From assembly GCF_030731045.1 (NCBI RefSeq), contig NZ_JAVALS010000001.1:560532-624531 (forward strand): 64,000 bases of DNA, given 5' to 3'. Within the stretch, counting starts at the first letter, position 1; each line of letters begins with the position of its first letter. This document shows, piece by piece, positions 1 through 64,000 of the stretch. The notes under the pieces are model-generated. The model did not search any database. It saw only the letters and a list, made by a program, of their open reading frames with translations, and was not told where the DNA came from. This DNA comes from Arthrobacter horti (GTDB lineage: Bacteria > Actinomycetota > Actinomycetes > Actinomycetales > Micrococcaceae). The position numbers and the translations under genes are program-made.

Positions 1-38
1 GCCGTCGTACCGCAGTCGCTGCTCAGTACTGCTGCTGC

Positions 39-449
39 TCAGGCGAGCAGGCTCGGCTTGAGGTCCTTCAGACGGCCCAGCAGGCCGTTGATGAACGACG
101 GGGAGTCGTCCGTGGACAGGGTCCTGGCCAGGCTCACGGCCTCGCTGACCGCGACGCTGTCCGGGACGTCCTCGTTGTAGAGCAGCTCCCAGGTCCCGAT
201 GCGCAGGATGATCCGGTCCACGTTCGGCATGCGGTCCAGCGTCCATCCCTGGGAGTAGGTGGTGAGGAACTCGTCGATGGTGGACTGCAGGGCGGTCACG
301 CCTTCGACCACCTCGACGGTGTACGCGTTGATCGTCTGTTCCGTGTGCAGGCGGCGTTCCTGGATGACCGAGTACGGCGTGACCGCGCGCTGCTCGGCTT
401 CGAAGAGGATGTCGAGGGCCCGGTTCCGGGCCTTGCCACGGGCACTCAC
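39..449 (-). CDS. nusB: Transcription antitermination factor NusB
   Basis: NusB binds boxA RNA together with S10 and supports antitermination of rRNA transcription. The 136-residue product has the usual NusB length. It shows the family features of a basic ARxxAL start (SARGKARNRALDILFEAE), a central helical segment, and the C-terminal motif VAVSEAVSLARTLSTDDSPSFINGLLGRL. The start is a GTG whose first base is the last base of the efp stop codon (TAGTG), so translation is probably coupled to efp. A much longer open frame continues upstream, but that part is the antisense-like shadow of efp. It is the last gene of the minus-strand run. Identification is firm; the start is well supported by the overlap. 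Confidence 0.95.
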   Translation of the reverse strand: MSARGKARNRALDILFEAEQRAVTPYSVIQERRLHTEQTINAYTVEVVEGVTALQSTIDEFLTTYSQGWTLDRMPNVDRIILRIGTWELLYNEDVPDSVAVSEAVSLARTLSTDDSPSFINGLLGRLKDLKPSLLA

Positions 450-1012
450 TAGTCGGTGACCCGGCCCAGGTAGCTGCCGTCGCGGGTGTCGACCTTGACG
501 CGGGTGCCCTGCTCCAGGAAGAGCGGGACCTGGATCTCGTAGCCCGTCTCCACGGTGGCCGGCTTGGTGCCGGCGGAGGAGCGGTCGCCCTGCAGGCCCG
601 GCTCGGTGTAGGTGATCTCGAGGACGACGCTGGCCGGCATCTCGAGGTACAGGGGGGCGCCGTCGTGCATGGCGATGATGACCTGCTGGTTCTCCAGCAT
701 GAAGTTCTTGGCATCGCCCACGACCTCGGGGGTCACGGTCAGCTGGTCGTAGTCCTGCACGTCCATGAAGACGTAGTCCACGCCGTCCTGGTACAGGAAG
801 GTGTAGTCGCGGCGGTCCACGGTGGCGGTCTCGATCTTGAGGCCGGCGTTGAACGTCTTGTCCACGACCTTGCCGGAGAGGATGTTGCGCAGCTTGGTGC
901 GGACGAACGCGCCGCCCTTGCCCGGCTTCACGTGCTGGAACTCGATGACGTTCCAGAGGTTGCCCTCCAGCTTGAGGACCGTGCCGTTCTTGATGTCGTT
1001 CGTGGTTGCCAC
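449..1012 (-). CDS. efp: Translation elongation factor P
   Basis: EF-P relieves ribosome stalling at polyproline stretches. The 187-residue protein has the three beta-barrel domains of the family. Its loop motif [15 protein letters not shown] places the functional lysine at residue 32. The C-terminal signature is intact ([27 protein letters not shown]). The GTG start follows an AGAGG ribosome binding site five bases away. The gene overlaps nusB by one base. A 103-base gap separates it from the TPR gene upstream and carries a TAGACT hexamer, so efp-nusB probably has its own promoter. No EarP, EpmA or YmfI modification gene is visible nearby; actinobacterial EF-P is known to work with an unmodified lysine in some species. 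Confidence 0.96.
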
Positions 1013-1086
1013 TGCAGCCTCTTTCGCGATGCCAGCCGGGCGTCCGGGGACGCGCCAGCCCTGTAATTGTCAAAAAACCGTTAACC

Positions 1087-1092
1087 AGTCTA
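1087..1092 (-). promoter_or_regulatory. Probable -10 element for efp-nusB (TAGACT)
   Basis: On the minus strand TAGACT lies 75 bases before the efp GTG, inside the only sizeable gap of this gene run. The same hexamer precedes rpsD, relA, yajC, pdxS and thrS. No convincing -35 is visible. A TTGACA sequence further downstream lacks a matching -10. Confidence 0.4.
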
Positions 1093-1115
1093 CCGCGTCG
1101 GAGAAGGTGCCTCTC

Positions 1116-3312
<2,197 letters not shown>

Positions 3313-3333
3313 GGTGGGGGTCTCCCTGTGTTG

Positions 3334-4533
3334 TCAGTTGCCGGACGAGCTGAGCTCGTCCGGGATGGCTGCGAGGTAGTTCCGGAGGTTGCGTTCGGTC
3401 TCCGCGACGGAGTCGCCTCCGAACTTCTCCAGGACGGCCTCGGCCAGGACCAGTGCGACCATGGCCTCCGCGACCACGCCGGCCGCGGGGACGGCACAGA
3501 CGTCGGAACGCTGGTGGTGGGCCTTGGCCGCTTCGCCGGTGGTGACGTCGATGGTCTGCAGTGCCCGCGGCACGGTCGCGATCGGCTTCATGGCGGCGCG
3601 GACACGCAGCACGGTGCCGATGCTCATGCCGCCCTCGATGCCTCCGGCACGGTTGCTCACGCGGATCACGTCCCCGTTGGCGTCCTTGACCATCTCGTCG
3701 TGCGCGGCGGAACCGCGGCGGGCCGCGGTGGCGAAACCGTCACCGACCTCCACGCCCTTGATCGCCTGGATGCCCATCAGGGCGGAAGCGAGGCGCGCGT
3801 CGAGGCGGCGGTCCCAGTGCACGTAGCTGCCCAGTCCCGGCGGAAGGCCGTAGGCGAGGACCTCGACGACGCCGCCGAGGGTTTCGCCCTCCTTGTGGGC
3901 GGCGTCGACCTCCGCCACCATGGCATCCGAGGTGGCGCGGTCGAAGCACCGCAGCGGATCGGCGTCCAGGGCGATCAGATCCGTGGGCCTGGGCAGAGCG
4001 GTGCCGTCCGGGACGGCCACGGTGCCGACGGCCGTGGTGTGGCTGATGAGCTCGATGCCGAGCTGGCGCAGGAACTTCGCGGCGACGGTGCCGAGCGCCA
4101 CGCGGGTGGCCGTCTCCCGGGCGCTGGCGCGCTCCAGGACAGGACGGGCTTCGGCGAAGCCGTACTTCTGCATGCCGGTGAAATCGGCGTGGCCCGGGCG
4201 CGGCCGGGTCAGGGGCGCATTGCGCGCAGAGGTGGCGAGCTCCTCCGGATCCACCGGATCGGAGGACATGACGCGCTCCCACTTGGGCCATTCGGTGTTG
4301 CCGACCTGGATGGCCACGGGGCCGCCCTGGGTGAGGCCATGGCGGACACCGCCGATGATGGTGACCTCGTCCTGCTCGAACTTCATGCGCGCGCCACGGC
4401 CGTAGCCCAGGCGGCGACGGGCGAGGGCGTCACGGACGTCCTCGCTGTTCAGCTCGACGCCTGCGGGGACGCCTTCAACGATCCCGACCAGCGAGGGGCC
4501 ATGGGATTCACCAGCGGTTAACCAACGAAACAT
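3334..4533 (-). CDS. aroC: Chorismate synthase
   Basis: Chorismate synthase uses reduced FMN to eliminate phosphate from EPSP, the last common step to aromatic amino acids. The protein of 399 residues begins [15 protein letters not shown], the conserved N-terminal signature. It contains [13 protein letters not shown], the [15 protein letters not shown] motif, [13 protein letters not shown] and the C-terminal [17 protein letters not shown]. The ATG at 4533 has AGGA eight bases upstream and matches the family start. A GTG at 4566 that overlaps the aroE stop would add eleven non-conserved residues and is less likely. The protein is full length with all signature blocks present. Confidence 0.96.
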
Positions 4534-4562
4534 AGGTCCAATCCTGCCATGTCCGTGCCCGC

Positions 4563-5456
4563 TCACCCGCGTCGGGGGGCGTTCACTGCGTCACACATCG
4601 CGTCGATGACGCGTCCGGCGGCCTCGGGGCCGGTTCCCGTGAAGAGCAGCACCTGCTCCACGGCTTGGTAGAGCAGCATCTCCAGCCCGGGGACCACCAC
4701 ACCGCCACGGGCGCTCCAGGCGGAGGCGAGGGCGCTGGGCCACGGATCGTAGGCCACATCGAGCAGGACACGCTCCCCCGTCTCCGCTCCCGGCGCCAGG
4801 CCGGCCGCGAGGGGATCGGCCGCGCGGGGCGGCAGCGTGGAGATCACGACGTCGAAACCGGGCAGTTGCTCCGCCGCGCCGTCGTAGGCCCGCACGTCGA
4901 GGTTCACGCCGCTGGCGCCGGCCGCCTTCCGTGCCTCCGCGATACGCGCAGGATCACGGACGAAGAGGGTGACGGCGTCGTGCCCCAGGCGTGCCAGCGC
5001 GGCGATGGCCGCGGTGGACGTCCCTCCCCCGCCCAGGATTGCCGGACGCGTGCCGACCTTCAGATCCGAGACATCCGCACCGTGCAGACTGGACATGCCG
5101 GAGGCGTGGCGAAGCGCGTTGACGATGCCCATGACGTCGGTGTTGTGACCCCTCAGGTGCGGGCCATCGGCTCCCGGGGTGAACGTCACCGTGTTCAGCA
5201 CGCCCAGGTCGGTCGCGGCGACCGTGTGTTCGTCGACAAGCCCCATCATCGCCTTCTTGAGCGGCATGGTGACGGACAGCCCGCACCAGGACGGGTCCTG
5301 CCGGACGCGCCGCATGAAGGAGGCGAGCTCCGGTTCGTCCACGTCGATGGCCGTGTACTCGGCGTCGAAGCCGAGGGCGCGGTAGGCGGCCGCATGCAGC
5401 AACGGCGACTTGGAATGGGAGATCGGATGTCCCAGGACGGCGGCGCGGCGGCTCAT
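4563..5456 (-). CDS. aroE: Shikimate 5-dehydrogenase
   Basis: The enzyme reduces 3-dehydroshikimate to shikimate with NADPH. The 297-residue protein starts [20 protein letters not shown], the substrate-binding motif. The catalytic lysine is in [10 protein letters not shown] and the catalytic Asp in the NTDVMGI motif. The Rossmann glycine-rich loop [15 protein letters not shown] is a slightly relaxed form of GxGGxxxA. The ATG overlaps the mltG stop by four bases. The ten residues that an upstream start would add lie within mltG and are not conserved. It belongs to the aroE-aroC-aroK-aroB run. The C-terminal [13 protein letters not shown] helix is typical. Confidence 0.94.
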
Positions 5457-7159
5457 TGGCAACGTCCCGCATTGGCCGAGCACCACTGCTGGTACAGGGC
5501 GACGTTCTTGTTGTGCTCCTCGAGGGTCGCCGCGAAGCGGGTCTCCCCCGTGTCCAGGTTGATGGTCACCCAGTACAGGTAGTCCGAGGCCTTCGGGTGG
5601 GCTGCCCCGTCGATCGCCAGCTTGCCCGGCGAACCGATCGGACCCACCGGCAGGCCCTGGTTGGCGTAGGTGTTGTACGGGTTGCTCTTGTCCGCCTTCT
5701 CCGCGGCGGTCAGCTCGTAGCTCTTGCGGCCCAGGCCGTACGTCACGGTGGCGTCCGACTGGATGTAACCGAGGGTCTGTGCATTGGGCTGAAGACGGTT
5801 CATGATGGCGCCGGCCACGGTCGGGTAGTCGGCTCGGCCCGCTTCGGCCTGCACGATCGAGGCGATCGTGAGGATCCGGTACTGCTGGTCCGGGTCCGTG
5901 ATCCCCTGGCCCTTGAGCTCGTCCTGGGTCGCCTTGACCAGTCCGGCCAGCACGTCCTTGGCGCTGGCCCCGACCGGGAAACGGTACTCACCCGGGAAGA
6001 GATAGCCTTCCAGGTTCTTCGCTTTGGCGGAGACCCCGAACTGCGCAGGCTTGTCGCTGAGTGCCTGCAGGTCCTCCACCTTGAGCCCTGTGCCCTTGGC
6101 GATGGCATCGAGGGACTCACCGATCCGCAAGCCCGCGGAGAGCGGCACATAGGAAACCTTGTCGCTGCCACTCGCGGCGAAGACCGCCACGGCGTCGGAC
6201 GAGCGCATCTCCTTGCGGAAGGTGTACGTCCCGGGAGACAGTGTGATCCCGGCGGCGGAGAAGGCCCGGGTGAACGTTCCGGCGTCGGCCACGATTCCGT
6301 CGTCCTTGAGCGTGTTGGCGACCTGGGTGAGGGAGGACCCGTCCTGCACCTGCACGGACACCGATCCCTGGCCCGGCCCCGGGTAATCGGTCACCAGATT
6401 CCAGCCGAGGAGCGGCCCGACGAACTGGGCCGCCGCGAATCCGCCTCCACCGACGAGTACGAGAGAGAGCAGGACCGCCACCCAGCCGCGCACCCGGCGG
6501 TGCCGTCCGTGGCTCGTGGTCTCCTCCTGGAACGCCGTCCGGAAAGGCTCGGCGGCGGCATGGGCCTGCTCCGGCCCTTCGGCGAACGGGAAGGCGTGTC
6601 CGGGGCCTTCGGCGTGGGTCTCATGCGCAGTGCCGGTCTCATGCGCAGGGTCCTGGACCGGCTCCACCACGGGAACGACGACGGTGGGCTGGCTCACAGG
6701 CTTGGTCTCGCCCCGCTGGAGCGGGTGGGCGCTCCCCCGGTGGCCATGCGCCAGCGCATGCAGCCGGCCGGTTTCAGGCTCCGGGTAGAAATGCTGTGCG
6801 TGCGCGGTGGCGGGGACCGGCGCGATGCGGGAGGTCATCGGCTCCGGCTCACGCGCAGAGGTACCGGCAGCCGGAGGCTCGGCTTCCGGCTCCACCAGTC
6901 GCGCGGCAGGCTGGGCCTGTGCAGGTTCCGGTGCCGGCGTCGGAGCCTCCTCGGGGGTGGTGAGGTCGTCGTCGTCATCGTCGTCGGTCAGGGGGAACCG
7001 CTCGATCACGTCACGGCGCCGCGGGAGTTCCGCGAGCTCCTGGTCGAACGGCGCCGCGGATCCGTCCGTTTCGGCTCGTTCGGACCGTATCCGCTCCAGT
7101 GCACGCAATTCACGGCGCGTCAAGGGCATGCCGCCGGCCCCGTTGTCGTGAGTGCTCAC
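5453..7159 (-). CDS. mltG: Endolytic murein transglycosylase MltG (YceG family)
   Basis: MltG cuts nascent glycan strands and is thought to set strand length in the divisome/elongasome. The 568-residue protein has three parts. The first is a long N-terminal cytoplasmic region (1-220) rich in Pro, Ala, Glu and His with seven consecutive Asp (59-65). A single membrane helix follows at about 226-248. The extracytoplasmic part has a LysM-like domain followed by the YceG catalytic domain. The motif LTIASIVQAEAGRADYP corresponds to the family EKE region; Glu439 fits the catalytic position, while the preceding Glu of many homologues is Gln here. The GTG start overlaps the ruvX stop by four bases. 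The extended N-terminus is common in actinobacteria but of unknown role. Confidence 0.92.
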   Translation of the reverse strand: MSTHDNGAGGMPLTRRELRALERIRSERAETDGSAAPFDQELAELPRRRDVIERFPLTDDDDDDDLTTPEEAPTPAPEPAQAQPAARLVEPEAEPPAAGTSAREPEPMTSRIAPVPATAHAQHFYPEPETGRLHALAHGHRGSAHPLQRGETKPVSQPTVVVPVVEPVQDPAHETGTAHETHAEGPGHAFPFAEGPEQAHAAAEPFRTAFQEETTSHGRHRRVRGWVAVLLSLVLVGGGGFAAAQFVGPLLGWNLVTDYPGPGQGSVSVQVQDGSSLTQVANTLKDDGIVADAGTFTRAFSAAGITLSPGTYTFRKEMRSSDAVAVFAASGSDKVSYVPLSAGLRIGESLDAIAKGTGLKVEDLQALSDKPAQFGVSAKAKNLEGYLFPGEYRFPVGASAKDVLAGLVKATQDELKGQGITDPDQQYRILTIASIVQAEAGRADYPTVAGAIMNRLQPNAQTLGYIQSDATVTYGLGRKSYELTAAEKADKSNPYNTYANQGLPVGPIGSPGKLAIDGAAHPKASDYLYWVTINLDTGETRFAATLEEHNKNVALYQQWCSANAGRCQ

Positions 7160-7704
7160 GTCTGGTCGCCTCCATCACTTGCGTCACCGGACGCAGAACG
7201 GCCGCTCACGGGCACGCCAACCGCGGCTCCGTGACGTTTCTGCATGTCAAGGGCCTGTTGAAGAATGTTCACAGCCGCCACCTGATCCACGATTTTACGG
7301 TGTTCACGGCCGTCGACTCCAGCTTCACGCAGACTCCGGTGGGCCGCGACCGTCGTCAGGCGCTCGTCCAACAGGGATACCGTGCAGAGGCTCCCCTCCT
7401 GCGCGAGCCGGTCCGCCAGCAGCACGGCGTACTCCTCGGCCATGCGGGTGGACGCGCTCTCGCCGCCACTCATGGTGCGCGGCAGCCCGACGAACACCCA
7501 GCGCACCTGACGTTCCCGGATCTGCTTGAGCAGAACCGAGACGTCGGAGTTCTTCTTGGCGTCGCGCTGCAGGGTCTTGAACGGGGTCGCGAGGATGCCG
7601 TCGGGGTCGCTCAGAGCGACCCCGACCCGGGCGCGCCCCACGTCGACACCCAGCCGGACGCCGCGCTGCGGCTCCGGCTGGATGCCGGCTTCCTGAAACT
7701 CCAC
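7156..7704 (-). CDS. ruvX: RuvX/YqgF family pre-16S rRNA nuclease
   Basis: YqgF proteins have an RNase H fold and process the 5' end of 16S rRNA, with a proposed Holliday junction role as well. The 182-residue protein contains the GVDVGRARVGVALSDPDG strand-turn with the first catalytic Asp. It also has VFVGLPRTMSGGES and the DERLTTVAAHRSLREAGV motif with a further acidic residue. A GTG start lies six bases from the alaS stop, and the stop overlaps mltG. The alaS-ruvX-mltG order is widely conserved in actinobacteria. The N-terminal ten residues are not conserved, so the exact start is less certain than the identity. Confidence 0.92.
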   Translation of the reverse strand: MEFQEAGIQPEPQRGVRLGVDVGRARVGVALSDPDGILATPFKTLQRDAKKNSDVSVLLKQIRERQVRWVFVGLPRTMSGGESASTRMAEEYAVLLADRLAQEGSLCTVSLLDERLTTVAAHRSLREAGVDGREHRKIVDQVAAVNILQQALDMQKRHGAAVGVPVSGRSASGDASDGGDQT

Positions 7705-7710
7705 GCGGCC

Positions 7711-10389
7711 CTAGCGGGTGCGAACGGCGTCGACGACGGCGGTCAGGGCCGCGGGGACCTTGGCGGGGTCGGTGCCGCCGCCCTGGGCGATGTCGTCCTT
7801 GCCGCCGCCACCGCCACCGAGAATGCCTGCGGCAAGACGCACCAGCGCGCCGGCCTTGACGCCTTCGCCCCGAGCGGCGTCGTTCGCGGCGACCAGGATC
7901 ACCGGGCGCCCGCCGGACGCACCGGCGACGGCCACGACGGCGGCCTCGGAGCCGAGGCGGCCACGCAGGTCGAGCGCGAGAGAACGGAGGTCGTCCGCTC
8001 CGCCCACCTGGCCGGCGTCGTGCGCGATGATGCGCACGCCGGCGGCGTCCTGTGCGGAGGCCAACATGGTGGCGGCCTGAGCGGCGAGCTGCTCCTTGCG
8101 GAGCTTCTCCAGTTCCTTCTCCAGGGACTTCAGCTTGCCCAGAGTGGATCCGATGCGCTCGGTGAGCTGGTGCGACGGCACCTTGAACATCTCGCTGAGC
8201 TCCGTGACCAGGGCGCGTTCGGCGGCGAACTGACGGAAGGCATCCATGCCCACGAGGGCCTCCACGCGGCGGTTGCCGGAACCGACGGACTGCTCGCCGA
8301 GCAGGTTCAGAGTGCCGATCCGGGAGGTGCTGGCGACATGGGTGCCGCCGCAGAGCTCACGCGACCAGGCGCCGTCGATCTCCACGACGCGCACTTCGCT
8401 GCCGTAGTTCTCGCCGAACAGGGCCATGGCGCCCAGCGCCCTCGCGTCGTCGAGCTTCATGACCTTGGTGTCCACCTGGAAGTTGCTGCGGATGGCCAGG
8501 TTGGCGACTTCCTCGATCTCGCTCTTGGTGGCGTTGGACAGCTGCTCGCCCCAGGCGAAGTCGAAGCGCAGGTAGCCGGCCTTGTTGAAGGAGCCGCGCT
8601 GGGTGGCCTCCCGGCCCAGGAGCTGCCGCAGAGCGGCATGCACCAGGTGCGTGGCGGTGTGAGCCTGCTCGCCGGCGTGACGACGTTCGGCGTCCACGGT
8701 GGCACGGACCAGGGCGTCCGAGGAGATCTCGCCTTCGCGGACCACTGCCTTGTGCACGGACAGGCCCTTCACGGGACGCTGGACGTCCAGGACCTCCACC
8801 ACGAAGCCGTCACCGGTGATGAGGCCCGTGTCGGCGGCCTGGCCGCCGGCCTCGGCGTAGAACGGGGTCTCGGCGAGAACCAGCTCGATCTCATCACCCG
8901 TGGAGGCATGGCCGGCCAGGGCGCCGTTGCTGAGCAGGGCGCGGACGCGGGACTCGCTCTCCAGCTCGTCATAGCCGGTGAACACCGTCTCGCCCTGGCC
9001 CAGGAGCTCACGGAAGACGGTGAGGTCGGCGTGGCCTCCCTTCTTCGCCTTCGCGTCGGCCTGGGCGCGCTGGCGCTGCTCCTGCATGAGGGAGCGGAAG
9101 GTGGCCTCGTCGACGGCGACGCCGGCCTCCTCGGCCATCTCCAGGGTCAGGTCGATCGGGAAGCCGTAGGTGTCGTGCAGGGTGAAGGCGTCCTCACCGG
9201 AGAGCTCGGAGCCGCCGGCCTTGGCCAGAACCACGGCCTCGTCGAGGCGCGCGGTGCCGGCTGCGATGGTGCGCAGGAACGCCCGCTCCTCCGCGTAGGC
9301 GATACGGGAGATCCGGTCGAACTCGAGCTCCACGGCCGGGTAGACGCCCTTCATGGCGTCGCGGGAGGCCGGAAGCAGCTCGGGCAGGCAGGCCTGCTCC
9401 ACGCCGAGGAGGCGCATGGAGCGCACGGCGCGGCGGATGAGGCGGCGCAGCACGTAGCCGCGGCCCTCGTTGGAGGGGGTGACGCCGTCGGCGATCAGCA
9501 TGAGGGCGCTGCGCACGTGGTCGGCGACCACACGCATGCGGACGTCGTCCACGTGGTGGGGGTCGTCGGCGCTCTCGGCGGAGGTGTACTCCTTGCCGGA
9601 GAGCAAGGCGGCCTTGTCGATGACGGGACGGACCTGGTCCGTCTCGTACATGTTCTCCACGCCCTGCAGGATCATGGCCAGGCGCTCCATGCCGAGGCCC
9701 GTGTCGATGTTCTTCTTGGGCAGCTCGCCCACGATGTCGAACTCGACCTTCGACTTCACGTTCTCGATCTGGTACTGCATGAACACCAGGTTCCAGATCT
9801 CCACGTAGCGGTTGTCGTCCGCGGCGGGACCGCCCTCGATGCCGTAGGCAGGACCGCGGTCGTAGTAAATCTCCGAGCAGGGGCCTGCAGGGCCCGGCTG
9901 GCCGGTGGACCAGTAGTTGTCGCTCTTGCCCATGCGCTGGATGCGCTCGGCAGGGATGGCCGTGTTCTTCAGCCAGAGATCGCGGGCCTCGTCGTCCTCT
10001 TCGTAGACGGTCACCCAGAGCTTCTCCACGGGCAGCCCGTAGCCGCCGTTCTCCACCCCGGTGGTGAGCAGCTCGAAGGCGAACTTGATGGCGTCTTCCT
10101 TGAAGTAGTCGCCGAAGGAGAAGTTGCCGCACATCTGGAAGAACGTGCCGTGGCGCGCGGTCTTGCCGACCTCTTCGATGTCGCCGGTGCGAATGCACTT
10201 CTGCACGCTCGTGGCGCGGCTGTACGGCGGGGTCTCACGCGCGGTCAGGTACGGGATGAAGGGCACCATTCCGGCCACGGTGAACAGCAGGCTGGGGTCA
10301 CTGGACACCAACGAGGCGGACGGCACGGCGGTGTGGCCCTTGCTGACGAAAAAGTCCACCCAGCGCTTGGTGATTTCCTGCGACTTCAT
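7711..10389 (-). CDS. alaS: Alanyl-tRNA synthetase
   Basis: AlaRS charges tRNA-Ala and edits Ser/Gly misacylation. The 892-residue protein has all parts. The class II catalytic core has motif 2 around KCIRTGDIEEVGKTARHGTF and the FFQMCGNFSFGDYFK segment. The editing domain has zinc ligands in HTATHLVHAAL and ELCGGTHV. The C-Ala domain near the end carries a glycine-rich GGGGGGKDDIAQGGG tract. The length is normal. The ATG is preceded by a weak AAGGGA about twelve bases away, so initiation may be modest. It follows a 213-base gap with inverted repeats and probably heads the alaS-ruvX-mltG-aro run. Confidence 0.98.
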   Translation of the reverse strand: MKSQEITKRWVDFFVSKGHTAVPSASLVSSDPSLLFTVAGMVPFIPYLTARETPPYSRATSVQKCIRTGDIEEVGKTARHGTFFQMCGNFSFGDYFKEDAIKFAFELLTTGVENGGYGLPVEKLWVTVYEEDDEARDLWLKNTAIPAERIQRMGKSDNYWSTGQPGPAGPCSEIYYDRGPAYGIEGGPAADDNRYVEIWNLVFMQYQIENVKSKVEFDIVGELPKKNIDTGLGMERLAMILQGVENMYETDQVRPVIDKAALLSGKEYTSAESADDPHHVDDVRMRVVADHVRSALMLIADGVTPSNEGRGYVLRRLIRRAVRSMRLLGVEQACLPELLPASRDAMKGVYPAVELEFDRISRIAYAEERAFLRTIAAGTARLDEAVVLAKAGGSELSGEDAFTLHDTYGFPIDLTLEMAEEAGVAVDEATFRSLMQEQRQRAQADAKAKKGGHADLTVFRELLGQGETVFTGYDELESESRVRALLSNGALAGHASTGDEIELVLAETPFYAEAGGQAADTGLITGDGFVVEVLDVQRPVKGLSVHKAVVREGEISSDALVRATVDAERRHAGEQAHTATHLVHAALRQLLGREATQRGSFNKAGYLRFDFAWGEQLSNATKSEIEEVANLAIRSNFQVDTKVMKLDDARALGAMALFGENYGSEVRVVEIDGAWSRELCGGTHVASTSRIGTLNLLGEQSVGSGNRRVEALVGMDAFRQFAAERALVTELSEMFKVPSHQLTERIGSTLGKLKSLEKELEKLRKEQLAAQAATMLASAQDAAGVRIIAHDAGQVGGADDLRSLALDLRGRLGSEAAVVAVAGASGGRPVILVAANDAARGEGVKAGALVRLAAGILGGGGGGKDDIAQGGGTDPAKVPAALTAVVDAVRTR

Positions 10390-10452
10390 GAGGAAGTGTT
10401 GTCCCTTCGGCGTTTCCGGCCGGTGCCCTCAGGTTCAGATCGCTCCGAGGTT

Positions 10453-10524
10453 CACCTGGCCAGGTGATGCATACAGGCGGACGTCGCGTCCGCCGCGTTC
10501 AATTGTGCCTTCCCGGGTGCCGGG
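10453..10524. promoter_or_regulatory. Cluster of three short inverted repeats upstream of alaS
   Basis: Within the alaS upstream gap there are three elements: a 14-base perfect palindrome CACCTGGCCAGGTG (10453-10466), an 8-base inverted repeat GGCGGACG-3-CGTCCGCC (10476-10494), and a CCCGG-GTG-CCGGG hairpin (10512-10524). They may be operator or RNA leader structures. No T-box motif is recognisable and no clear -10/-35 pair is visible. Confidence 0.35.
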
Positions 10525-10540
10525 AGGCTAATCAGCAGGA

Positions 10541-10588
10541 CCCGCCGCGCGCCGTCGTCGTGGCTGGACGACGACGGCGTGTGGCGGG
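10541..10588 (-). terminator. Hairpin terminator after the DUF6167-like gene
   Basis: A 21-base-pair stem (two G-U pairs) with a six-base loop GGCTGG follows the stop of the small gene at 10603. The inner arm is CGCCGTCGTCGT/ACGACGACGGCG. There is no U tract, as is common for actinobacterial terminators. It insulates alaS from the rpsD side. Confidence 0.75.
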
Positions 10589-10602
10589 CCAGAGGTGAGT
10601 GC

Positions 10603-10824
10603 TCAGCGCTGCCTGTCGTCCAGGGCGAGAGCGGCGCGGAGCTCGTCTTCGCGCTCTCTCATGCCGTCCCTGACCTGGTCGGCGAAGTGATAGACGCTGT
10701 CGGCCAGGCGCCCGACGGCACGGTTGAGGCCTTCGGGCCCGATGGCGCCCTTCGCCTCATTGACCTTGCGGAACACCACGACGCCGATGGCCGCGCCGAC
10801 GGAGAGCCAGAGGATCCTTTTCAT
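10603..10824 (-). CDS. Small membrane-anchored protein (DUF6167-like)
   Basis: The 73-residue protein begins with a hydrophobic segment (KRILWLSVGAAIGVVVFRKV). An amphipathic, charged helix-forming remainder follows (GRLADSVYHFADQVRDGMREREDELRAAL). It looks like a single-pass membrane protein with a cytoplasmic coiled tail. Proteins of this size and composition sit between alaS and the DUF948 gene in many actinobacteria and are annotated as DUF6167; I assign this from memory of synteny and general pattern. The ATG is 12 bases after the DUF948 stop with an AGGA motif in between. Function unknown. Confidence 0.75.
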   Translation of the reverse strand: MKRILWLSVGAAIGVVVFRKVNEAKGAIGPEGLNRAVGRLADSVYHFADQVRDGMREREDELRAALALDDRQR

Positions 10825-10836
10825 GTGCTGTCCTTC

Positions 10837-11220
10837 CTAGCGGCTGCGGCGGCCGGCCGGGCGCTGGGCACCGTTGCGGCGGGCGGAGAGGGCGGAGCGG
10901 ACACCGTAGCTGAACGAGGCCACCTTGATGAGGGGGCTGCCGACGGTGGCGGAGACGAGCGAGGACAGGGCCGAGAGGTTCGCGGTGGCATCGGCCACGT
11001 TGTTGGAGATCCCATCCACCTTCTTCAGCTGCTCGTTGGTGGTGGAGACGGTGGCCGTCACCTCCGTCATCAGCGGCTGAGCGCCGTCGCTCAGGTCCTT
11101 GATGGAATTGCGGACCTCGTCCAGGACCTTGCCGAGCTTCAGGATCGGCACTGCGAGGAAGAGGACCAGAAGGAGGAAGACCCCGGCCGCGATCAGGCCG
11201 GCGATGTCACCGCCGCTCAT
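10837..11220 (-). CDS. DUF948 domain-containing membrane protein
   Basis: The 127-residue protein has one N-terminal transmembrane helix (DIAGLIAAGVFLLLVLFLAVPIL). A coiled-coil-like region follows (residues 30-90) with the DUF948 pattern LGKVLDEVRNSIKDLSDGAQPLMTEV and a second heptad segment TTNEQLKKVDGISNNVADAT. A basic tail ends the protein. DUF948 proteins resemble the cytoplasmic or periplasmic helical parts of chemoreceptor-like and YtxG-type proteins, but no activity is known. It is co-directional with the DUF6167-like gene. The pair between rpsD and alaS is a conserved actinobacterial arrangement. Confidence 0.85.
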   Translation of the reverse strand: MSGGDIAGLIAAGVFLLLVLFLAVPILKLGKVLDEVRNSIKDLSDGAQPLMTEVTATVSTTNEQLKKVDGISNNVADATANLSALSSLVSATVGSPLIKVASFSYGVRSALSARRNGAQRPAGRRSR

Positions 11221-11296
11221 CTATTGCTCCTTAGCTGTCATCGGATGCGCTCGTTCTACCTTATCGCCGGAATCCGGACGCCTCCTGTCAGGAGGC

Positions 11297-11334
11297 AAAA
11301 AGAAGGAGCCCGCGGCATGTGCCACGGGCTCCTT
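11297..11334 (-). terminator. Rho-independent terminator of rpsD
   Basis: On the minus strand, ten bases after the rpsD stop, a GC-rich stem (AAGGAGCCCGTGGC paired with GCCGCGGGCTCCTT, loop ACAT) is followed by CTTTTTG. This gives a classical stem plus U tract. Confidence 0.85.
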
Positions 11335-11344
11335 CCAGCTGCTC

Positions 11345-11971
11345 TTAGCGAGCGTAGAATTCCACGACGAGCTGCTCTTCGCAGGTCACGGGAACCTCAG
11401 TGCGCTTCGGGCGACGCACCAGGCGTGCCTGAAGGGCCTCGAGCTTGACGTCCAGGTAGGCCGGGACAGCCGGCAGGACATCGCGGTGGGCACCGGCAGC
11501 GGCGAGCTGCAGCGGAACCATCGGGATGCTGCGCGGGTGCACGTGGATCAGCTGACCCTCTGCCACACGGAAGGACGGGCGGTCCACGCGGGCGCCGTCG
11601 ACCATGATGTGGCGGTGCACCACGAGCTGGCGGGCCTGGGCGATGGTGCGGGCGAAGCCGGCACGCAGCACCAGGGCGTCCAGACGCATCTCCAGGAGCT
11701 CGACCAGGTTCTCACCGGTCAGGCCCTTGGTGCGGCGGGCTTCCTCGAAGACGCGGGTCATCTGCGCCTCACGGATGCCGTACTGAGCACGCAGACGCTG
11801 CTTTTCACGCAGACGCACAGCGTAGTCGGAGTCCTGCTTCTTGCGGGCGCGGCCATGCTCACCGGGGCCGTACGGACGGCGCTCCATGTACTTGGCGGCC
11901 TTGGGAGTCAGGGCGATGCCGAGGGACCGGGAAAGCCGGGCCTGACGGCGAGCACGAGTGCTGTTAGCCAC
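11345..11971 (-). CDS. rpsD: Small ribosomal subunit protein uS4
   Basis: S4 is a primary 16S rRNA binding protein, nucleates 30S assembly, and in many bacteria represses its own mRNA. The 208-residue protein starts ANSTRARRQARLSRSLGIAL. It has the YGIREAQM...RTKGLTGENLVELLEMRLD core and the S4 RNA-binding domain (LVVHRHIMVDGARVDRPSF). There are no CxxC zinc motifs, so it is the zinc-free type. GTG start with GGAAGGA five bases upstream. Unlike in E. coli it is monocistronic here, not in the alpha operon, with its own terminator and a leader of roughly 170 bases. Confidence 0.97.
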   Translation of the reverse strand: MANSTRARRQARLSRSLGIALTPKAAKYMERRPYGPGEHGRARKKQDSDYAVRLREKQRLRAQYGIREAQMTRVFEEARRTKGLTGENLVELLEMRLDALVLRAGFARTIAQARQLVVHRHIMVDGARVDRPSFRVAEGQLIHVHPRSIPMVPLQLAAAGAHRDVLPAVPAYLDVKLEALQARLVRRPKRTEVPVTCEEQLVVEFYAR

Positions 11972-12040
11972 TTGTGTCCTTCCGAGTATGCGGTTTTTGT
12001 TGTGTTAACTGGCCTCCCGTATGGAGAGCATCGGCAAACC

Positions 12041-12069
12041 GCGGCCTCTTGCTACTGGGCTCAGGCCGC
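12041..12069 (-). promoter_or_regulatory. Hairpin in the rpsD mRNA leader
   Basis: A seven-base-pair stem GCGGCCT/AGGCCGC with a 15-base loop lies about 70 bases before the rpsD start and within the predicted 5' leader. S4 autoregulates through leader structures in other bacteria; whether this is such a site is inference. Confidence 0.3.
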
Positions 12070-12147
12070 ACGCATCCACGACGGATCGCCTTATCAGAGA
12101 CCATCCAGGTGGAAGGGGTGCGCCTGAACCTTGCCAGACGATCTACA

Positions 12148-12153
12148 AGTCTA
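12148..12153 (-). promoter_or_regulatory. Probable extended -10 of rpsD (TGC-TAGACT)
   Basis: On the minus strand TAGACT is preceded by TGC, an extended -10 pattern, about 175 bases before the rpsD GTG. It would give an untranslated leader of around 170 bases. Confidence 0.5.
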
Positions 12154-12167
12154 GCACGGGGCGTCCC

Positions 12168-13544
12168 TCAGCCCTTGCCGCGGACGATCCCCCGTAGCCG
12201 CTCCAGCCGTGCACCGATCTCACGCTCCGCGCCATTGGCGGTCGGCTCGTAGTAGTCGCGCCCCACCAGGTCGTCCGGCGGGTACTGCTGTGGGGCGATC
12301 GAATGCGGAGCGTCATGGGCGTAGACGTATCCCTTGCCGTGCCCCAGTCCCTTGGCCCCCGGGTAGTGGGCGTCGCGCAGAGGCATCGGGATGTCCGTCC
12401 CGAGCCCGGCCCGAACGTCCGCGAGGGCCTTGTTGATGCCCATGTAGGCGGCGTTGGACTTCGGCGCGGTGGCCAGGTGGACCACCGCCTGGGCGAGGAT
12501 GATGCGACCCTCCGGCATGCCGATGAGCTGCACCGCCTGCGCCGCGGCCACGGCGGTCTGCAGCGCGGTGGGATCGGCCATCCCGATGTCCTCGGACGCC
12601 GAGATGACGATCCGGCGTGCCAGGAAGCGGGGGTCCTCCCCCGCTTCGATCATCCGGGCCAGGTAGTGGAGTGCGGCATCCACATCGGAACCGCGGATCG
12701 ACTTGATGAAAGCGCTGATGACGTCATAGTGCTGGTCGCCCTGACGGTCGTACCGCACCGAGGCCTTGTCGATGGCCTGTTCGGCCTGGGCCAGGCTCAG
12801 CTCCGGTATGCCGGATCCGTCGTGCTCTCCGAAGGCCACACCGGCCGCGGCCTCCAGGGACGTCAGCGCGCGCCGGGCGTCCCCGCCCGAGATGCGCACC
12901 AGATAGTCCAGGGCCTCGACGTCGACCGCGAGCTTCCCGCCGAGGCCCCGCTCGTCGTCGAGGGCCTTCTCCAGGAGCCCGCGGATATCGGCGTCCTCAA
13001 GGGGCTTGAGCGTGAGGAGGATGGAGCGCGAGAGCAGGGGCGAGACCACGGAGAACGACGGGTTCTCCGTGGTGGCCGCCACCAGGATGACCCAGCGGTT
13101 CTCCACCCCCGGCAGGAGGGCGTCCTGCTGCGCTTTGTTGAAGCGGTGGATCTCATCCAGGAACAGCACGGTGCTCTGCCGGTGCAGATCGCGCCGTTGC
13201 AGGGCTTCGTCCATGACACGCCTGACGTCCTTCACTCCTGCCGTGATGGCGGAGAGTTCCACGAACTTCCGCCCCGGCGCGTTGGCGATCACATGGGCCA
13301 GGGTGGTCTTCCCGGTTCCGGGCGGTCCCCACAGGATGAGGCTCGACGGGCCCACGGGCGAAGGCTCGCCCCCGGATTCGGCCAAGGTGCGCAGGGGCTG
13401 TCCGGGGCGGAGGAGGTGCTGCTGTCCGACGACGTCGTCCACGGTGCGCGGCCGCATGCGGACGGCGAGGGGCGCCGCAGCATGGGTGCGTGTGCCGTTC
13501 TCCGGAGAGTCCCCCGGCTCGTCCTGGGAAAAGAGATCAGCCAT
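12168..13544 (-). CDS. rarA: Replication-associated recombination protein A (AAA+ ATPase RarA/MgsA)
   Basis: RarA acts at stalled replication forks, related to clamp loaders and WRNIP1. The 458-residue protein has a sensor region [15 protein letters not shown] and a Walker A GPPGTGKT (73-80). Walker B follows as [23 protein letters not shown], then sensor 1 AATTENPSF, the arginine finger region [10 protein letters not shown], and the C-terminal MgsA domain ending in the [17 protein letters not shown] signature. The first 25 residues are variable. The ATG start agrees with the family. It lies 70 bases from the GNAT gene and reads toward rpsD; its stop is only 14 bases from the predicted rpsD promoter. 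Confidence 0.95.
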
Positions 13545-13614
13545 GCGTTCCAGCGTAGTGGGCGAGGGGACCCCGGACGAGCTTGCGAGTTCGGGGAGCC
13601 CGCTGGGCGGTAGT

Positions 13615-14376
13615 TCAGCAGCCCGTGGGGCCGCGCGTGAGAGGCGCGCTCCGGTACCAGTACTCGCCGGCGGGGCGGAACCCGGCCTCCCGGTACAGCG
13701 CCTGTGCTCCGGAGTTGGAGCGGGTGACGCTCAGCCAGAAGCCCGTCACCTCCGGATCCGCCCCCAGCAGCGTGCCGAGCAGTGCCCGCGCGTGTCCGCA
13801 CCTCCGTTGCGCCTCGCGCGTGGCCATGCCGTAGATCCCGGCGAAGGCGCCCACCCGGATCGACTGCCCGACGGCGGCGACCTCGCCGGCGTCGTCGCGC
13901 ATCAGGGCGTAGTGTGAGTCGCCCTTCTCCAGGATGGCACGCGCCGTCGCGGCCGCTTCCGGCCTGCCGTGACCGCTGGTCAGCCACCAGGCGTCGAACC
14001 ACTCCTGCGTCAGAACCGGGCTCACCTCGACCGCCGAGGACGCCACAGGGGCGCCGGAGCCGTCCCGGACCATCAGCACGGTGGGCGTCTGCACCCGGTA
14101 GCCGAGCGCCTCCAGACGGGCGTCCAGCGCTGCATCCGCCGGATCCGAAGTCAGCTGGAACAGTGCGGGCAGGCGCCGGGCGCGGTACCAGGACTCGGCC
14201 TCCCGGATGGCGGCGTCCAGATCCTCCACGGCCGCGTACGGCCACACGGAATTGGCCCGTTGGGTCACCCCGTCCGCGGCGCGCAGCAGCCAGCTGCCGG
14301 TGTCGGACGTCGTCAGGCCCGGCCATGCTGCATTCTGCAGCGCGGCCAGGCCTGTGACGGTGGTCAGATCAGACAC
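13615..14376 (-). CDS. GNAT family N-acetyltransferase, substrate unknown
   Basis: The 253-residue protein carries a C-terminal GNAT fold (about 115-250). Motif A resembles [23 protein letters not shown] (R-x-x-G-x-A variant), and a late motif B is [21 protein letters not shown], typical for acetyl-CoA binding. The N-terminal half ([19 protein letters not shown]...) resembles the degenerate N-terminal GNAT half found in actinobacterial double-GNAT proteins. GTG start with a poor ribosome binding site, 23 bases after aspS. Substrate cannot be deduced. Related genes occur next to aspS/rarA in the group, but I cannot name a function. Confidence 0.8.
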
Positions 14377-14399
14377 GACTCAGCTCAGACACGGACCGG

Positions 14400-16202
14400 T
14401 CAGACGGCGACGGCCTCGCCGCCGTCCTCCGGCTTGACGGCCTTGGGCGCCGGCTTGAAGTCCACACCGGCCTCCTTGCGCTGCTGCGGCGTGATGGGGC
14501 CCGGGGCACTGGTCAGCGGGTCGAAACCGCCACCGGACTTCGGGAAGGCGATGACGTCGCGGATCGACTCGGCTCCGGCCAGGAAGGAGACCACGCGGTC
14601 CCAGCCCAGGGCGATACCGCCGTGGGGCGGGGCACCGAACTTGAAGCCTTCCAGCAGGAAGCCGAACTTGCTCTCCGCCTCCTCCTTGTCCAGGCCCATG
14701 AGCGCGAATACGCGCTCCTGCACATCGCGCTGGTGGATACGGATGGAACCGCCACCGAGCTCGCTGCCGTTGCAGACGATGTCGTAGGCGTAGGACAGCG
14801 CCGACTCCGGGTCGGTGTCGAAGGTGTCCATGAACTCGGGGCGCGGCGACGTGAAGGCGTGGTGCACGGCGGTCCACTTGCCTGCGCCCACGGCCACGTC
14901 ACCGGAGGCGACGGCCTGAGCAGCAGGCTCGAACATGGGCGCGTCCACGACCCACACGAACGCCCACTCGCCGTCCTGGATCAGGCCGGTGCGGTGTCCG
15001 ATCTCGACGCGCGCGGCGCCGAGGAGGGCCCGGGAGGCGGTCTTCTCGCCGGCGGCGAAGAAGATGCAGTCGCCGTTGGAGGCGCCGACGGCGGCCGCGA
15101 GGCCCTCGCGCTCGGCGTCGGTGAGGTTCTTGGCCACGGGGCCCGCCAGCTCGCCGTCGTCCTTGATCAGGACGTAGGCGAGGCCCTTGGCGCCGCGCTG
15201 CTTGGCCCACTCCTGCCAGGCGTCCAGCGTGCGGCGCGGCTGGGACGCTCCGCCCGGCATGACCACGGCACCGACGTACGGGGCCTTGAAGACACCGAAG
15301 TTGGTGTCCTTGAAGAACTCGGTGAGCTCGGTGAGCTCCTGGCCGAAGCGCAGGTCCGGCTTGTCGGAGCCGTACTTGGCCATGGCCTCGGCGTACGGCA
15401 TGCGGCGGATCGGGGTGGGGATGTCCACGCCGATCAGCTTCCACAGGGCGACCACGAGCTTTTCGCCGAGGGCGATGATGTCGTCCTGGTCCACGAAGCT
15501 GGCCTCGATGTCCAGCTGGGTGAACTCCGGCTGGCGGTCGGCGCGGAAGTCCTCATCGCGGTAGCAGCGCGCGATCTGGTAGTACTTCTCGAAGCCGCCC
15601 ACCTGCAGCAGCTGCTTGAACAGCTGGGGGGACTGCGGCAGGGCGTACCAGGAACCCGGGGCCAGGCGGGCCGGCACCAGGAAGTCGCGGGCGCCTTCCG
15701 GGGTGGAACGGGTCAGCGTGGGGGTCTCGATCTCCAGGAAGCCCTCGTGGTGCAGGACCTCGCGGGCCGTGCGGCTCGCCTCGGAGCGCAGGCGCAGATT
15801 GCGGGCCATGACCGGGCGGCGCATGTCCAGGTAACGGTGCTTGAGGCGGGCCTCCTCACCGACCTCCACGTGCTCGTCGATCTGGAACGGCAGGGGGTCG
15901 GAGGTGTTGAGGACGACGACGGTGTCCGCGATGACCTCGACCTCGCCGCTGGCGAGGGCCGGGTTCTCATTGCCTTCCGGGCGGCGCTCCACGGTGCCGG
16001 TGACCTGGAGGACGAACTCGTTGCGCAGGCCGTGGAACACTTCCTCCTCGCGCACGACCACCTGAGCCACGCCGGAGGCGTCACGCAGATCCACAAAGGC
16101 GACTCCGCCGTGATCACGGCGGCGGGCCACCCAGCCGGCCAGGGTGACGGTCTGTCCGATGTGCTCGGCCCGGAGGGAACCGAGGTCATGTGTGCGCAGC
16201 AC
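14400..16202 (-). CDS. aspS: Aspartyl-tRNA synthetase
   Basis: Class IIb synthetase charging tRNA-Asp (and possibly tRNA-Asn if non-discriminating). The 600-residue protein starts [20 protein letters not shown]. An OB-fold anticodon domain comes first, then motif 1 and the flipping loop ([20 protein letters not shown]), motif 2 ([23 protein letters not shown]), the bacterial GAD insertion, and motif 3 ([15 protein letters not shown]). The GTG at 16202 is preceded by AAAGGAA. A start further upstream would add 22 unconserved residues. The gene lies 137 bases downstream of hisS, a common pairing. Whether it is discriminating cannot be settled from sequence alone. Confidence 0.97.
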
Positions 16203-16339
16203 AGCATTCCTTTCGTGGTACGGGAATCCCCGTGGGCGCAGGCTCGCGCTCCTCACGGGAAGACTCACAGGACCGGGGGTGCCCCGGTCCGACGTTGTCG
16301 AGTTTACCCGGCCCGCGGGCGCGGGCCGGGCTCAGGTGT

Positions 16340-17692
16340 TCAGACCTCCGCGGCGACGCGGGCGATGACCTGGGGCCGGAGGTCTTCCTCGGCAGGCGTC
16401 CAGACGGCCGGGTCCGCCGCCACCTGCTCACCGCTGCGGATGTCTTTGACCTGGTGCGCACCCTCGGCGTCCGTGAACCAGACGAACGGGATGCCGCGCC
16501 GGTCCGCGAACTTGATCTGCTTGCCGAACTTGTCCGCCTTGGCCGCGACCTCGGTGGAGATTCCGCGGGCGCGCAGCTGTGCTGCGACGTCCTGGGCCGC
16601 GGACCAGGAGTCCTCGTCGTTGAGCGTCACCAGGACGGCCGTGGGGACGCTGCGGCTGGCGGTGGCGAACTCCTGGGACAGGATGCGGGAGACCAGCCGG
16701 GTGACGCCGATGGACAGGCCCACGCCGGGGAATGTCTTGCTGCCCTTGCTGGCCAGGGACTCATAGCGGCCGCCGGAGCAGATGGAGCCGAGCTGCTCGT
16801 GGCCCACCAGGACGGTCTCCACGACGGTTCCGGTGTAGTAGTCCAGGCCGCGGGCGATGCTGAGGTCGGCCACCACCTTGCCCGGGGCGCGCGAGGACGC
16901 CGCCGCCACGACCTGCTCCAGCTCGGTCAGGCCCTCCTCCAGCAGCGGGTGCTCGACGCCGAGGGCGCGGACCTGCTCCACGAAGGAGGTGTCAGTGGTC
17001 TGAATCGTCGCGAGCTTCAGGGCAGCCTCGGCCTGCTCCTGCGTGGCTCCGAGTTCGGTGCGCAGCAGTTCCGCGACCTTCTCCGCGCCGATCTTCTCCA
17101 GCTTGTCGATGCTGCGCAGGACGCCGGCCGTGTCCTCCAGTCCGATGCCCCGGTAGAAGCCCTCGGAGAGTTTGCGGTTGTTCACCCGCAGGCGGAACTC
17201 TGGGATGGGCAGGGCGGAGAGCGCCTCCGCGATGACCAGCACGATCTCCACGTCATAGCGGAACGGCAGCTCGCCGTCGCCCACCACGTCGATGTCCGCC
17301 TGGGTGAACTCGCGCGCACGTCCCTCCTGGGGACGCTCACCGCGCCACACTTTCTGCATCTGGTAGCGCCGGAACGGGAACGCCAGGTAGCCGGCGTTCT
17401 CCACCACGTAACGGGCGAACGGCACGGTGAGGTCGAAGTGCAGAGCCAGCGCGTTCGGGTCCGACTTGGCCGCGGAGTCGTCATCGTCCTGGAGCCGGCT
17501 GAGGCCGTAGACCTCCTTGTCGATCTCGCCCTTGCGCAGCAGCTGGCCCACGGTCTCCACGGCACGGGTCTCGATGGAGCCGAAACCGTGCAGTTCGAAG
17601 ACCCGGCGCAGCGTGTCCAGCACATGCTGCTCCACCACGCGCTCCTGGGGAAGCCACTCGGGGAATCCGGACAGGGATGCGGTGCGTGCCAT
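16340..17692 (-). CDS. hisS: Histidyl-tRNA synthetase
   Basis: Class II synthetase for tRNA-His. The 450-residue protein has motif 1 and the N-terminal FPEWLPQERVVEQHVLDTLRR segment. Motif 2 is RRYQMQKVWRGERPQEGRAREFTQADID. The histidine-A motif is LDYYTGTVVETVL, motif 3 lies around GVGLSIGVTRL, and there is a C-terminal anticodon-binding domain (VLVTLNDEDSW...). The gene is divergent from the cyclophilin gene across a 161-base gap. ATG with AAGGAG about seven bases upstream. All motifs present, normal length. Confidence 0.97.
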   Translation of the reverse strand: MARTASLSGFPEWLPQERVVEQHVLDTLRRVFELHGFGSIETRAVETVGQLLRKGEIDKEVYGLSRLQDDDDSAAKSDPNALALHFDLTVPFARYVVENAGYLAFPFRRYQMQKVWRGERPQEGRAREFTQADIDVVGDGELPFRYDVEIVLVIAEALSALPIPEFRLRVNNRKLSEGFYRGIGLEDTAGVLRSIDKLEKIGAEKVAELLRTELGATQEQAEAALKLATIQTTDTSFVEQVRALGVEHPLLEEGLTELEQVVAAASSRAPGKVVADLSIARGLDYYTGTVVETVLVGHEQLGSICSGGRYESLASKGSKTFPGVGLSIGVTRLVSRILSQEFATASRSVPTAVLVTLNDEDSWSAAQDVAAQLRARGISTEVAAKADKFGKQIKFADRRGIPFVWFTDAEGAHQVKDIRSGEQVAADPAVWTPAEEDLRPQVIARVAAEV

Positions 17693-17747
17693 GTGGTGAA
17701 ACTCCTTTGACGTGCGGCTTGGCCGCCGGAGGGCAGTCTGCCGTGCC

Positions 17748-17755
17748 TAAACTAG
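17748..17755. promoter_or_regulatory. Overlapping divergent -10 elements between hisS and the cyclophilin gene
   Basis: The sequence CCTAAACTAGG contains TAAACT on the plus strand (17748-17753, preceded by TGCC) and TAGTTT on the minus strand (17755-17750). Both fit TANNNT and face the two divergent genes. No strong -35 is evident for either. Confidence 0.35.
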
Positions 17756-17853
17756 GTGCGTCAGCCAGTTTAAGCCGTGGCCGGGGTGTGCGACGAACAC
17801 GCACCGGGCGGTGAAGGACGACGGCGCCGAGAGGGCGCCGCAGGAGGTCTCGG

Positions 17854-18648
17854 GTGGGAACCAGCAAGCAGGAGCTGCGAGAGCAGCGCCGTCGGATGCG
17901 CCAGATGGAGGCGCGGCGGTCCTTGCGCAACGCTCAGCAGCAGCGCCGCAAGAGGGACAACGTCCTGGCCATCGGCGCCGGCGTGGTCGCCGTCGGGCTC
18001 GCCGTGGTGCTGCAGCTGACCGCCTTCGCCAGCAACCCCACGCCCGACGAGTACGCGGCCGTGCAGGCCGGGCTCGCGTCCCCCAGTGCGTCGCCGTCGC
18101 CCACGGCGAGCAACGTGGGGAACATCCCGAACCCGGACGTCGCACGCGGCAAAACCTTCACCGGGACCCTCACTCTCAACGGCAAGCCGCTGGGCGTGAC
18201 CCTGGACGGCACCAAGGCGCCTCAGGCCGTGTCCGTGTTCAAGACGCTGGCGGACCAGAACTTCTTCAAGGGCAATAACTGCCACCGGCTCACCACCTCG
18301 GGAATCTTCGTGCTGCAGTGCGGTTCCAAGGACGGCAAGGGCGGTGCGGATCCCGCATTCCAGTGGGGGCCGGTGGAGAACGTCCCGGCGAACGGCGTGT
18401 ACCCGGCCGGGACCATCGCCGTGGCCCGGGCGGCGAGCACCTACAGCAACGGGACGCAGTTCTTCGTCGTGTACAAGGACAGCAAGCTGCCGGTGGACAC
18501 GGGCGGGTACACCGTGATGGGCAAGGTCACCTCCGGGCTCGACGCCGTCTCGGCCATCGCGGCCACCGGTGTCACGAGCGGCGGAACCTCCGCCACGGAT
18601 GGCCAGCCTGCCACGAAGGTGACGATAGACTCGTTTACTCTGAAGTGA
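17854..18648 (+). CDS. Membrane-anchored cyclophilin-type peptidyl-prolyl cis-trans isomerase
   Basis: A PPIase predicted to catalyse prolyl isomerisation outside the membrane. Residues 1-35 are very basic with a coiled pattern. A hydrophobic helix follows (about 37-58, LAIGAGVVAVGLAVVLQLTAFA), then a Ser/Pro-rich linker (75-90) and a cyclophilin domain (about 98-264). The domain keeps the catalytic-type Arg in NCHRLT, FVLQCGS in place of F.QGG, and TIAVARAASTYSNGTQFFV. GTG start with a perfect AGGAGG six bases upstream. It lies next to relA and hisS, as in mycobacteria (ppiB neighbourhood). The large positively charged cytoplasmic N-terminus is a family trait. Confidence 0.9.
   Translation: MGTSKQELREQRRRMRQMEARRSLRNAQQQRRKRDNVLAIGAGVVAVGLAVVLQLTAFASNPTPDEYAAVQAGLASPSASPSPTASNVGNIPNPDVARGKTFTGTLTLNGKPLGVTLDGTKAPQAVSVFKTLADQNFFKGNNCHRLTTSGIFVLQCGSKDGKGGADPAFQWGPVENVPANGVYPAGTIAVARAASTYSNGTQFFVVYKDSKLPVDTGGYTVMGKVTSGLDAVSAIAATGVTSGGTSATDGQPATKVTIDSFTLK
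18626..18631 (+). promoter_or_regulatory. Possible -10 (TAGACT) for the DUF349 gene
   Basis: TAGACT lies in the last codons of the cyclophilin gene, 100 bases before the DUF349 GTG. It matches the hexamer seen upstream of several minus-strand units. It is inside a coding region, so chance occurrence is possible. Confidence 0.25.
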
Positions 18649-18670
18649 TGCCGCTTCCGCAAGCGGCATC
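18647..18670 (+). terminator. Hairpin overlapping the cyclophilin stop codon
   Basis: A ten-base-pair perfect stem GATGCCGCTT/AAGCGGCATC with loop CCGC begins inside the TGA stop. It has no U tract. It may be a weak terminator or a 3' end stabiliser between the two plus-strand genes. Confidence 0.5.
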
Positions 18671-18730
18671 CCAGGTCCCCGGCCAGCCCCGGGGAGTGCG
18701 CACATTCCAACGAAGGAAAGAGTTCCAGCG

Positions 18731-20131
18731 GTGACAGACAGTCAGCAACCCGACGAAGCCACCACTCCGGAGGCCCCCGTTGCTCAGCCTGCGGCTCCCA
18801 GCCCTGCAGCTTTCGCGGCACGCCCCAAGCCGGCGGCCGCACCGGTCGCCCCGCAGCACACCGCCGACGTCGCGGTGGACCTCGTGGCCGCCCGCGCGTT
18901 CGGCCGGGTGGAAGGCGACGGCCACGTCTTCGTGACCGTCGACGGAGAGGAGCACGTGGCGGGCCAGTACCCGGGCGTCTCCGCCGAGGAAGCCCTTGCC
19001 TATTTCGCCCGCAAGTACGAGGACATCGTCGCCCAGATCGCGCTGCTGGAGAGCCGTGTCGAGGCCAAGGCCACCGGCGGGGACCTTCCCACCAGCCTGA
19101 AGCACCTGCGTGAACAGCTTGAAGCACGGAACGTCCTGGGCGACATCCGTGGCGCCCTGGACCGCGTCTCCGCACTCGAGGGCAAGGTCTCCGGACTGCT
19201 GGCCGAGCAGCGGGCCGAGCACGAGGCGGCGAAGGCCGAGCAGCAGAAGATTCGCGAGGACATCGTCGCTGAGGCGGAGGCCATCTCCGGCCAGGACCCC
19301 GCCGCGACGCAGTGGAAGACCTCCAGCACCCGGATGAACGAGCTTTTCGATGCCTGGAAGGCCGCTCAGAAGTCCGGCGTCCGCCTGCCCAAGAGCGTGG
19401 AGGAGAATCTCTGGAAGCGTTTCCGCGGCGCCCGCACGGTCTTCGACCGGCACCGCCGGGCCTACTTCTCCCAGCTGGACAGCGCCAATGCTCAGGCCAA
19501 GTCCGTGAAGGAAGCCCTCATCGCCGAGGCGGAGAAGCTGCAGAACTCCACCGACTGGGGCGCCGTCGCCGCCGAATACCGCCACCTCATGGACCAGTGG
19601 AAGGCCGCACCCCGCGCCAGCCGCAAGGAGGACGACACCCTCTGGGCGCGGTTCCGTGCCGCGCAGGACGTCTTCTTCAATGCCCGCCAGTCCGCCACCG
19701 ATGAGGTGGAGGCCGGCTACGCGTCCAATCTGGCCGTGAAGGAACAGCTTCTGCTCGAGGCCCAGGGAATCGTGCCGGTCTCCGATCTCGCCGCCGCCAA
19801 GAAGGCCCTGCAGTCGATCCGCGACCGCTGGGAAGAGGCGGGACGTGTGCCCCGCGCCGACATGGGCCGGATCGAGGCGGCCATGCGCCGCGTCGAAGAC
19901 GCCGTCCGCGAAGCGGAAGAGGAGAACTGGCGCCGGAGCGACCCGGAGGCCAAGGCCCGCAGCAACAGCATGATCGAGCAGCTCGAGGCGACCATCGCCG
20001 GTCTCCGGGACGATCTGGACCGCGCCGAGGCCAAGGGCGACGCCCGTGCCGTCAAGTCCGCCCGCGACGCTTTGGAAGCCCGCGAGCAGTGGCTGGACGT
20101 GGTGCGTCAGTCCGCCAAGGAGCTCGGCTGA
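18731..20131 (+). CDS. DUF349 domain-containing protein
   Basis: The 466-residue soluble protein has a Pro/Ala-rich N-terminus (1-40). Then come several DUF349 units with the diagnostic spacing of W and F residues: TRMNELFDAWKAAQKS...ENLWKRFRGARTVFD, EYRHLMDQWKAAPRA...DTLWARFRAAQDVFF, and IRDRWEEAGRVPR. A C-terminal coiled coil rich in Glu/Arg ends it. DUF349 proteins are helical and of unknown function. GTG start with AAGGAAAG ten bases upstream. It is adjacent to relA and the cyclophilin in several actinobacteria; no enzymatic motif is visible. Confidence 0.9.
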   Translation: MTDSQQPDEATTPEAPVAQPAAPSPAAFAARPKPAAAPVAPQHTADVAVDLVAARAFGRVEGDGHVFVTVDGEEHVAGQYPGVSAEEALAYFARKYEDIVAQIALLESRVEAKATGGDLPTSLKHLREQLEARNVLGDIRGALDRVSALEGKVSGLLAEQRAEHEAAKAEQQKIREDIVAEAEAISGQDPAATQWKTSSTRMNELFDAWKAAQKSGVRLPKSVEENLWKRFRGARTVFDRHRRAYFSQLDSANAQAKSVKEALIAEAEKLQNSTDWGAVAAEYRHLMDQWKAAPRASRKEDDTLWARFRAAQDVFFNARQSATDEVEAGYASNLAVKEQLLLEAQGIVPVSDLAAAKKALQSIRDRWEEAGRVPRADMGRIEAAMRRVEDAVREAEEENWRRSDPEAKARSNSMIEQLEATIAGLRDDLDRAEAKGDARAVKSARDALEAREQWLDVVRQSAKELG

Positions 20132-20155
20132 TCCGCCGCTGACCACCGCACGCTG

Positions 20156-20197
20156 AAGGCCGTCGCAGGCCGGGTCCGCCCGGTATGCGGCGGCTTT
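20156..20197 (+). terminator. Terminator after the DUF349 gene
   Basis: A twelve-base-pair outer stem (AAGGCCGTCGCA with TGCGGCGGCTTT, two wobble pairs) encloses an inner CCGGG/CCCGG hairpin. It lies 25 bases after the stop codon. Confidence 0.7.
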
Positions 20198-20290
20198 CGC
20201 GTTGCCCGGCCTGCATTGTCCGGTCTGCGTTGTCCACAGGCGGGCCGTCCCGTGCTCGCCCGATGGCGTATCGCACGGCAGGATGACCTC

Positions 20291-20875
20291 ATGGACAACT
20301 CCGTGAGCCGGCTCACAGGCCGGCAGTCTCTCCTCAGGCCCGGGCACCCCTTCAGCCCGGCGGAACTGGGGGCCATGGCGCTGGATGGCCTGACCAGGCC
20401 GGTGGCCCACGATCTGTTCATGCCGGCTTCTGCCGTGATCGACGCGCGGACGCGGGCACGCGCCATGGCGCTCCGGATCCCCACGGAGTTCAGGCAGAGG
20501 GTGGTGGTGGGCAGGCTCAGCGCCGCCTGGGTCCATGGGCACGGCCCGGAGCCTCTCCGCACGGTATTGCTGGTGGACCGCGGGCACCGGGCGGCCGGAC
20601 TCAGGCGACGCCTGCGGGCGGACTTCCACGAGGTGGGGCTGGGCTCGTACGACCTGCTCAGTCTGGGAGGTCTGCTGGTGACCACTCCCCTGCGCACGGC
20701 GGTGGACATCGCGGGGACCCTGCGCGCGGACCTGGCGGTCCCGGTGCTGCGCAGCATGCTCGAGGATCCCGGGCCGGGGTTCAGCTGGAGGCTGCTCCGG
20801 CTCGCCGTCGAGCACACCGTGCCACCGGGCAGGATCGGCGCCGCACTGGAGAAAGTGGACGCATGCCTGGGATGA
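20291..20875 (+). CDS. AbiEi-antitoxin-like hypothetical protein
   Basis: The 194-residue protein is not assignable to an enzyme. Its middle (LSAAWVHGHGPEPLRTVLLVDRGHRAAGLRRRL, then LLSLGGLLVTTPLRTAVDIAG) resembles the core of actinobacterial proteins labelled type IV toxin-antitoxin AbiEi-like, in which a WLHG stretch and a VTTPLRTAxDLA stretch recur. The C-terminal DUF559-type nuclease domain that often follows in that group is absent. ATG at 20291 has CAGGA seven bases upstream. It sits alone between a terminator and the converging relA gene (24 bases away); no partner toxin is adjacent. The family link is from pattern memory. Confidence 0.6.
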   Translation: MDNSVSRLTGRQSLLRPGHPFSPAELGAMALDGLTRPVAHDLFMPASAVIDARTRARAMALRIPTEFRQRVVVGRLSAAWVHGHGPEPLRTVLLVDRGHRAAGLRRRLRADFHEVGLGSYDLLSLGGLLVTTPLRTAVDIAGTLRADLAVPVLRSMLEDPGPGFSWRLLRLAVEHTVPPGRIGAALEKVDACLG

Positions 20876-20899
20876 CCTCCACCGCTCCGTTCCCGCGGC

Positions 20900-23311
20900 T
20901 CAGCGCCGCTGGCCCCCACCGGTGCGGTACACGTCGAACACCCCGTCGATGCGCCGGACCGCGTTGAGGATGTGGTCCAGGTACTTCGGGTCACCCATTT
21001 CGAAGGCGAAGCGGGAGATCGCCAGGCGGTCCTTCGATGTGTGGACGCTCGCCTCGAGGATGTTCACGTGATTGTCGGACAAGACCTTGGTGACATCCAT
21101 GAGGAGGCTCTTCCGGTCCAGGGCCTCCACCTGGATCTGCACCAGGTAGATGCTGCTGCGCGTCGGGGCCCATTCGACCTCGACGAAGCGGTCCGGCTCA
21201 TCGGAGAGGGCCAGCACATTGGGGCAGTCGCTGCGGTGCACGGAGATCCCGGAGCCTCGCGTGACATAGCCCGTGATGGCGTCCGGCGGGACCGGGGAAC
21301 AGCACCGTGCCAGCTTGACCCATACATCGTCCACGCCGCGGACGATCACGCCGGCGTCGGAGACCCGCCCCGACGGCGTGTGTGTGCGCGCCGGGGTGAA
21401 TTCCTCCACGGAGGGCGGTGCCGGCTCAGCGAGCCGTTCCATGGCCTTCTCCACCACGGACTGCGTGGAGATGTGACCATCGCCGATCCCGGCGTACAGA
21501 CCTGCCACGTCCACGTATTTGAACGTCTCCGCCAGGGCCGCCAGATTCTCCGGGGTCAGCACCTTGGTCAGGGGAAGGCTCTGCTTGCGCATGGCGCGCG
21601 TGAGCATCTCCTTACCCTTCTCGATGGACTCCTCACGGCGCTCCTTGGTGAACCACTGCCGGATCTTGTTCCGGGCCCGGGCGCTCTTGACGAAGTGCTG
21701 CCAGTCCTGGCTGGGGCCGGCGCCCTCGGCCTTCGAGGTGAAGACCTCCACCCGGTCACCGTGGCTCAGCTCGGAATTCAGGGGGACAAGCTTGCCATTG
21801 ACGCGGGCGCCGATGGTGCGGTGCCCGACTTCGGTGTGAACGGCGTAGGCGAAGTCGACGGGCGTCGCCCCGGCGGGCAGAGTCATGATCTCGCCACGGG
21901 GCGTGAACACGAAGACCTCGTTGGTGCTGATCTCGTGCCGCAGGCTGTCCAGGAAGTCGCCCGGATCGACAGTCTCCCGCTGCATGTCCACGAGCGAACG
22001 GAGCCAGCCCATCTCCCCCTCGCGGGGAGCTGCACCGGAACGCGCCTGGTGCTTGTACTTCCAGTGCGCGGCGACGCCGTACTCCGCGTTGCGGTGCATC
22101 TCATGCGTGCGGATCTGAATCTCCACGGTCTTGCCGCCCGGCCCGATCACGGAGGTGTGCAAGGACATGTACATGTTGAACTTCGGGATGGCGATGTAGT
22201 CCTTGAACCGCCCGGGGATCGGCTTCCAGAGGGAGTGCACCACGCCCAGTGCGGCGTAACAGTCCTTGACCGTGTCCACCAGGATGCGGACGCCCAGGAG
22301 ATCGTTGATGTCATCGAACTCCTTCTCCCGCACCACCATCTTCTGGTAGATCGAGTAGTAGTGCTTCGGACGGCCCGTGATCGTCGCCTTGATCCGGGAC
22401 TCCCGCAGCTCATCCGCCACCATTTCGCGGATGCTGCTCAGCAGCTCCTCGCGCTCCGGGGTCCGGGCGCTCACCATCCGTACGAACTCCTCGTAGACGC
22501 GAGGGTACAGGGCCGCGAAGGACAGATCCTCCAACTCCCATTTGACGGTGTTCATGCCGAGCCGGTGGGCCAGCGGGGCGAAGATGTCCAGCGTCTCCCG
22601 GGCCTTCCGCGACGAGGACTCCGCGGAGACGAAACGCCAGGTCCGGGCGTTGTGCAGTCGGTCGGCGAGTTTGATCATCAGCACGCGGATGTCCTTGGCC
22701 ATGGCGACCACCATCTTGCGGACGGTCTCTGCCTGCGCCGCGTCACCGTAGGTGACCTTGTCCAGCTTGGTCACGCCGTCCACCAGCATGGCGACTTCCG
22801 GGCCGAAGTCCTTGGAGAGCTGCTCCAGGGTGTAGTCGGTGTCCTCCACCGTGTCGTGGAGCAGGGCAGCGGCGAGAGTCGTCCCGCTCATGCCCAGTTC
22901 CGCCAGGATCGTGGCGACCGCCACCGGGTGGGTGATGTAAGGATCCCCGCTCTTGCGCTTCTGGCCGCGGTGATGCAGTTCCGCAGTGTCGTAGGCGCGC
23001 TGCAGGTAGTCCAGGTCCTCGCGGGGGTTGTTGATCCTCACCGTCCGCAGAAGCGGTTCCAGGATCGGCGAGTAGCTCAGGCTGGTCCGGCCGGTCAGCC
23101 GCGCCAGCCGCGACAGCGTGCGTTCCCGGCGTCCCGGGAAAGTGGCCTTGGCCGCGGAGTTGTCCACGGGGACTCCCACCACCGTGTGTCCGGGAGCCTG
23201 CAGAGCGGTGCGCTGCGGCGCCGTCGTGGATTCCGGTTCATCCGCAGCGGCACGCGGGAATGCCCCGCCTCCGTCTTCCGGAGCCGGTCCCGGTGCCGAA
23301 CCATCCACCAC
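20900..23311 (-). CDS. relA: Bifunctional (p)ppGpp synthetase/hydrolase, RelA/SpoT family
   Basis: The enzyme makes and degrades the stringent alarmone. The 803-residue protein is a long Rel. A variable N-terminus (1-75) is followed by the HD hydrolase with HDTVEDTD at 152-159. The synthetase domain follows (ITGRPKHYYSIYQKM, GVRILVDTVKDCYAALG, RFKDYIAIPKFN), then TGS (VFVFTPRGEIMTLPAGATPVDFAY), the helical/zinc-finger region with KLARCCSPVPPDAITG, and a C-terminal ACT domain. HD residues and the synthetase Asp are intact, so both activities are expected. Met382 follows the nucleotide-stacking Tyr381 where Gln or Arg is usual. GTG start with AAGGAA; a second GTG follows directly. Confidence 0.96.
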   Translation of the reverse strand: MVDGSAPGPAPEDGGGAFPRAAADEPESTTAPQRTALQAPGHTVVGVPVDNSAAKATFPGRRERTLSRLARLTGRTSLSYSPILEPLLRTVRINNPREDLDYLQRAYDTAELHHRGQKRKSGDPYITHPVAVATILAELGMSGTTLAAALLHDTVEDTDYTLEQLSKDFGPEVAMLVDGVTKLDKVTYGDAAQAETVRKMVVAMAKDIRVLMIKLADRLHNARTWRFVSAESSSRKARETLDIFAPLAHRLGMNTVKWELEDLSFAALYPRVYEEFVRMVSARTPEREELLSSIREMVADELRESRIKATITGRPKHYYSIYQKMVVREKEFDDINDLLGVRILVDTVKDCYAALGVVHSLWKPIPGRFKDYIAIPKFNMYMSLHTSVIGPGGKTVEIQIRTHEMHRNAEYGVAAHWKYKHQARSGAAPREGEMGWLRSLVDMQRETVDPGDFLDSLRHEISTNEVFVFTPRGEIMTLPAGATPVDFAYAVHTEVGHRTIGARVNGKLVPLNSELSHGDRVEVFTSKAEGAGPSQDWQHFVKSARARNKIRQWFTKERREESIEKGKEMLTRAMRKQSLPLTKVLTPENLAALAETFKYVDVAGLYAGIGDGHISTQSVVEKAMERLAEPAPPSVEEFTPARTHTPSGRVSDAGVIVRGVDDVWVKLARCCSPVPPDAITGYVTRGSGISVHRSDCPNVLALSDEPDRFVEVEWAPTRSSIYLVQIQVEALDRKSLLMDVTKVLSDNHVNILEASVHTSKDRLAISRFAFEMGDPKYLDHILNAVRRIDGVFDVYRTGGGQRR

Positions 23312-23343
23312 AGCTGTTCCTTCCCCGCGGACTTAATTCCCCC

Positions 23344-23349
23344 AGTCTA
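23344..23349 (-). promoter_or_regulatory. Probable -10 of relA (TAGACT)
   Basis: TAGACT on the minus strand lies 32 bases upstream of the relA GTG, between the secDF terminator and the gene. No clear -35 is present. Confidence 0.5.
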
Positions 23350-23365
23350 ATCCGTCGTCCCGGCT

Positions 23366-23413
23366 TAAAAGGACGACGGACGCCTTCCACCAGGGGTGGA
23401 GGACGCCCGTCGT
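23366..23413 (-). terminator. Terminator of the yajC-secD-secF unit
   Basis: A long stem after the secF stop (outer arms ACGACGG/CCGTCGT, inner CCTCCACC/GGTGGAAGG) is followed on the minus strand by CCTTTTAA. The outer arm has the same ACGACGG sequence as three other terminators in the window. Confidence 0.85.
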
Positions 23414-23437
23414 CGTACGGCAGACCGGAACGGTGCC

Positions 23438-24442
23438 TCAGGCCTCCGCGGGGAGAGCCTCGACGCGGCTGCGGCGCTGCTCGACCTTCTCGGCCTGTGC
23501 CGTGAGGCCGGACTCGCCACGGCGAAGCCAGGCGTACAGCGGGGCAGCCACGAACAGCGTGGCGAGCGTGCCCACGATGATGCCGACGAACAGGGCCAGC
23601 GACAGGTCCCGCAAGGTGCCCGCACCCAGGAGGCCGGCGCCGATGAACAGGATCGCCGCGACCGGGAGAACGGCCACCATGCTCGTGTTGATCGACCGCA
23701 CAAGCGTCTGGTTCACGGCCAGGTTGACCTCTTCCGCGAAGGTGCGGCGGGTGGAGGTCGCGATGTCGGCCGTGTTCTCACGGATCTTGTCGAAGACCAC
23801 CACGGTGTCGTAGAGCGAGTAGCTCAGCACCGTCAGGAAGCCGATGATGGCGCTGGGCGTCACCTCGAAGTCACCGATGGCGAAGACGCCCGCCGTGATG
23901 ATCTGGGTGACGGCCATGCCGGCGATCGCCGCGAGAGACATCTTCCAGGTGCGGAAGTACAGCGCCATCAGAAGCGCCGCGAGAAGCACGAACACGATCA
24001 GGCCGATGAGGGCCTGCTGGCTCACATCGGCGCCCCAGGTGGGACCCACGAAGGTGGAGGTGACCTGGTCCTTGGTCACACCGTACGCCTTGGCCAGGGA
24101 CGCGCTCAGGTCGACGGTCTGCTGATCGCTCAGCTTGTCGGTCTGAATGCGCATGGTGTTCCCGGCGATGTTGGCGACGCGGGGGGCCGCGGTCTGGATG
24201 ACCTGGTGCACCGCATCCTCGCCGAGGCGCTGATCCGTGGACTTGACGTTGGACACCGTGAACTCGGAGCCGCCACGGAAGTCGATGCCCAGGTTGAAGC
24301 CGCCCTTGAGGACTGGTGCCAGGATGGACACCGCCACCAGGACCACCGCGATGAGCATCCAGATCCTGGCCCGGCCCACGAAGTTGTAGGAGCGCTTGCC
24401 CGTGTAGAGCTCGTTGCCGAAGCGCGCGAAGACTGTGGACAT
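23438..24442 (-). CDS. secF: Protein translocase subunit SecF
   Basis: SecF with SecD uses the proton gradient to assist late stages of Sec export. The 334-residue protein has a first membrane helix (IWMLIAVVLVAVSILAPVL) and the SecF signature GGFNLGIDFRGGSEFTV. A periplasmic loop (60-125) follows, then five further helices, including the conserved IGFLTVLSYSLYDTVVVFDKIREN segment. The C-terminus is a short basic tail. ATG start is two bases after the secD stop, so the pair is tightly coupled. A strong terminator follows. No adenine phosphoribosyltransferase gene lies between secF and relA, unlike in mycobacteria. Confidence 0.96.
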   Translation of the reverse strand: MSTVFARFGNELYTGKRSYNFVGRARIWMLIAVVLVAVSILAPVLKGGFNLGIDFRGGSEFTVSNVKSTDQRLGEDAVHQVIQTAAPRVANIAGNTMRIQTDKLSDQQTVDLSASLAKAYGVTKDQVTSTFVGPTWGADVSQQALIGLIVFVLLAALLMALYFRTWKMSLAAIAGMAVTQIITAGVFAIGDFEVTPSAIIGFLTVLSYSLYDTVVVFDKIRENTADIATSTRRTFAEEVNLAVNQTLVRSINTSMVAVLPVAAILFIGAGLLGAGTLRDLSLALFVGIIVGTLATLFVAAPLYAWLRRGESGLTAQAEKVEQRRSRVEALPAEA

Positions 24443-24444
24443 GA

Positions 24445-26199
24445 TTACTTGTCGTCCTTTCCGGCGGTCTCCGCGCCCTGGGCGGCTTCACGCTCGGCCA
24501 GCCGGCGCTCCGCGATGGTCATACGCCGTTCCGCCTCGTTGCGGGCTCCGCTCTTGCGGCCGCTCACGGCACCTGCGGGCTGCAGGTCCTCCGCGGTCCG
24601 GACACGGCCGGCGCCACGGTAGAGCGGGATGGCACCCAGCGTGCGCGGGTCGAGGCCGGAGAAGCGGTGGCCCTCACCGAAGAAGCGGGTGCGCGCCAGC
24701 AGGAGCAGCGTCGGGTGCGTGAACAGGAACACCACCAGGAGGTCGGCGATCGCCGTCAGGCCGAGAGTGAAGGCGAAGCCTCGCACGTTGCCCACGGCGA
24801 CGAAGTAGAGCACGACGGCGGCGAGCAGGTTCACGGCCTTGGACGCCAGCACGGTGCGCTTGGCGCGGCGCCAGCCGTTTTCCACGGCGGCGACCAGGCC
24901 ACGTCCTTCGCGGAGCTCGTCACGGATGCGTTCGAAGTACACGATGAAGGAGTCCGCAGTCTGGCCGATGGCCACGATGAGGCCGGCCACGCCTGCCAGG
25001 GAGAGGCGGTAGTTCTGGGCCCAGCCGAGCAGCGTGATCGCCAGATAGGTCAGGATGCCGGCCACCACCAAGGAGAACACGGTGACGAAGCCCAGCGCGC
25101 GGTACTGGAACAGCGAGTAGACCACCACGAGCAGCAGGCCGATCAGACCGGCCACCAGACCCATCTGGAGCTGCTCCCCGCCGAGCGTCGCGGAGATCGA
25201 CTCGGAGGACTGGATCTCGAAGCTGATCGGCAGCGCGCCGTAGCGGAGCTGGTCGGACAGCGTCTTGGCCGAGGCTTCGGTGAAGTTGCCGGTGATCTGC
25301 GGGCGGCCGTCCGTGATCACGGCCAGGGCACGCGGCGCGGAGAGCACCTTGTCGTCCAGGACGATGGCGAACTGTGCCTGCGGGTTGTTCCCGCTGTCCC
25401 CGCCGGACTGCACGTAGAAGTTGTTCAGACGCTGCGTGACGTCCTTGAAGATCTTGGTGCCGTCACCGTTGAACTGGATGTTCACGGCCCATTCGTTCGT
25501 GACGGTGCCCTGGCGGCCCTGCTGCAGGCCGTAGGTGGAGGTCACGATGTCCTGGCCCTTGACCTCGACGGGACCCAGGACGTATTTGATGGCAGGCTGG
25601 CCGTCCGCCGCCGGCTGGCACGTGACCAGGGGCTTCGTCGGATCGGAGCGCTTGGCACCGCCCTTGTCCAAGGTGGAGCAGTCGAGCGCCTCGAACTCCT
25701 TCACCACGTCCGCGGTCAGCCAGGCGGTGTCGCTGGCGTTCTTCGGGGTGGTGGGCTTGGGCAGCTTGTCCGCGGGCGTCCGCTGCGCCTCCGGCACCGG
25801 GGTGCCTGCGCCTGCGGTGATCACCGGGCGGAAATTCATGTCGGCGGAGGCCTGGATCAGGTTGCGGGTCTCCTGGGAAGGGGTTCCCGGCATCGCCACG
25901 ACGACGTTGCGGCCGCCTTGAGTGGTGATCTCCGCCTCGGAGACGCCGGATCCGTCCACACGCTGACGGATGATCTCCACTGCCTGGTTGAGCTGATCCG
26001 CATTCACCGATCCGCTGCCTTCGACACGCGGCGCCAGGATCATCTGGGTGCCGCCTTCGAGATCGAGAGCGAGTTTCGGCGTCCAGCCGGATGCGCCGGA
26101 GAGTGCTCCTCCGGCCACGACCGCGGTCATGGCCAGGGTCAGTGCGACAAGCCACAGCAGCGTTCTGCGCGCCACCCGTGTTGGGCCGGTCTTAGCCAT
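24445..26199 (-). CDS. secD: Protein translocase subunit SecD
   Basis: The 584-residue RND-type protein has an N-terminal membrane helix and the D1 motif LALDLEGGTQMIL. A large extracytoplasmic region (about 60-370) carries the P1 base and head domains. Five more helices contain GVAGLIVAIGQTADSFIVYFERIRDELREG, the conserved TM4 motif. The C-terminal cytoplasmic tail is long (about 70 residues) and charged, ending in an Ala/Glu-rich stretch. ATG start 56 bases downstream of yajC. Forms the SecDF(YajC) complex with its neighbours. Normal actinobacterial length. Confidence 0.96.
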   Translation of the reverse strand: MAKTGPTRVARRTLLWLVALTLAMTAVVAGGALSGASGWTPKLALDLEGGTQMILAPRVEGSGSVNADQLNQAVEIIRQRVDGSGVSEAEITTQGGRNVVVAMPGTPSQETRNLIQASADMNFRPVITAGAGTPVPEAQRTPADKLPKPTTPKNASDTAWLTADVVKEFEALDCSTLDKGGAKRSDPTKPLVTCQPAADGQPAIKYVLGPVEVKGQDIVTSTYGLQQGRQGTVTNEWAVNIQFNGDGTKIFKDVTQRLNNFYVQSGGDSGNNPQAQFAIVLDDKVLSAPRALAVITDGRPQITGNFTEASAKTLSDQLRYGALPISFEIQSSESISATLGGEQLQMGLVAGLIGLLLVVVYSLFQYRALGFVTVFSLVVAGILTYLAITLLGWAQNYRLSLAGVAGLIVAIGQTADSFIVYFERIRDELREGRGLVAAVENGWRRAKRTVLASKAVNLLAAVVLYFVAVGNVRGFAFTLGLTAIADLLVVFLFTHPTLLLLARTRFFGEGHRFSGLDPRTLGAIPLYRGAGRVRTAEDLQPAGAVSGRKSGARNEAERRMTIAERRLAEREAAQGAETAGKDDK

Positions 26200-26255
26200 C
26201 TATTGGGGTCCTTTAGGGGTGCGTGGCCGGAACAGGCCACGGAATGTGCAGGGGT

Positions 26256-26669
26256 CTACTTGCTCTCACCGTTGAGACGCTTGAGGGTCTCCTCGGGGGT
26301 CTCAACGGCCACGTCGGCTGCAGTCGGCTCGGAAGTCTCCTGCGCGACAGCGGCGGGCTCCTTCTCCAGGGATACGGCACCCTCAGAGACGGCCTCCTCA
26401 GCGGGAGCGGCGGGCTCGACGACCTTGGAGACGGCCTGGCGGTGAACGGTGGCCAGGTTGCCGGGAGAGATCTCGAGAACCACCTTGTTCTCAGCCTCGT
26501 CGATGGAGCGGATGGTGCCGAAGAGACCGAAGCTCGTCATGACGTCCACGCCGGGCGCGAACTGGGACTGCATCTCCTGCTGCTTCTGCTGGGTCTTCTT
26601 GTTCCTGCGCATCATGAGGAACATGAGCACCGCCAGGGCGGCCAGCATCAAGAGCATTGTGGGATCCAC
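26256..26669 (-). CDS. yajC: Preprotein translocase subunit YajC
   Basis: A small accessory protein of SecDF. The 137-residue product has a single N-terminal membrane helix (TMLLMLAALAVLMFLMM) followed by the family motif RRNKKTQQKQQEMQSQF. The DUF/YajC fold follows: PGVDVMTSFGLFGTIRSIDEAENKVVLEISPGNLATVHRQAV. The last 50 residues are an acidic Ala/Glu/Pro-rich tail seen in actinobacterial YajC proteins. It heads the yajC-secD-secF unit, with a TAGACT hexamer in the 137-base gap before it. Confidence 0.92.
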   Translation of the reverse strand: MDPTMLLMLAALAVLMFLMMRRNKKTQQKQQEMQSQFAPGVDVMTSFGLFGTIRSIDEAENKVVLEISPGNLATVHRQAVSKVVEPAAPAEEAVSEGAVSLEKEPAAVAQETSEPTAADVAVETPEETLKRLNGESK

Positions 26670-26749
26670 GGATTACTTCCAATCGTTGCTTCTGCGGTCA
26701 CGCGTTTCAGGCATGACCCACCCCCTACGGATGTGGCGGGCGTCATCAC

Positions 26750-26755
26750 AGTCTA
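26750..26755 (-). promoter_or_regulatory. Probable -10 of yajC-secD-secF (TAGACT)
   Basis: TAGACT lies about 80 bases upstream of the yajC start in the gap between ruvB and yajC, in minus orientation. No clear -35. Confidence 0.45.
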
Positions 26756-26806
26756 CGGGGAAATCCCGGGAGGCCGGTGAACGCACGGAGGGCGTGGGCT
26801 GAATGC

Positions 26807-27919
26807 TCAGGCCAGCTCGTCGTCCTCGAGCAGCAACGGCTGGAAGGACTCTTCGGTCAGGCCCACGGAGGCGAATTGCTCCCGGCCGAACACGCCGTCC
26901 GGCACCGCGAAACCCAGATGCGTCCACGCGGCGGCCATCGCGATACGGCCGCGCGGGGTCCGGCCGACCAGGCCTTCGCGCACCAGGAACGGCTCGGCCA
27001 CGGTCTCCACGGTCTCCGGTTCCTCACCGACGGCGATAGCCAGGGTGGACAGGCCGACGGGACCGCCTCCGAACTTGGTCACGAGGGCATCCAGCACGGA
27101 GCGGTCCAGCCGGTCCAGGCCACGCGAGTCCACTTCATACATGTCCAGGGCGGCCCCGGCCGCGCGGGCATCGATCTGCTCGACGCCGTGCACCAGAGCC
27201 CAGTCACGCACTCGCCGCAGGAGGCGGTTGGCGATACGGGGCGTCCCCCGGGAGCGGCCCGCGATCTCGCTGAACCCCGCGGAGGACACCTTGAGGTCAA
27301 GGAGACCGGCGGAGCGCCGCAGCACGAGCTCCAGCTCCTCGACCGTGTAGAACTCGAGGTGACCGGTGAAGCCGAAACGGTCACGGAGCGGACCGGGGAG
27401 CAGGCCGGCCCGGGTGGTGGCACCGACCAGGGTGAACGGCGGCAGCTCCAGGGGAATCGCCGTGGCTCCGGCACCCTTGCCCACCACGATGTCCACCCGG
27501 AAGTCCTCCATGGCCATGTACAGCATCTCTTCGGCCGGACGGGACATGCGGTGGATCTCGTCCAAGAAGAGGACCTCGCCCTCACTGAGGGAGGAGAGGA
27601 TGGCCGCAAGGTCACCGGCATGCTGGATGGCGGGGCCGCTGCTGATCCGCAGGGGCGCGTTCATCTCCGCGGCGATGATCATGGCGAGGGTCGTCTTGCC
27701 CAGACCGGGCGGGCCGGAGAGCAGCACATGGTCGGAACTCTTGCCACGCAGACGGGAGGCCTCCAGCACCAGCTTGAGCTGCTGGCGGACGCGGGCCTGG
27801 CCCACGAAGTCATCGAGGTTCTTGGGCCGCAGGGCAGCCTCAATGGCCCGCTCCTCCGGCTCGTCCCCACCCCTGACCAAAGAGCCCTCAGCCGGAGATT
27901 CCACAGAGCCGTCAGCCAC
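26807..27919 (-). CDS. ruvB: Holliday junction branch migration helicase RuvB
   Basis: RuvB is the hexameric AAA+ motor that drives branch migration with RuvA. The 370-residue protein begins with a short acidic tail (20-25 residues) before [21 protein letters not shown]. Walker A is [16 protein letters not shown] and Walker [11 protein letters not shown]. Sensor 1 is GATTRAGLL, the arginine-finger region [10 protein letters not shown]-terminal winged helix carries [17 protein letters not shown], the DNA-contact motif. The GTG start overlaps ruvA by eight bases. Together with ruvA it is likely DNA-damage controlled (see the LexA-like site). Confidence 0.96.
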
Positions 27920-28553
27920 GGCCGCTCCTCATCCGGGCACCGTCCTGGCCGAGCCAGCGGAGCGTGGCCCGCAGGATCTCGGGAACACTTCCGGCATCCG
28001 CCAGATCCGGAGAATCCTTCAGCGCCTTGTCGATGTTCGAGGAGGCGTCCTTCTCGCTCCAGCCGAGGCTGCTCAGAGCCGCGACCACCTGCGGCTTCCA
28101 GGCTTCCTCGCCGGACACCGGAAGGAGCGGGGAACCCGGAGTGCCGGTACCGTGCGGCACCAGCTTGCCCTTGAGCTCCAGGACGATCCGGCCGGCGACC
28201 TTGGGGCCGATCCCCGGCACCTTGGTGAACGCCTTGCTGTCCTCGCTGTGCGCCGCGATACGGATCGACTCAGGGTCCAGCACGGCGAGCACCGCCAGCG
28301 CGAGGCGCGGCCCCACGCCGCTGACGGTGAGGAGCGTCTCGAAGACCTCCCGCTCGTCGTCGTCCGCGAAACCGAAGAGCGTCAGCGAGTCCTCCCGGAC
28401 GATCAGCGCGGTGCTGACGCGTGCCTCCTCACCGAGACGCAGCGCGGACAGCGTCTGAGGGGTGGCCTGCACGGCCATGCCCACCCCGCCCACTTCCAGG
28501 ACGGCGCTGGACAGGCTCAGATGCGTCACGGTTCCCCGGAGCGAGCTGATCAC
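27912..28553 (-). CDS. ruvA: Holliday junction branch migration complex subunit RuvA
   Basis: RuvA binds four-way junctions as a tetramer and loads RuvB. The 213-residue protein has an N-terminal OB domain ([25 protein letters not shown]). A tandem helix-hairpin-helix follows with [18 protein letters not shown] and [19 protein letters not shown]. After a flexible linker comes the C-terminal domain III ([23 protein letters not shown]). GTG start with GAGGGG six bases upstream. It is transcribed separately from ruvC by a promoter in the 68-base gap. Confidence 0.95.
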
Positions 28554-28581
28554 GGATACCCCTCAATCGGATGTCGGCCAT

Positions 28582-28605
28582 TCGAACATTTCTACGAACA
28601 GACTA
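28582..28605 (-). promoter_or_regulatory. ruvAB promoter with LexA-like operator
   Basis: The minus strand has an extended -10, TGC-TAGTCT (hexamer at 28600-28605). Just downstream is TCGTAG-AAAT-GTTCGA (28582-28597), which matches ten of twelve specified bases of the actinobacterial SOS box TCGAAC-N4-GTTCGA. The operator would cover the transcription start. Confidence 0.6.
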
Positions 28606-28621
28606 GCAAGACAGCCTGGGC

Positions 28622-29200
28622 TCACCGTCCGCGGCGCGCCCGCGCCTCGGCCTCCGCCCAGGCTTTCTGGGCCGGGGTCAGGGCTGCGGTCCCGGGTCCC
28701 GACGTCGCCACGGCCGCGCCGCTGCCGGCACGCCAGGCGTGGGTGATGGCCAAGGCCAGGGCGTCCGCGGCATCCGCGGGCCGCGGGGCCTCCTGCAGCC
28801 GGAGGATCTTGGTCACCAGCTTGGTGACGGCCTCCTTGTTGGCCCGTCCGCTTCCCGTCACCGCGGCCTTGACCTCGGACGGGGTGTGAAGAGCGACAGG
28901 GATGCCGCGGCGGGCCGCGGCGGCGATCACGATGCCGGAGACCTGGGCGACGCCCATCACCGTGCTCACGTTCTGCTGGGCGAACACACGTTCGACGGCG
29001 ACGACGTCGGGGTGGTGACGGTCCAGCCAGTCGTCGATGGCGTTCGCCACCACCAGAAGGCGGGCATCCAGAGGCTGGTCGGCGGACGTGCCGACCACGC
29101 CGACGTCGACCATGGTGGCGCGGCGGTCCCCCGCCACGTCCACCACGCCCAGGCCGCACCGGGTCAGGCCGGGGTCCACGCCCAGAACCCGCAGGCTCAT
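28622..29200 (-). CDS. ruvC: Crossover junction endodeoxyribonuclease RuvC
   Basis: RuvC resolves Holliday junctions by symmetrical nicking. The 192-residue protein starts [20 protein letters not shown] with the first catalytic Asp. It carries [20 protein letters not shown] (Glu), and the C-terminal [14 protein letters not shown] with the last acidic pair. The ATG at 29200 fits the family; the frame extends seven residues upstream to a GTG that is not conserved. It lies 28 bases after yebC. The C-terminal 25 residues are a low-complexity extension common in actinobacteria. Confidence 0.94.
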
Positions 29201-29228
29201 GGGCGAGCCCCCGGCCCGCACGGGCTGA

Positions 29229-29984
29229 TTACTCGGCCTCGAGCTGAGCCTGGACCTCTTCGCTCAGGTCAGCATTGGTGTAGACGTTCTGGACGTCGTC
29301 CAGGTCTTCCAGGGCGTCCACGAGCTTGAGGAACTTCTTGGCGCCGTCGAGGTCGAGGTCCACCTTCATGGACGGCACGAACTCGGCCTCGTCGGTCTCA
29401 TACTCGATGCCCGCTTCCGCAAGCGCATCGCGGATGGCCTGCAGATCACCGGGCTCGGAGTGGATCTCCCAGTTCTCGCCCTCGTCCTTGACCTCATCGG
29501 CGCCGGCCTCGAGGACCGCCATCAGCAGATCGTCTTCGCTCAAGCCGTTCTTCGGCAGGCTCACTACGCCGCGGCGGGCGAACATGTAGGCCACGGAACC
29601 CGGGTCAGCCACGGAGCCGCCGTTGCGGGTGATCGCCAGGCGCACTTCGGAGGCCGCACGGTTCTTGTTGTCCGTGAGGCACTCGATCAGCAGCGCGGAG
29701 CCCTGAGGGCCGCGCGCCTCGTACATGATCTCGGTGTAGTCGACGACCTCACCGGTCAGACCGGCGCCACGCTTGATGGCGCGGTCGATGTTGTCATTCG
29801 GAACGGAGTTCTTCTTGGCCTTGGAGACGGCGAGGTCGAGTGCCGGGTTGCCGGAGAGATCCGGCCCTCCCATGCGGGACGCGACCTCGATGTTCTTGAT
29901 GAACTTCGCGAACGCTTTGGCGCGCCGACCGTCGATGACAGCCTTCTTGTGCTTGGTGGTAGCCCATTTGGAGTGGCCCGACAT
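29229..29984 (-). CDS. YebC/PmpR family DNA-binding or translation regulator
   Basis: The 251-residue protein begins [32 protein letters not shown], the YebC signature, and contains [24 protein letters not shown] and [10 protein letters not shown]. YebC proteins were described as transcription regulators (PmpR). More recent work links members of the family to relief of ribosome stalling at polyproline motifs. The location between pdxT and ruvC is classical. ATG start is two bases after the pdxT stop. Function here cannot be decided between these roles. Confidence 0.93.
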
Positions 29985-29986
29985 GC

Positions 29987-30688
29987 CTACGCTTCTCCCT
30001 TGATCATCCGGATGAACAGTTCGTGAACGCGCAGCTCCCCCGTCACTTCCGGGTGGAAGGACGTGGCGAGAAGATTGCCCGAACGAACCGCAACAATTCT
30101 AGCCCGTGAATCCACCGTGGCGGCGGCAGGCATCTCGGCGGGCTCCAGCTGAGCGAGCACTTCGACGCCGTCGCCGATCGACTCCACCCAGGGCCCACGG
30201 ATGAAGACCGCGTGAACGGGGGCCACTCCGTCGCCGTCTCGCCCTGCGGAGAACTCCAGCCCGCCGAAGTCCAGATCCAGCTCGAAGGACTCGCGCTGAC
30301 GGCCGAAGGCGTTGCGCCGCACCGTCATGTCGATGCCGCCGAAGGTCTCCTGCGGGTGCCCGGAGAGATCGAGGGTGGGGTCCTGGATCCGGTCCGCCAG
30401 GAGGATCATGCCGGCGCAGGAACCATAGACGGGCATGCCCGCGGCGATGCGTTCACGGATGGGATCCGCCAGTTCGAAGGAACGGGCGAGTTTGTCGATC
30501 GCCGTGGACTCACCACCGGGGATGATCAGGCCGTCGACGGCGGCGAGCTCGGACGGGCGGCGCACGGCCACCGTCCGGGCGCCGAGCGTCTGGGCCGAGT
30601 GGAGGTGTTCACGGAAGTCGCCCTGAAGGGCGAGGACGCCGACGAGCGGGGAGTCCCCGGACGGCGCGGTACTGAGAGGATTCTGCAC
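29987..30688 (-). CDS. pdxT: Pyridoxal 5'-phosphate synthase glutaminase subunit PdxT
   Basis: PdxT hydrolyses glutamine and channels ammonia to PdxS for PLP synthesis. The 233-residue class I glutaminase has [29 protein letters not shown], the nucleophile Cys in [11 protein letters not shown], and the catalytic His-Glu in [10 protein letters not shown]. About 15 residues before GVLALQG are not conserved. The GTG at 30688 has no ribosome binding site; instead TACACT lies seven bases upstream, pointing to a leaderless mRNA. Its partner pdxS is about 5 kb away beyond asnB and dcp. The gene heads the pdxT-yebC-ruvC unit. Confidence 0.93.
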
Positions 30689-30695
30689 GTATTCG

Positions 30696-30701
30696 AGTGT
30701 A
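30696..30701 (-). promoter_or_regulatory. -10 element for a leaderless pdxT transcript (TACACT)
   Basis: TACACT on the minus strand ends seven bases before the GTG of pdxT, so transcription would start at or next to the initiation codon. No Shine-Dalgarno sequence is visible. Confidence 0.5.
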
Positions 30702-30787
30702 AAACGGCGCCCAGGACGCGTCTGCCGTGTGACATCCGCGACTCCGGCGCGCTCCCCGCCCTCGCCGGGCGGGTGGTCCCCAGCCGG

Positions 30788-30793
30788 TAGCAT
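30788..30793 (+). promoter_or_regulatory. Possible -10 of asnB (TAGCAT)
   Basis: TAGCAT lies 37 bases before the asnB ATG, preceded by GG. It fits TANNNT; a start around 30800 would give a leader of about 30 bases containing the AAAGGTG ribosome binding site. Confidence 0.35.
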
Positions 30794-30830
30794 GGGCGGG
30801 GACCTGTTATCGATCGAAAAGGTGCGCAGT

Positions 30831-33509
30831 ATGTGCGGAATCGCCGGTTACCACGGCTTTGGGGAGAACGCGGCGATGCTCAAGGCCATGAGCGCCTGCA
30901 TCGTCCATCGGGGCCCCGACGGCGAGGGCTACTTCACCGAGGCGAACGTGGGACTCGCGCACCGGCGGCTGTCGATCATCGACGTGGCGCACGGCCAGGA
31001 GCCGATGATCAGCGCCGACGGGGACACCGTTCTGGTCTACAACGGCGAGGTGTACAACTACCTTGAGCTCCGCGCCGAGCTCGAGGAGCTGGGCCGCGTC
31101 TTCCGCACGCAGTCGGACACCGAAGTGGTGCTCCAGGCGTATGAGCAGTGGGGCACGGAGGCGTTCGACCGTTTCAACGGCATGTTCGGCTTCGCCATCC
31201 TGGACAAGAAGCGGAACGTCACCGTCCTGGCGCGCGACCACTTCGGCATCAAGCCGCTTTACTGGGCCAATGTGGGCACGGACGCGGCCCCGAAGGTGCT
31301 CTTCGCCTCGGAGATCAAGCCGATCCTGGCCACCGGTGAGCTGAAGGCCGCTCCGAATGAGCGCATCCTCTACCGGTACCTGCAGTACCGGATCCACGAT
31401 GACAGCGCCGAGACGTTCTTCGCCGGCGTGAACAAGCTGATGCCGGGCGAGATGATGACCATCGACAACGCCACGGGCCGGTTCGCGATCGAGGCGTTCA
31501 CCCGGCTGCGCCAGGAGCTTGAGGAACTGTCCACGCAGAACCGCCCCTACACCCCGGAGGTCACCGAGGAGTACCGGCAGCGCTTCACGGAGGCCGTCCG
31601 CATGCGCCTGAAGTCCGAGGTCCCGGTGGGCTCCGCCCTCTCCGGCGGCCTGGACTCCTCCGCCGTGGTGGTCACCATCAACAAGCTCATGCAGGAGCAG
31701 GCCGAGGCGGTCGATTCGATCGGCGCCAAGCAGAACACCTTCAGTGCCGTGTTCCCCAACTCCATCAATGATGAGGAGCACTACGCGGACGCCGCGATCG
31801 CCAAGTGCAGCGGGAACATCCAGGCCCATAAGATCCTGCCGACTCCGGAAGGCTTCAACGAGGATCTGGACGACTTCGTCCGTACCATGGAGGAGCCGAT
31901 CATCTCCTCCGGCCCGTACGCGCAGTACTGCGTGATGAAGGAGGCCAGCAAGCACGTCACGGTGCTCCTGGACGGCCAGGGCGCGGACGAGATGATGGCC
32001 GGGTACATCCCGTACTACTTCGCGTACCTGCGCCAGCTGAAGAAGGCGGGCGACTACCGCAAGCTGTTCCAGGAGGCCGGCCAGTCCCTGGACATCTTCT
32101 ATCGGCTGGGCCGCTTCCGCCTGAAGTCCAAGCTCACCGCCAAGAAGAGCGTGAGCATGGGCCAGCTGCTGAACAAGGAGTTCACCTCCGGCCACCGCGG
32201 TGAGAAGTTCACCAACGTCCCGGACAACATGAAGCTGCGTCTGATCGACGATCTCTTCCACAAGTCCCTGCCATCGCTGCTGCGCTACGAGGACAAGAAC
32301 ACGATGCGCTTCTCCCTGGAGGGCCGCGTGCCGTTCCTGGACAAGGAAGTGGTGAAGTTCCTCTTCAGCCTCTCCGACGAGGCCATCATCAAGGGCGGCT
32401 GGAACAAGCGCATCCTGCGGGACGCCACCCGCGGCCTGCTGCCGGAGAAGATCAGCAACCGCCGCAACAAGATCGGTTTCACCACCCCGGAGGCGGAGTG
32501 GTTCAAGCTGATGAACGAGCGGATCTACAAGATCTTCATGTCCAACTCGTTCTACAACCGCCCGTACTGGAACCGCGAGGCCGTGTTGACCGCGTTCGAG
32601 GAGTACCTCAACGACAAGAACGACGCCGACACGATGATCTTCTGGCGTCTGATGAACGTGGAGCTGTGGTTCCGTGAGTTCATCGACCAGCCCGAGACCC
32701 CGGCGGACGTGAAGCTGAACAAGAGCGACTACGAGCCGAACCCGGGCAAGGAGCTCGCCATCGAGTCCGCCGGCTCCTCCTTCCTGCGCTTCCCGCTGCA
32801 GACCGAGGTGTTCGCCAAGGACACCGAGCTGGCGCCGGCCGTGGCGCAGTACCCGCAGCGCTTCTTCGACGGGCTCGACTCGGCCCCGGCCGAGGTCCGC
32901 GACGCCGTGACGGAGGCCCGCACCGACGGCCGCAAGTGGTACCTGCTGGTGAGCGAGAAGATCGTGGCCATCACCCAGGGACGCTCCTTCCCGGTGTGGG
33001 AGATCAAGGTCTCCCCCGCGGCCCGCGTGCTGAGCAAGTTCGTCACCCGTACCCCCGCCGGCATCGGCCTGGGCAGCCCCTGGTCCATGCAGATCGCCAT
33101 CAACGAGGTGGGCCTGCCCCTCATCGCGAAGGCGGCTGCGGCGTCCGTGGCGGGCAAGTTCCAGGGCAAGAGCGGCGTCTTCTATGACGTGGTGGGCAAC
33201 AACATCAACGCCATCGACGGCGCCACTCCGTACAGCCTGGGAGCGGCGAGCAACTCCGTGAAGCTGGCCCCTAAGGACCCCGAGGGTGTGGCGCGCAGCC
33301 TGAGCGCCGCCCTGCGGGCCGCCCTGCCGGCCAATGCCGTGGAGAACTTCGGCGGTGTGGCCATCATGGACGCGAACGACCTCGGCGTCGTGGTCATGGG
33401 CCACGACACCGTGCTGCCCACCGAGACCATTGCGGGCATGTTCAAGGACAACCCGCAGGGTCAGGGCGCCCAGGCGACTCCCATGTCCCTCGTGGTGACC
33501 GGGGCCTGA
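30831..33509 (+). CDS. asnB: Asparagine synthetase (glutamine-hydrolysing) fused to a CofE-like domain
   Basis: The 892-residue protein is far longer than usual AsnB (about 510-660). Residues 1-620 are a complete AsnB. Cys2 is the nucleophile (MCGIAGYHG), with [25 protein letters not shown], the PP-loop SGGLDSS at 271-277, and the EGRVPFLD motif. After a charged linker (about 624-650), residues 651-885 resemble F420-0:gamma-glutamyl ligase family (CofE/FbiB-like) proteins: [37 protein letters not shown] (789-797), [14 protein letters not shown] and [15 protein letters not shown] 30831 is fixed by the mandatory Cys2; AAAGGTG lies upstream. The AsnB part should amidate aspartate; the role of the C-terminal domain is unknown. 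No other F420 gene is nearby. Confidence 0.88.
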
Positions 33510-33530
33510 CGCCCCACGGAACCCTGGTCC

Positions 33531-33567
33531 GCGAAGGCCCCGCCGGTTGATCCGGCGGGGCCTTCGC
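33531..33567 (+). terminator. Terminator after asnB
   Basis: A 16-base-pair perfect stem (GCGAAGGCCCCGCCGG and its complement) with loop TTGAT begins 22 bases after the asnB stop. A short GTTCT follows. Confidence 0.85.
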
Positions 33568-33592
33568 GTTCTGGGTCATTCACCCCCCGGCG

Positions 33593-33598
33593 TATTGT
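33593..33598 (+). promoter_or_regulatory. Possible -10 of dcp (TATTGT)
   Basis: TATTGT lies 32 bases before the ATG, between the asnB terminator and a GAAAGG ribosome binding site. Confidence 0.35.
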
Positions 33599-33630
33599 GA
33601 CCTGGGTCTCCTGTGTGAAAGGGTCATTTC

Positions 33631-35643
33631 ATGACGAATCCGCTCCTGTCCCCCAGCACGCTCCCCTACGGACTGACTCCCTTCGCCGAGCTCACACCCC
33701 GGCACTACCGCGAAGCCGTGCTGCAAGGACTTCAGGAGCAGCGCGCGGAGCTTGAAGCGATCGTGGAGGATCCGGCCGGTGCCACCTTCGCGAACACGGT
33801 CCTGGCTCTCGAGGCGTCCGGCCGGCTGCTGGACAGGGCCCTCCGTGCCCTGGACACGGTGGCCGGGGCGGACGGCTCACCTGAACTCGACGCCGTGGAA
33901 ACAGAGGTCACCCCACTGCTGGCCGCCCACCGTGACGGTATCTACCTCAACGACGGCCTGTACCGGCGTTTCGCGGCCGTCGACGCAGGGTCATTGGCCG
34001 GGGAGGACCTCCGGTTGCTCGAGGAGTACCTGCGGGAGTTCCGGCTGGCGGGCATCGACCTGGGCGCCGGGGCCCAGGAACGCTTGAAGGCCGTCAACAC
34101 CCGGCTCTCCGCGCTCGGCACCGAATTCGCTCAGAAGGCAAAGGAGGCGGTCAACGCCGGGGCCCTGGTGGTGGACACGGAGGAGGAGCTCCGTGGGCTC
34201 GACGCCGACGCGATCCGGTCAGCCGCCCAGTCCGCCACCGATGCCGGGCACGAGGGCAAGTACCTGATCCCGTTGATCCAGCCGAGCAGCCAGCCTGCTC
34301 TGTCCGTCCTCGAAAAACCGCGGACACGAGCCGCCCTGCTGCGCAACTCCCTGGCACGCGGAACTCAGGACGACACGCTGGACGTGAGGGCGAACATCCT
34401 GGAGCAGGTGGCCCTAAGGGCGGAAAAGGCCGAGCTCCTGGGCTTCGAGAACTACGCCGAGCTGGCCGTGCAGGACCAGACCGCTCCCGGCCTGCGGCCG
34501 GTGCTGGAGATGCTGCGCCGGATGGCGCCGTCCGCACGCGCGAACGCCGGTGCCGAGGCCGCCTACCTGGCCGTCTCAGCCGGCGGGCCGATCACCGCAG
34601 CGGACTGGCAGTTCCACTCGGACCGGGTCCGCGCCGAACGCTTCCAGGTGGATGAGCAGGAGCTCCGGGCGTACTTCGAACTGAACACAGTGATCGAGCA
34701 CGGCATCTTCGCCGCGGCCGGCCGGCTGTTCGGGCTCCGCTTCACCGAGCGCTTCGACCTGCCCGCCTACCACCCGGATGTCCGGGCCTGGGAGGTGTTC
34801 GAGGAGGACGGCAGCCCCCTGGGCCTCTTCCTAGGTGACTACTTCACCCGCCCGTCCAAGCGGGGTGGGGCGTGGATGAACTCGCTCGTGGAACAGTCCA
34901 CCTTCGCCGGCACGCATCCGGTGGTGTTCAATACGCTCAATGTGGCCCGGCCGGCCGAGGGCGAACCCGCTCTGCTGACCCTCGATGAGCTCCGGACCGT
35001 GTTCCACGAGTTCGGGCACGCCCTGCACGGCCTGCTCTCCCGGGTGAAGTACCCCAAGCTCTCCGGCGCCAATGTGCCGCGCGACTTCGTGGAGTACCCG
35101 TCCCAGGTCAACGAGATGTGGATGTTCGACCCGGAGATCCTGGCGGGCTACGCACGGCACCACGAGACCGGCGAACCGCTGGACCCCGCCGTACTCGGGC
35201 GGCTGGAGGACGCCGCGCTCTGGGGACAGGGGTTCGGGACCATGGAGTACCTGGGAGCCGCTCTATTGGACCTGGCCTGGCACTCCTTCGGGGCCGACTC
35301 GGTTCCGGCGGACGTGGAGGCGTTCGAGCAGTCCTCCCTCGAAGCGGCCGGGCTGGCCTGGGAACTGGTGCCGCCGCGGTACCGTTCGGGTTACTTTCAG
35401 CACATCTTCGCGGGCGGCTGGTATGCCGCGGGCTACTATTCCTACATCTGGAGCGAGGTGCTGGACGCGGACACGGTCGAGTGGTTCCGCGAGAACGGCG
35501 GCCTGAGCCGGGACAACGGAGAACACTTCCGCGCCGAGCTGCTCAGCCGTGGCAACAGCCGCGACCCGCTGACAAGCTTCCGCGCCTTCCGCGGCCGGGA
35601 CGCCGACGTCGCGCCCCTCCTGAAACGCCGCGGCCTCGCCTGA
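33631..35643 (+). CDS. dcp: M3 family metallopeptidase, peptidyl-dipeptidase Dcp type
   Basis: The 670-residue cytosolic zinc peptidase has the active site FHEFGHALHG (HEFGH) followed by the downstream Glu in the segment RDFVEYPSQVNEMW. The latter is the Dcp-type signature, distinct from the OpdA/PrlC form. Other conserved blocks are NPLLSPSTLPYGLTPFAEL at the start and FQHIFAGGWYAAGYYSYIWSEVLD near the end. Dcp removes C-terminal dipeptides from peptides. It has no signal peptide. ATG with GAAAGG. It sits downstream of asnB behind a terminator, probably as its own unit, and converges on pdxS. OpdA remains a less likely alternative. Confidence 0.92.
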   Translation: MTNPLLSPSTLPYGLTPFAELTPRHYREAVLQGLQEQRAELEAIVEDPAGATFANTVLALEASGRLLDRALRALDTVAGADGSPELDAVETEVTPLLAAHRDGIYLNDGLYRRFAAVDAGSLAGEDLRLLEEYLREFRLAGIDLGAGAQERLKAVNTRLSALGTEFAQKAKEAVNAGALVVDTEEELRGLDADAIRSAAQSATDAGHEGKYLIPLIQPSSQPALSVLEKPRTRAALLRNSLARGTQDDTLDVRANILEQVALRAEKAELLGFENYAELAVQDQTAPGLRPVLEMLRRMAPSARANAGAEAAYLAVSAGGPITAADWQFHSDRVRAERFQVDEQELRAYFELNTVIEHGIFAAAGRLFGLRFTERFDLPAYHPDVRAWEVFEEDGSPLGLFLGDYFTRPSKRGGAWMNSLVEQSTFAGTHPVVFNTLNVARPAEGEPALLTLDELRTVFHEFGHALHGLLSRVKYPKLSGANVPRDFVEYPSQVNEMWMFDPEILAGYARHHETGEPLDPAVLGRLEDAALWGQGFGTMEYLGAALLDLAWHSFGADSVPADVEAFEQSSLEAAGLAWELVPPRYRSGYFQHIFAGGWYAAGYYSYIWSEVLDADTVEWFRENGGLSRDNGEHFRAELLSRGNSRDPLTSFRAFRGRDADVAPLLKRRGLA

Positions 35644-35656
35644 GAGACTCCCGGGA

Positions 35657-35704
35657 ACGACGGCGGCCGGTCACCTTCACGTGAAGGTGACCGGCCGCCG
35701 TCGT
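35657..35704. terminator. 48-base perfect palindrome, bidirectional terminator between dcp and pdxS
   Basis: The two arms of 24 bases are perfectly complementary with no spacer, centred between 35680 and 35681. The outer arm starts ACGACGGCGG. It is placed 13 bases after dcp and 16 bases after the pdxS stop on the other strand, so it can serve both. There is no U tract on either side. Confidence 0.85.
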
Positions 35705-35720
35705 ACTTCAGCGCTGAGGC

Positions 35721-36650
35721 TTACCAGCCGCGCTCGGCGAACTGGATGGAGCGGGCGGGCTCGTCCACGTTGATGCCCACCATGGCCTCGCCCAGACCGC
35801 GGGAGACCTTGGCGATGACGTCGGCGTCGTCGAAGAAGGTGGTGGCCTTCACGACGGCGGCGGCACGCTGGGCCGGGTTGCCGGACTTGAAGATGCCGGA
35901 ACCGACGAACACGCCGTCGGCGCCGAGCTGCATCATCATGGCGGCGTCGGCCGGGGTGGCGATGCCACCGGCGGTGAAGAGGACCACGGGCAGCTTGCCG
36001 GTGGCCGCGACCTCCTTGACCAGCTCGTACGGGGCCTGCAGCTCCTTGGCGGCCACGTACAGCTCGTCCTCGGGCAGGGCGGAGAGCTTGGCGATCTCGG
36101 AACGGATCTTGCGCATGTGACCCGTGGCGTTGGAGACGTCGCCGGTGCCGGCCTCGCCCTTGGAACGGATCATGGCCGCACCCTCGTTGATGCGGCGCAG
36201 GGCCTCACCGAGGTTGGTGGCACCGCAGACGAAGGGGACGTCGAAGGCCCACTTGTCGATGTGGTTGACGTAGTCGGCCGGGGTCAGGACCTCGGACTCG
36301 TCGATGTAGTCGACGCCGAGGGACTGCAGGACCTGGGCCTCGACGAAGTGGCCGATACGGGCCTTGGCCATCACCGGGATGGAGACGGCCTCGATGATGG
36401 CCTCGATCATGTCCGGGTCGGACATGCGGGACACGCCGCCCTGCGCGCGGATGTCCGCGGGAACGCGCTCGAGGGCCATGACGGCCACGGCACCGGCGTC
36501 CTCGGCGATGCGAGCCTGCTCGACGTTCACGACGTCCATGATGACGCCGCCCTTGAGCATGTCCGCCATGCCCCGCTTGACGCGGCTGCTGCCGGTGACG
36601 ACGGCGGCGGTGCCGTTGGTGTTCTCGCCGTTCAGTTCAGCTGTAGACAC
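35721..36650 (-). CDS. pdxS: Pyridoxal 5'-phosphate synthase lyase subunit PdxS
   Basis: PdxS condenses ribose-5-phosphate, glyceraldehyde-3-phosphate and ammonia (from PdxT) to PLP. The 309-residue TIM barrel contains [43 protein letters not shown]. It also has the active-site lysine in [14 protein letters not shown] and [16 protein letters not shown] with the second lysine. The GTG at 36650 follows AGGGG; upstream extension is unconserved. The first ~20 residues are Asn/Thr/Gly-rich and variable. The substrates are made by Tkt/Tal and TpiA encoded in the same window. pdxT is split off across asnB and dcp. Confidence 0.96.
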
Positions 36651-36748
36651 AAAAACCCCTATGGGTATCAGAGAAGACGTACGCCACGGGACACGCGGTG
36701 AACCCCACACGTGTCCCCCGACGGGTGGCTGGTGACCACTTGTCATAA

Positions 36749-36754
36749 AGTCTA
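36749..36754 (-). promoter_or_regulatory. Probable -10 of pdxS (TAGACT)
   Basis: TAGACT on the minus strand lies in the 132-base gap between the pgsA-type gene and pdxS, about 98 bases before the pdxS GTG. Confidence 0.45.
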
Positions 36755-36782
36755 GTCTTCCCGGTGGGGTGCCGGTGCCGCG

Positions 36783-37397
36783 TTACTTCGCGTTCAGGGA
36801 CGCCTGACGGTGGACGGTTCCGATCCTCTGAGCGATGGTCACCAGCGATGCCAGCGCCAGAAGCACCAGGGTGACCAGAAGGTACACCTCGGGAAGGCCC
36901 AGCCCTGTCAGGCCGGTCAGCAGCAGGAGCGCCAGAATCCGTTCGGCGCGTTCGGCGATGCCCACATTGCAGGAGAAGCCCAGGGACTCCGCCTTGGCAC
37001 GGGCATAGGACACCACGGAGCCGAGCACCAGGCAAGTCAGGGACGCGGCACCGATGTACGGGTTTCCGCCGCCGGTGAAGAACCAGAAGGCCACGCTCCC
37101 GAACAGCACCCCGTCTGCGAAGCGGTCGAGCGTCGCGTCCAGGAACCCTCCCCACGAACCACTCCGGCCCGAGAGCCGCGCCATGATGCCGTCCACCACG
37201 TCGGAGAAGATGAAGAGCGTGACCGCCACGGTGCCCCAGAAGAGCTGCCCCATCGGGTACAGCACCGCGGCGGAGACGACGGCCCCGAGCGTCCCGAAGA
37301 CCGTGACGGCGTCGGGAGTCACCCCTGCCTTGAGCAGCACCTTGGCGACCGGCGTGAAGAGGCGCGTGAACAGAGCGCGTGCACGGCGATTGAGCAT
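36783..37397 (-). CDS. pgsA: CDP-alcohol phosphatidyltransferase, probable phosphatidylinositol-phosphate synthase
   Basis: Membrane enzyme transferring a phosphatidyl group from CDP-diacylglycerol to an alcohol phosphate. The 204-residue protein has about six helices and the full CDP-alcohol motif D-x2-DG-x2-AR-x8-G-x3-D-x3-D (in DVVDGIMARLSGRSG and the following GGFLDATLD). The N-terminal MLNRRARALFTRLFTPVAKVLLKAGVTPD fits the actinobacterial PI-phosphate synthase. The operon thrS-HIT-pgsA matches the mycobacterial order, which supports inositol phosphate as acceptor rather than glycerol phosphate. Start chosen by family length. The acyltransferase and mannosyltransferase genes (patA, pimA) that follow it in mycobacteria are absent here. 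Confidence 0.85.
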   Translation of the reverse strand: MLNRRARALFTRLFTPVAKVLLKAGVTPDAVTVFGTLGAVVSAAVLYPMGQLFWGTVAVTLFIFSDVVDGIMARLSGRSGSWGGFLDATLDRFADGVLFGSVAFWFFTGGGNPYIGAASLTCLVLGSVVSYARAKAESLGFSCNVGIAERAERILALLLLTGLTGLGLPEVYLLVTLVLLALASLVTIAQRIGTVHRQASLNAK

Positions 37398-37401
37398 GGG
37401 C

Positions 37402-38013
37402 TCAGCCGACCTCCACCGTGCCGGAGCCGCCCTGAGGCCACGCCGCGGCCAGGAGCTCACGTGTCTCCCCCAGCGTCTGCGTGATGGCCTTGGTCTGGGC
37501 GATGACCGGCAGGAAGTTCCCGTCCCCACCCCAGCGGGGCACCACGTGCTGGTGGAGGTGCGCCGCGATCCCGGCCCCTCCCACCTTGCCCTGGTTCATC
37601 CCGATGTTGAACCCGCCGGGGTTAGACACCTTCTGGATGACCTCCATGGCGGTCTGGGTCAGCGCCGAGAACTCGGCCGTCTCCTCCACCGTCAGCTCCG
37701 TGTAATAGGAGACATGGCGGTAGGGGTTGATCAGGACGTGGCCCGGATTGTACGGGTACAAGTTCAGCACCACATAGCAGAGCCGGCCCCGGTGCACGAT
37801 CAGGGATTCCTCGTCGCCGCGGGACGGCCCCACGCAGAACGGGCAGGCATCCGGGTGGTCGAGCTGGCCCGCCCCGCCCTTGACGTACGCCATGCGATGA
37901 GGAGTCCACAGGCGTTGGAAGGCATCCGGCACTCCGGCGAGCTGGAAGTCATCCGTCACGCTCGCATCCCTCCCGTGCCCGGCGGCCTGTCCAACGCCCG
38001 TGGATTCCGTCAT
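37402..38013 (-). CDS. HIT family hydrolase/phosphorylase, Ap4A phosphorylase-like
   Basis: The 203-residue protein has the histidine triad HLHQHVV (His152, 154, 156) and a CPFC pair (57-60). It also has GHVLINPYRHVSYYTEL and FNIGMNQGKVGGAGIAA. Actinobacterial HIT proteins encoded between thrS and the PI-phosphate synthase (Rv2613c type) are diadenosine tetraphosphate phosphorylases, so this role is likely; it is an inference from synteny and motif. The ATG overlaps the thrS stop by one base (TAATG). Ap4A is itself a by-product of aminoacyl-tRNA synthetases, which suits the coupling with thrS. Confidence 0.88.
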   Translation of the reverse strand: MTESTGVGQAAGHGRDASVTDDFQLAGVPDAFQRLWTPHRMAYVKGGAGQLDHPDACPFCVGPSRGDEESLIVHRGRLCYVVLNLYPYNPGHVLINPYRHVSYYTELTVEETAEFSALTQTAMEVIQKVSNPGGFNIGMNQGKVGGAGIAAHLHQHVVPRWGGDGNFLPVIAQTKAITQTLGETRELLAAAWPQGGSGTVEVG

Positions 38014-40031
38014 TACTGGTTGGTCCTGTTCTTCACCGCGTCCACGATCCGCTTCACGGCCTCATCGACCGCCACGCCGTTCTCCTGGCTGCCGTCGCGG
38101 AAGCGGAAGGACACGGCGCCGTTCTCGGCGTCCTCGCCACCGGCGATCAGCACAAACGGGATCTTGTCCTTGCTGGCGGTGCGGATCTTCTTGGGGAAGC
38201 GGTCGCTGGAGGCGTCCACCTCGACGCGGATGCCGGCCTTCTTCAGCTTGGCCGCCACCTCATAGAGGTAGTCGTTGAACGCCTCGGCCACCGGGATCGC
38301 CACCACCTGGACGGGAGACAGCCAGGCCGGGAACGCACCCGCGTAGTGCTCGGTCAGCACACCCAGGAAGCGCTCGATCGAGCCGAACTTGGCGGCGTGG
38401 ATCATCACGGGCTCCTGACGGGTCCCGTCCGCAGCCTGGTACTCCAGCCCGAAGCGAGCCGGCTGGTTGAAGTCGTACTGCACGGTGCCCATCTGCCAGG
38501 TGCGGCCGATGGCGTCCTTCGCCTGGACGGAGATCTTGGGACCGTAGAATGCGGCTCCACCCGGATCCGCGACCAGCTCCACGCCACTGGAGGCTGCGAC
38601 GCGCTCCAGGACCTCGGTGGCCTCGGCCCACTGCTCATCGCTGCCGATGAACTTGTCCGACTCGGGATCACGGGTGGAGAGCTCCAAGTAGAAGTCGTCC
38701 ATCCCGAAGTCACGCAGCAGGGACAGCATGAAGCCGAGGAGATGCTCCACCTCGGCTGGCGCCTGCTCCTTGGTCACGTAGGAGTGGGAGTCGTCCTGGG
38801 CGAAGCCGCGGACACGGGTCAGGCCGTGCACCACTCCGGACTTCTCGTACCGGTACACGTGGCCGAACTCGAAGAGCCGCAGCGGCAGTTCGCGGTAGGA
38901 CCGTCCACGCGAGCGGAAGATCAGGTTGTGCATGGGGCAGTTCATCGCCTTGAGGCGGTAGTCCTGCCCGGGCTTGGTGACGTTGCCGTCCTCGTCATGC
39001 TCGGCGTCCACATGCAGGGCGGGGAACATGGTGTCGGCGTAGTACGGCAGGTGGCCGGAGGTGTGGAAGAGCCCGTCCTTGGAGATGTGGGGTGTGCCCA
39101 CGTACTCGAAGCCCTCCTCGATGTGCCGGCGGCGGACGTAGTCCTCCATCTCCCGCTTGATCACACCGCCCTTGGGATGGAACACGGGCAGGCCGGAGCC
39201 CAGCTCGTCAGGGAAGGAGAACAGGTCCAGCTCGGCACCGAGCTTGCGGTGGTCGCGGCGCTCCGCCTCGGCCAGACGCTCCTGGTATGCCTTCAGGTCC
39301 TCCTTGGTGGGCCAGGCGGTGCCGTAGATGCGCTGCAGGGGCTTGTTGTTCTGGTTGCCCAGCCAGTACGCAGCGGACGAACGGGTCAGCGCGAAGGCAT
39401 TGGAGATGAGTTTGGTGTTCGGCAGGTGCGGGCCGCGGCACAGATCGCACCAGACGGTCTCGCCGCTCTTGCGGTCCACATTGTCGTAGATGGTGATGTC
39501 ACCGGCGCCGACTTCGACGTTCACGCCCTCACCGGCCGAGTCCGCGGAGTCGGCCTTGCCGAGCAGCTCCAGCTTGTACGGCTCATGGGCCATGGCCACC
39601 TTGGCCTCCTCGGTGGAGACCACGCGGCGCTCGAACCTCTGGTTCTGGTTGACGATCTTGAGCATCATCTTCTCGAGGGCCTTGAGGTCCTCGGGGGTGA
39701 ACGGCTCGGCGACGTCGAAGTCGAAGTAGAAGCCGTCCTTGATGTACGGGCCGATGCCGAGCTTGGCGTCCGGACGCAGCTGCTGCACGGCCTGCGCCAT
39801 GACGTGAGCGGTGGAATGGCGGAGGACGTTCAGGCCGTCCGGCGAGCCGATGGCGACGGACTCGACGTCGGCGCCGGCCTCAAGCGGCTGGTCCAGATCC
39901 TTGAGCACACCGTCCACACGCATGACCACGACGTCGCGCCGCTCGAAGAAGAGCTCCGCGCCGGTGGTGCCCGTGGTCACCTGGGTCTCGTCTCCGTCGA
40001 CTCTGAGGGTGATCTGCTGGGCTTCTGACAC
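38013..40031 (-). CDS. thrS: Threonyl-tRNA synthetase
   Basis: The 672-residue class II synthetase has an N-terminal TGS domain (1-75). The editing domain carries [14 protein letters not shown] and [12 protein letters not shown] (zinc-like HxxxH/C pattern). The catalytic core has motif 2 ([43 protein letters not shown]), the zinc ligands Cys/His/His, and motif 3 before the anticodon-binding C-terminus. GTG start with AGGAG five bases away; a TAGACT hexamer lies about 67 bases upstream. No T-box leader is recognisable. It heads thrS-HIT-pgsA. Confidence 0.97.
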
Positions 40032-40097
40032 GGTGTCTCCTATTCATGTTGCGGCTTCATGACTTGCGGCATACGGGACCACAGCCAGCCACAAGAC

Positions 40098-40103
40098 AGT
40101 CTA
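40098..40103 (-). promoter_or_regulatory. Probable -10 of thrS-HIT-pgsA (TAGACT)
   Basis: TAGACT on the minus strand, about 67 bases before the thrS GTG, in the divergent gap with the AhpD-like gene. Confidence 0.5.
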
Positions 40104-40189
40104 GAGGACTGGCGCGGCCGCCACTGAACATGGGCCGAACGGTGCAGGAACAAGCCCCAGGGAGGGTGGCCCGGACCACAGGGAAGGGC

Positions 40190-40195
40190 TAGCAT
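40190..40195 (+). promoter_or_regulatory. -10 element for a leaderless AhpD-like transcript (TAGCAT)
   Basis: TAGCAT ends six bases before the ATG at 40202. No ribosome binding site lies between, so the mRNA would begin at the start codon. Confidence 0.5.
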
Positions 40196-40201
40196 CCACA
40201 C

Positions 40202-40654
40202 ATGAGCGCTCGTGTGAACATCAGCAAAGCCCACACCGACACCTACAAAGCCCTGGGGAAGATGAGCGAAGCGGCCACCAAGGCCGCCGAGGCCGCGGAC
40301 ATCAGCCCGCAGCTGTGCGAACTCCTCAAGATCCGCGCCTCGCAGCTTAACGGATGCGCCTACTGCATCCGCGTGCATACCCGTGCAGCCCTGAAGCTCG
40401 GCGAGACCACCGACCGCGTCTCGCTGCTCACCAATTGGCGGGAGACGGAGTACTTCACCGCCGTCGAACGCGCCTCGCTGGCCCTGACCGAGGCGATCAC
40501 CATGATCTCCGACCGCCAGGTGCCGGACGACATCTACGTCCCGGTCTCCCAGGTGCTCAGCGAGGAGCAGATCTCCGCGGTCTCCTGGCTGACCGTGGCG
40601 ATCAACTCCTACAACCGCGTCAACATCACCAGCGGATACCCCGTCAAACCCTGA
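40202..40654 (+). CDS. Carboxymuconolactone decarboxylase family (AhpD-like) protein
   Basis: The 150-residue alpha-helical protein has the AhpD-type redox motif CAYC (Cys52, Cys55) followed by His59 (CIRVHT). It also has KIRASQLNGC and a helix WLTVAINSYNRVNI. Proteins of this group reduce disulfides or peroxides as alkylhydroperoxidase-like enzymes; a true decarboxylase would lack the CxxC pair. No ahpC gene is near. It is monocistronic between thrS (divergent) and sufT (convergent). It probably acts in cytoplasmic oxidative defence, which suits the neighbouring suf genes, but that is only context. The electron donor and physiological substrate are unknown. Confidence 0.87.
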   Translation: MSARVNISKAHTDTYKALGKMSEAATKAAEAADISPQLCELLKIRASQLNGCAYCIRVHTRAALKLGETTDRVSLLTNWRETEYFTAVERASLALTEAITMISDRQVPDDIYVPVSQVLSEEQISAVSWLTVAINSYNRVNITSGYPVKP

Positions 40655-40682
40655 CGGCGGCCCTCGCACGGCCCACGGAATA

Positions 40683-40730
40683 CGACGACGGCGGGCGGCC
40701 GGGATCTCTCCCGGCCGCCCGCCGTCGTCG
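40683..40730. terminator. Bidirectional terminator between the AhpD-like gene and sufT
   Basis: A 22-base-pair perfect stem with a four-base loop TCTC lies between the two converging stops. The arms are built on ACGACGGCGGGCGGCC. It resembles the palindrome between dcp and pdxS. Confidence 0.85.
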
Positions 40731-40768
40731 CCGGCTCCGTCACCGGAACCTGGCGATAGTGACGCTCA

Positions 40769-41101
40769 CTAGATGTTGAAACCCAGCGCGCGCATCTGGT
40801 CCTTGCCGTCGTCGGTGATCCGCTCGGGACCCCATGGCGGCATCCAGACCCAGTTGAGACGCCAGTCGTCCACCACGCCGTCCAGGGCCTTGCCCACCTG
40901 CTCCTCGAGCACGTCGGTGAGCGGGCAGGCCGCCGTGGTCAGGGTCATGTCGATCAGGAGCGCGCCGTCATCCTCGGAGTACTTGAGCCCGTACAACAGA
41001 CCCAGATCCACCACGTTGACGCCGAGCTCGGGGTCGATGACGTCCTTGAGGGCCTCTTCGATGTCCTCGAGACTTGTTCTGGCCGCATTCACTTCGGTCA
41101 T
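40769..41101 (-). CDS. sufT: MIP18/DUF59 family Fe-S assembly factor SufT
   Basis: The 110-residue protein has DIEEALKDVIDPELGVNVVDLGLLYGL and MTLTTAACPLTDVLEEQV with the conserved Cys. These are the hallmarks of DUF59. SufT supports maturation of Fe-S proteins, especially when demand is high. It is the last gene of the suf run, 32 bases after sufC. The C-terminal WMPPWGPERITDDGKDQMRALGFNI is typical. ATG start. In many actinobacteria sufS and sufU lie between sufC and sufT; here they are missing. Confidence 0.94.
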   Translation of the reverse strand: MTEVNAARTSLEDIEEALKDVIDPELGVNVVDLGLLYGLKYSEDDGALLIDMTLTTAACPLTDVLEEQVGKALDGVVDDWRLNWVWMPPWGPERITDDGKDQMRALGFNI

Positions 41102-41133
41102 CTTCTCTCCGTTTCCGGGTTGGGCGGTGATAC

Positions 41134-41916
41134 TCAGACGGCGGCCGGCTCGGCGGCGGAACCGGCACCGGCCACGTAGCGGTCGTAGCCCTCGTCCTCG
41201 AGGCGGTCGGCCAGCTCCGGACCGCCCTGCTCCACGACCTTGCCGTCCACGAACACGTGAACGAACTCCGGCTTGATGTAGCGCAGGATGCGGGTGTAGT
41301 GGGTGATGAGCAGGGTGCCCATGTTGCCGGTGGCGTGAGCACGGTTCACGCCCTCGGAGACGACCTTGAGGGCATCGACGTCCAGGCCGGAGTCGGTCTC
41401 GTCCAGGACGGCGAACTTCGGCTTGAAGAGCTCAAGCTGGAGGATCTCCACGCGCTTCTTCTCGCCTCCCGAGAAGCCCTCGTTGACGTTGCGCTGAGCG
41501 AAGTCGGCATCGATGCGGAGCTGGTCCATGGCGGCCTTGACGTCCTTGGTCCAGGTGCGCAGGGCCGGGGCCTCGCCGTCGATGGCGGTCTTGGCGGTGC
41601 GGAGGAAGTTGGTCATGGTGACACCGGGGACCTCCACCGGGTACTGCATGGCCAGGAAGAGACCGGCGCGGGCGCGCTCGTCCACGCTCATCTCCAGGAC
41701 GTCTTCGCCGTCCAGGGTGATGGAGCCGCTGGTCACCGTGTAGCGGGGGTGACCCGCGATGGTGGAGGCCAGGGTGGACTTGCCGGAGCCGTTGGGGCCC
41801 ATGATGGCGTGGGTCTCGCCGGTCTTGATGACCAGGGAGACGCCCTTGAGGATTTCCTTCTCGCCCTGCTCCGTCTCGATGCTGACGTGCAGGTCCTTGA
41901 TTTCAAGAGTAGACAT
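41134..41916 (-). CDS. sufC: Fe-S cluster assembly ATPase SufC
   Basis: The ATPase of the SufBCD scaffold. The 260-residue ABC protein has Walker A GPNGSGKST, Q-loop MQYPVEVPGVTMTNFL, signature FSGGEKKRVEIL, Walker B FAVLDETDSGLDVDALK, and the H-loop in LLITHYTRILRYIKPE. All nucleotide motifs are intact, so ATP hydrolysis is expected. It follows the Rieske gene by 45 bases with a weak AGAAAG ribosome binding site. Acts in the cytoplasm with SufB and SufD from the same operon. The C-terminal 15 residues are Ala-rich and variable. Confidence 0.96.
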   Translation of the reverse strand: MSTLEIKDLHVSIETEQGEKEILKGVSLVIKTGETHAIMGPNGSGKSTLASTIAGHPRYTVTSGSITLDGEDVLEMSVDERARAGLFLAMQYPVEVPGVTMTNFLRTAKTAIDGEAPALRTWTKDVKAAMDQLRIDADFAQRNVNEGFSGGEKKRVEILQLELFKPKFAVLDETDSGLDVDALKVVSEGVNRAHATGNMGTLLITHYTRILRYIKPEFVHVFVDGKVVEQGGPELADRLEDEGYDRYVAGAGSAAEPAAV

Positions 41917-41961
41917 GCTGTTCTTTCTTGTTCCGTAAAAGCTTGACTGCGCGGCCGGTCG

Positions 41962-42312
41962 CTAGAGGACCCGGGCGCCGTTCACAACGTTGCTGGTGTC
42001 GACGTACACGTCCTCGCCCTGGATCTGAACGGCGAAGACGGGGACGGGATCATAGGCGGGCAGCTGGAGAGGCGCACCGGACCGCAGGTCGAACTGGGAT
42101 CCGTGACCCCAGCATTCGATCGCGCAGCCTTCCACGTCACCTTCGGAGAGGGAGACGTCGGCATGCGAGCAGGTGTCGCCGATGGCGTGGATCTCCCCCA
42201 TCGAGTCCTTCACCACGGCCACGGGGTAGCCGTCGATGAGGATCCTGAGGGCCTGCTTGGGTGAGATCTCGGTGCTCTTGCACACCAGGGTCCCCTGCGG
42301 CGTTTCCGGCAC
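41962..42312 (-). CDS. Rieske [2Fe-2S] ferredoxin-like protein of the suf cluster
   Basis: The 116-residue protein has both Rieske motifs: Cys48-x-His50 (DTCSHADVSL) and Cys67-x2-His70 (IECWGHGSQFDL), with the right 16-residue spacing. It has no transmembrane anchor, so it is a soluble non-haem Rieske ferredoxin of NirD/BphF type. Genes of this kind lie between sufD and sufC in related Micrococcales. It may supply electrons for cluster assembly, but this is inference. GTG start with GGGGG six bases upstream; ten bases after sufD. Confidence 0.92.
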   Translation of the reverse strand: MPETPQGTLVCKSTEISPKQALRILIDGYPVAVVKDSMGEIHAIGDTCSHADVSLSEGDVEGCAIECWGHGSQFDLRSGAPLQLPAYDPVPVFAVQIQGEDVYVDTSNVVNGARVL

Positions 42313-42322
42313 TGCGTTCCCC

Positions 42323-43561
42323 CTAGTTCTCGCCCGCGGTCAGTTCGCTCTCGATGGCCTCGGTGAGGCGCTCCTCGAGGGCGGGGACCTTGATCTTCTG
42401 GACGATCTCGTTCAGGAAGCCACGCACCACCAGGCGGCGGGCGACGTCCTCAGGGATGCCGCGTGCCATGAGGTAGAACAGGTGCTCGTCGTCGAAGCGG
42501 CCGGTGGAGGAGGCGTGACCCGCACCGGCGATCAGGCCGGTCTCGATCTCCAGGTTCGGCACGGAGTCCGCGCGGCAGCCGTCGGTCAGGACCAGGTTCT
42601 GGTTCTTCTCGTAGGAGTCGGTGCCCACGGCCTGCTTCTGGATGAGGCAGTCACCCACCCACACGGTGTGTGCACCGGCGCCCTGCAAGGCGCCCTTGTA
42701 CAGCACGTTGGAGGTGCAGTTCGGCACGTTGTGGTCCACGAAGGAGCGGTGCTCCAGGTGCTGACCGGCGTCGGCGAAGTACAGTCCCAGGAGCTCGGCC
42801 TCGGCCTGCTCGCCGGAGAAGCGCACGTTCGAGTTCAGACGGACGATCTTGCCGCCCAGCGTCACGGCGATGTGCTTGTACACGCCTTCCTTGGCCACGA
42901 GGGCGTCGTGCTGGGCCAGGTGGATGGCGTCATCCTCCCAGAGCTGCACGGAGACGACCGTGAGCTCGGCGGCCTCACCGACGAAGATCTCCACGTTGCC
43001 GTTGTGGTTGGCGGAGCCCTCGTGCTCGATGATCACCACGGACTTGGAACCGGCGCCGGCTTCCAGCACGATGTGGCTGTTGGAGCGCTTGCCCGCGCCC
43101 TGGCCGCTGAGCACCACACGGACGGGCTCCTCCGGCTGGGCGCCGGCGGGCACGACGACGTGCAGCGCCTCGGGCGCATTGGCGGACGCGACGGCGGCGG
43201 CACGGTCGGCAGGGACCAGCGTGGTGGCGCGGGGCGCCTGGCCGATCGCCAGCGGAGCCGCCTGGAAGCCCTCCGGGGCCTCGACGACGGTGCGCAGCGC
43301 GTCGTCGTCGTTGGCGCCGTCCGTCAGGAGCGGCACCAGCTCACGCACGGGGGTGAAGCGCCACTCCTCCTCGCGGCCGTCCGGGAGCTTGAAGTCGGCC
43401 ACGTTCTGGCTGGTCAGACGCTCGGCGCGGCTGGCCATGACGGTGGTGCCGTCATTGTGCTTGTGGTCGACCTTGCTGGAGACGAGCTGCTCGCCCTCCT
43501 CCGTGAAGCCGGCGATCGACGGGGCGCCGATGCGGGCCTTCTCAGTTGCTTCGGCAGTCAT
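42323..43561 (-). CDS. sufD: Fe-S cluster assembly scaffold SufD
   Basis: SufD partners SufB in the SufBC2D complex. The 412-residue protein begins with a variable stretch (1-50). Then come FKLPDGREEEWRFTPVREL, the beta-helix region, and the C-terminal SHASSTGRFDDEHLFYLMARGIPEDVARRLVVRGFLNEIV, which carries the conserved His and the SufB/D family signature. The ATG overlaps the sufB stop by one base (TAATG), so production is coupled. Intact and of normal size. Confidence 0.95.
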   Translation of the reverse strand: MTAEATEKARIGAPSIAGFTEEGEQLVSSKVDHKHNDGTTVMASRAERLTSQNVADFKLPDGREEEWRFTPVRELVPLLTDGANDDDALRTVVEAPEGFQAAPLAIGQAPRATTLVPADRAAAVASANAPEALHVVVPAGAQPEEPVRVVLSGQGAGKRSNSHIVLEAGAGSKSVVIIEHEGSANHNGNVEIFVGEAAELTVVSVQLWEDDAIHLAQHDALVAKEGVYKHIAVTLGGKIVRLNSNVRFSGEQAEAELLGLYFADAGQHLEHRSFVDHNVPNCTSNVLYKGALQGAGAHTVWVGDCLIQKQAVGTDSYEKNQNLVLTDGCRADSVPNLEIETGLIAGAGHASSTGRFDDEHLFYLMARGIPEDVARRLVVRGFLNEIVQKIKVPALEERLTEAIESELTAGEN

Positions 43562-45024
43562 TAACCGACGGATCCTTCCATCTGGAGTTCGATGAGGCGG
43601 TTGAGCTCGAGCGCGTACTCCATGGGGAGCTCGCGGGCGATCGGCTCGATGAAGCCACGCACGATCATGGCCATGGCCTCGTCCTCGGGCAGGCCGCGGG
43701 ACATGAGGTAGAAGAGCTGCTCCTCGGAGACACGGGACACGGTGGCCTCGTGGCCCAGCTGCACATCGTCCTCGCGGATGTCGATGTACGGGTAGGTGTC
43801 CGAGCGCGAGATGGTGTCCACCAGAAGGGCGTCACAGCGCACAGTGTTGGCCGAGTGCTTGGCGCCTTCACGGACCTGGACCAGGCCGCGGTAAGCGGCA
43901 CGGCCGCCGTTGCGGGCCACGGACTTGGAGATGATGGAGCTCTTGGTGTTCGGAGCGATGTGCACCATCTTTGAGCCGGTGTCCTGGTGCTGGCCCTCGC
44001 CGGCGAAGGCGATGGACAGGGTCTCGCCCTTGGCGTGCTCGCCCACCAGGTACACGGCCGGGTACTTCATGGTGACCTTGGAACCGATGTTGCCGTCGAT
44101 CCACTCCATGGTGGCGCCCTCTTCACAGATGGCGCGCTTGGTGACCAGGTTGTACACGTTGTTGGACCAGTTCTGGATGGTGGTGTAGCGGACGCGGGCG
44201 CCCTTCTTCACCACGATCTCGACGACGGCCGAGTGCAGGGAGTCCGAGGTGTAGATCGGGGCGGTGCAGCCCTCGATGTAGTGCACGTAGGAGTCCTCAT
44301 CGGCGATGATGAGCGTGCGCTCGAACTGGCCCATGTTCTCCGTGTTGATACGGAAGTAGGCCTGCAGCGGGATCTCCACGTGGACGCCCTTGGGGACGTA
44401 CACGAAGGAGCCGCCGGACCACACGGCCGTGTTCAGAGAGGCGAACTTGTTGTCGCCCACCGGGATCACGGTGCCGAAGTACTCCTTGAAGAACTCCGGG
44501 TGCTCCTTCAGCGCGGTGTCGGTGTCGAGGAAGATGACACCCTGCTTCTCCAGGTCCTCACGGATCTGGTGGTACACCACCTCGGACTCGTACTGGGCGG
44601 CCACGCCGGCCACCAGGCGGCTGCGCTCAGCCTCCGGGATGCCCAGGCGCTCGTAGGTGTTGCGGATGTCCTCGGGGAGGTCCTCCCAGGAGCCCGCCTG
44701 CTTCTCGGTGGAGCGCACGAAGTACTTGATGTTGTCGAAGTCGATGCCGGAGAGGTCGGCGCCCCAGGCGGGCATCGGCTTCCGGTCGAAGTACTTCAGG
44801 CCCTTCAGGCGCAGGTCGAGCATCCACTCGGGCTCGCTCTTCTTGCCGGAGATGTCCCGGACGACGTCCTCGTTCAGGCCGCGGCGCGCGTTGGCACCGG
44901 CGTCGTCCTTGTCGGCCCAGCCGTATTCGTAGTTGCCGATACCGTGCAGCTCCGGGTTCTTTTCCAGAATCTCGGAGATCACCGTACCCTCAGCCACTGG
45001 CTTCTCTGCTAGTTGGTCCGTCAT
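43561..45024 (-). CDS. sufB: Fe-S cluster assembly scaffold SufB
   Basis: The main scaffold on which clusters are built. The 487-residue protein contains the N-terminal [21 protein letters not shown]. It also has [23 protein letters not shown], the cluster region CRSALLVD-like segment ([22 protein letters not shown]) with a conserved Cys, and [33 protein letters not shown]. The ATG at 45024 shares one base with the sufR stop (TGATG) and has AAAGG five bases upstream. A GTG three bases earlier overlaps by four bases and is possible. Coupled to sufR and sufD. Confidence 0.96.
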
Positions 45025-45830
45025 CACGGCCTTTCTTGCTGGTGGTTGCGTCCGGTAGGAATGTGAGTGGTGCAGACATGTCCGCCGTTCGCCAGCGTGG
45101 AAAGCCGGCGGACGTCCACACCCAGAAGCCGCTCGAACACTTCGGTCTCCTTGTCACAGAAGACCGGGAACTCGGCGGCCAGGTTCTGAATGGGGCAATG
45201 CCCCTGGCACAGCTGGACGGCCGCCAGCTGCGGAGGGAGTGGTTTCTTGCTCACGGGGTGGATCCGCAGCACATTGGCGTTGGCCACGAAGCCATCCTGA
45301 TTGAGCGCCTCCACGAGGGCGGTGGCCTTCTCCTCCACCGTGGGCCCGGCCGCGGAGATCAGCGGCGCGTAGCGCTCCTCCATGCCCGCGAAACGGCGCT
45401 CGGCGAAGGCCGCCACGGCCTCCTCACCGCCGAGTTCCGCGAGGTCGTGCAGGGCTGTCCGGGCGATGTCCAGGTAGTCGTCGCCCCAGTGCTGCTGACC
45501 CTGTGAGCTGATGACGTAACGGCGCGCAGGGCGTCCCGCCCCGGCACCCGGCTTCGCCATGCGCTTGACTTCGATGACGCCGTTGCGCTCAAGCTGGTCC
45601 AGGTGCCTGCGCACGGCCGCCGGCGTGTAGCCGAGGAGCCTGCCGAGTTCGGCGGCGCTGATGGGGCCGTGTTCCAGGACGGCGGCACGCACCTTGTCGC
45701 GGGTCCTCTCCTCGGCCTCGACCAGAGACCCGGAGGAACCGTTCCGTGCGGCGCGCACGGTCACACCCGCGGTGCCCGTGCCGGGGCCCGCGGTCAGGCT
45801 TTCGGGGCGCCTGCTCGTGGGAGTGTCCAT
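45024..45830 (-). CDS. sufR: SufR-type Fe-S sensing transcriptional repressor
   Basis: The 268-residue DNA-binding protein has a winged HTH at about 40-110 ([34 protein letters not shown], then [10 protein letters not shown]). A C-terminal sensor domain has four Cys at 208, 212, 225 and 253, a C-x3-C-x12-C-x27-C pattern. This is consistent with the cluster-binding cysteines of actinobacterial SufR. SufR represses the suf operon when its cluster is loaded. The gene is first in sufR-sufB-sufD-Rieske-sufC-sufT and overlaps sufB by one base. Start ATG at 45830; the first 35 residues are low complexity and no strong ribosome binding site is visible, so the start is moderately certain. Confidence 0.9.
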
Positions 45831-45879
45831 GGAATACACAACACAATCATCATCAAATAAGTTCCCGCCTTCCACTAAG

Positions 45880-45885
45880 GCTAGG
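45880..45885 (-). promoter_or_regulatory. Possible -10 of the suf operon (TAGCCT)
   Basis: TAGCCT on the minus strand lies about 50 bases before the sufR ATG in the 187-base divergent gap. An AT-rich stretch with TGATGATGATTGTG follows before the start codon. I do not see a clear palindromic SufR operator. Confidence 0.3.
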
Positions 45886-46005
45886 CTGACCTGGTGAATG
45901 TGACCAGAGAGCATGGTCACATTCCGCGTCAGCCGCCGTCCGCCCGGCCGCCACGGCCCACGGCAGCGAAGCTGGGAGCTCCCTGAGCACACCTTCTACC
46001 TCCCG

Positions 46006-46011
46006 TAGAAT
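46006..46011 (+). promoter_or_regulatory. -10 element for a leaderless ABC exporter transcript (TAGAAT)
   Basis: TAGAAT ends six bases before the GTG at 46018. The intervening GCTAAG leaves no room for a normal Shine-Dalgarno, so the mRNA would start at the GTG. Confidence 0.55.
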
Positions 46012-46017
46012 GCTAAG

Positions 46018-46998
46018 GTGCGTTCCGCTGCTCCCCCCGTCCTCCTGCTCGACTCCCTCGTCAAGGATGTCGGACCTGTCACCGCCCTTGACGGCCGCAT
46101 GATGCGCGTCGTCGCCGGCCTGTCCATGACGGCCCACGCCGGCGAGGTCACCGCCCTCCTCGGTGTCAACGGCGCCGGTAAGACCACCACCCTGGAATGC
46201 GCCCAGGGTCTCCAGCGGCGCACCGAGGGCCGCATCGAACTGCTCGGCGAGGATCCCGACCTGGCCGGGCCATCACTGAGGGCCCGCGTCGGCGTGATGC
46301 TCCAGGACGGCGGCCTGCCGCCGTCGGCCCATCCACTTCCCCTGCTGCGCCACATCGCCCGCATGTATCAGGACCCGTGGCCGGTGGACGATCTGGTCCA
46401 GCGCCTCCAGATCGCCGAGTTCGCCCGCACCAATGTGCGCCGGCTCTCCGGCGGCCAGAAGCAGCGCCTCGCCCTCGCCGCCGCGCTGCTCGGCCGGCCC
46501 GAGGTCCTGTTCCTGGACGAGCCCAGCGCCGGCATGGACCCGCAGTCCCGGCAGCTCGTGTTCCGGCTGATCGAGGACCTCAGGGACTCCGGCATGGGCA
46601 TCATTCTCACCACGCATCTGATGGACGACGCCGAGCGGCTGGCCGACTACGTCTACATCATCGACGCGGGGCGCGTCGTCGCCGAGGGTACGGTGCCGCA
46701 GCTGCTCGCCCGGCAGTCGGCCGGCAGCGACGACGCGCGCACCCTCACCTTCGAGGCGGCGCCTGGGCTGAGCCTCGGCCTCCCGGAGCGGCTCAGTCTG
46801 AGCGAGGGGCGCCCCGGGTTCTACGCGATCGACGGCGTCCGCTCACCGGCTGACCTCCGCAGTATCGCCGAGGCGTGGGAAGCGGCACAGCTGCTCCCCC
46901 ACTCCCTGGCCATGTCCACCCCGACTCTCGAAGAGGTCTTCCTGGACATCGCGGCGGAGAGCGCCGACCGAACACTCACCGAAGGAGGCCGGAAGTGA
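46018..46998 (+). CDS. ABC transporter ATP-binding protein (ABC-2 exporter type)
   Basis: The 326-residue protein has Walker A GVNGAGKTTT, Q-loop VMLQDGGL, signature LSGGQKQRLALAAAL, Walker B VLFLDEPSAGMDP, and H-loop ILTTHLMDDAERL. A C-terminal DrrA-like extension (DDARTLTFEAAPGLSL...) follows. It drives the membrane protein encoded immediately downstream (four-base GTGA overlap). Homologous pairs lie between sufR and ctaA in other actinobacteria (Rv1457c/Rv1458c region), so a role linked to respiration or heme/cofactor handling has been guessed, but substrate is unknown. Confidence 0.9.
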   Translation: MRSAAPPVLLLDSLVKDVGPVTALDGRMMRVVAGLSMTAHAGEVTALLGVNGAGKTTTLECAQGLQRRTEGRIELLGEDPDLAGPSLRARVGVMLQDGGLPPSAHPLPLLRHIARMYQDPWPVDDLVQRLQIAEFARTNVRRLSGGQKQRLALAAALLGRPEVLFLDEPSAGMDPQSRQLVFRLIEDLRDSGMGIILTTHLMDDAERLADYVYIIDAGRVVAEGTVPQLLARQSAGSDDARTLTFEAAPGLSLGLPERLSLSEGRPGFYAIDGVRSPADLRSIAEAWEAAQLLPHSLAMSTPTLEEVFLDIAAESADRTLTEGGRK

Positions 46999-47780
46999 CC
47001 CCGGCACAAAGCACTTCACTGCCGCCCCTCGGCGCCCGGCAGAGTCCTGCGTCGCCGGCCGCGCGCATCCTCGCCCAGGGCCGCTACGAAACCATCACGA
47101 TGCTGCGCAACGGCGAGCAACTCGTCCTGGCCATCGTGATGCCCCTGCTGGCACTCTTCGCCCTCAAGTTCACCCCCGTCCTGGACGGACTCAACGGCTC
47201 CCGCATCGACATCGCCGTGCCGGGCGTCCTCGCCCTGTGCACCCTCTCGACCGCGTTCACGGGCCAAGGTATCTCGACCGGTTTCGACCGCCGCTACGGA
47301 GTCCTCCGTTTCCTGTCCACCACCCCGTTGGGGCGTGCCGGACTGATCTCCGGCAAGGTCATCGCCGTATTGTCCGTGCTGGCGGTGCAGACCGCAGTGA
47401 TCTCGGTGACCGGCCTGCTGCTCGGCTGGACCCCGTCCTGGACCGGCACCCTCCTCGCCGTGCCGCTCCTGGTGCTCGGCGCGGCGGCCTTCACCTCGCT
47501 CGGGCTCCTGGTGGCCGGCACGGTCCGCCCGGAGGCCACCCTGGCCCTGACGAACCTGCTGTGGATCGTCCTGGGCGCCCTGGGCGGCATCGTGGTCCCT
47601 CCCGGCCGTCTGCCGGGCCTGCTCGGAGAGGTCGCCCCCTTCCTGCCCTCCGGTGCACTCGGCGACGCCTTGCGTGCGGCGCTCCTGCACGGCGCGATCG
47701 ATCCACTGGCCGCGATCCTGTTGGTCCTCTGGACGGCCGTGGCCGGCGGGCTGGCCGTCAAATGGTTCAAATGGAACTGA
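46995..47780 (+). CDS. ABC-2 type transporter permease
   Basis: The 261-residue membrane protein has an amphipathic N-terminus (RILAQGRYETITMLRNGEQL). About six helices follow, including LVLAIVMPLLALFALKF, VPGVLALCTLSTAFTGQGIS, the VIAVLSVLAVQTAVISVTGLLLGW pair, and LTNLLWIVLGALGGIVVPP. The motif TGFDRRYGVLRFLSTTPLGR is the ABC-2 cytoplasmic coupling loop. The GTG start overlaps the ATPase stop with AAGGAGG upstream. Together they form an exporter. It is 50 bases upstream of ctaA, so probably co-transcribed with heme A synthase. Substrate unknown. Confidence 0.88.
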   Translation: MTPAQSTSLPPLGARQSPASPAARILAQGRYETITMLRNGEQLVLAIVMPLLALFALKFTPVLDGLNGSRIDIAVPGVLALCTLSTAFTGQGISTGFDRRYGVLRFLSTTPLGRAGLISGKVIAVLSVLAVQTAVISVTGLLLGWTPSWTGTLLAVPLLVLGAAAFTSLGLLVAGTVRPEATLALTNLLWIVLGALGGIVVPPGRLPGLLGEVAPFLPSGALGDALRAALLHGAIDPLAAILLVLWTAVAGGLAVKWFKWN

Positions 47781-47830
47781 CGTCCTTGAAGACAACGAAG
47801 AACTCAGACAACGATGGTTGAGGTACACGC

Positions 47831-48775
47831 ATGAACGCCAGAACCGGCACGAGCGGCATCGCCGCCCGGTTCATCCAGTCACTGCCGACCGAGGTGGACT
47901 CCCGGGTCCGGAGGCTGTCCATCGCCTCCCTCGTGGGCCAGATCGTCCTCATCGGCACGGGCGGCGCCGTCCGCCTGACCTCCTCCGGGCTCGGCTGCCC
48001 CACCTGGCCCCGCTGCACCTCCGGCTCGCTCGTGAACACCCCGGAGATGGGCGTCCACGGCATCATCGAGTTCGGCAATCGCACCCTGACCTTCGCCCTG
48101 GCCCTCGTCGCGGTGCTGATGCTCGTGGCCCTGTGGCGCATCCGCCGTGAACGCCGGGACCTCTTCCTCCTCGCGCTCGGCCTCCTGGCGAGCATCCCCG
48201 CCCAGGCGGTCATCGGCGGCGTCACCGTGCTGACCCAGCTGAATCCGTGGGTGGTGGGCCTGCACTTCCTGGTCTCCATGGCTTTGGTCATCTTCTCGAT
48301 GCTGCTGGTCAACCGCGCCTACGGCCGGACCGGCCGGTTCATGAACCGCTCCCTCGAAAGCGTCCCGGGCAGCGCCGCTCCGCTCACGGCGGCCACCGCC
48401 TTCTTCGCCGCCCTCGCCGTCGTGCTGGGCGTCATGGTGACCGGCGCCGGCCCCCACGCCGGCGACGCCAACGCACCCCGCAACAACCTGGACTGGGACG
48501 TGGTGGCGCACTTCCACGCCGTCCCCGCTTACCTGGTCACGGCCGGCGTCGTGGTCACCGTGATCCTGGCATTCCGCCGTGGCCTCCGCGGCCCGTTCCG
48601 CACCGCCGCGCTCACCCTGCTCGGACTCACCCTGCTGCAGGCCGTGATCGGTTTCGTCCAGTACTACAACGGCATCCCCGGCCTGCTGGTCGGCACGCAC
48701 ATGGTGGTCGGGGCCCTGCTCATGGCCGCCGCCACGAATCTGGCCGATCTGGGCCGCTGGAGCCCCAAGGCCTGA
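47831..48775 (+). CDS. ctaA: Heme A synthase (COX15/CtaA)
   Basis: CtaA oxidises the heme O methyl group to give heme A for cytochrome aa3. The 314-residue membrane protein has about eight helices. The first extracellular loop has a cysteine pair (GLGCPTWPRC), characteristic of the Bacillus/actinobacterial type. Conserved residues in GVHGIIEFGNRTLTF (Glu and His heme ligand) and in GLHFLVSMALVIFSMLLVNR, WDVVAHFHAVPAYLV and GTHMVVGALLMAAATN complete the heme ligand set. ATG with GAGG seven bases upstream. The converging ctaB gene makes the preceding intermediate. Confidence 0.95.
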   Translation: MNARTGTSGIAARFIQSLPTEVDSRVRRLSIASLVGQIVLIGTGGAVRLTSSGLGCPTWPRCTSGSLVNTPEMGVHGIIEFGNRTLTFALALVAVLMLVALWRIRRERRDLFLLALGLLASIPAQAVIGGVTVLTQLNPWVVGLHFLVSMALVIFSMLLVNRAYGRTGRFMNRSLESVPGSAAPLTAATAFFAALAVVLGVMVTGAGPHAGDANAPRNNLDWDVVAHFHAVPAYLVTAGVVVTVILAFRRGLRGPFRTAALTLLGLTLLQAVIGFVQYYNGIPGLLVGTHMVVGALLMAAATNLADLGRWSPKA

Positions 48776-48790
48776 GTCCGCTCATGACAG

Positions 48791-48843
48791 AAGGCCCCGC
48801 CCTCTGAATTGTTCAGTTTGAACAATTCAGAGGGCGGGGCCTT
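48791..48843. terminator. Bidirectional terminator between ctaA and ctaB
   Basis: A 25-base-pair perfect stem with a three-base loop GTT lies between the converging stops. The outer arms are AAGGCCCCGCCCTCTG and its complement; the inner part is AT-rich. Downstream bases on the plus strand are TTGTC. Confidence 0.9.
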
Positions 48844-48865
48844 TGTCGTGAGCCGGGGTTTCCTG

Positions 48866-49819
48866 TCAGAAGCCGCCCATGAGCGGCGCGCCGACGAACG
48901 GATCCACCGCGAGGGCCAGGAACAGCACCGTCAGGTAGCTGATGGAGCCGTGGAAGACCTTCATGGCCCGCTTGCTGTCCACGGTCTCATCCTGAGCCTG
49001 GTTGTACAGCGCGTGGGACTCCCAGAGGAACCAGGCGCCGGACAGCAGGGCGGCCACGGAATACACCCAGCCGGCTCCGCCCACCGGGATCATGAGCAGC
49101 GAACAGGCCACCATGGCCCAGGCGTACAGGACCACCTGGACGGAGACGACCTTGGCACCGGCGATGGCGCCGAGCATGGGGACCTCTGCCTTGCGGTAGT
49201 CCTCGCCGTACTTCATGGACAGCGGCCAGTAGTGCGGCGGCGTCCACAGGAAGATGACCATGAAGAGCACGATCGCCGGCCATTCGACGGTATCCCGCAC
49301 GGCGGCCCAGGCGATCAGGACCGGGAAACAGCCGGCCGCACCGCCCCACACGATGTTCTGGGCCGTGCGGCGCTTCAGGACCAGCGTGTAGATCACCACG
49401 TAGAAGAAGATGGCGCCCAGGCCCAGAAGAGCGGACAGCCCGTTGGCCCCGAACCACAGGATCAGGATGGAGACCATGCCCAGGACGGTCGCGAAGATCA
49501 GCGCCTCCCGGGGGCTCACCTCACCGGTGACGAGCGGGCGGTTCTTGGTGCGCTTCATCACCTTGTCGATGTCCCGGTCGATGTAGCAGTTGAACGCCCC
49601 GGCACTGCCGGCTGCGAAGGCGCCGCCCACCATGGTGGCCACCATCAGCCCGATCGAGGGGAAGCCGCGCTGCGCGAAGATCATGGTGGGCAGGGTGCTG
49701 ACCAGAAGGAGTTCGATGACGCGCGGCTTGGTCAGTGCCACGTAGGCCTTGAGCTTGCGGCTGAAACCGCCTCCCTGCGGCAATGACGGTGTGCGGAGGG
49801 CGGATTCTGAAGTACTCAC
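48866..49819 (-). CDS. ctaB: Protoheme IX farnesyltransferase (heme O synthase)
   Basis: CtaB/CyoE attaches a farnesyl chain to heme B. The 317-residue membrane protein has the UbiA-family Asp-rich motifs: [23 protein letters not shown] (first) and the second [31 protein letters not shown] region. About eight to nine helices are present. GTG at 49819 is chosen because the conserved part starts soon after ([19 protein letters not shown]). A long open extension upstream is unconserved. It diverges from tkt and converges on ctaA, so heme O and heme A synthesis genes face each other. Confidence 0.95.
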
Positions 49820-50250
49820 GGCTGCGTTGACCTGGTTTCTGCTTCGCGATGGGTGAACAGGGACCGGACGGCGGTCCCGCGCTCTGTGGCACGGGGCCCG
49901 GTCCACAGACCGGCCCTCCTCCATTCTACCGTGACGGACAAGCACGTCACCCGCGGGACGTGCGTCAGCTGAGAGCGATCTCTCAGACGAGTTCATCTTG
50001 GCAATAAATCACACTTAATAATCGTTATGCCCCCAGAATCAGCCGTCTTCGGGCTAAGCTGATCACAGCTCGGCTCGCCCGGCCTTCTCCTCCGTCCGTG
50101 ACGGCGGGAATGGATCCGGAGTGAGCCGGTTATTCAACGGTGAACGAGGGTGCGGACTATTCTCCCGGCGGGCGCCACATGGTGCCCCTGGCACAGGACC
50201 CGCAGGGTGGCCGCACTCTCGAGGACTCAAAGAGAAGGGGCCCGGTTTAC
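49820..50250. other. 431-base divergent intergenic region between ctaB and tkt
   Basis: No gene is supported in this stretch. An AT-rich patch at about 49990-50030 (TTGGCAATAAATCACACTTAATAATCG in part) stands out from the surrounding GC-rich DNA and is a likely promoter zone for both directions. TAAGCT (50055-50060) and TATTCT (50158-50163) are possible plus-strand -10 hexamers for tkt, giving leaders of roughly 180 or 80 bases. Assignment of -35 elements is not convincing. Confidence 0.4.
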
Positions 50251-52383
50251 GTGTCACATCTGGAAGAACAGCCACTGTCCTGGACCGACCTTGATCGGCG
50301 TGCGGTGGACACGGCTCGTGTGCTGGCCGCCGATGCCGTGCAGAAAGTCGGCAATGGTCACCCCGGCACCGCGATGAGCCTGGCCCCGGTGGCCTACCTG
50401 CTCTACCAGCGCGTGATGCGTCACGATCCGGCGGATACTCACTGGATCGGCCGTGACCGTTTCGTCCTGTCCGTCGGCCACTCCTCGCTGACCCAGTACG
50501 TGCAGCTGTACCTGGGCGGCTTCGGCCTGGAGCTGAAGGACCTCGAGGCGCTGCGCACCTGGGGTTCCTTGACCCCGGGCCACCCGGAGTACGGACACAC
50601 GAAGGGCGTGGAGATCACCACCGGCCCGCTGGGCCAGGGCCTGGCCTCCGCCGTCGGCTTCGCCTACGCGGCCCGCTACGAGCGCGGCCTGTTCGATCCG
50701 GAGGCGGCCGCGGGCACCAGCCCCTTCGACCACCACGTCTACGTCATCGCCGGCGACGGTGATCTGCAGGAAGGCGTCACGAGCGAGGCGTCCTCGCTGG
50801 CCGGCCACCAGCAGCTCGGCAACCTGATCGCGATCTACGACTCCAACCAGATCTCCATTGAGGGCGACACGAACGTCTCCTTCACCGAGGACGTCAAGGC
50901 CCGTTACGAGTCCTACGGCTGGCAGGTCCTGGAGGTCGACTGGCGCCGCACCGGCGAGTACGTCGAGGACCCCCAGGAGCTCCTGAACGCGATCGAGGCC
51001 GGTAAGGCCGAGACGTCCAAGCCGACCCTGATCGTGCTGAAGACCATCATCGGCTGGCCGGCTCCGAACAAGCGCGGCACAGAGTCCGTGCACGGCTCGG
51101 CCCTGGGCGCCGACGAGGTCGCGGCCACCAAGACGCTCCTCGGTTTCGACCCGGAGCAGTCCTTCGTGGTCGAGGACGCCGTCATCGCCCACACCCGCGA
51201 GCTGGGTGGCCGCGCCGCCGAGGACCGTGCCGTGTGGCAGCAGGGCTTCGACGCCTGGGCCACCGCGAACCCGGAGCGCAAGGAGTTGCTGGACCGCCTC
51301 GAGGCCCAGGAACTTCCCGCCGATATCGAGTCCGCTCTGCCGGTCTTCGAAGCGGGCACCGAGATCGCCACTCGCGCCGCGTCCGGCAAGGTCATCAATT
51401 CCCTCGCACCGGTCCTTCCGGAGCTGTGGGGCGGCTCCGCGGACCTCGCGGGCTCCAACAACACCACCATCTCCGGGGCCTCCTCCTTCATCCCGGCCGA
51501 GTGGTCCACGCACGACTGGTCCGGCAGCCCGTACGGCCGGGTGCTGCACTTCGGGATCCGCGAGCACGCCATGGGCTCGATCCTGAACGGCATCGCCCTG
51601 CACGGCCCCACCCGTGCCTTCGGCGGCACGTTCCTGATCTTCAGCGACTACATGCGTCCCGCGGTCCGTCTGGCGGCCCTGATGAACGTTCCCTCGATCT
51701 TCGTCTGGACCCACGACTCCGTCGCCCTGGGCGAAGACGGTCCCACGCATCAGCCGATCGAACAGCTCGCCACCCTGCGCGCCATCCCGAACTTCACCGT
51801 GGTCCGCCCGGCCGACGCGAACGAGACCGGCGCCGCCTGGCTGGAGATCCTGCGCCGTCACGGCGGCCCGACCGGTATCGCGCTGACCCGTCAGAACGTG
51901 CCCGTCTTCGCACGCGGTGAGGGCGAGGCCTCCGGGGAGACCTTCGCCTCGGCCTCCCTCGTCTCAAAGGGCGCCTACGTTCTGGCCGAGGCTCCGAACG
52001 GCACCCCGGACGTGATCCTCATCGGCACCGGCTCCGAAGTCCAGCTGGCGGTCGCCGCCCGCGAGGCCCTGGCCGCCGAGGGTATCAACGCCCGCGTGGT
52101 CTCCGCCCCGTCCCTGGAGTGGTTCGCCGAGCAGGACGAGGACTACCGAGAGTCCGTGCTGCCGGCCGGCGTCAAGGCCCGCGTGTCCGTCGAAGCCGGT
52201 TCCGTGCTGTCCTGGCGTGGCATCGTCGGCGACGCCGGCCGCTCGGTGGGCATCGACCACTTCGGCGCCTCCGCGGACTACAAGACGCTGTTCCGCGAGT
52301 TCGGCATCACCACCGAGGCCGTCATCGCCGCCGCGAAGGAGTCCCTCGCGGCGGTGGGCGAGACCGCAGCCGCGCGTGCCTGA
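50251..52383 (+). CDS. tkt: Transketolase
   Basis: Transketolase moves two-carbon units between sugar phosphates using thiamine diphosphate. The 710-residue protein has the TPP and metal motif [35 protein letters not shown]. It also has the substrate histidine in [15 protein letters not shown], the pyrimidine-domain [18 protein letters not shown] and [18 protein letters not shown]. The GTG at 50251 follows AAGGGG ten bases upstream; a longer in-frame extension is unlikely. First gene of the pentose phosphate operon tkt-tal-pgi-zwf-opcA-pgl. Supplies erythrose-4-phosphate for the aro pathway. Confidence 0.97.
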
Positions 52384-52422
52384 ACCGCGCCCTCTCCCTG
52401 CAGAACACAACGTAAGGTTTCA

Positions 52423-53544
52423 GTGATCATGACCATTCACACAGCTGAACTGTCCAATGCCGGCGTGTCCATCTGGCTCGACGACCTCTCCCGCAAGCGC
52501 CTGATCACGGGCAGCCTCGAGGAGCTCATCGCCTCCAAGAACGTGGTCGGTGTGACCACCAACCCGTCGATCTTCCACGCCGCCATCACCGGCAGCGACG
52601 ACTACGACGCTCAGATCGCTGAGCTCGCCAAGGCCGGCGCCGATGTCGAGAAGGCCGTCATGGAGATCACCACCGCCGATGTGGCTGAGGCGTGCGACGT
52701 CTTCGCCGGACTCGCCGCCACCACCGATGGTGTGGACGGCCGCGTCTCCATCGAGGTCGACCCGCGCAAGGCCTGGGACACTGCCGGAACCATCGCCGAG
52801 GCCAAGGTGCTGCATGCCAAGGTCGGCCGTGACAACGTCCACATCAAGATCCCCGCCACCGTGGAAGGTCTGGAGGCCATCACGGCCACCCTGGCCGAGG
52901 GCATCAGCGTCAACGTGACCCTGATCTTCTCCCTGGAGCGGTACCGCGCCGTCATCAACGCCTTCCTCTCCGGCCTGGAGCAGGCGAAGGCCAACGGTCA
53001 CGAGCTGTCCAAGATCCACTCCGTCGCCTCCTTCTTCGTCTCCCGCGTGGACACCGAGATCGATGCGCGCCTCACCGCCATCGGAACCGAAGAGGCCGCC
53101 GCCCTGAAGGGCAAGGCCGGCGTCGCGAACGCCCGCCTGGCCTACCAGGTCTACGAGGAGGTCTTCTCCTCCGAGCGCTGGAACCTCCTCGCCGAGGCCG
53201 GCGCCCGCCCGCAGCGCCCGCTGTGGGCCTCCACCGGCGTGAAGGACCCGGCCTACCCGGACACCCTCTACGTCACCGAGCTGGTCGCGGCCAACGTGGT
53301 CAACACCATGCCGGAGAAGACCCTCGACGCCGTCGCCGACCACGGCGTCATCACCGGCGACACCGTCTCGGGGACGTATCAGGAGGCCAACACCGTCCTG
53401 GACGCCCTGGACGCGCTCGGGGTCTCCTACAACGACGTCGTGGCCAAGCTCGAAAGCGAAGGCCTGGAGAAGTTCGTCGCGGCTTGGAAGGAACTCCTCG
53501 ACGATCTGCAGAAGGCACTCGACTCCGCATCCAAGGAAGGCTGA
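52423..53544 (+). CDS. tal: Transaldolase
   Basis: Transfers the dihydroxyacetone unit in the non-oxidative pentose phosphate branch. The 373-residue actinobacterial-type transaldolase has [29 protein letters not shown] and the Schiff-base lysine in [16 protein letters not shown]. It also has the [18 protein letters not shown] block and [16 protein letters not shown]. The GTG at 52423 lies five bases after AAGG; an ATG two codons later is an alternative. 39 bases after tkt and 7 before pgi, so co-transcribed. Confidence 0.96.
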
Positions 53545-53551
53545 GAACCCC

Positions 53552-55165
53552 ATGAGCACCCTGAGCTACGACGCCGCCGGAGCCGCGGCCGAGGCCACGA
53601 GCCGTCACCTCGGTGAGCTGGTCCAGGACCGTGTCGCCACCCGGATCATCGCCAAGGACGCCACGCTGTGGGGTCCCGACGCCGAATCCGAGTCGGCCAT
53701 CCGCCTCGGCTGGGTGGAGGCCCCCGCGGTCTCCCGTCCGCTCGTCGCGGGCATCGTGAGCCTGCGCGAGGAGCTCGCCGCGGAGGGCATCGACCATGTC
53801 GTCCTGTGCGGCATGGGCGGATCCTCCCTGGCGCCCGAGGTCATCACGGCGACGGCCGGCGTCGAGCTCACGGTGCTGGACAGCACCGACCCGGAGCAGG
53901 TGGCGGCCGCACTGGCCGACCGCCTGGACCGGACGGTCGTCGTGGTCTCCTCCAAGTCGGGTTCCACGGTGGAAACCGATTCCCAGCGCCGCGCGTTCGA
54001 GGCCGCCTTCGACGCGGCCGGCATCGACGCCAAGCGCCGGATCGTGATCGTCACCGACCCGGGATCGCCCCTGGACGAGGCCGCGCGTGCCGCCGGCTAC
54101 CGCGCCGTCTTCAACGCCGACCCCAACGTCGGTGGCCGTTTCTCCGCCCTCACGGCCTTCGGGCTGGTCCCGTCCGGCCTGGCCGGCGTGGACATCGAGG
54201 CGCTGCTGGATGAGGCCGAGGAGACCCTGGAGATCCTCAACGAGGACGACACGGACAACATCGGCCTGGCCCTCGGAGCCGCGCTCGGCGGCACCGTGCC
54301 GCTGCGGGACAAGATCGTGATCGTGGACAACGGCTCCGGCATCGTCGGTTTCGCCGACTGGGCCGAGCAGCTGATCGCCGAGTCCACCGGCAAGTTCGGC
54401 AAGGGCGTGCTGCCCGTCGTCGCACCCACCGACGCCCCCGAGCTGACGCTCGGCGCGGAGGACGTGCTGGTGGTCCGTCTCGTCGCCACGAACGACGACG
54501 ACGCGGCGGCCACCGGCGACTCGGCGGTCATCGCCGGAGGGCTCGCCTCCCAGATGGTCGTCTGGGAGTTCGCCGTCGCCGTCGCCGGTCGCCTGCTGGG
54601 CATCAACCCCTTCGACCAGCCCGATGTGGAGGCGGCCAAGGTCGCCGCCCGCGGTCTCCTGGATGCCCGTCCCGAGCCGGTCCCCGCCGACTTCACCGAC
54701 GGCGCCATCGAGGTACGCGGCGGTTCCTGGCTGAACGGCGCCACCACGGCCGAGGGCGCCCTCAAGGCGCTTCTGGCCCAGCTCGGGGAGCGCGGCTATC
54801 TGAGCGTCCAGGCCTATCTGGACCGGATCGCCTACCCGCAGCTGGCCTCGGTGCGCAATCCCCTGGTGTCCTCCACGGGACGACCTGTGACGTTCGGCTG
54901 GGGACCCCGCTTCCTGCACTCGACCGGGCAGTTCCACAAGGGCGGCCCTGCCGTCGGCGTGTTCCTGCAGATCACGGCCGCGAGTGGCACGGACGTCTCC
55001 ATCCCGGAGCGCCCCTTCACCTTCGGCCAGCTGATCACCGCCCAGGCGGACGGCGACGCCCAGGTGCTGGCCGAGCACGATCTGCCGGTCCTGCGCCTGC
55101 ACTTCACCGACCGGGCCGCCGGCGTGAGCCAGTTCCTGGGGCTCGTCGACGGCCTGAACGCCTAG
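53552..55165 (+). CDS. pgi: Glucose-6-phosphate isomerase, actinobacterial Tal-Pgi type
   Basis: Interconverts glucose-6-phosphate and fructose-6-phosphate. The 537-residue protein contains the SIS-type sugar phosphate site (VVVVSSKSGSTVETDSQRRAFEAAF), NADPNVGGRFSALTAFGL, and the C-terminal LHSTGQFHKGGPAVGVFLQIT. This form resembles the Pgi half of actinobacterial Tal-Pgi fusions rather than classical E. coli Pgi. Here the two are separate adjacent genes. ATG start preceded by the AAGGAAGG at the end of tal. Part of the tkt-pgl operon, an order also found in Streptomyces. Confidence 0.92.
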   Translation: MSTLSYDAAGAAAEATSRHLGELVQDRVATRIIAKDATLWGPDAESESAIRLGWVEAPAVSRPLVAGIVSLREELAAEGIDHVVLCGMGGSSLAPEVITATAGVELTVLDSTDPEQVAAALADRLDRTVVVVSSKSGSTVETDSQRRAFEAAFDAAGIDAKRRIVIVTDPGSPLDEAARAAGYRAVFNADPNVGGRFSALTAFGLVPSGLAGVDIEALLDEAEETLEILNEDDTDNIGLALGAALGGTVPLRDKIVIVDNGSGIVGFADWAEQLIAESTGKFGKGVLPVVAPTDAPELTLGAEDVLVVRLVATNDDDAAATGDSAVIAGGLASQMVVWEFAVAVAGRLLGINPFDQPDVEAAKVAARGLLDARPEPVPADFTDGAIEVRGGSWLNGATTAEGALKALLAQLGERGYLSVQAYLDRIAYPQLASVRNPLVSSTGRPVTFGWGPRFLHSTGQFHKGGPAVGVFLQITAASGTDVSIPERPFTFGQLITAQADGDAQVLAEHDLPVLRLHFTDRAAGVSQFLGLVDGLNA

Positions 55166-55204
55166 CCCAACCCATCCCCCTATCGCTAAGGCTCACCACG
55201 CACC

Positions 55205-56761
55205 ATGCCAACACAAGAACCTGGCGCCCAGTCCGGCGGTCCCCGGAACCCTCTGCGGGATCCGCGTGACCGCCGGCTGAGCCGGATCGCCGGGCCGTCC
55301 TCCCTGGTCCTCTTCGGTGTCACGGGCGATCTTGCACGCAAGAAGCTCATGCCCGCGGTGTACGATCTCGCCAACCGCGGTCTGCTGCCCCCCAGCTTCG
55401 CGCTGGTGGGTTTCGCCCGCCGGCAGTGGGAGGACGAGGACTTCGCGGCCGAGGTCCTGGAATCGGTCAAGCAGCACTGCCGCACCCCGTTCGACCAGCG
55501 TGTCTGGGACCAGCTGTCCCAGGGCATCCGCTTCGTCCAGGGCGACTTCGGCGATGACGCCTCCTTCGAACGCCTCAAGAGCACCATTGACGAGCTGGAC
55601 CGTGAACGCGGCACCCGCGGCAATCACGCCTTCTACCTCTCGATCCCGCCCAAGGCGTTCGAACTGGTCTGCACCCAGTTGTCCAAACACGGTCTCGCCC
55701 AGGCCGTTGAGGGGACCTGGCGCCGTGTGGTGATCGAGAAGCCCTTCGGTCATGACCTCGAGTCGGCCCGGGCCTTGAACGACATCGTCGAATCCGTCTT
55801 CCCGCCGGATTCGGTGTTCCGGATCGACCACTACCTCGGCAAGGAGACCGTCCAGAACATCCTGGCGCTCCGCTTCGCCAACCAGCTCTTCGAGCCGCTC
55901 TGGAACGCCAACTACGTGGATCACGTCCAGATCACCATGGCCGAGGACATCGGCACGGGCGGCCGCGCAGGCTACTACGACGGCGTGGGCGCGGCCCGCG
56001 ACGTCATCCAGAACCACCTGCTCCAGCTCCTGGCCCTGACGGCCATGGAGGAGCCCATCTCGTTCAACGCGGAGGATCTCCGCGCCGAGAAGGAGAAGGT
56101 CCTGGCGGCCGTGAAGCTGCCCGAGGATCTCTCGCTGCACTCGGCCCGTGGCCAGTTCAGCGGAGGCCTGCAGGGCGGCGAGGAGGTCCTCGGTTACCTC
56201 GAGGAGGACGGTATCCCCGCCGACTCCACCACGGAGACCTTCGCCGCGATCCGCCTGGACATCAACACGCGGCGCTGGGCCGGAGCGCCGTTCTACCTGC
56301 GCACGGGCAAGCGCCTGGGCCGCCGGGTGACGGAGATCGCCGTGGTCTTCAAGAAGGCGCCCAACCTCCTGTTCCGCGACAACGGGGATGAGGACTTCGG
56401 ACAGAACGCCGTGGTCATCCGCGTCCAGCCGGACGAGGGCGCCACCATCCGCTTCGGGTCCAAGGTCCCGGGCACGCAGATGGAAGTCCGCGACGTTTCC
56501 ATGGACTTCGGCTACGGCCACTCCTTCACGGAGTCCAGCCCCGAGGCGTACGAACGTCTCATCCTGGACGTGCTGCTGGGCGAGCCCCCGCTCTTCCCGC
56601 GTCACCAGGAGGTGGAACTGTCCTGGAAGATCCTGGACCCGTTCGAGGAGTACTGGGCCAGTCTGACGGAACAGCCCGAACCCTATGCACCGGGAAGCTG
56701 GGGCCCGTCCTCCGCGGATGAGCTCCTGGCCCGCGACGGACGCAGCTGGAGGCGGCCATGA
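55205..56761 (+). CDS. zwf: Glucose-6-phosphate 1-dehydrogenase
   Basis: First oxidative step of the pentose phosphate pathway, giving 6-phosphogluconolactone and NADPH. The 518-residue protein has the coenzyme fingerprint LVLFGVTGDLARKKLMPAVYDL (GxxGDLA). It also has the EKPFGHD motif and the catalytic motif RIDHYLGKETVQNILALRF. ATG at 55205 with an AAGG some ten bases upstream. The end overlaps opcA by four bases (ATGA). The first 25 residues are an extension common in actinobacteria. Activity in this group depends on OpcA, encoded next. Confidence 0.97.
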   Translation: MPTQEPGAQSGGPRNPLRDPRDRRLSRIAGPSSLVLFGVTGDLARKKLMPAVYDLANRGLLPPSFALVGFARRQWEDEDFAAEVLESVKQHCRTPFDQRVWDQLSQGIRFVQGDFGDDASFERLKSTIDELDRERGTRGNHAFYLSIPPKAFELVCTQLSKHGLAQAVEGTWRRVVIEKPFGHDLESARALNDIVESVFPPDSVFRIDHYLGKETVQNILALRFANQLFEPLWNANYVDHVQITMAEDIGTGGRAGYYDGVGAARDVIQNHLLQLLALTAMEEPISFNAEDLRAEKEKVLAAVKLPEDLSLHSARGQFSGGLQGGEEVLGYLEEDGIPADSTTETFAAIRLDINTRRWAGAPFYLRTGKRLGRRVTEIAVVFKKAPNLLFRDNGDEDFGQNAVVIRVQPDEGATIRFGSKVPGTQMEVRDVSMDFGYGHSFTESSPEAYERLILDVLLGEPPLFPRHQEVELSWKILDPFEEYWASLTEQPEPYAPGSWGPSSADELLARDGRSWRRP

Positions 56762-57684
56762 TCATCGAACTGCCCAACACCACCACCTCGAAGATCTCCA
56801 AGGAGATCACCAAGATGCGGGAACAGGGTGGCGTCACCGCCCTGGGCCGCGTCCTGACCCTCGTTGTGATCACCCGGAACGGGCTCGAGGACGAAGCCAT
56901 CCAGGCCGCCAACGAGGCCAGCCGCGAGCATCCCTGCCGCATCATCGTGCTGGCCGACGCCGGCGCCGAGGCCCCGGACCGGCTGGACGCGGAGATCCGC
57001 GTCGGCGGTGACGCCGGAGCGTCCGAGGTCATCCTCCTGCGCGGCTTCGGCCGGCTCTCCCAGGAGAGCGAATCCCTGGTCTCCGCCCTGCTGCTGCCGG
57101 ACGCCCCGATCGTCGCATGGTGGCCGCACGGCGCCCCCGCGGACGCCTCCGGGACCTCCATCGGGCGGATCGCGCACCGCCGTATCACCGACTCCGCCAA
57201 CGAACCGGATCCGCTTGCGGCGCTGGAGAACATCCGGCGCACCTATCAAGCAGGCGACACCGATCTGGCCTGGACCCGCCTGACCAATTGGCGCATCCAG
57301 CTGGCCGCCGCGTTCGACCAGGTGGACGAGTCCCCCGTGACCTCGGTGGAGGTGGAGGGTGCCAGCGACTCCGCGAGCACCATGCTCCTGGCCTCCTGGC
57401 TGGGTCTCGCCTTCGACGTCCCCGTGGAAATCGTGGAAGACCCCGCCGGAACGGGCATTCGCCGGGTGCTGGCGCGCCGGGAGTCCGGCGATGTGCAGCT
57501 GCACCGCCCGGGCCTCAGCACCGCGGAACTGACCCAGCCCGATCAGCCGATGCAGCGCATCTCCCTGCCGCGCCGCAGTCTCCAGGACTGCCTGGCGGAG
57601 GAACTGCGCCGGCTGGACCCGGACGAAGTGTTCGGCGAGGTCCTCACCCAAGGCCTGCCCCGGACAATGCAGAGGAGCCTGTGA
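56758..57684 (+). CDS. opcA: Glucose-6-phosphate dehydrogenase assembly protein OpcA
   Basis: OpcA is needed for active or redox-regulated Zwf in cyanobacteria and actinobacteria. The 308-residue protein has LTLVVITRNGLEDEAIQAANEASREHPCRIIVL at the N-terminus and DAPIVAWWPHGAPADAS, both typical of the family. It also has the conserved DLAWTRLTNWRIQLAAAFDQ and the C-terminal DCLAEELRRLDPDEVFGEVLT. The protein is soluble and has no cysteine cluster. ATG overlaps the zwf stop by four bases; the stop is one base before pgl. Tight coupling suggests stoichiometric synthesis with Zwf. Confidence 0.95.
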   Translation: MIIELPNTTTSKISKEITKMREQGGVTALGRVLTLVVITRNGLEDEAIQAANEASREHPCRIIVLADAGAEAPDRLDAEIRVGGDAGASEVILLRGFGRLSQESESLVSALLLPDAPIVAWWPHGAPADASGTSIGRIAHRRITDSANEPDPLAALENIRRTYQAGDTDLAWTRLTNWRIQLAAAFDQVDESPVTSVEVEGASDSASTMLLASWLGLAFDVPVEIVEDPAGTGIRRVLARRESGDVQLHRPGLSTAELTQPDQPMQRISLPRRSLQDCLAEELRRLDPDEVFGEVLTQGLPRTMQRSL

Positions 57685-57685
57685 C

Positions 57686-58504
57686 ATGAGCCGTGAACCC
57701 CGCGTGAGCATCCACCCTGATTCGCAGGTCCTGATGGCGGCCATCGCCGCACGCTTGGTGACCAAGCTCGTGGACGCCCAGGACCGCTTCGGCGAGGCCA
57801 CCGTCGTCCTGACCGGCGGCACGGTGGGCATCGGCACGCTCCGTGCCGTGGCGGCGTCGGCCGCGGCTCCCGCCGTCGACTGGAGCAAGGTGAACTTCTG
57901 GTGGGGCGACGAGCGATTCGTCGCCCGCGACAGCGAGGACCGCAACGCCGTTCAGGCCCAGCAGGCCCTGCTGGACAGCCTGGACCTCGACCCGTCCCGG
58001 GTCCACATCCCCGGGTCCACGGACGAATTCGGGTCCGTCGAAGAGGCCGCGGCCGACTACGCCCGGCACCTGGCTGAAGCGGCGGCCGCGGAGCATGCCG
58101 CGGACGTCTCGGACGGCCGTCCGGAGCAGGCCCCGGCACTCCCCCGCTTCGACGTCCTGCTCCTGGGCGTGGGACCGGACGCCCACGTGGCGTCTCTCTT
58201 CCCTGAAATGGCCGGGATCCGGGAGCGCGAGGCACTCGTGGTGGGCGTCCACGGCTCCCCCAAGCCGCCGCCCCTGAGGATCTCCCTCACCCTTCCGGCC
58301 ATCAACACCGCCGAGGAGGTCTGGATGGTCGTGGCGGGCGAGGACAAGGCAGGCGCTGTCGGCCTGGCTCTGGCGGGTGCCGGCACCGTCCAGGTCCCCG
58401 CAGCCGGGCCCCGCGGGCGCAGCCGCACGCTCTGGCTGATCGACGAATCCGCCGCAGCCAAGGTTCCGCAGAACCTGGTCCGCAAGGAACCACGCGGCCG
58501 CTGA
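57686..58504 (+). CDS. pgl: 6-phosphogluconolactonase
   Basis: Hydrolyses 6-phosphogluconolactone, closing the oxidative branch. The 272-residue DevB/SOL-type protein shows VVLTGGTVGIGTLRAV and VNFWWGDERFVARDSEDRNAVQAQQALLD. The catalytic-site stretch FDVLLLGVGPDAHVASLFPEM follows, then ISLTLPAINTAEEVWMVVAGEDKA. In the last motif the family GGDGHTASLFP is relaxed to GPDAHVASLFP, which keeps the His. One base after opcA. Last gene of the operon, ending at a strong terminator shared with the converging secG. Confidence 0.93.
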   Translation: MSREPRVSIHPDSQVLMAAIAARLVTKLVDAQDRFGEATVVLTGGTVGIGTLRAVAASAAAPAVDWSKVNFWWGDERFVARDSEDRNAVQAQQALLDSLDLDPSRVHIPGSTDEFGSVEEAAADYARHLAEAAAAEHAADVSDGRPEQAPALPRFDVLLLGVGPDAHVASLFPEMAGIREREALVVGVHGSPKPPPLRISLTLPAINTAEEVWMVVAGEDKAGAVGLALAGAGTVQVPAAGPRGRSRTLWLIDESAAAKVPQNLVRKEPRGR

Positions 58505-58525
58505 GTTCGACGGCGCTGAGTCCAA

Positions 58526-58565
58526 CGGCAAAGGGCCGGGAGCTTTCGCTCCCGGCCCTTTGCCG
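58526..58565. terminator. Bidirectional terminator between pgl and secG
   Basis: An 18-base-pair perfect stem (CGGCAAAGGGCCGGGAGC and its complement) with loop TTTC lies between the converging stops. Confidence 0.9.
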
Positions 58566-58581
58566 TGTCCCGCGCCGTGGT

Positions 58582-58836
58582 TCAGGAACCGGCGCCGCTG
58601 AACTTCATGATCAACCCGAGGCCGATGATCACCACTGCCCAGGTCACGCCCAGGATCACGGTGAAGCGGTTCAGGTTCCTCTCGGCCACGCCGGAGGAGT
58701 TCAGACCCGAGGTCATGCCGCCGCCGAACATGTCGGACAGGCCGCCTCCGCGGCCCTTGTGCAGCAGGATCAGCAGGGTGAGGAGAAAGCTCGTCACACC
58801 CAGGAGGATCTGCAAGATGATTTGGAGAACGCCCAC
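58582..58836 (-). CDS. secG: Preprotein translocase subunit SecG
   Basis: Small subunit of the SecYEG channel. The 84-residue protein has two membrane helices (LQIILQILLGVTSFLLTLLILL and TVILGVTWAVVIIGLGLIM). They are separated by a Gly-rich loop HKGRGGGLSDMFGGGMTSGLNSSG, the family signature. GTG at 58836 with AAAGG five bases upstream. A longer frame reading back into tpiA is a shadow. It lies 34 bases after tpiA at the end of the gap-pgk-tpiA-secG run, as is common in actinobacteria. Confidence 0.95.
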   Translation of the reverse strand: MGVLQIILQILLGVTSFLLTLLILLHKGRGGGLSDMFGGGMTSGLNSSGVAERNLNRFTVILGVTWAVVIIGLGLIMKFSGAGS

Positions 58837-58870
58837 ATCGGCCTTTCGCGTTGCGGTGGAGGATGCCGGC

Positions 58871-59671
58871 TCAGACGCCGGCGTGGTCCTCGAACCTGAC
58901 AATGTTAGCAAATTCGACGGCGTCCAGGCTGGCGCCACCCACGAGCACGCCGTCGACGTCGGGCTGACCCAGGATCGCCGCCGCGTTCGCCGCCTTGACC
59001 GACCCTCCGTAGAGCAGGCGCGTCTGAGCTGCGACGTCACCGTCGAAAAGGGAGGCGAGCTCGGCACGGAGGGCGGCGCCCATCTCCTGGGCGTCCTCGG
59101 GACCGGCCACCTCACCGGTGCCGATGGCCCAGACGGGCTCGTACGCGACCACCAGGGTGGCCGCCTGTTCGGCGCTCAGCCCTGCGACGCCGGCCCGCAG
59201 CTGGGCCAGGGTGTGCTCCACATGGGTTCCGGCCTGGCGGATCTCCAGGCCCTCCCCGACACAGAGGACGGGAATCAGCGAGTGGCGGTAGGCGGCGTGC
59301 ACCTTGGCGTTCAGGGCTTGGTCGCTTTCCTGGTGGATGGTGCGGCGTTCGCTGTGTCCCACCAGGACGTAACGGCAGCCCAGCTTGGACAGGAAGTCCC
59401 CGGAGATGTCGCCGGTGTAGGCGCCGGAGTCGTACTGGGAGAGGTCCTGGCCGCCGTAGACGACGTCCAGCTCATCACCCTGCACCAGGGTCTGCACCCC
59501 CCGGAGATCGGTGAACGGCGGGAACACGGCCACCTCGGCACGCCGGTAGTCGTGCTTCTTGTCCTCCAGCGTCCAGGCGAGCTTCTGCAGGAGCGCGATG
59601 CCCTGGAGATGGTCCATGTTCATCTTCCAGTTGCCGGCGATGAGCGGGGTCCGCACGGGGGTGGTGGTCAC
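58871..59671 (-). CDS. tpiA: Triosephosphate isomerase
   Basis: Interconverts dihydroxyacetone phosphate and glyceraldehyde-3-phosphate. The 266-residue TIM barrel has [10 protein letters not shown] (catalytic Lys), [11 protein letters not shown] (catalytic His), [11 protein letters not shown] (catalytic Glu) and [12 protein letters not shown]. The GTG at 59671 is preferred to the ATG at 59683 because GGAGG lies five bases before it and no site precedes the ATG. It is separated from pgk by a hairpin terminator-like element, yet no independent promoter is obvious, so expression may be attenuated relative to pgk. Confidence 0.95.
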
Positions 59672-59713
59672 TGTGGCCTCCATGACTGTGGTGAAGTGGT
59701 GAGTGAAGAAGAA

Positions 59714-59743
59714 GGGCCGGCGGGACGTGCGTCCCGCCGGCCC
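59714..59743 (-). terminator. Internal hairpin between pgk and tpiA
   Basis: A 13-base-pair perfect stem GGGCCGGCGGGAC with its complement and a four-base loop is followed on the minus strand by TTCTTCTTC. It lies 21 bases after pgk and 42 before tpiA. Confidence 0.75.
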
Positions 59744-59764
59744 GGGGTCTCTGCGGACCGGGAC

Positions 59765-60991
59765 CTAGCGGTCCAGGACGCTCAGACCGGGAAGGTCCTT
59801 GCCCTCCAGGTATTCCAGGCTGGCGCCGCCGCCGGTGGAGATGTGACCGAACTGGTCATCGGAGAAGCCCAGGGTGCGGACCGCGGCAGCCGAGTCTCCG
59901 CCGCCCACCACGGTGAAAGCGGCGGTCTCGGTGAGCGCCTGGGCCACGGCCCGGGTGCCGCCGGAGAACGCTTCGAATTCGAAGACGCCCATGGGGCCGT
60001 TCCAGAAAACGGTGCGGGCACCGGCGATCTGGGCGGCGAAGGCCGCGGCGGAGTCCGGCCCGATGTCCAGACCGATGCCGGAGGCGCCGAAAGCGCTCTC
60101 TTCGATGGCATCGGCCGCGACCACCTCGTGCTCCGCGTCGGCCGCGAAACGGCTCGCCACGACGACGTCGGTGGGCACCACGAAGCGGCTGCCCGCGGCT
60201 TCCGCGCGCGCCAGGTAGTCCTGCACGACGGGGATCTGGTCCTCTTCCAGCAGGCTGGATGCGACCTTGTGGCCGGCGGCCGCGAGGAAGGTGAACAGCA
60301 TGCCGCCGCCCACCAGCAGCGTGTCCGCCTTGCCGATGAGGTTGTCGATGACCGCCAGCTTGTCGGACACCTTGGACCCGCCCAGGACCACCACGTACGG
60401 GCGCTCCGGGGAGGCCGTGAGCTTCTGCAGCACCTCGACCTCGGCGCGCACCAGATCGCCTTGGTAGGACGGCAGCAGGGTGGCGACGTCGTAGACACTG
60501 GCGTGCTTGCGGTGCACGGCGCCGAAGGCGTCGTCCACATATGCGCCGTTGTCACCGGTCAGGGCCACGAGTTCCTGGGCGAAGGCGAGGCGCTCGGCGC
60601 CGTCCTTGCTGGTCTCCCGGGCGTCGAAGCGCACGTTCTCCAGGACCAGGACTTCGCCGTCGGCCAGCTCCGCCGCGAGCCCCTTCGCCGAGGTGCCCAC
60701 CGTGTCTTCCGCGAGACGGACCGGGAAGGAGACCAGCTCGGCGAGGCGGTCGGCCGCCGGCTTCAGGGAGTACTTGGGCTCCGGCGCGCCCTTGGGGCGG
60801 CCGAGGTGGGCGGAGACCAGGACCCGGGCACCGCCGTCGACCAGCTGCTGGATGACCGGGATGGAGGCGCGGATGCGGCCGTCGTCCGTCACGGAAGAGC
60901 CGTCGAGCGGCACGTTCAGGTCGCTCCGGACCAGTACGTGCCGCCCGCGGACGCCTTCAGCGAGGAGCTCGTTGAGGGTGTGAGACGTCAT
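59765..60991 (-). CDS. pgk: Phosphoglycerate kinase
   Basis: Makes ATP from 1,3-bisphosphoglycerate. The 408-residue protein has the N-terminal substrate motif [13 protein letters not shown] and [18 protein letters not shown]. It also has [10 protein letters not shown]-like lobe segments, [20 protein letters not shown], and the nucleotide motifs [18 protein letters not shown] and [15 protein letters not shown] (GGGD/T loop). ATG nine bases after the gap stop, with no clear Shine-Dalgarno, suggesting translation partly dependent on gap. All active-site segments are present. Confidence 0.96.
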
Positions 60992-61000
60992 GGCTAGAGC

Positions 61001-62221
<1,221 letters not shown>

Positions 62222-62232
62222 TTATGTTACGA

Positions 62233-62262
62233 AAAGGCCCCGTCCAACTGGACGGGGCCTTT
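62233..62262 (-). terminator. Terminator after sodA
   Basis: A 13-base-pair stem AAAGGCCCCGTCC with its complement, loop AGTT, is followed on the minus strand by TTCGTAAC. It lies 22 bases after the sodA stop. Confidence 0.9.
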
Positions 62263-62284
62263 CACGGAACGGCGTTGACCAGAC

Positions 62285-62911
62285 TCAGGAGAGGGTGATC
62301 AGGCCGGAGGCGCCCTGACGGGCGGCGTCGAAGCGCTTGGCGACATCGGCCCAGTTGGCGATGTTCCAGAAGGCCTTGACGTAGTCGGCCTTGACGTTCA
62401 CGTAGTCCAGGTAGAAGGCGTGCTCCCACATGTCCAGCATGAGCAGCGGGGTGGTGGCCACGGGGACGTTGCCCTGCTGGTCGAAGAGCTGCTCAATGAC
62501 CAGGTTGCCACCGATGGGCTCGTAGGCCAGGATGGCCCAGCCGGAGCCCTGCAGGCCCATGGCGGCCGCGGTGAAGTGGGCGCGGAACGCGTCGAAGGAA
62601 CCGAACTGGTCGTCGATGGCGGCAGCCAGCTCACCTTCGGGCTTGTCGCCGCCGTCCGGGGAGATGTTGTTCCAGAACACGGAGTGGTTGATGTGACCAC
62701 CGGTGTGGAACGCCAGATCCTTCGACAGGCGGTTGATGTTGGCGAAGTCGTTGTTCTCACGGGCGGCGGCCAGGCCGGCGAGGGCGGCGTTGGCGCCGGC
62801 CACGTAGGCGGCGTGGTGCTTGCTGTGGTGCAGCTCCATGATGCGGGCCGAGATGTGCGGCTCGAGCGCCGCGTAGTCGTAGCCCAGTTCCGGGAGTACG
62901 TACTCAGACAC
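62285..62911 (-). CDS. sodA: Superoxide dismutase, Mn/Fe family
   Basis: Dismutates superoxide. The 208-residue protein has all four metal ligands: His28 (ELHHSKHHAAYV), His76 (GGHINHSVFW), Asp160 and His164 (MLDMWEHAFYLDY). It also has the GLQGSGWAILAYE segment typical of actinobacterial SodA. Metal choice (Mn versus Fe) cannot be settled from sequence alone. GTG at 62911 has GGAGG five bases upstream; the TTG-initiated extension would lie within that site. No signal peptide, so cytoplasmic. Inserted between whiA and gap, which are often adjacent in actinobacteria. Confidence 0.95.
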   Translation of the reverse strand: MSEYVLPELGYDYAALEPHISARIMELHHSKHHAAYVAGANAALAGLAAARENNDFANINRLSKDLAFHTGGHINHSVFWNNISPDGGDKPEGELAAAIDDQFGSFDAFRAHFTAAAMGLQGSGWAILAYEPIGGNLVIEQLFDQQGNVPVATTPLLMLDMWEHAFYLDYVNVKADYVKAFWNIANWADVAKRFDAARQGASGLITLS

Positions 62912-62928
62912 TGATTCCTCCAAACGTC

Positions 62929-62980
62929 AGGACGTGAGTCCTTGCTGTGACTTGTTGTCGATCCGGGAAGTGATCCCGGA
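62929..62980 (-). promoter_or_regulatory. Hairpins in the sodA upstream region
   Basis: Two short inverted repeats lie 18-70 bases before the sodA start: AGGAC-4-GTCCT (62929-62942) and TCCGGGA-5-TCCCGGA (62962-62980). No clear -10/-35 pair could be assigned. Confidence 0.3.
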
Positions 62981-63079
62981 AATCCGTGAGGCGTGGCCCC
63001 GGCCGGCACAACAGCGAACCGCCCTGAGGCATTCCACGCCCATACTTGCACTACTTCATGTGACGGAAGCGCCCCGTGT

Positions 63080-64000
63080 CTACTCGTCGAGCATCTCCGG
63101 TGTCACATTCGCCTCGGTACCGGGCACGCCGAGTTCCACGGCCCGCTTGTCCGCCATGGCCAGCAGGCGCCGGATGCGTCCGGCGATGGCGTCCTTGGTC
63201 ATGGGCGGATCCGCGAGCCGGCCGAGTTCGTCCAGGCTCGCGTTCTTGTGGGCCACCCGCAGTTCCCCAGCGTATTTGAGGTGGTCCGGCACGTCGTCGC
63301 CCAGGATGTGCAGGGCCCGCTCCACGCGTGCTCCGGCGGCGACGGCCGCCTGGGCGGAGCGCCGGAGGTTCGCATCGTCGAAGTTCGCCAGGCGGTTCGC
63401 GGTGGCGCGCACCTCCTTGCGCATGCGCCGCTCCTCCCAGACCATGAGCGCGTCATGGGCGCCCATGCGAGTGAGCAGCGCGGCGATCGTGTCGCCGTCG
63501 CGGATGACCACGCGGTCCACGCCGCGGACTTCGCGGGCCTTGGCGGCGAGCCCCAGACGGCGGGCCGAGCCGACCAGCGCCAGGGCGGCCTCCGGGCCGG
63601 GGCAGGTGATCTCCAGTGCGGAGGAACGGCCGGGCTCGGTCAGTGAGCCATGGGCCAGGAAGGCGCCGCGCCAGACCGCTTCTGCGTCCGCGGCGGAGCC
63701 GTTCACGACGACGGGCGGCAGGCCACGCACGGGGCGGCCGCGGGAGTCCAGGAGCCCTGTCTGGCGGGCCAGCGATTCGCCGTCCACGACCACACGAACC
63801 ACGTACCGCGAGCCGCGCCGCAGCCCGCCTCCGGAGACCACGATGATCTCGCTCTGGTGCCCGTACACCTCTGCGATCGCGGCGCGGAGACGCCGCGCGG
63901 TCGCGGCGAGGTCCACCTCGGCCTCGATCACGATCCGGCCGGAGATGATGTGCAGGCCGCCGGCGAAGCGGAGCAAGGCCGACACCTCGGCCTTGCGCTC
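63080..64000 (-). CDS. whiA: WhiA sporulation/division regulator (5' end cut by window)
   Basis: WhiA is a DNA-binding protein with a LAGLIDADG homing-endonuclease-like domain and a C-terminal HTH, involved in cell division control. About 306 residues are visible (residues ERKAE lead into [13 protein letters not shown]). The frame stays open through the last base, so the true start lies outside the window; the family has about 326 residues. Visible parts include [16 protein letters not shown] (endonuclease-like half), [18 protein letters not shown], and the [30 protein letters not shown]. The downstream order whiA-(sodA)-gap-pgk fits actinobacteria. Confidence 0.93.

Follow-up and report, generated by a model that had tools for sequence, protein, structure and literature searches.

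A fused AsnB/CofE-like protein in Arthrobacter horti and the repeated loss of AsnB catalysis among its relatives

What does a protein do that joins an asparagine synthetase (AsnB) to a relative of the F420-0:gamma-glutamyl ligase CofE, in a genome where no F420 pathway was found? The question is raised by a stretch of 64,000 nucleotides from Arthrobacter horti (contig NZ_JAVALS010000001.1, positions 560,532 to 624,531), called here the window. The original prediction, made from the letters of the window, was of a single uninterrupted 892-residue frame, and translation gives 892 amino acids at exactly 30831-33509 of the forward strand. The gene, its parts and its two neighbours are these (positions within the window):

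30831..33509, + strand: AsnB/CofE-like fusion gene, a single frame of 892 amino acids, stop included (translation)
30831..32738, + strand: AsnB half, residues 1-636, an N-terminal nucleophile glutaminase and an ATP-pyrophosphatase synthetase domain (TIGR01536, PF13537, PF00733)
30834..30836, + strand: Cys2, the glutaminase nucleophile, in the start MCGI (MCGIA), aligned across relatives
31641..31661, + strand: PP-loop SGGLDSS, residues 271-277 (alignment of relatives)
32739..33506, + strand: CofE-like half (F420_ligase superfamily), residues 637-892 (PF01996, profile, AlphaFold model AF2, Foldseek)
32952..32984, + strand: eleven-residue motif, residues 708-718, aligned with KVVSKAEGR of true CofE (alignments A1 and A3, hhalign)
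33216..33218, + strand: Asp796 in AIDG, invariant in alignments A1, A2 and A3
33369..33371, + strand: Asp847 in DANDLG, invariant; aligned by HMMER to position 150 of the 2g9i chain
33447..33464, + strand: DNPQGQ motif, residues 873-878, specific to the subfamily (NP-G invariant in A1, DNP-GQ in A3)
33631..35643, + strand: Dcp-like M3 peptidase, conserved co-directional neighbour downstream (NF007624 684 bits, under the cut-off of 944)
29987..30793, - strand: pdxT-like gene, divergent neighbour upstream, synteny conserved (list of open reading frames)

The Dcp-like peptidase gene stands beside the fusion gene in most of the Micrococcaceae loci examined. The pdxT-like gene is probably unrelated to it.

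The first half is a complete AsnB, as had been predicted from Cys2 and the PP-loop. It scores 411.5 bits against TIGR01536 (cut-off 267.1) over residues 2-550, it matches PF13537 (E 2e-44) and PF00733 (E 7e-66, residues 247-615), and Cys2, YNGEVYN and SGGLDSS are all in place. The Cys nucleophile and the PP-loop recur as in the window in 28 intact fused relatives, L083 having the variant SGGIDSS. The Cys2 glutaminase, the PP-loop and the other motifs are thus those of AsnB (TIGR01536; 1ct9). What sets the protein apart from that AsnB is its separate clade and, in the genomes sampled, its coupling to a CofE-like gene; any substrate assigned to it is putative.

The second half takes longer to place. 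It was predicted to be CofE-like and about 235 residues long. It is CofE-like, but its length is nearer 256 residues (637-892), and it starts at NPGK, which also opens many standalone relatives. Its sole match in Pfam is PF01996, the family that the original prediction had named for such a check, and the lone sequence matches it weakly (E 2e-4, 21 bits against a 25-bit cut-off). All 32 members of family alignment A1, which comprises the window protein and 31 relatives, match PF01996, the best at 1.2e-14. A search of the PDB with the lone C-terminal sequence returned no match, whereas the family profile found the CofE structures 2phn (E 1.6e-6), 7uld and 2g9i at E values of about 1e-6, and nothing convincing in the PDB other than CofE (the chains from A. 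fulgidus). Compared by hhalign with true actinobacterial CofE, the subfamily gives a probability of 95.7. The AlphaFold model of this half (pLDDT 87.6) has confident Foldseek matches in the PDB to CofE entries only (E 1.1e-6), and it aligns to 2phn over 184 residues with Z 13.9, 3.4 A and 20% identity. The agreement of profile, profile-profile and structural matches confirms the half as a homologue of CofE.

A homologue of CofE need not be CofE. The half shares with CofE and with the N-terminal domain of FbiB (PF01996, TIGR01916) the fold, a KxVxxxxGR-like motif, two invariant aspartates and an LxPxDPD-like segment. Asp847 aligns by HMMER with Asp150 of A. fulgidus CofE, and Asp796, as the hhalign alignment reads, is probably the counterpart of the aspartate in CofE's AGVDxSN. 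In the A. fulgidus enzyme, Asp109 and Asp150 are metal ligands. The motifs AIDG, DANDxG and DNPxGQ, however, differ from those of CofE and FbiB. True CofE continues for about 93 residues after Asp150, whereas the CofE-like half ends about 45 residues after the equivalent position, and it does not match the CofE equivalog model TIGR01916. The prediction of a CofE-like domain therefore stands at the level of profile and fold, while the proteins form a separate subfamily and are not F420 enzymes.

How widespread is the arrangement? Both fused and split versions, which the original prediction had advised looking for, occur in other genomes. In the Micrococcaceae, the family of the window, the CofE-like domain occurs in 45 of 197 genomes: 43 have the same single-frame fusion (frames of at least 889 residues), and the other two, which belong to one genus, have shorter frames. 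The fusion is found also in two more families of the order, f11 and f16, and, without the insert seen in the window's order, in two distant families of Actinomycetota (L079, L082, L083). The halves are separate genes in G447 and in a Thermoleophilia MAG (L118), where they abut or overlap by 4 bases. A single origin of the fusion was not rejected by a tree test (AU p 0.49), and I claim no independent fusions. Much commoner than pairing with AsnB are standalone CofE-like genes, found in Microbacteriaceae, Clostridia, the candidate phyla radiation, Chloroflexi and others. The neighbourhoods of 80 relatives gave no consistent partner gene for them.

Several of these loci may be put on record. In L093, L094 and L097 the CofE-like domain is fused to an apparently TPR-rich N-terminal region, and a divergent DD motif replaces IDG. 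In Microbacteriaceae the neighbours are sigA, a PAC2 protein and a convergent ATP-grasp gene: the CofE-like gene of L086:7863-9916 and of other Microbacteriaceae directly follows a gene that is sigA-like in L140 (with a 4-base overlap in L086), and a convergent PF14397 ATP-grasp gene is present in many of 19 such loci. In three Bacillota MAGs (L194:2773-5917, L157:5528-8705, L136:543-2334) the CofE-like gene comes after an AIR-synthase-like gene, related to ThiL/HypE/SelD and reaching none of the curated cut-offs; L194 has a pyruvate kinase gene ahead of the latter, their ends overlapping. A GlmS-like amidotransferase gene (glmS) lies directly upstream in the Oscillospiraceae loci L135, L138 and L185, and other CofE-like loci adjoin unrelated genes. 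G294 (L089, L110), L092 and L113 represent a further CofE-like subfamily, marked by GLSIPEKM and AMDG-like motifs, and the two copies of G294 lie on contig stretches of sharply different GC (0.68 and 0.40). Reading the long neighbours in candidate-phylum and Clostridia loci as cell-wall enzymes failed for most of them.

Then there is the fate of the AsnB half. Ten of 42 aligned proteins have lost AsnB catalytic residues, both Cys2 and the PP-loop and mostly other motifs too, and in two of the ten, from Micrococcaceae, the AsnB tail alone is left. All ten keep SEKxxAxxQGR, AIDG, DANDxG and DNPxGQ. The count leaves out L248 (G852, 2943975-2946703), in which both halves are intact in different frames, through natural fission or a sequencing frameshift. 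Mapped on the CofE-like tree, the losses amount to five changes, at least four of them forced by well-supported branches, and a topology with all losers in a single clade is rejected (AU p 6e-9). AsnB catalysis is thus dispensable in several lineages.

The two halves also diverge at different rates. For intact pairs from family f11 the AsnB and CofE-like halves are on average 80.7% and 79.0% identical, and for intact-degenerate pairs 34.3% and 66.5% (averages in which L248 still counted as degenerate but was mostly excluded by its short AsnB overlap). The ratio of dN in the AsnB half to dN in the CofE-like half is 2.6-5.8 where a pair includes a degenerate protein, and 0.6-1.4 where both are intact. 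For L078 and L250, dN/dS is about 1.0 in the AsnB half and 0.27 in the CofE-like half, by the method of Nei and Gojobori, whose synonymous estimates are approximate in such high-GC genes. In some pairs, then, the AsnB half drifts nearly neutrally. The retained motifs and the contrast in dN mark the ligase half as the activity under lasting selection.

I propose, in the belief that the chances are about even, that the fusion is a bifunctional enzyme of one non-F420 pathway, with a ligase at its core and, as an option, amidation of that ligase's substrate or product. AsnB forms an acyl adenylate and then amidates it with ammonia derived from glutamine. CofE uses GTP and two divalent metals to activate a carboxylate, and the amine of glutamate attacks the resulting acyl phosphate (PMC10861534). 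Put together, the two chemistries suggest ligation as the core step and amidation as an option on one molecule. The C-terminal domain would be the core, a predicted ligase that depends on a nucleotide and on metal. It would activate a carboxylate, probably as an acyl phosphate by analogy with CofE, and would join it to an amine, probably that of glutamate. With ATP and with ammonia taken from glutamine, the AsnB half would convert a carboxylate of that substrate, or of the product, to the amide. This tailoring would be accessory, and several lineages would have given it up. I infer CofE-like catalysis, the order of the steps, the shared substrate and glutamate as co-substrate, the last solely from the parent family. 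Amidation plus gamma-glutamyl transfer, as originally suggested, would still be a reasonable guess for the fusion. The CofE-like chemistry could have changed, however, since much of CofE's C-terminal segment is missing.

A broader reading I put forward tentatively, as somewhat short of an even chance. The widespread CofE-like family (that of the candidate phyla radiation, Clostridia and Actinomycetota) may make an amide-linked metabolite or envelope conjugate that is neither F420 nor folate; in Actinomycetota AsnB would amidate it, the fusion would link the two steps, and repeated loss of AsnB would mark amidation as variable. That AsnB is repeatedly discarded while the ligase is kept points to an undescribed amide-forming reaction.

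Must the two halves share a substrate? A fusion need not imply it, because standalone genes are widespread and have no consistent neighbour. Both halves could be active in unrelated pathways, one making an amide (asparagine or another) and the other carrying out a separate ligation, and the loss of AsnB catalysis is compatible also with two unrelated functions that were merely fused. I consider this unlikely, short of dismissing it. In a search with the AsnB half alone of 396 genomes of the phylum, the matches listed below 1e-100, besides the window's, were in G249, G261, G447 and G530, and each of these four has its AsnB fused to a CofE-like gene or right beside one. The next match listed (7e-98, 37% identity) comes from a genome in which nothing CofE-like was matched. 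A tree groups the fused with the split AsnB proteins in a single clade (SH-aLRT 100) and places 13 other AsnB-like proteins outside it. So strict a coupling of an AsnB subfamily is unusual, and it occurs both as fusion and as adjacent genes over a large phylogenetic distance, which argues against unrelated pathways. The sample is small, so I claim strict coupling within the sampled genomes only. The one known exception, G641 (C1:1888478 and C1:2373816; L267, L275), has a degenerate-AsnB/CofE-like protein and, 485 kb away as a separate gene, an intact CofE-less AsnB of the same clade. Two functions lying so far apart favor separate pathways, as does the wide standalone distribution of the CofE-like family; the arrangement itself looks like a division of labor after duplication or fission, that is, subfunctionalization.

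The bifunctional enzyme that I favor might take a particular form, in which the AsnB half amidates a wall precursor and the CofE-like half adds an amino acid to that precursor, so that the enzyme would modify peptidoglycan. There is precedent, for LtsA and Listeria AsnB are AsnB-type amidotransferases established as acting on peptidoglycan mDAP (PMC8554201, PMC7920481), and the repeated AsnB losses would be consistent with amidation that differs from one species to another. In G447 and the Thermoleophilia MAG, the split pair has on one side a ProC-like gene followed by a short ORF and on the other divIVA, which is a setting of division genes. The context in Micrococcaceae, including the window, is different (pdxT, Dcp), and the neighbours of CofE-like genes elsewhere are not consistently cell-wall genes. 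Nor was any close relationship to the known amidotransferases seen: the fusion AsnB is only about 32% identical to AsnB-like proteins of actinobacteria in families f18 and f19, which fall in a different clade, and it stands apart from the 13 others sampled in the tree, none of them a named LtsA. I therefore think the form possible but doubtful.

It is rather improbable that the protein is an ordinary asparagine synthetase with a CofE-derived regulatory or scaffold domain, non-catalytic and sensing a nucleotide or glutamate. The AsnB half does pass the asparagine synthase equivalog cut-off, and in its own genome, where the fusion gene matches at 100%, no other AsnB-like match is strong. One would not expect a regulator to outlast its target, though, and here it is AsnB catalysis that is lost repeatedly in sister lineages, whereas the motifs of the CofE-like half persist and its dN stays low. 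Standalone CofE-like proteins are, moreover, common without any AsnB. The regulatory role once suggested for the second domain is disfavored accordingly.

An F420 or folate gamma-glutamyl ligase with AsnB attached is very improbable, for all its homology to CofE. The original prediction saw no F420 genes in the window, and the absence extends to the genome (93.85% complete): TIGR01916 finds no CofE there, though it matches in 34 of 60 genomes of the phylum, and the search for CofD gave nothing above cut-off (19.5 bits at best, against 257). These two negatives reject an F420 role or make it unlikely. In G249 and G261 the fusion occurs alongside a true CofE. In CofE, Arg234 stacks on F420 (PMC10861534); the structural alignment stops at CofE residue 222, opposite the last residue of the model, and the segment of Arg234 is absent. 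As for folate, the Chlamydia protein CT611 (FolC2, COG1478), a CofE homologue, complements an E. coli folC strain (PMC1971073), so that CofE homologues can serve pathways other than F420, as is proposed here. CT611 is, however, standalone beside folate genes, while the window's genome has a normal FolC (343.7 bits), which makes a folate role unlikely.

That an assembly or sequencing error joined two genes, which was to have undone the original prediction, is as good as impossible, with nothing found in its favor and the same frame in dozens of genomes and the same architecture at 92% identity in three of the same genus.

Both parent families are known. As far as I have checked, the architecture, the subfamily's independence of F420 and the decay of one half are undescribed, and a search of the literature outside most subscription journals found no paper on the fusion. 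Because they match the F420 ligase family, genes of the CofE-like subfamily are apt to be annotated as F420 genes, yet those examined are independent of such genes. With AsnB, whether fused or in the split pair, the CofE-like family gains a first functional partner. The lineages that have lost AsnB catalysis are natural mutants, in which the product can be sought by comparing intact with degenerate species, and the function of a widespread F420-ligase-like family thereby becomes testable.
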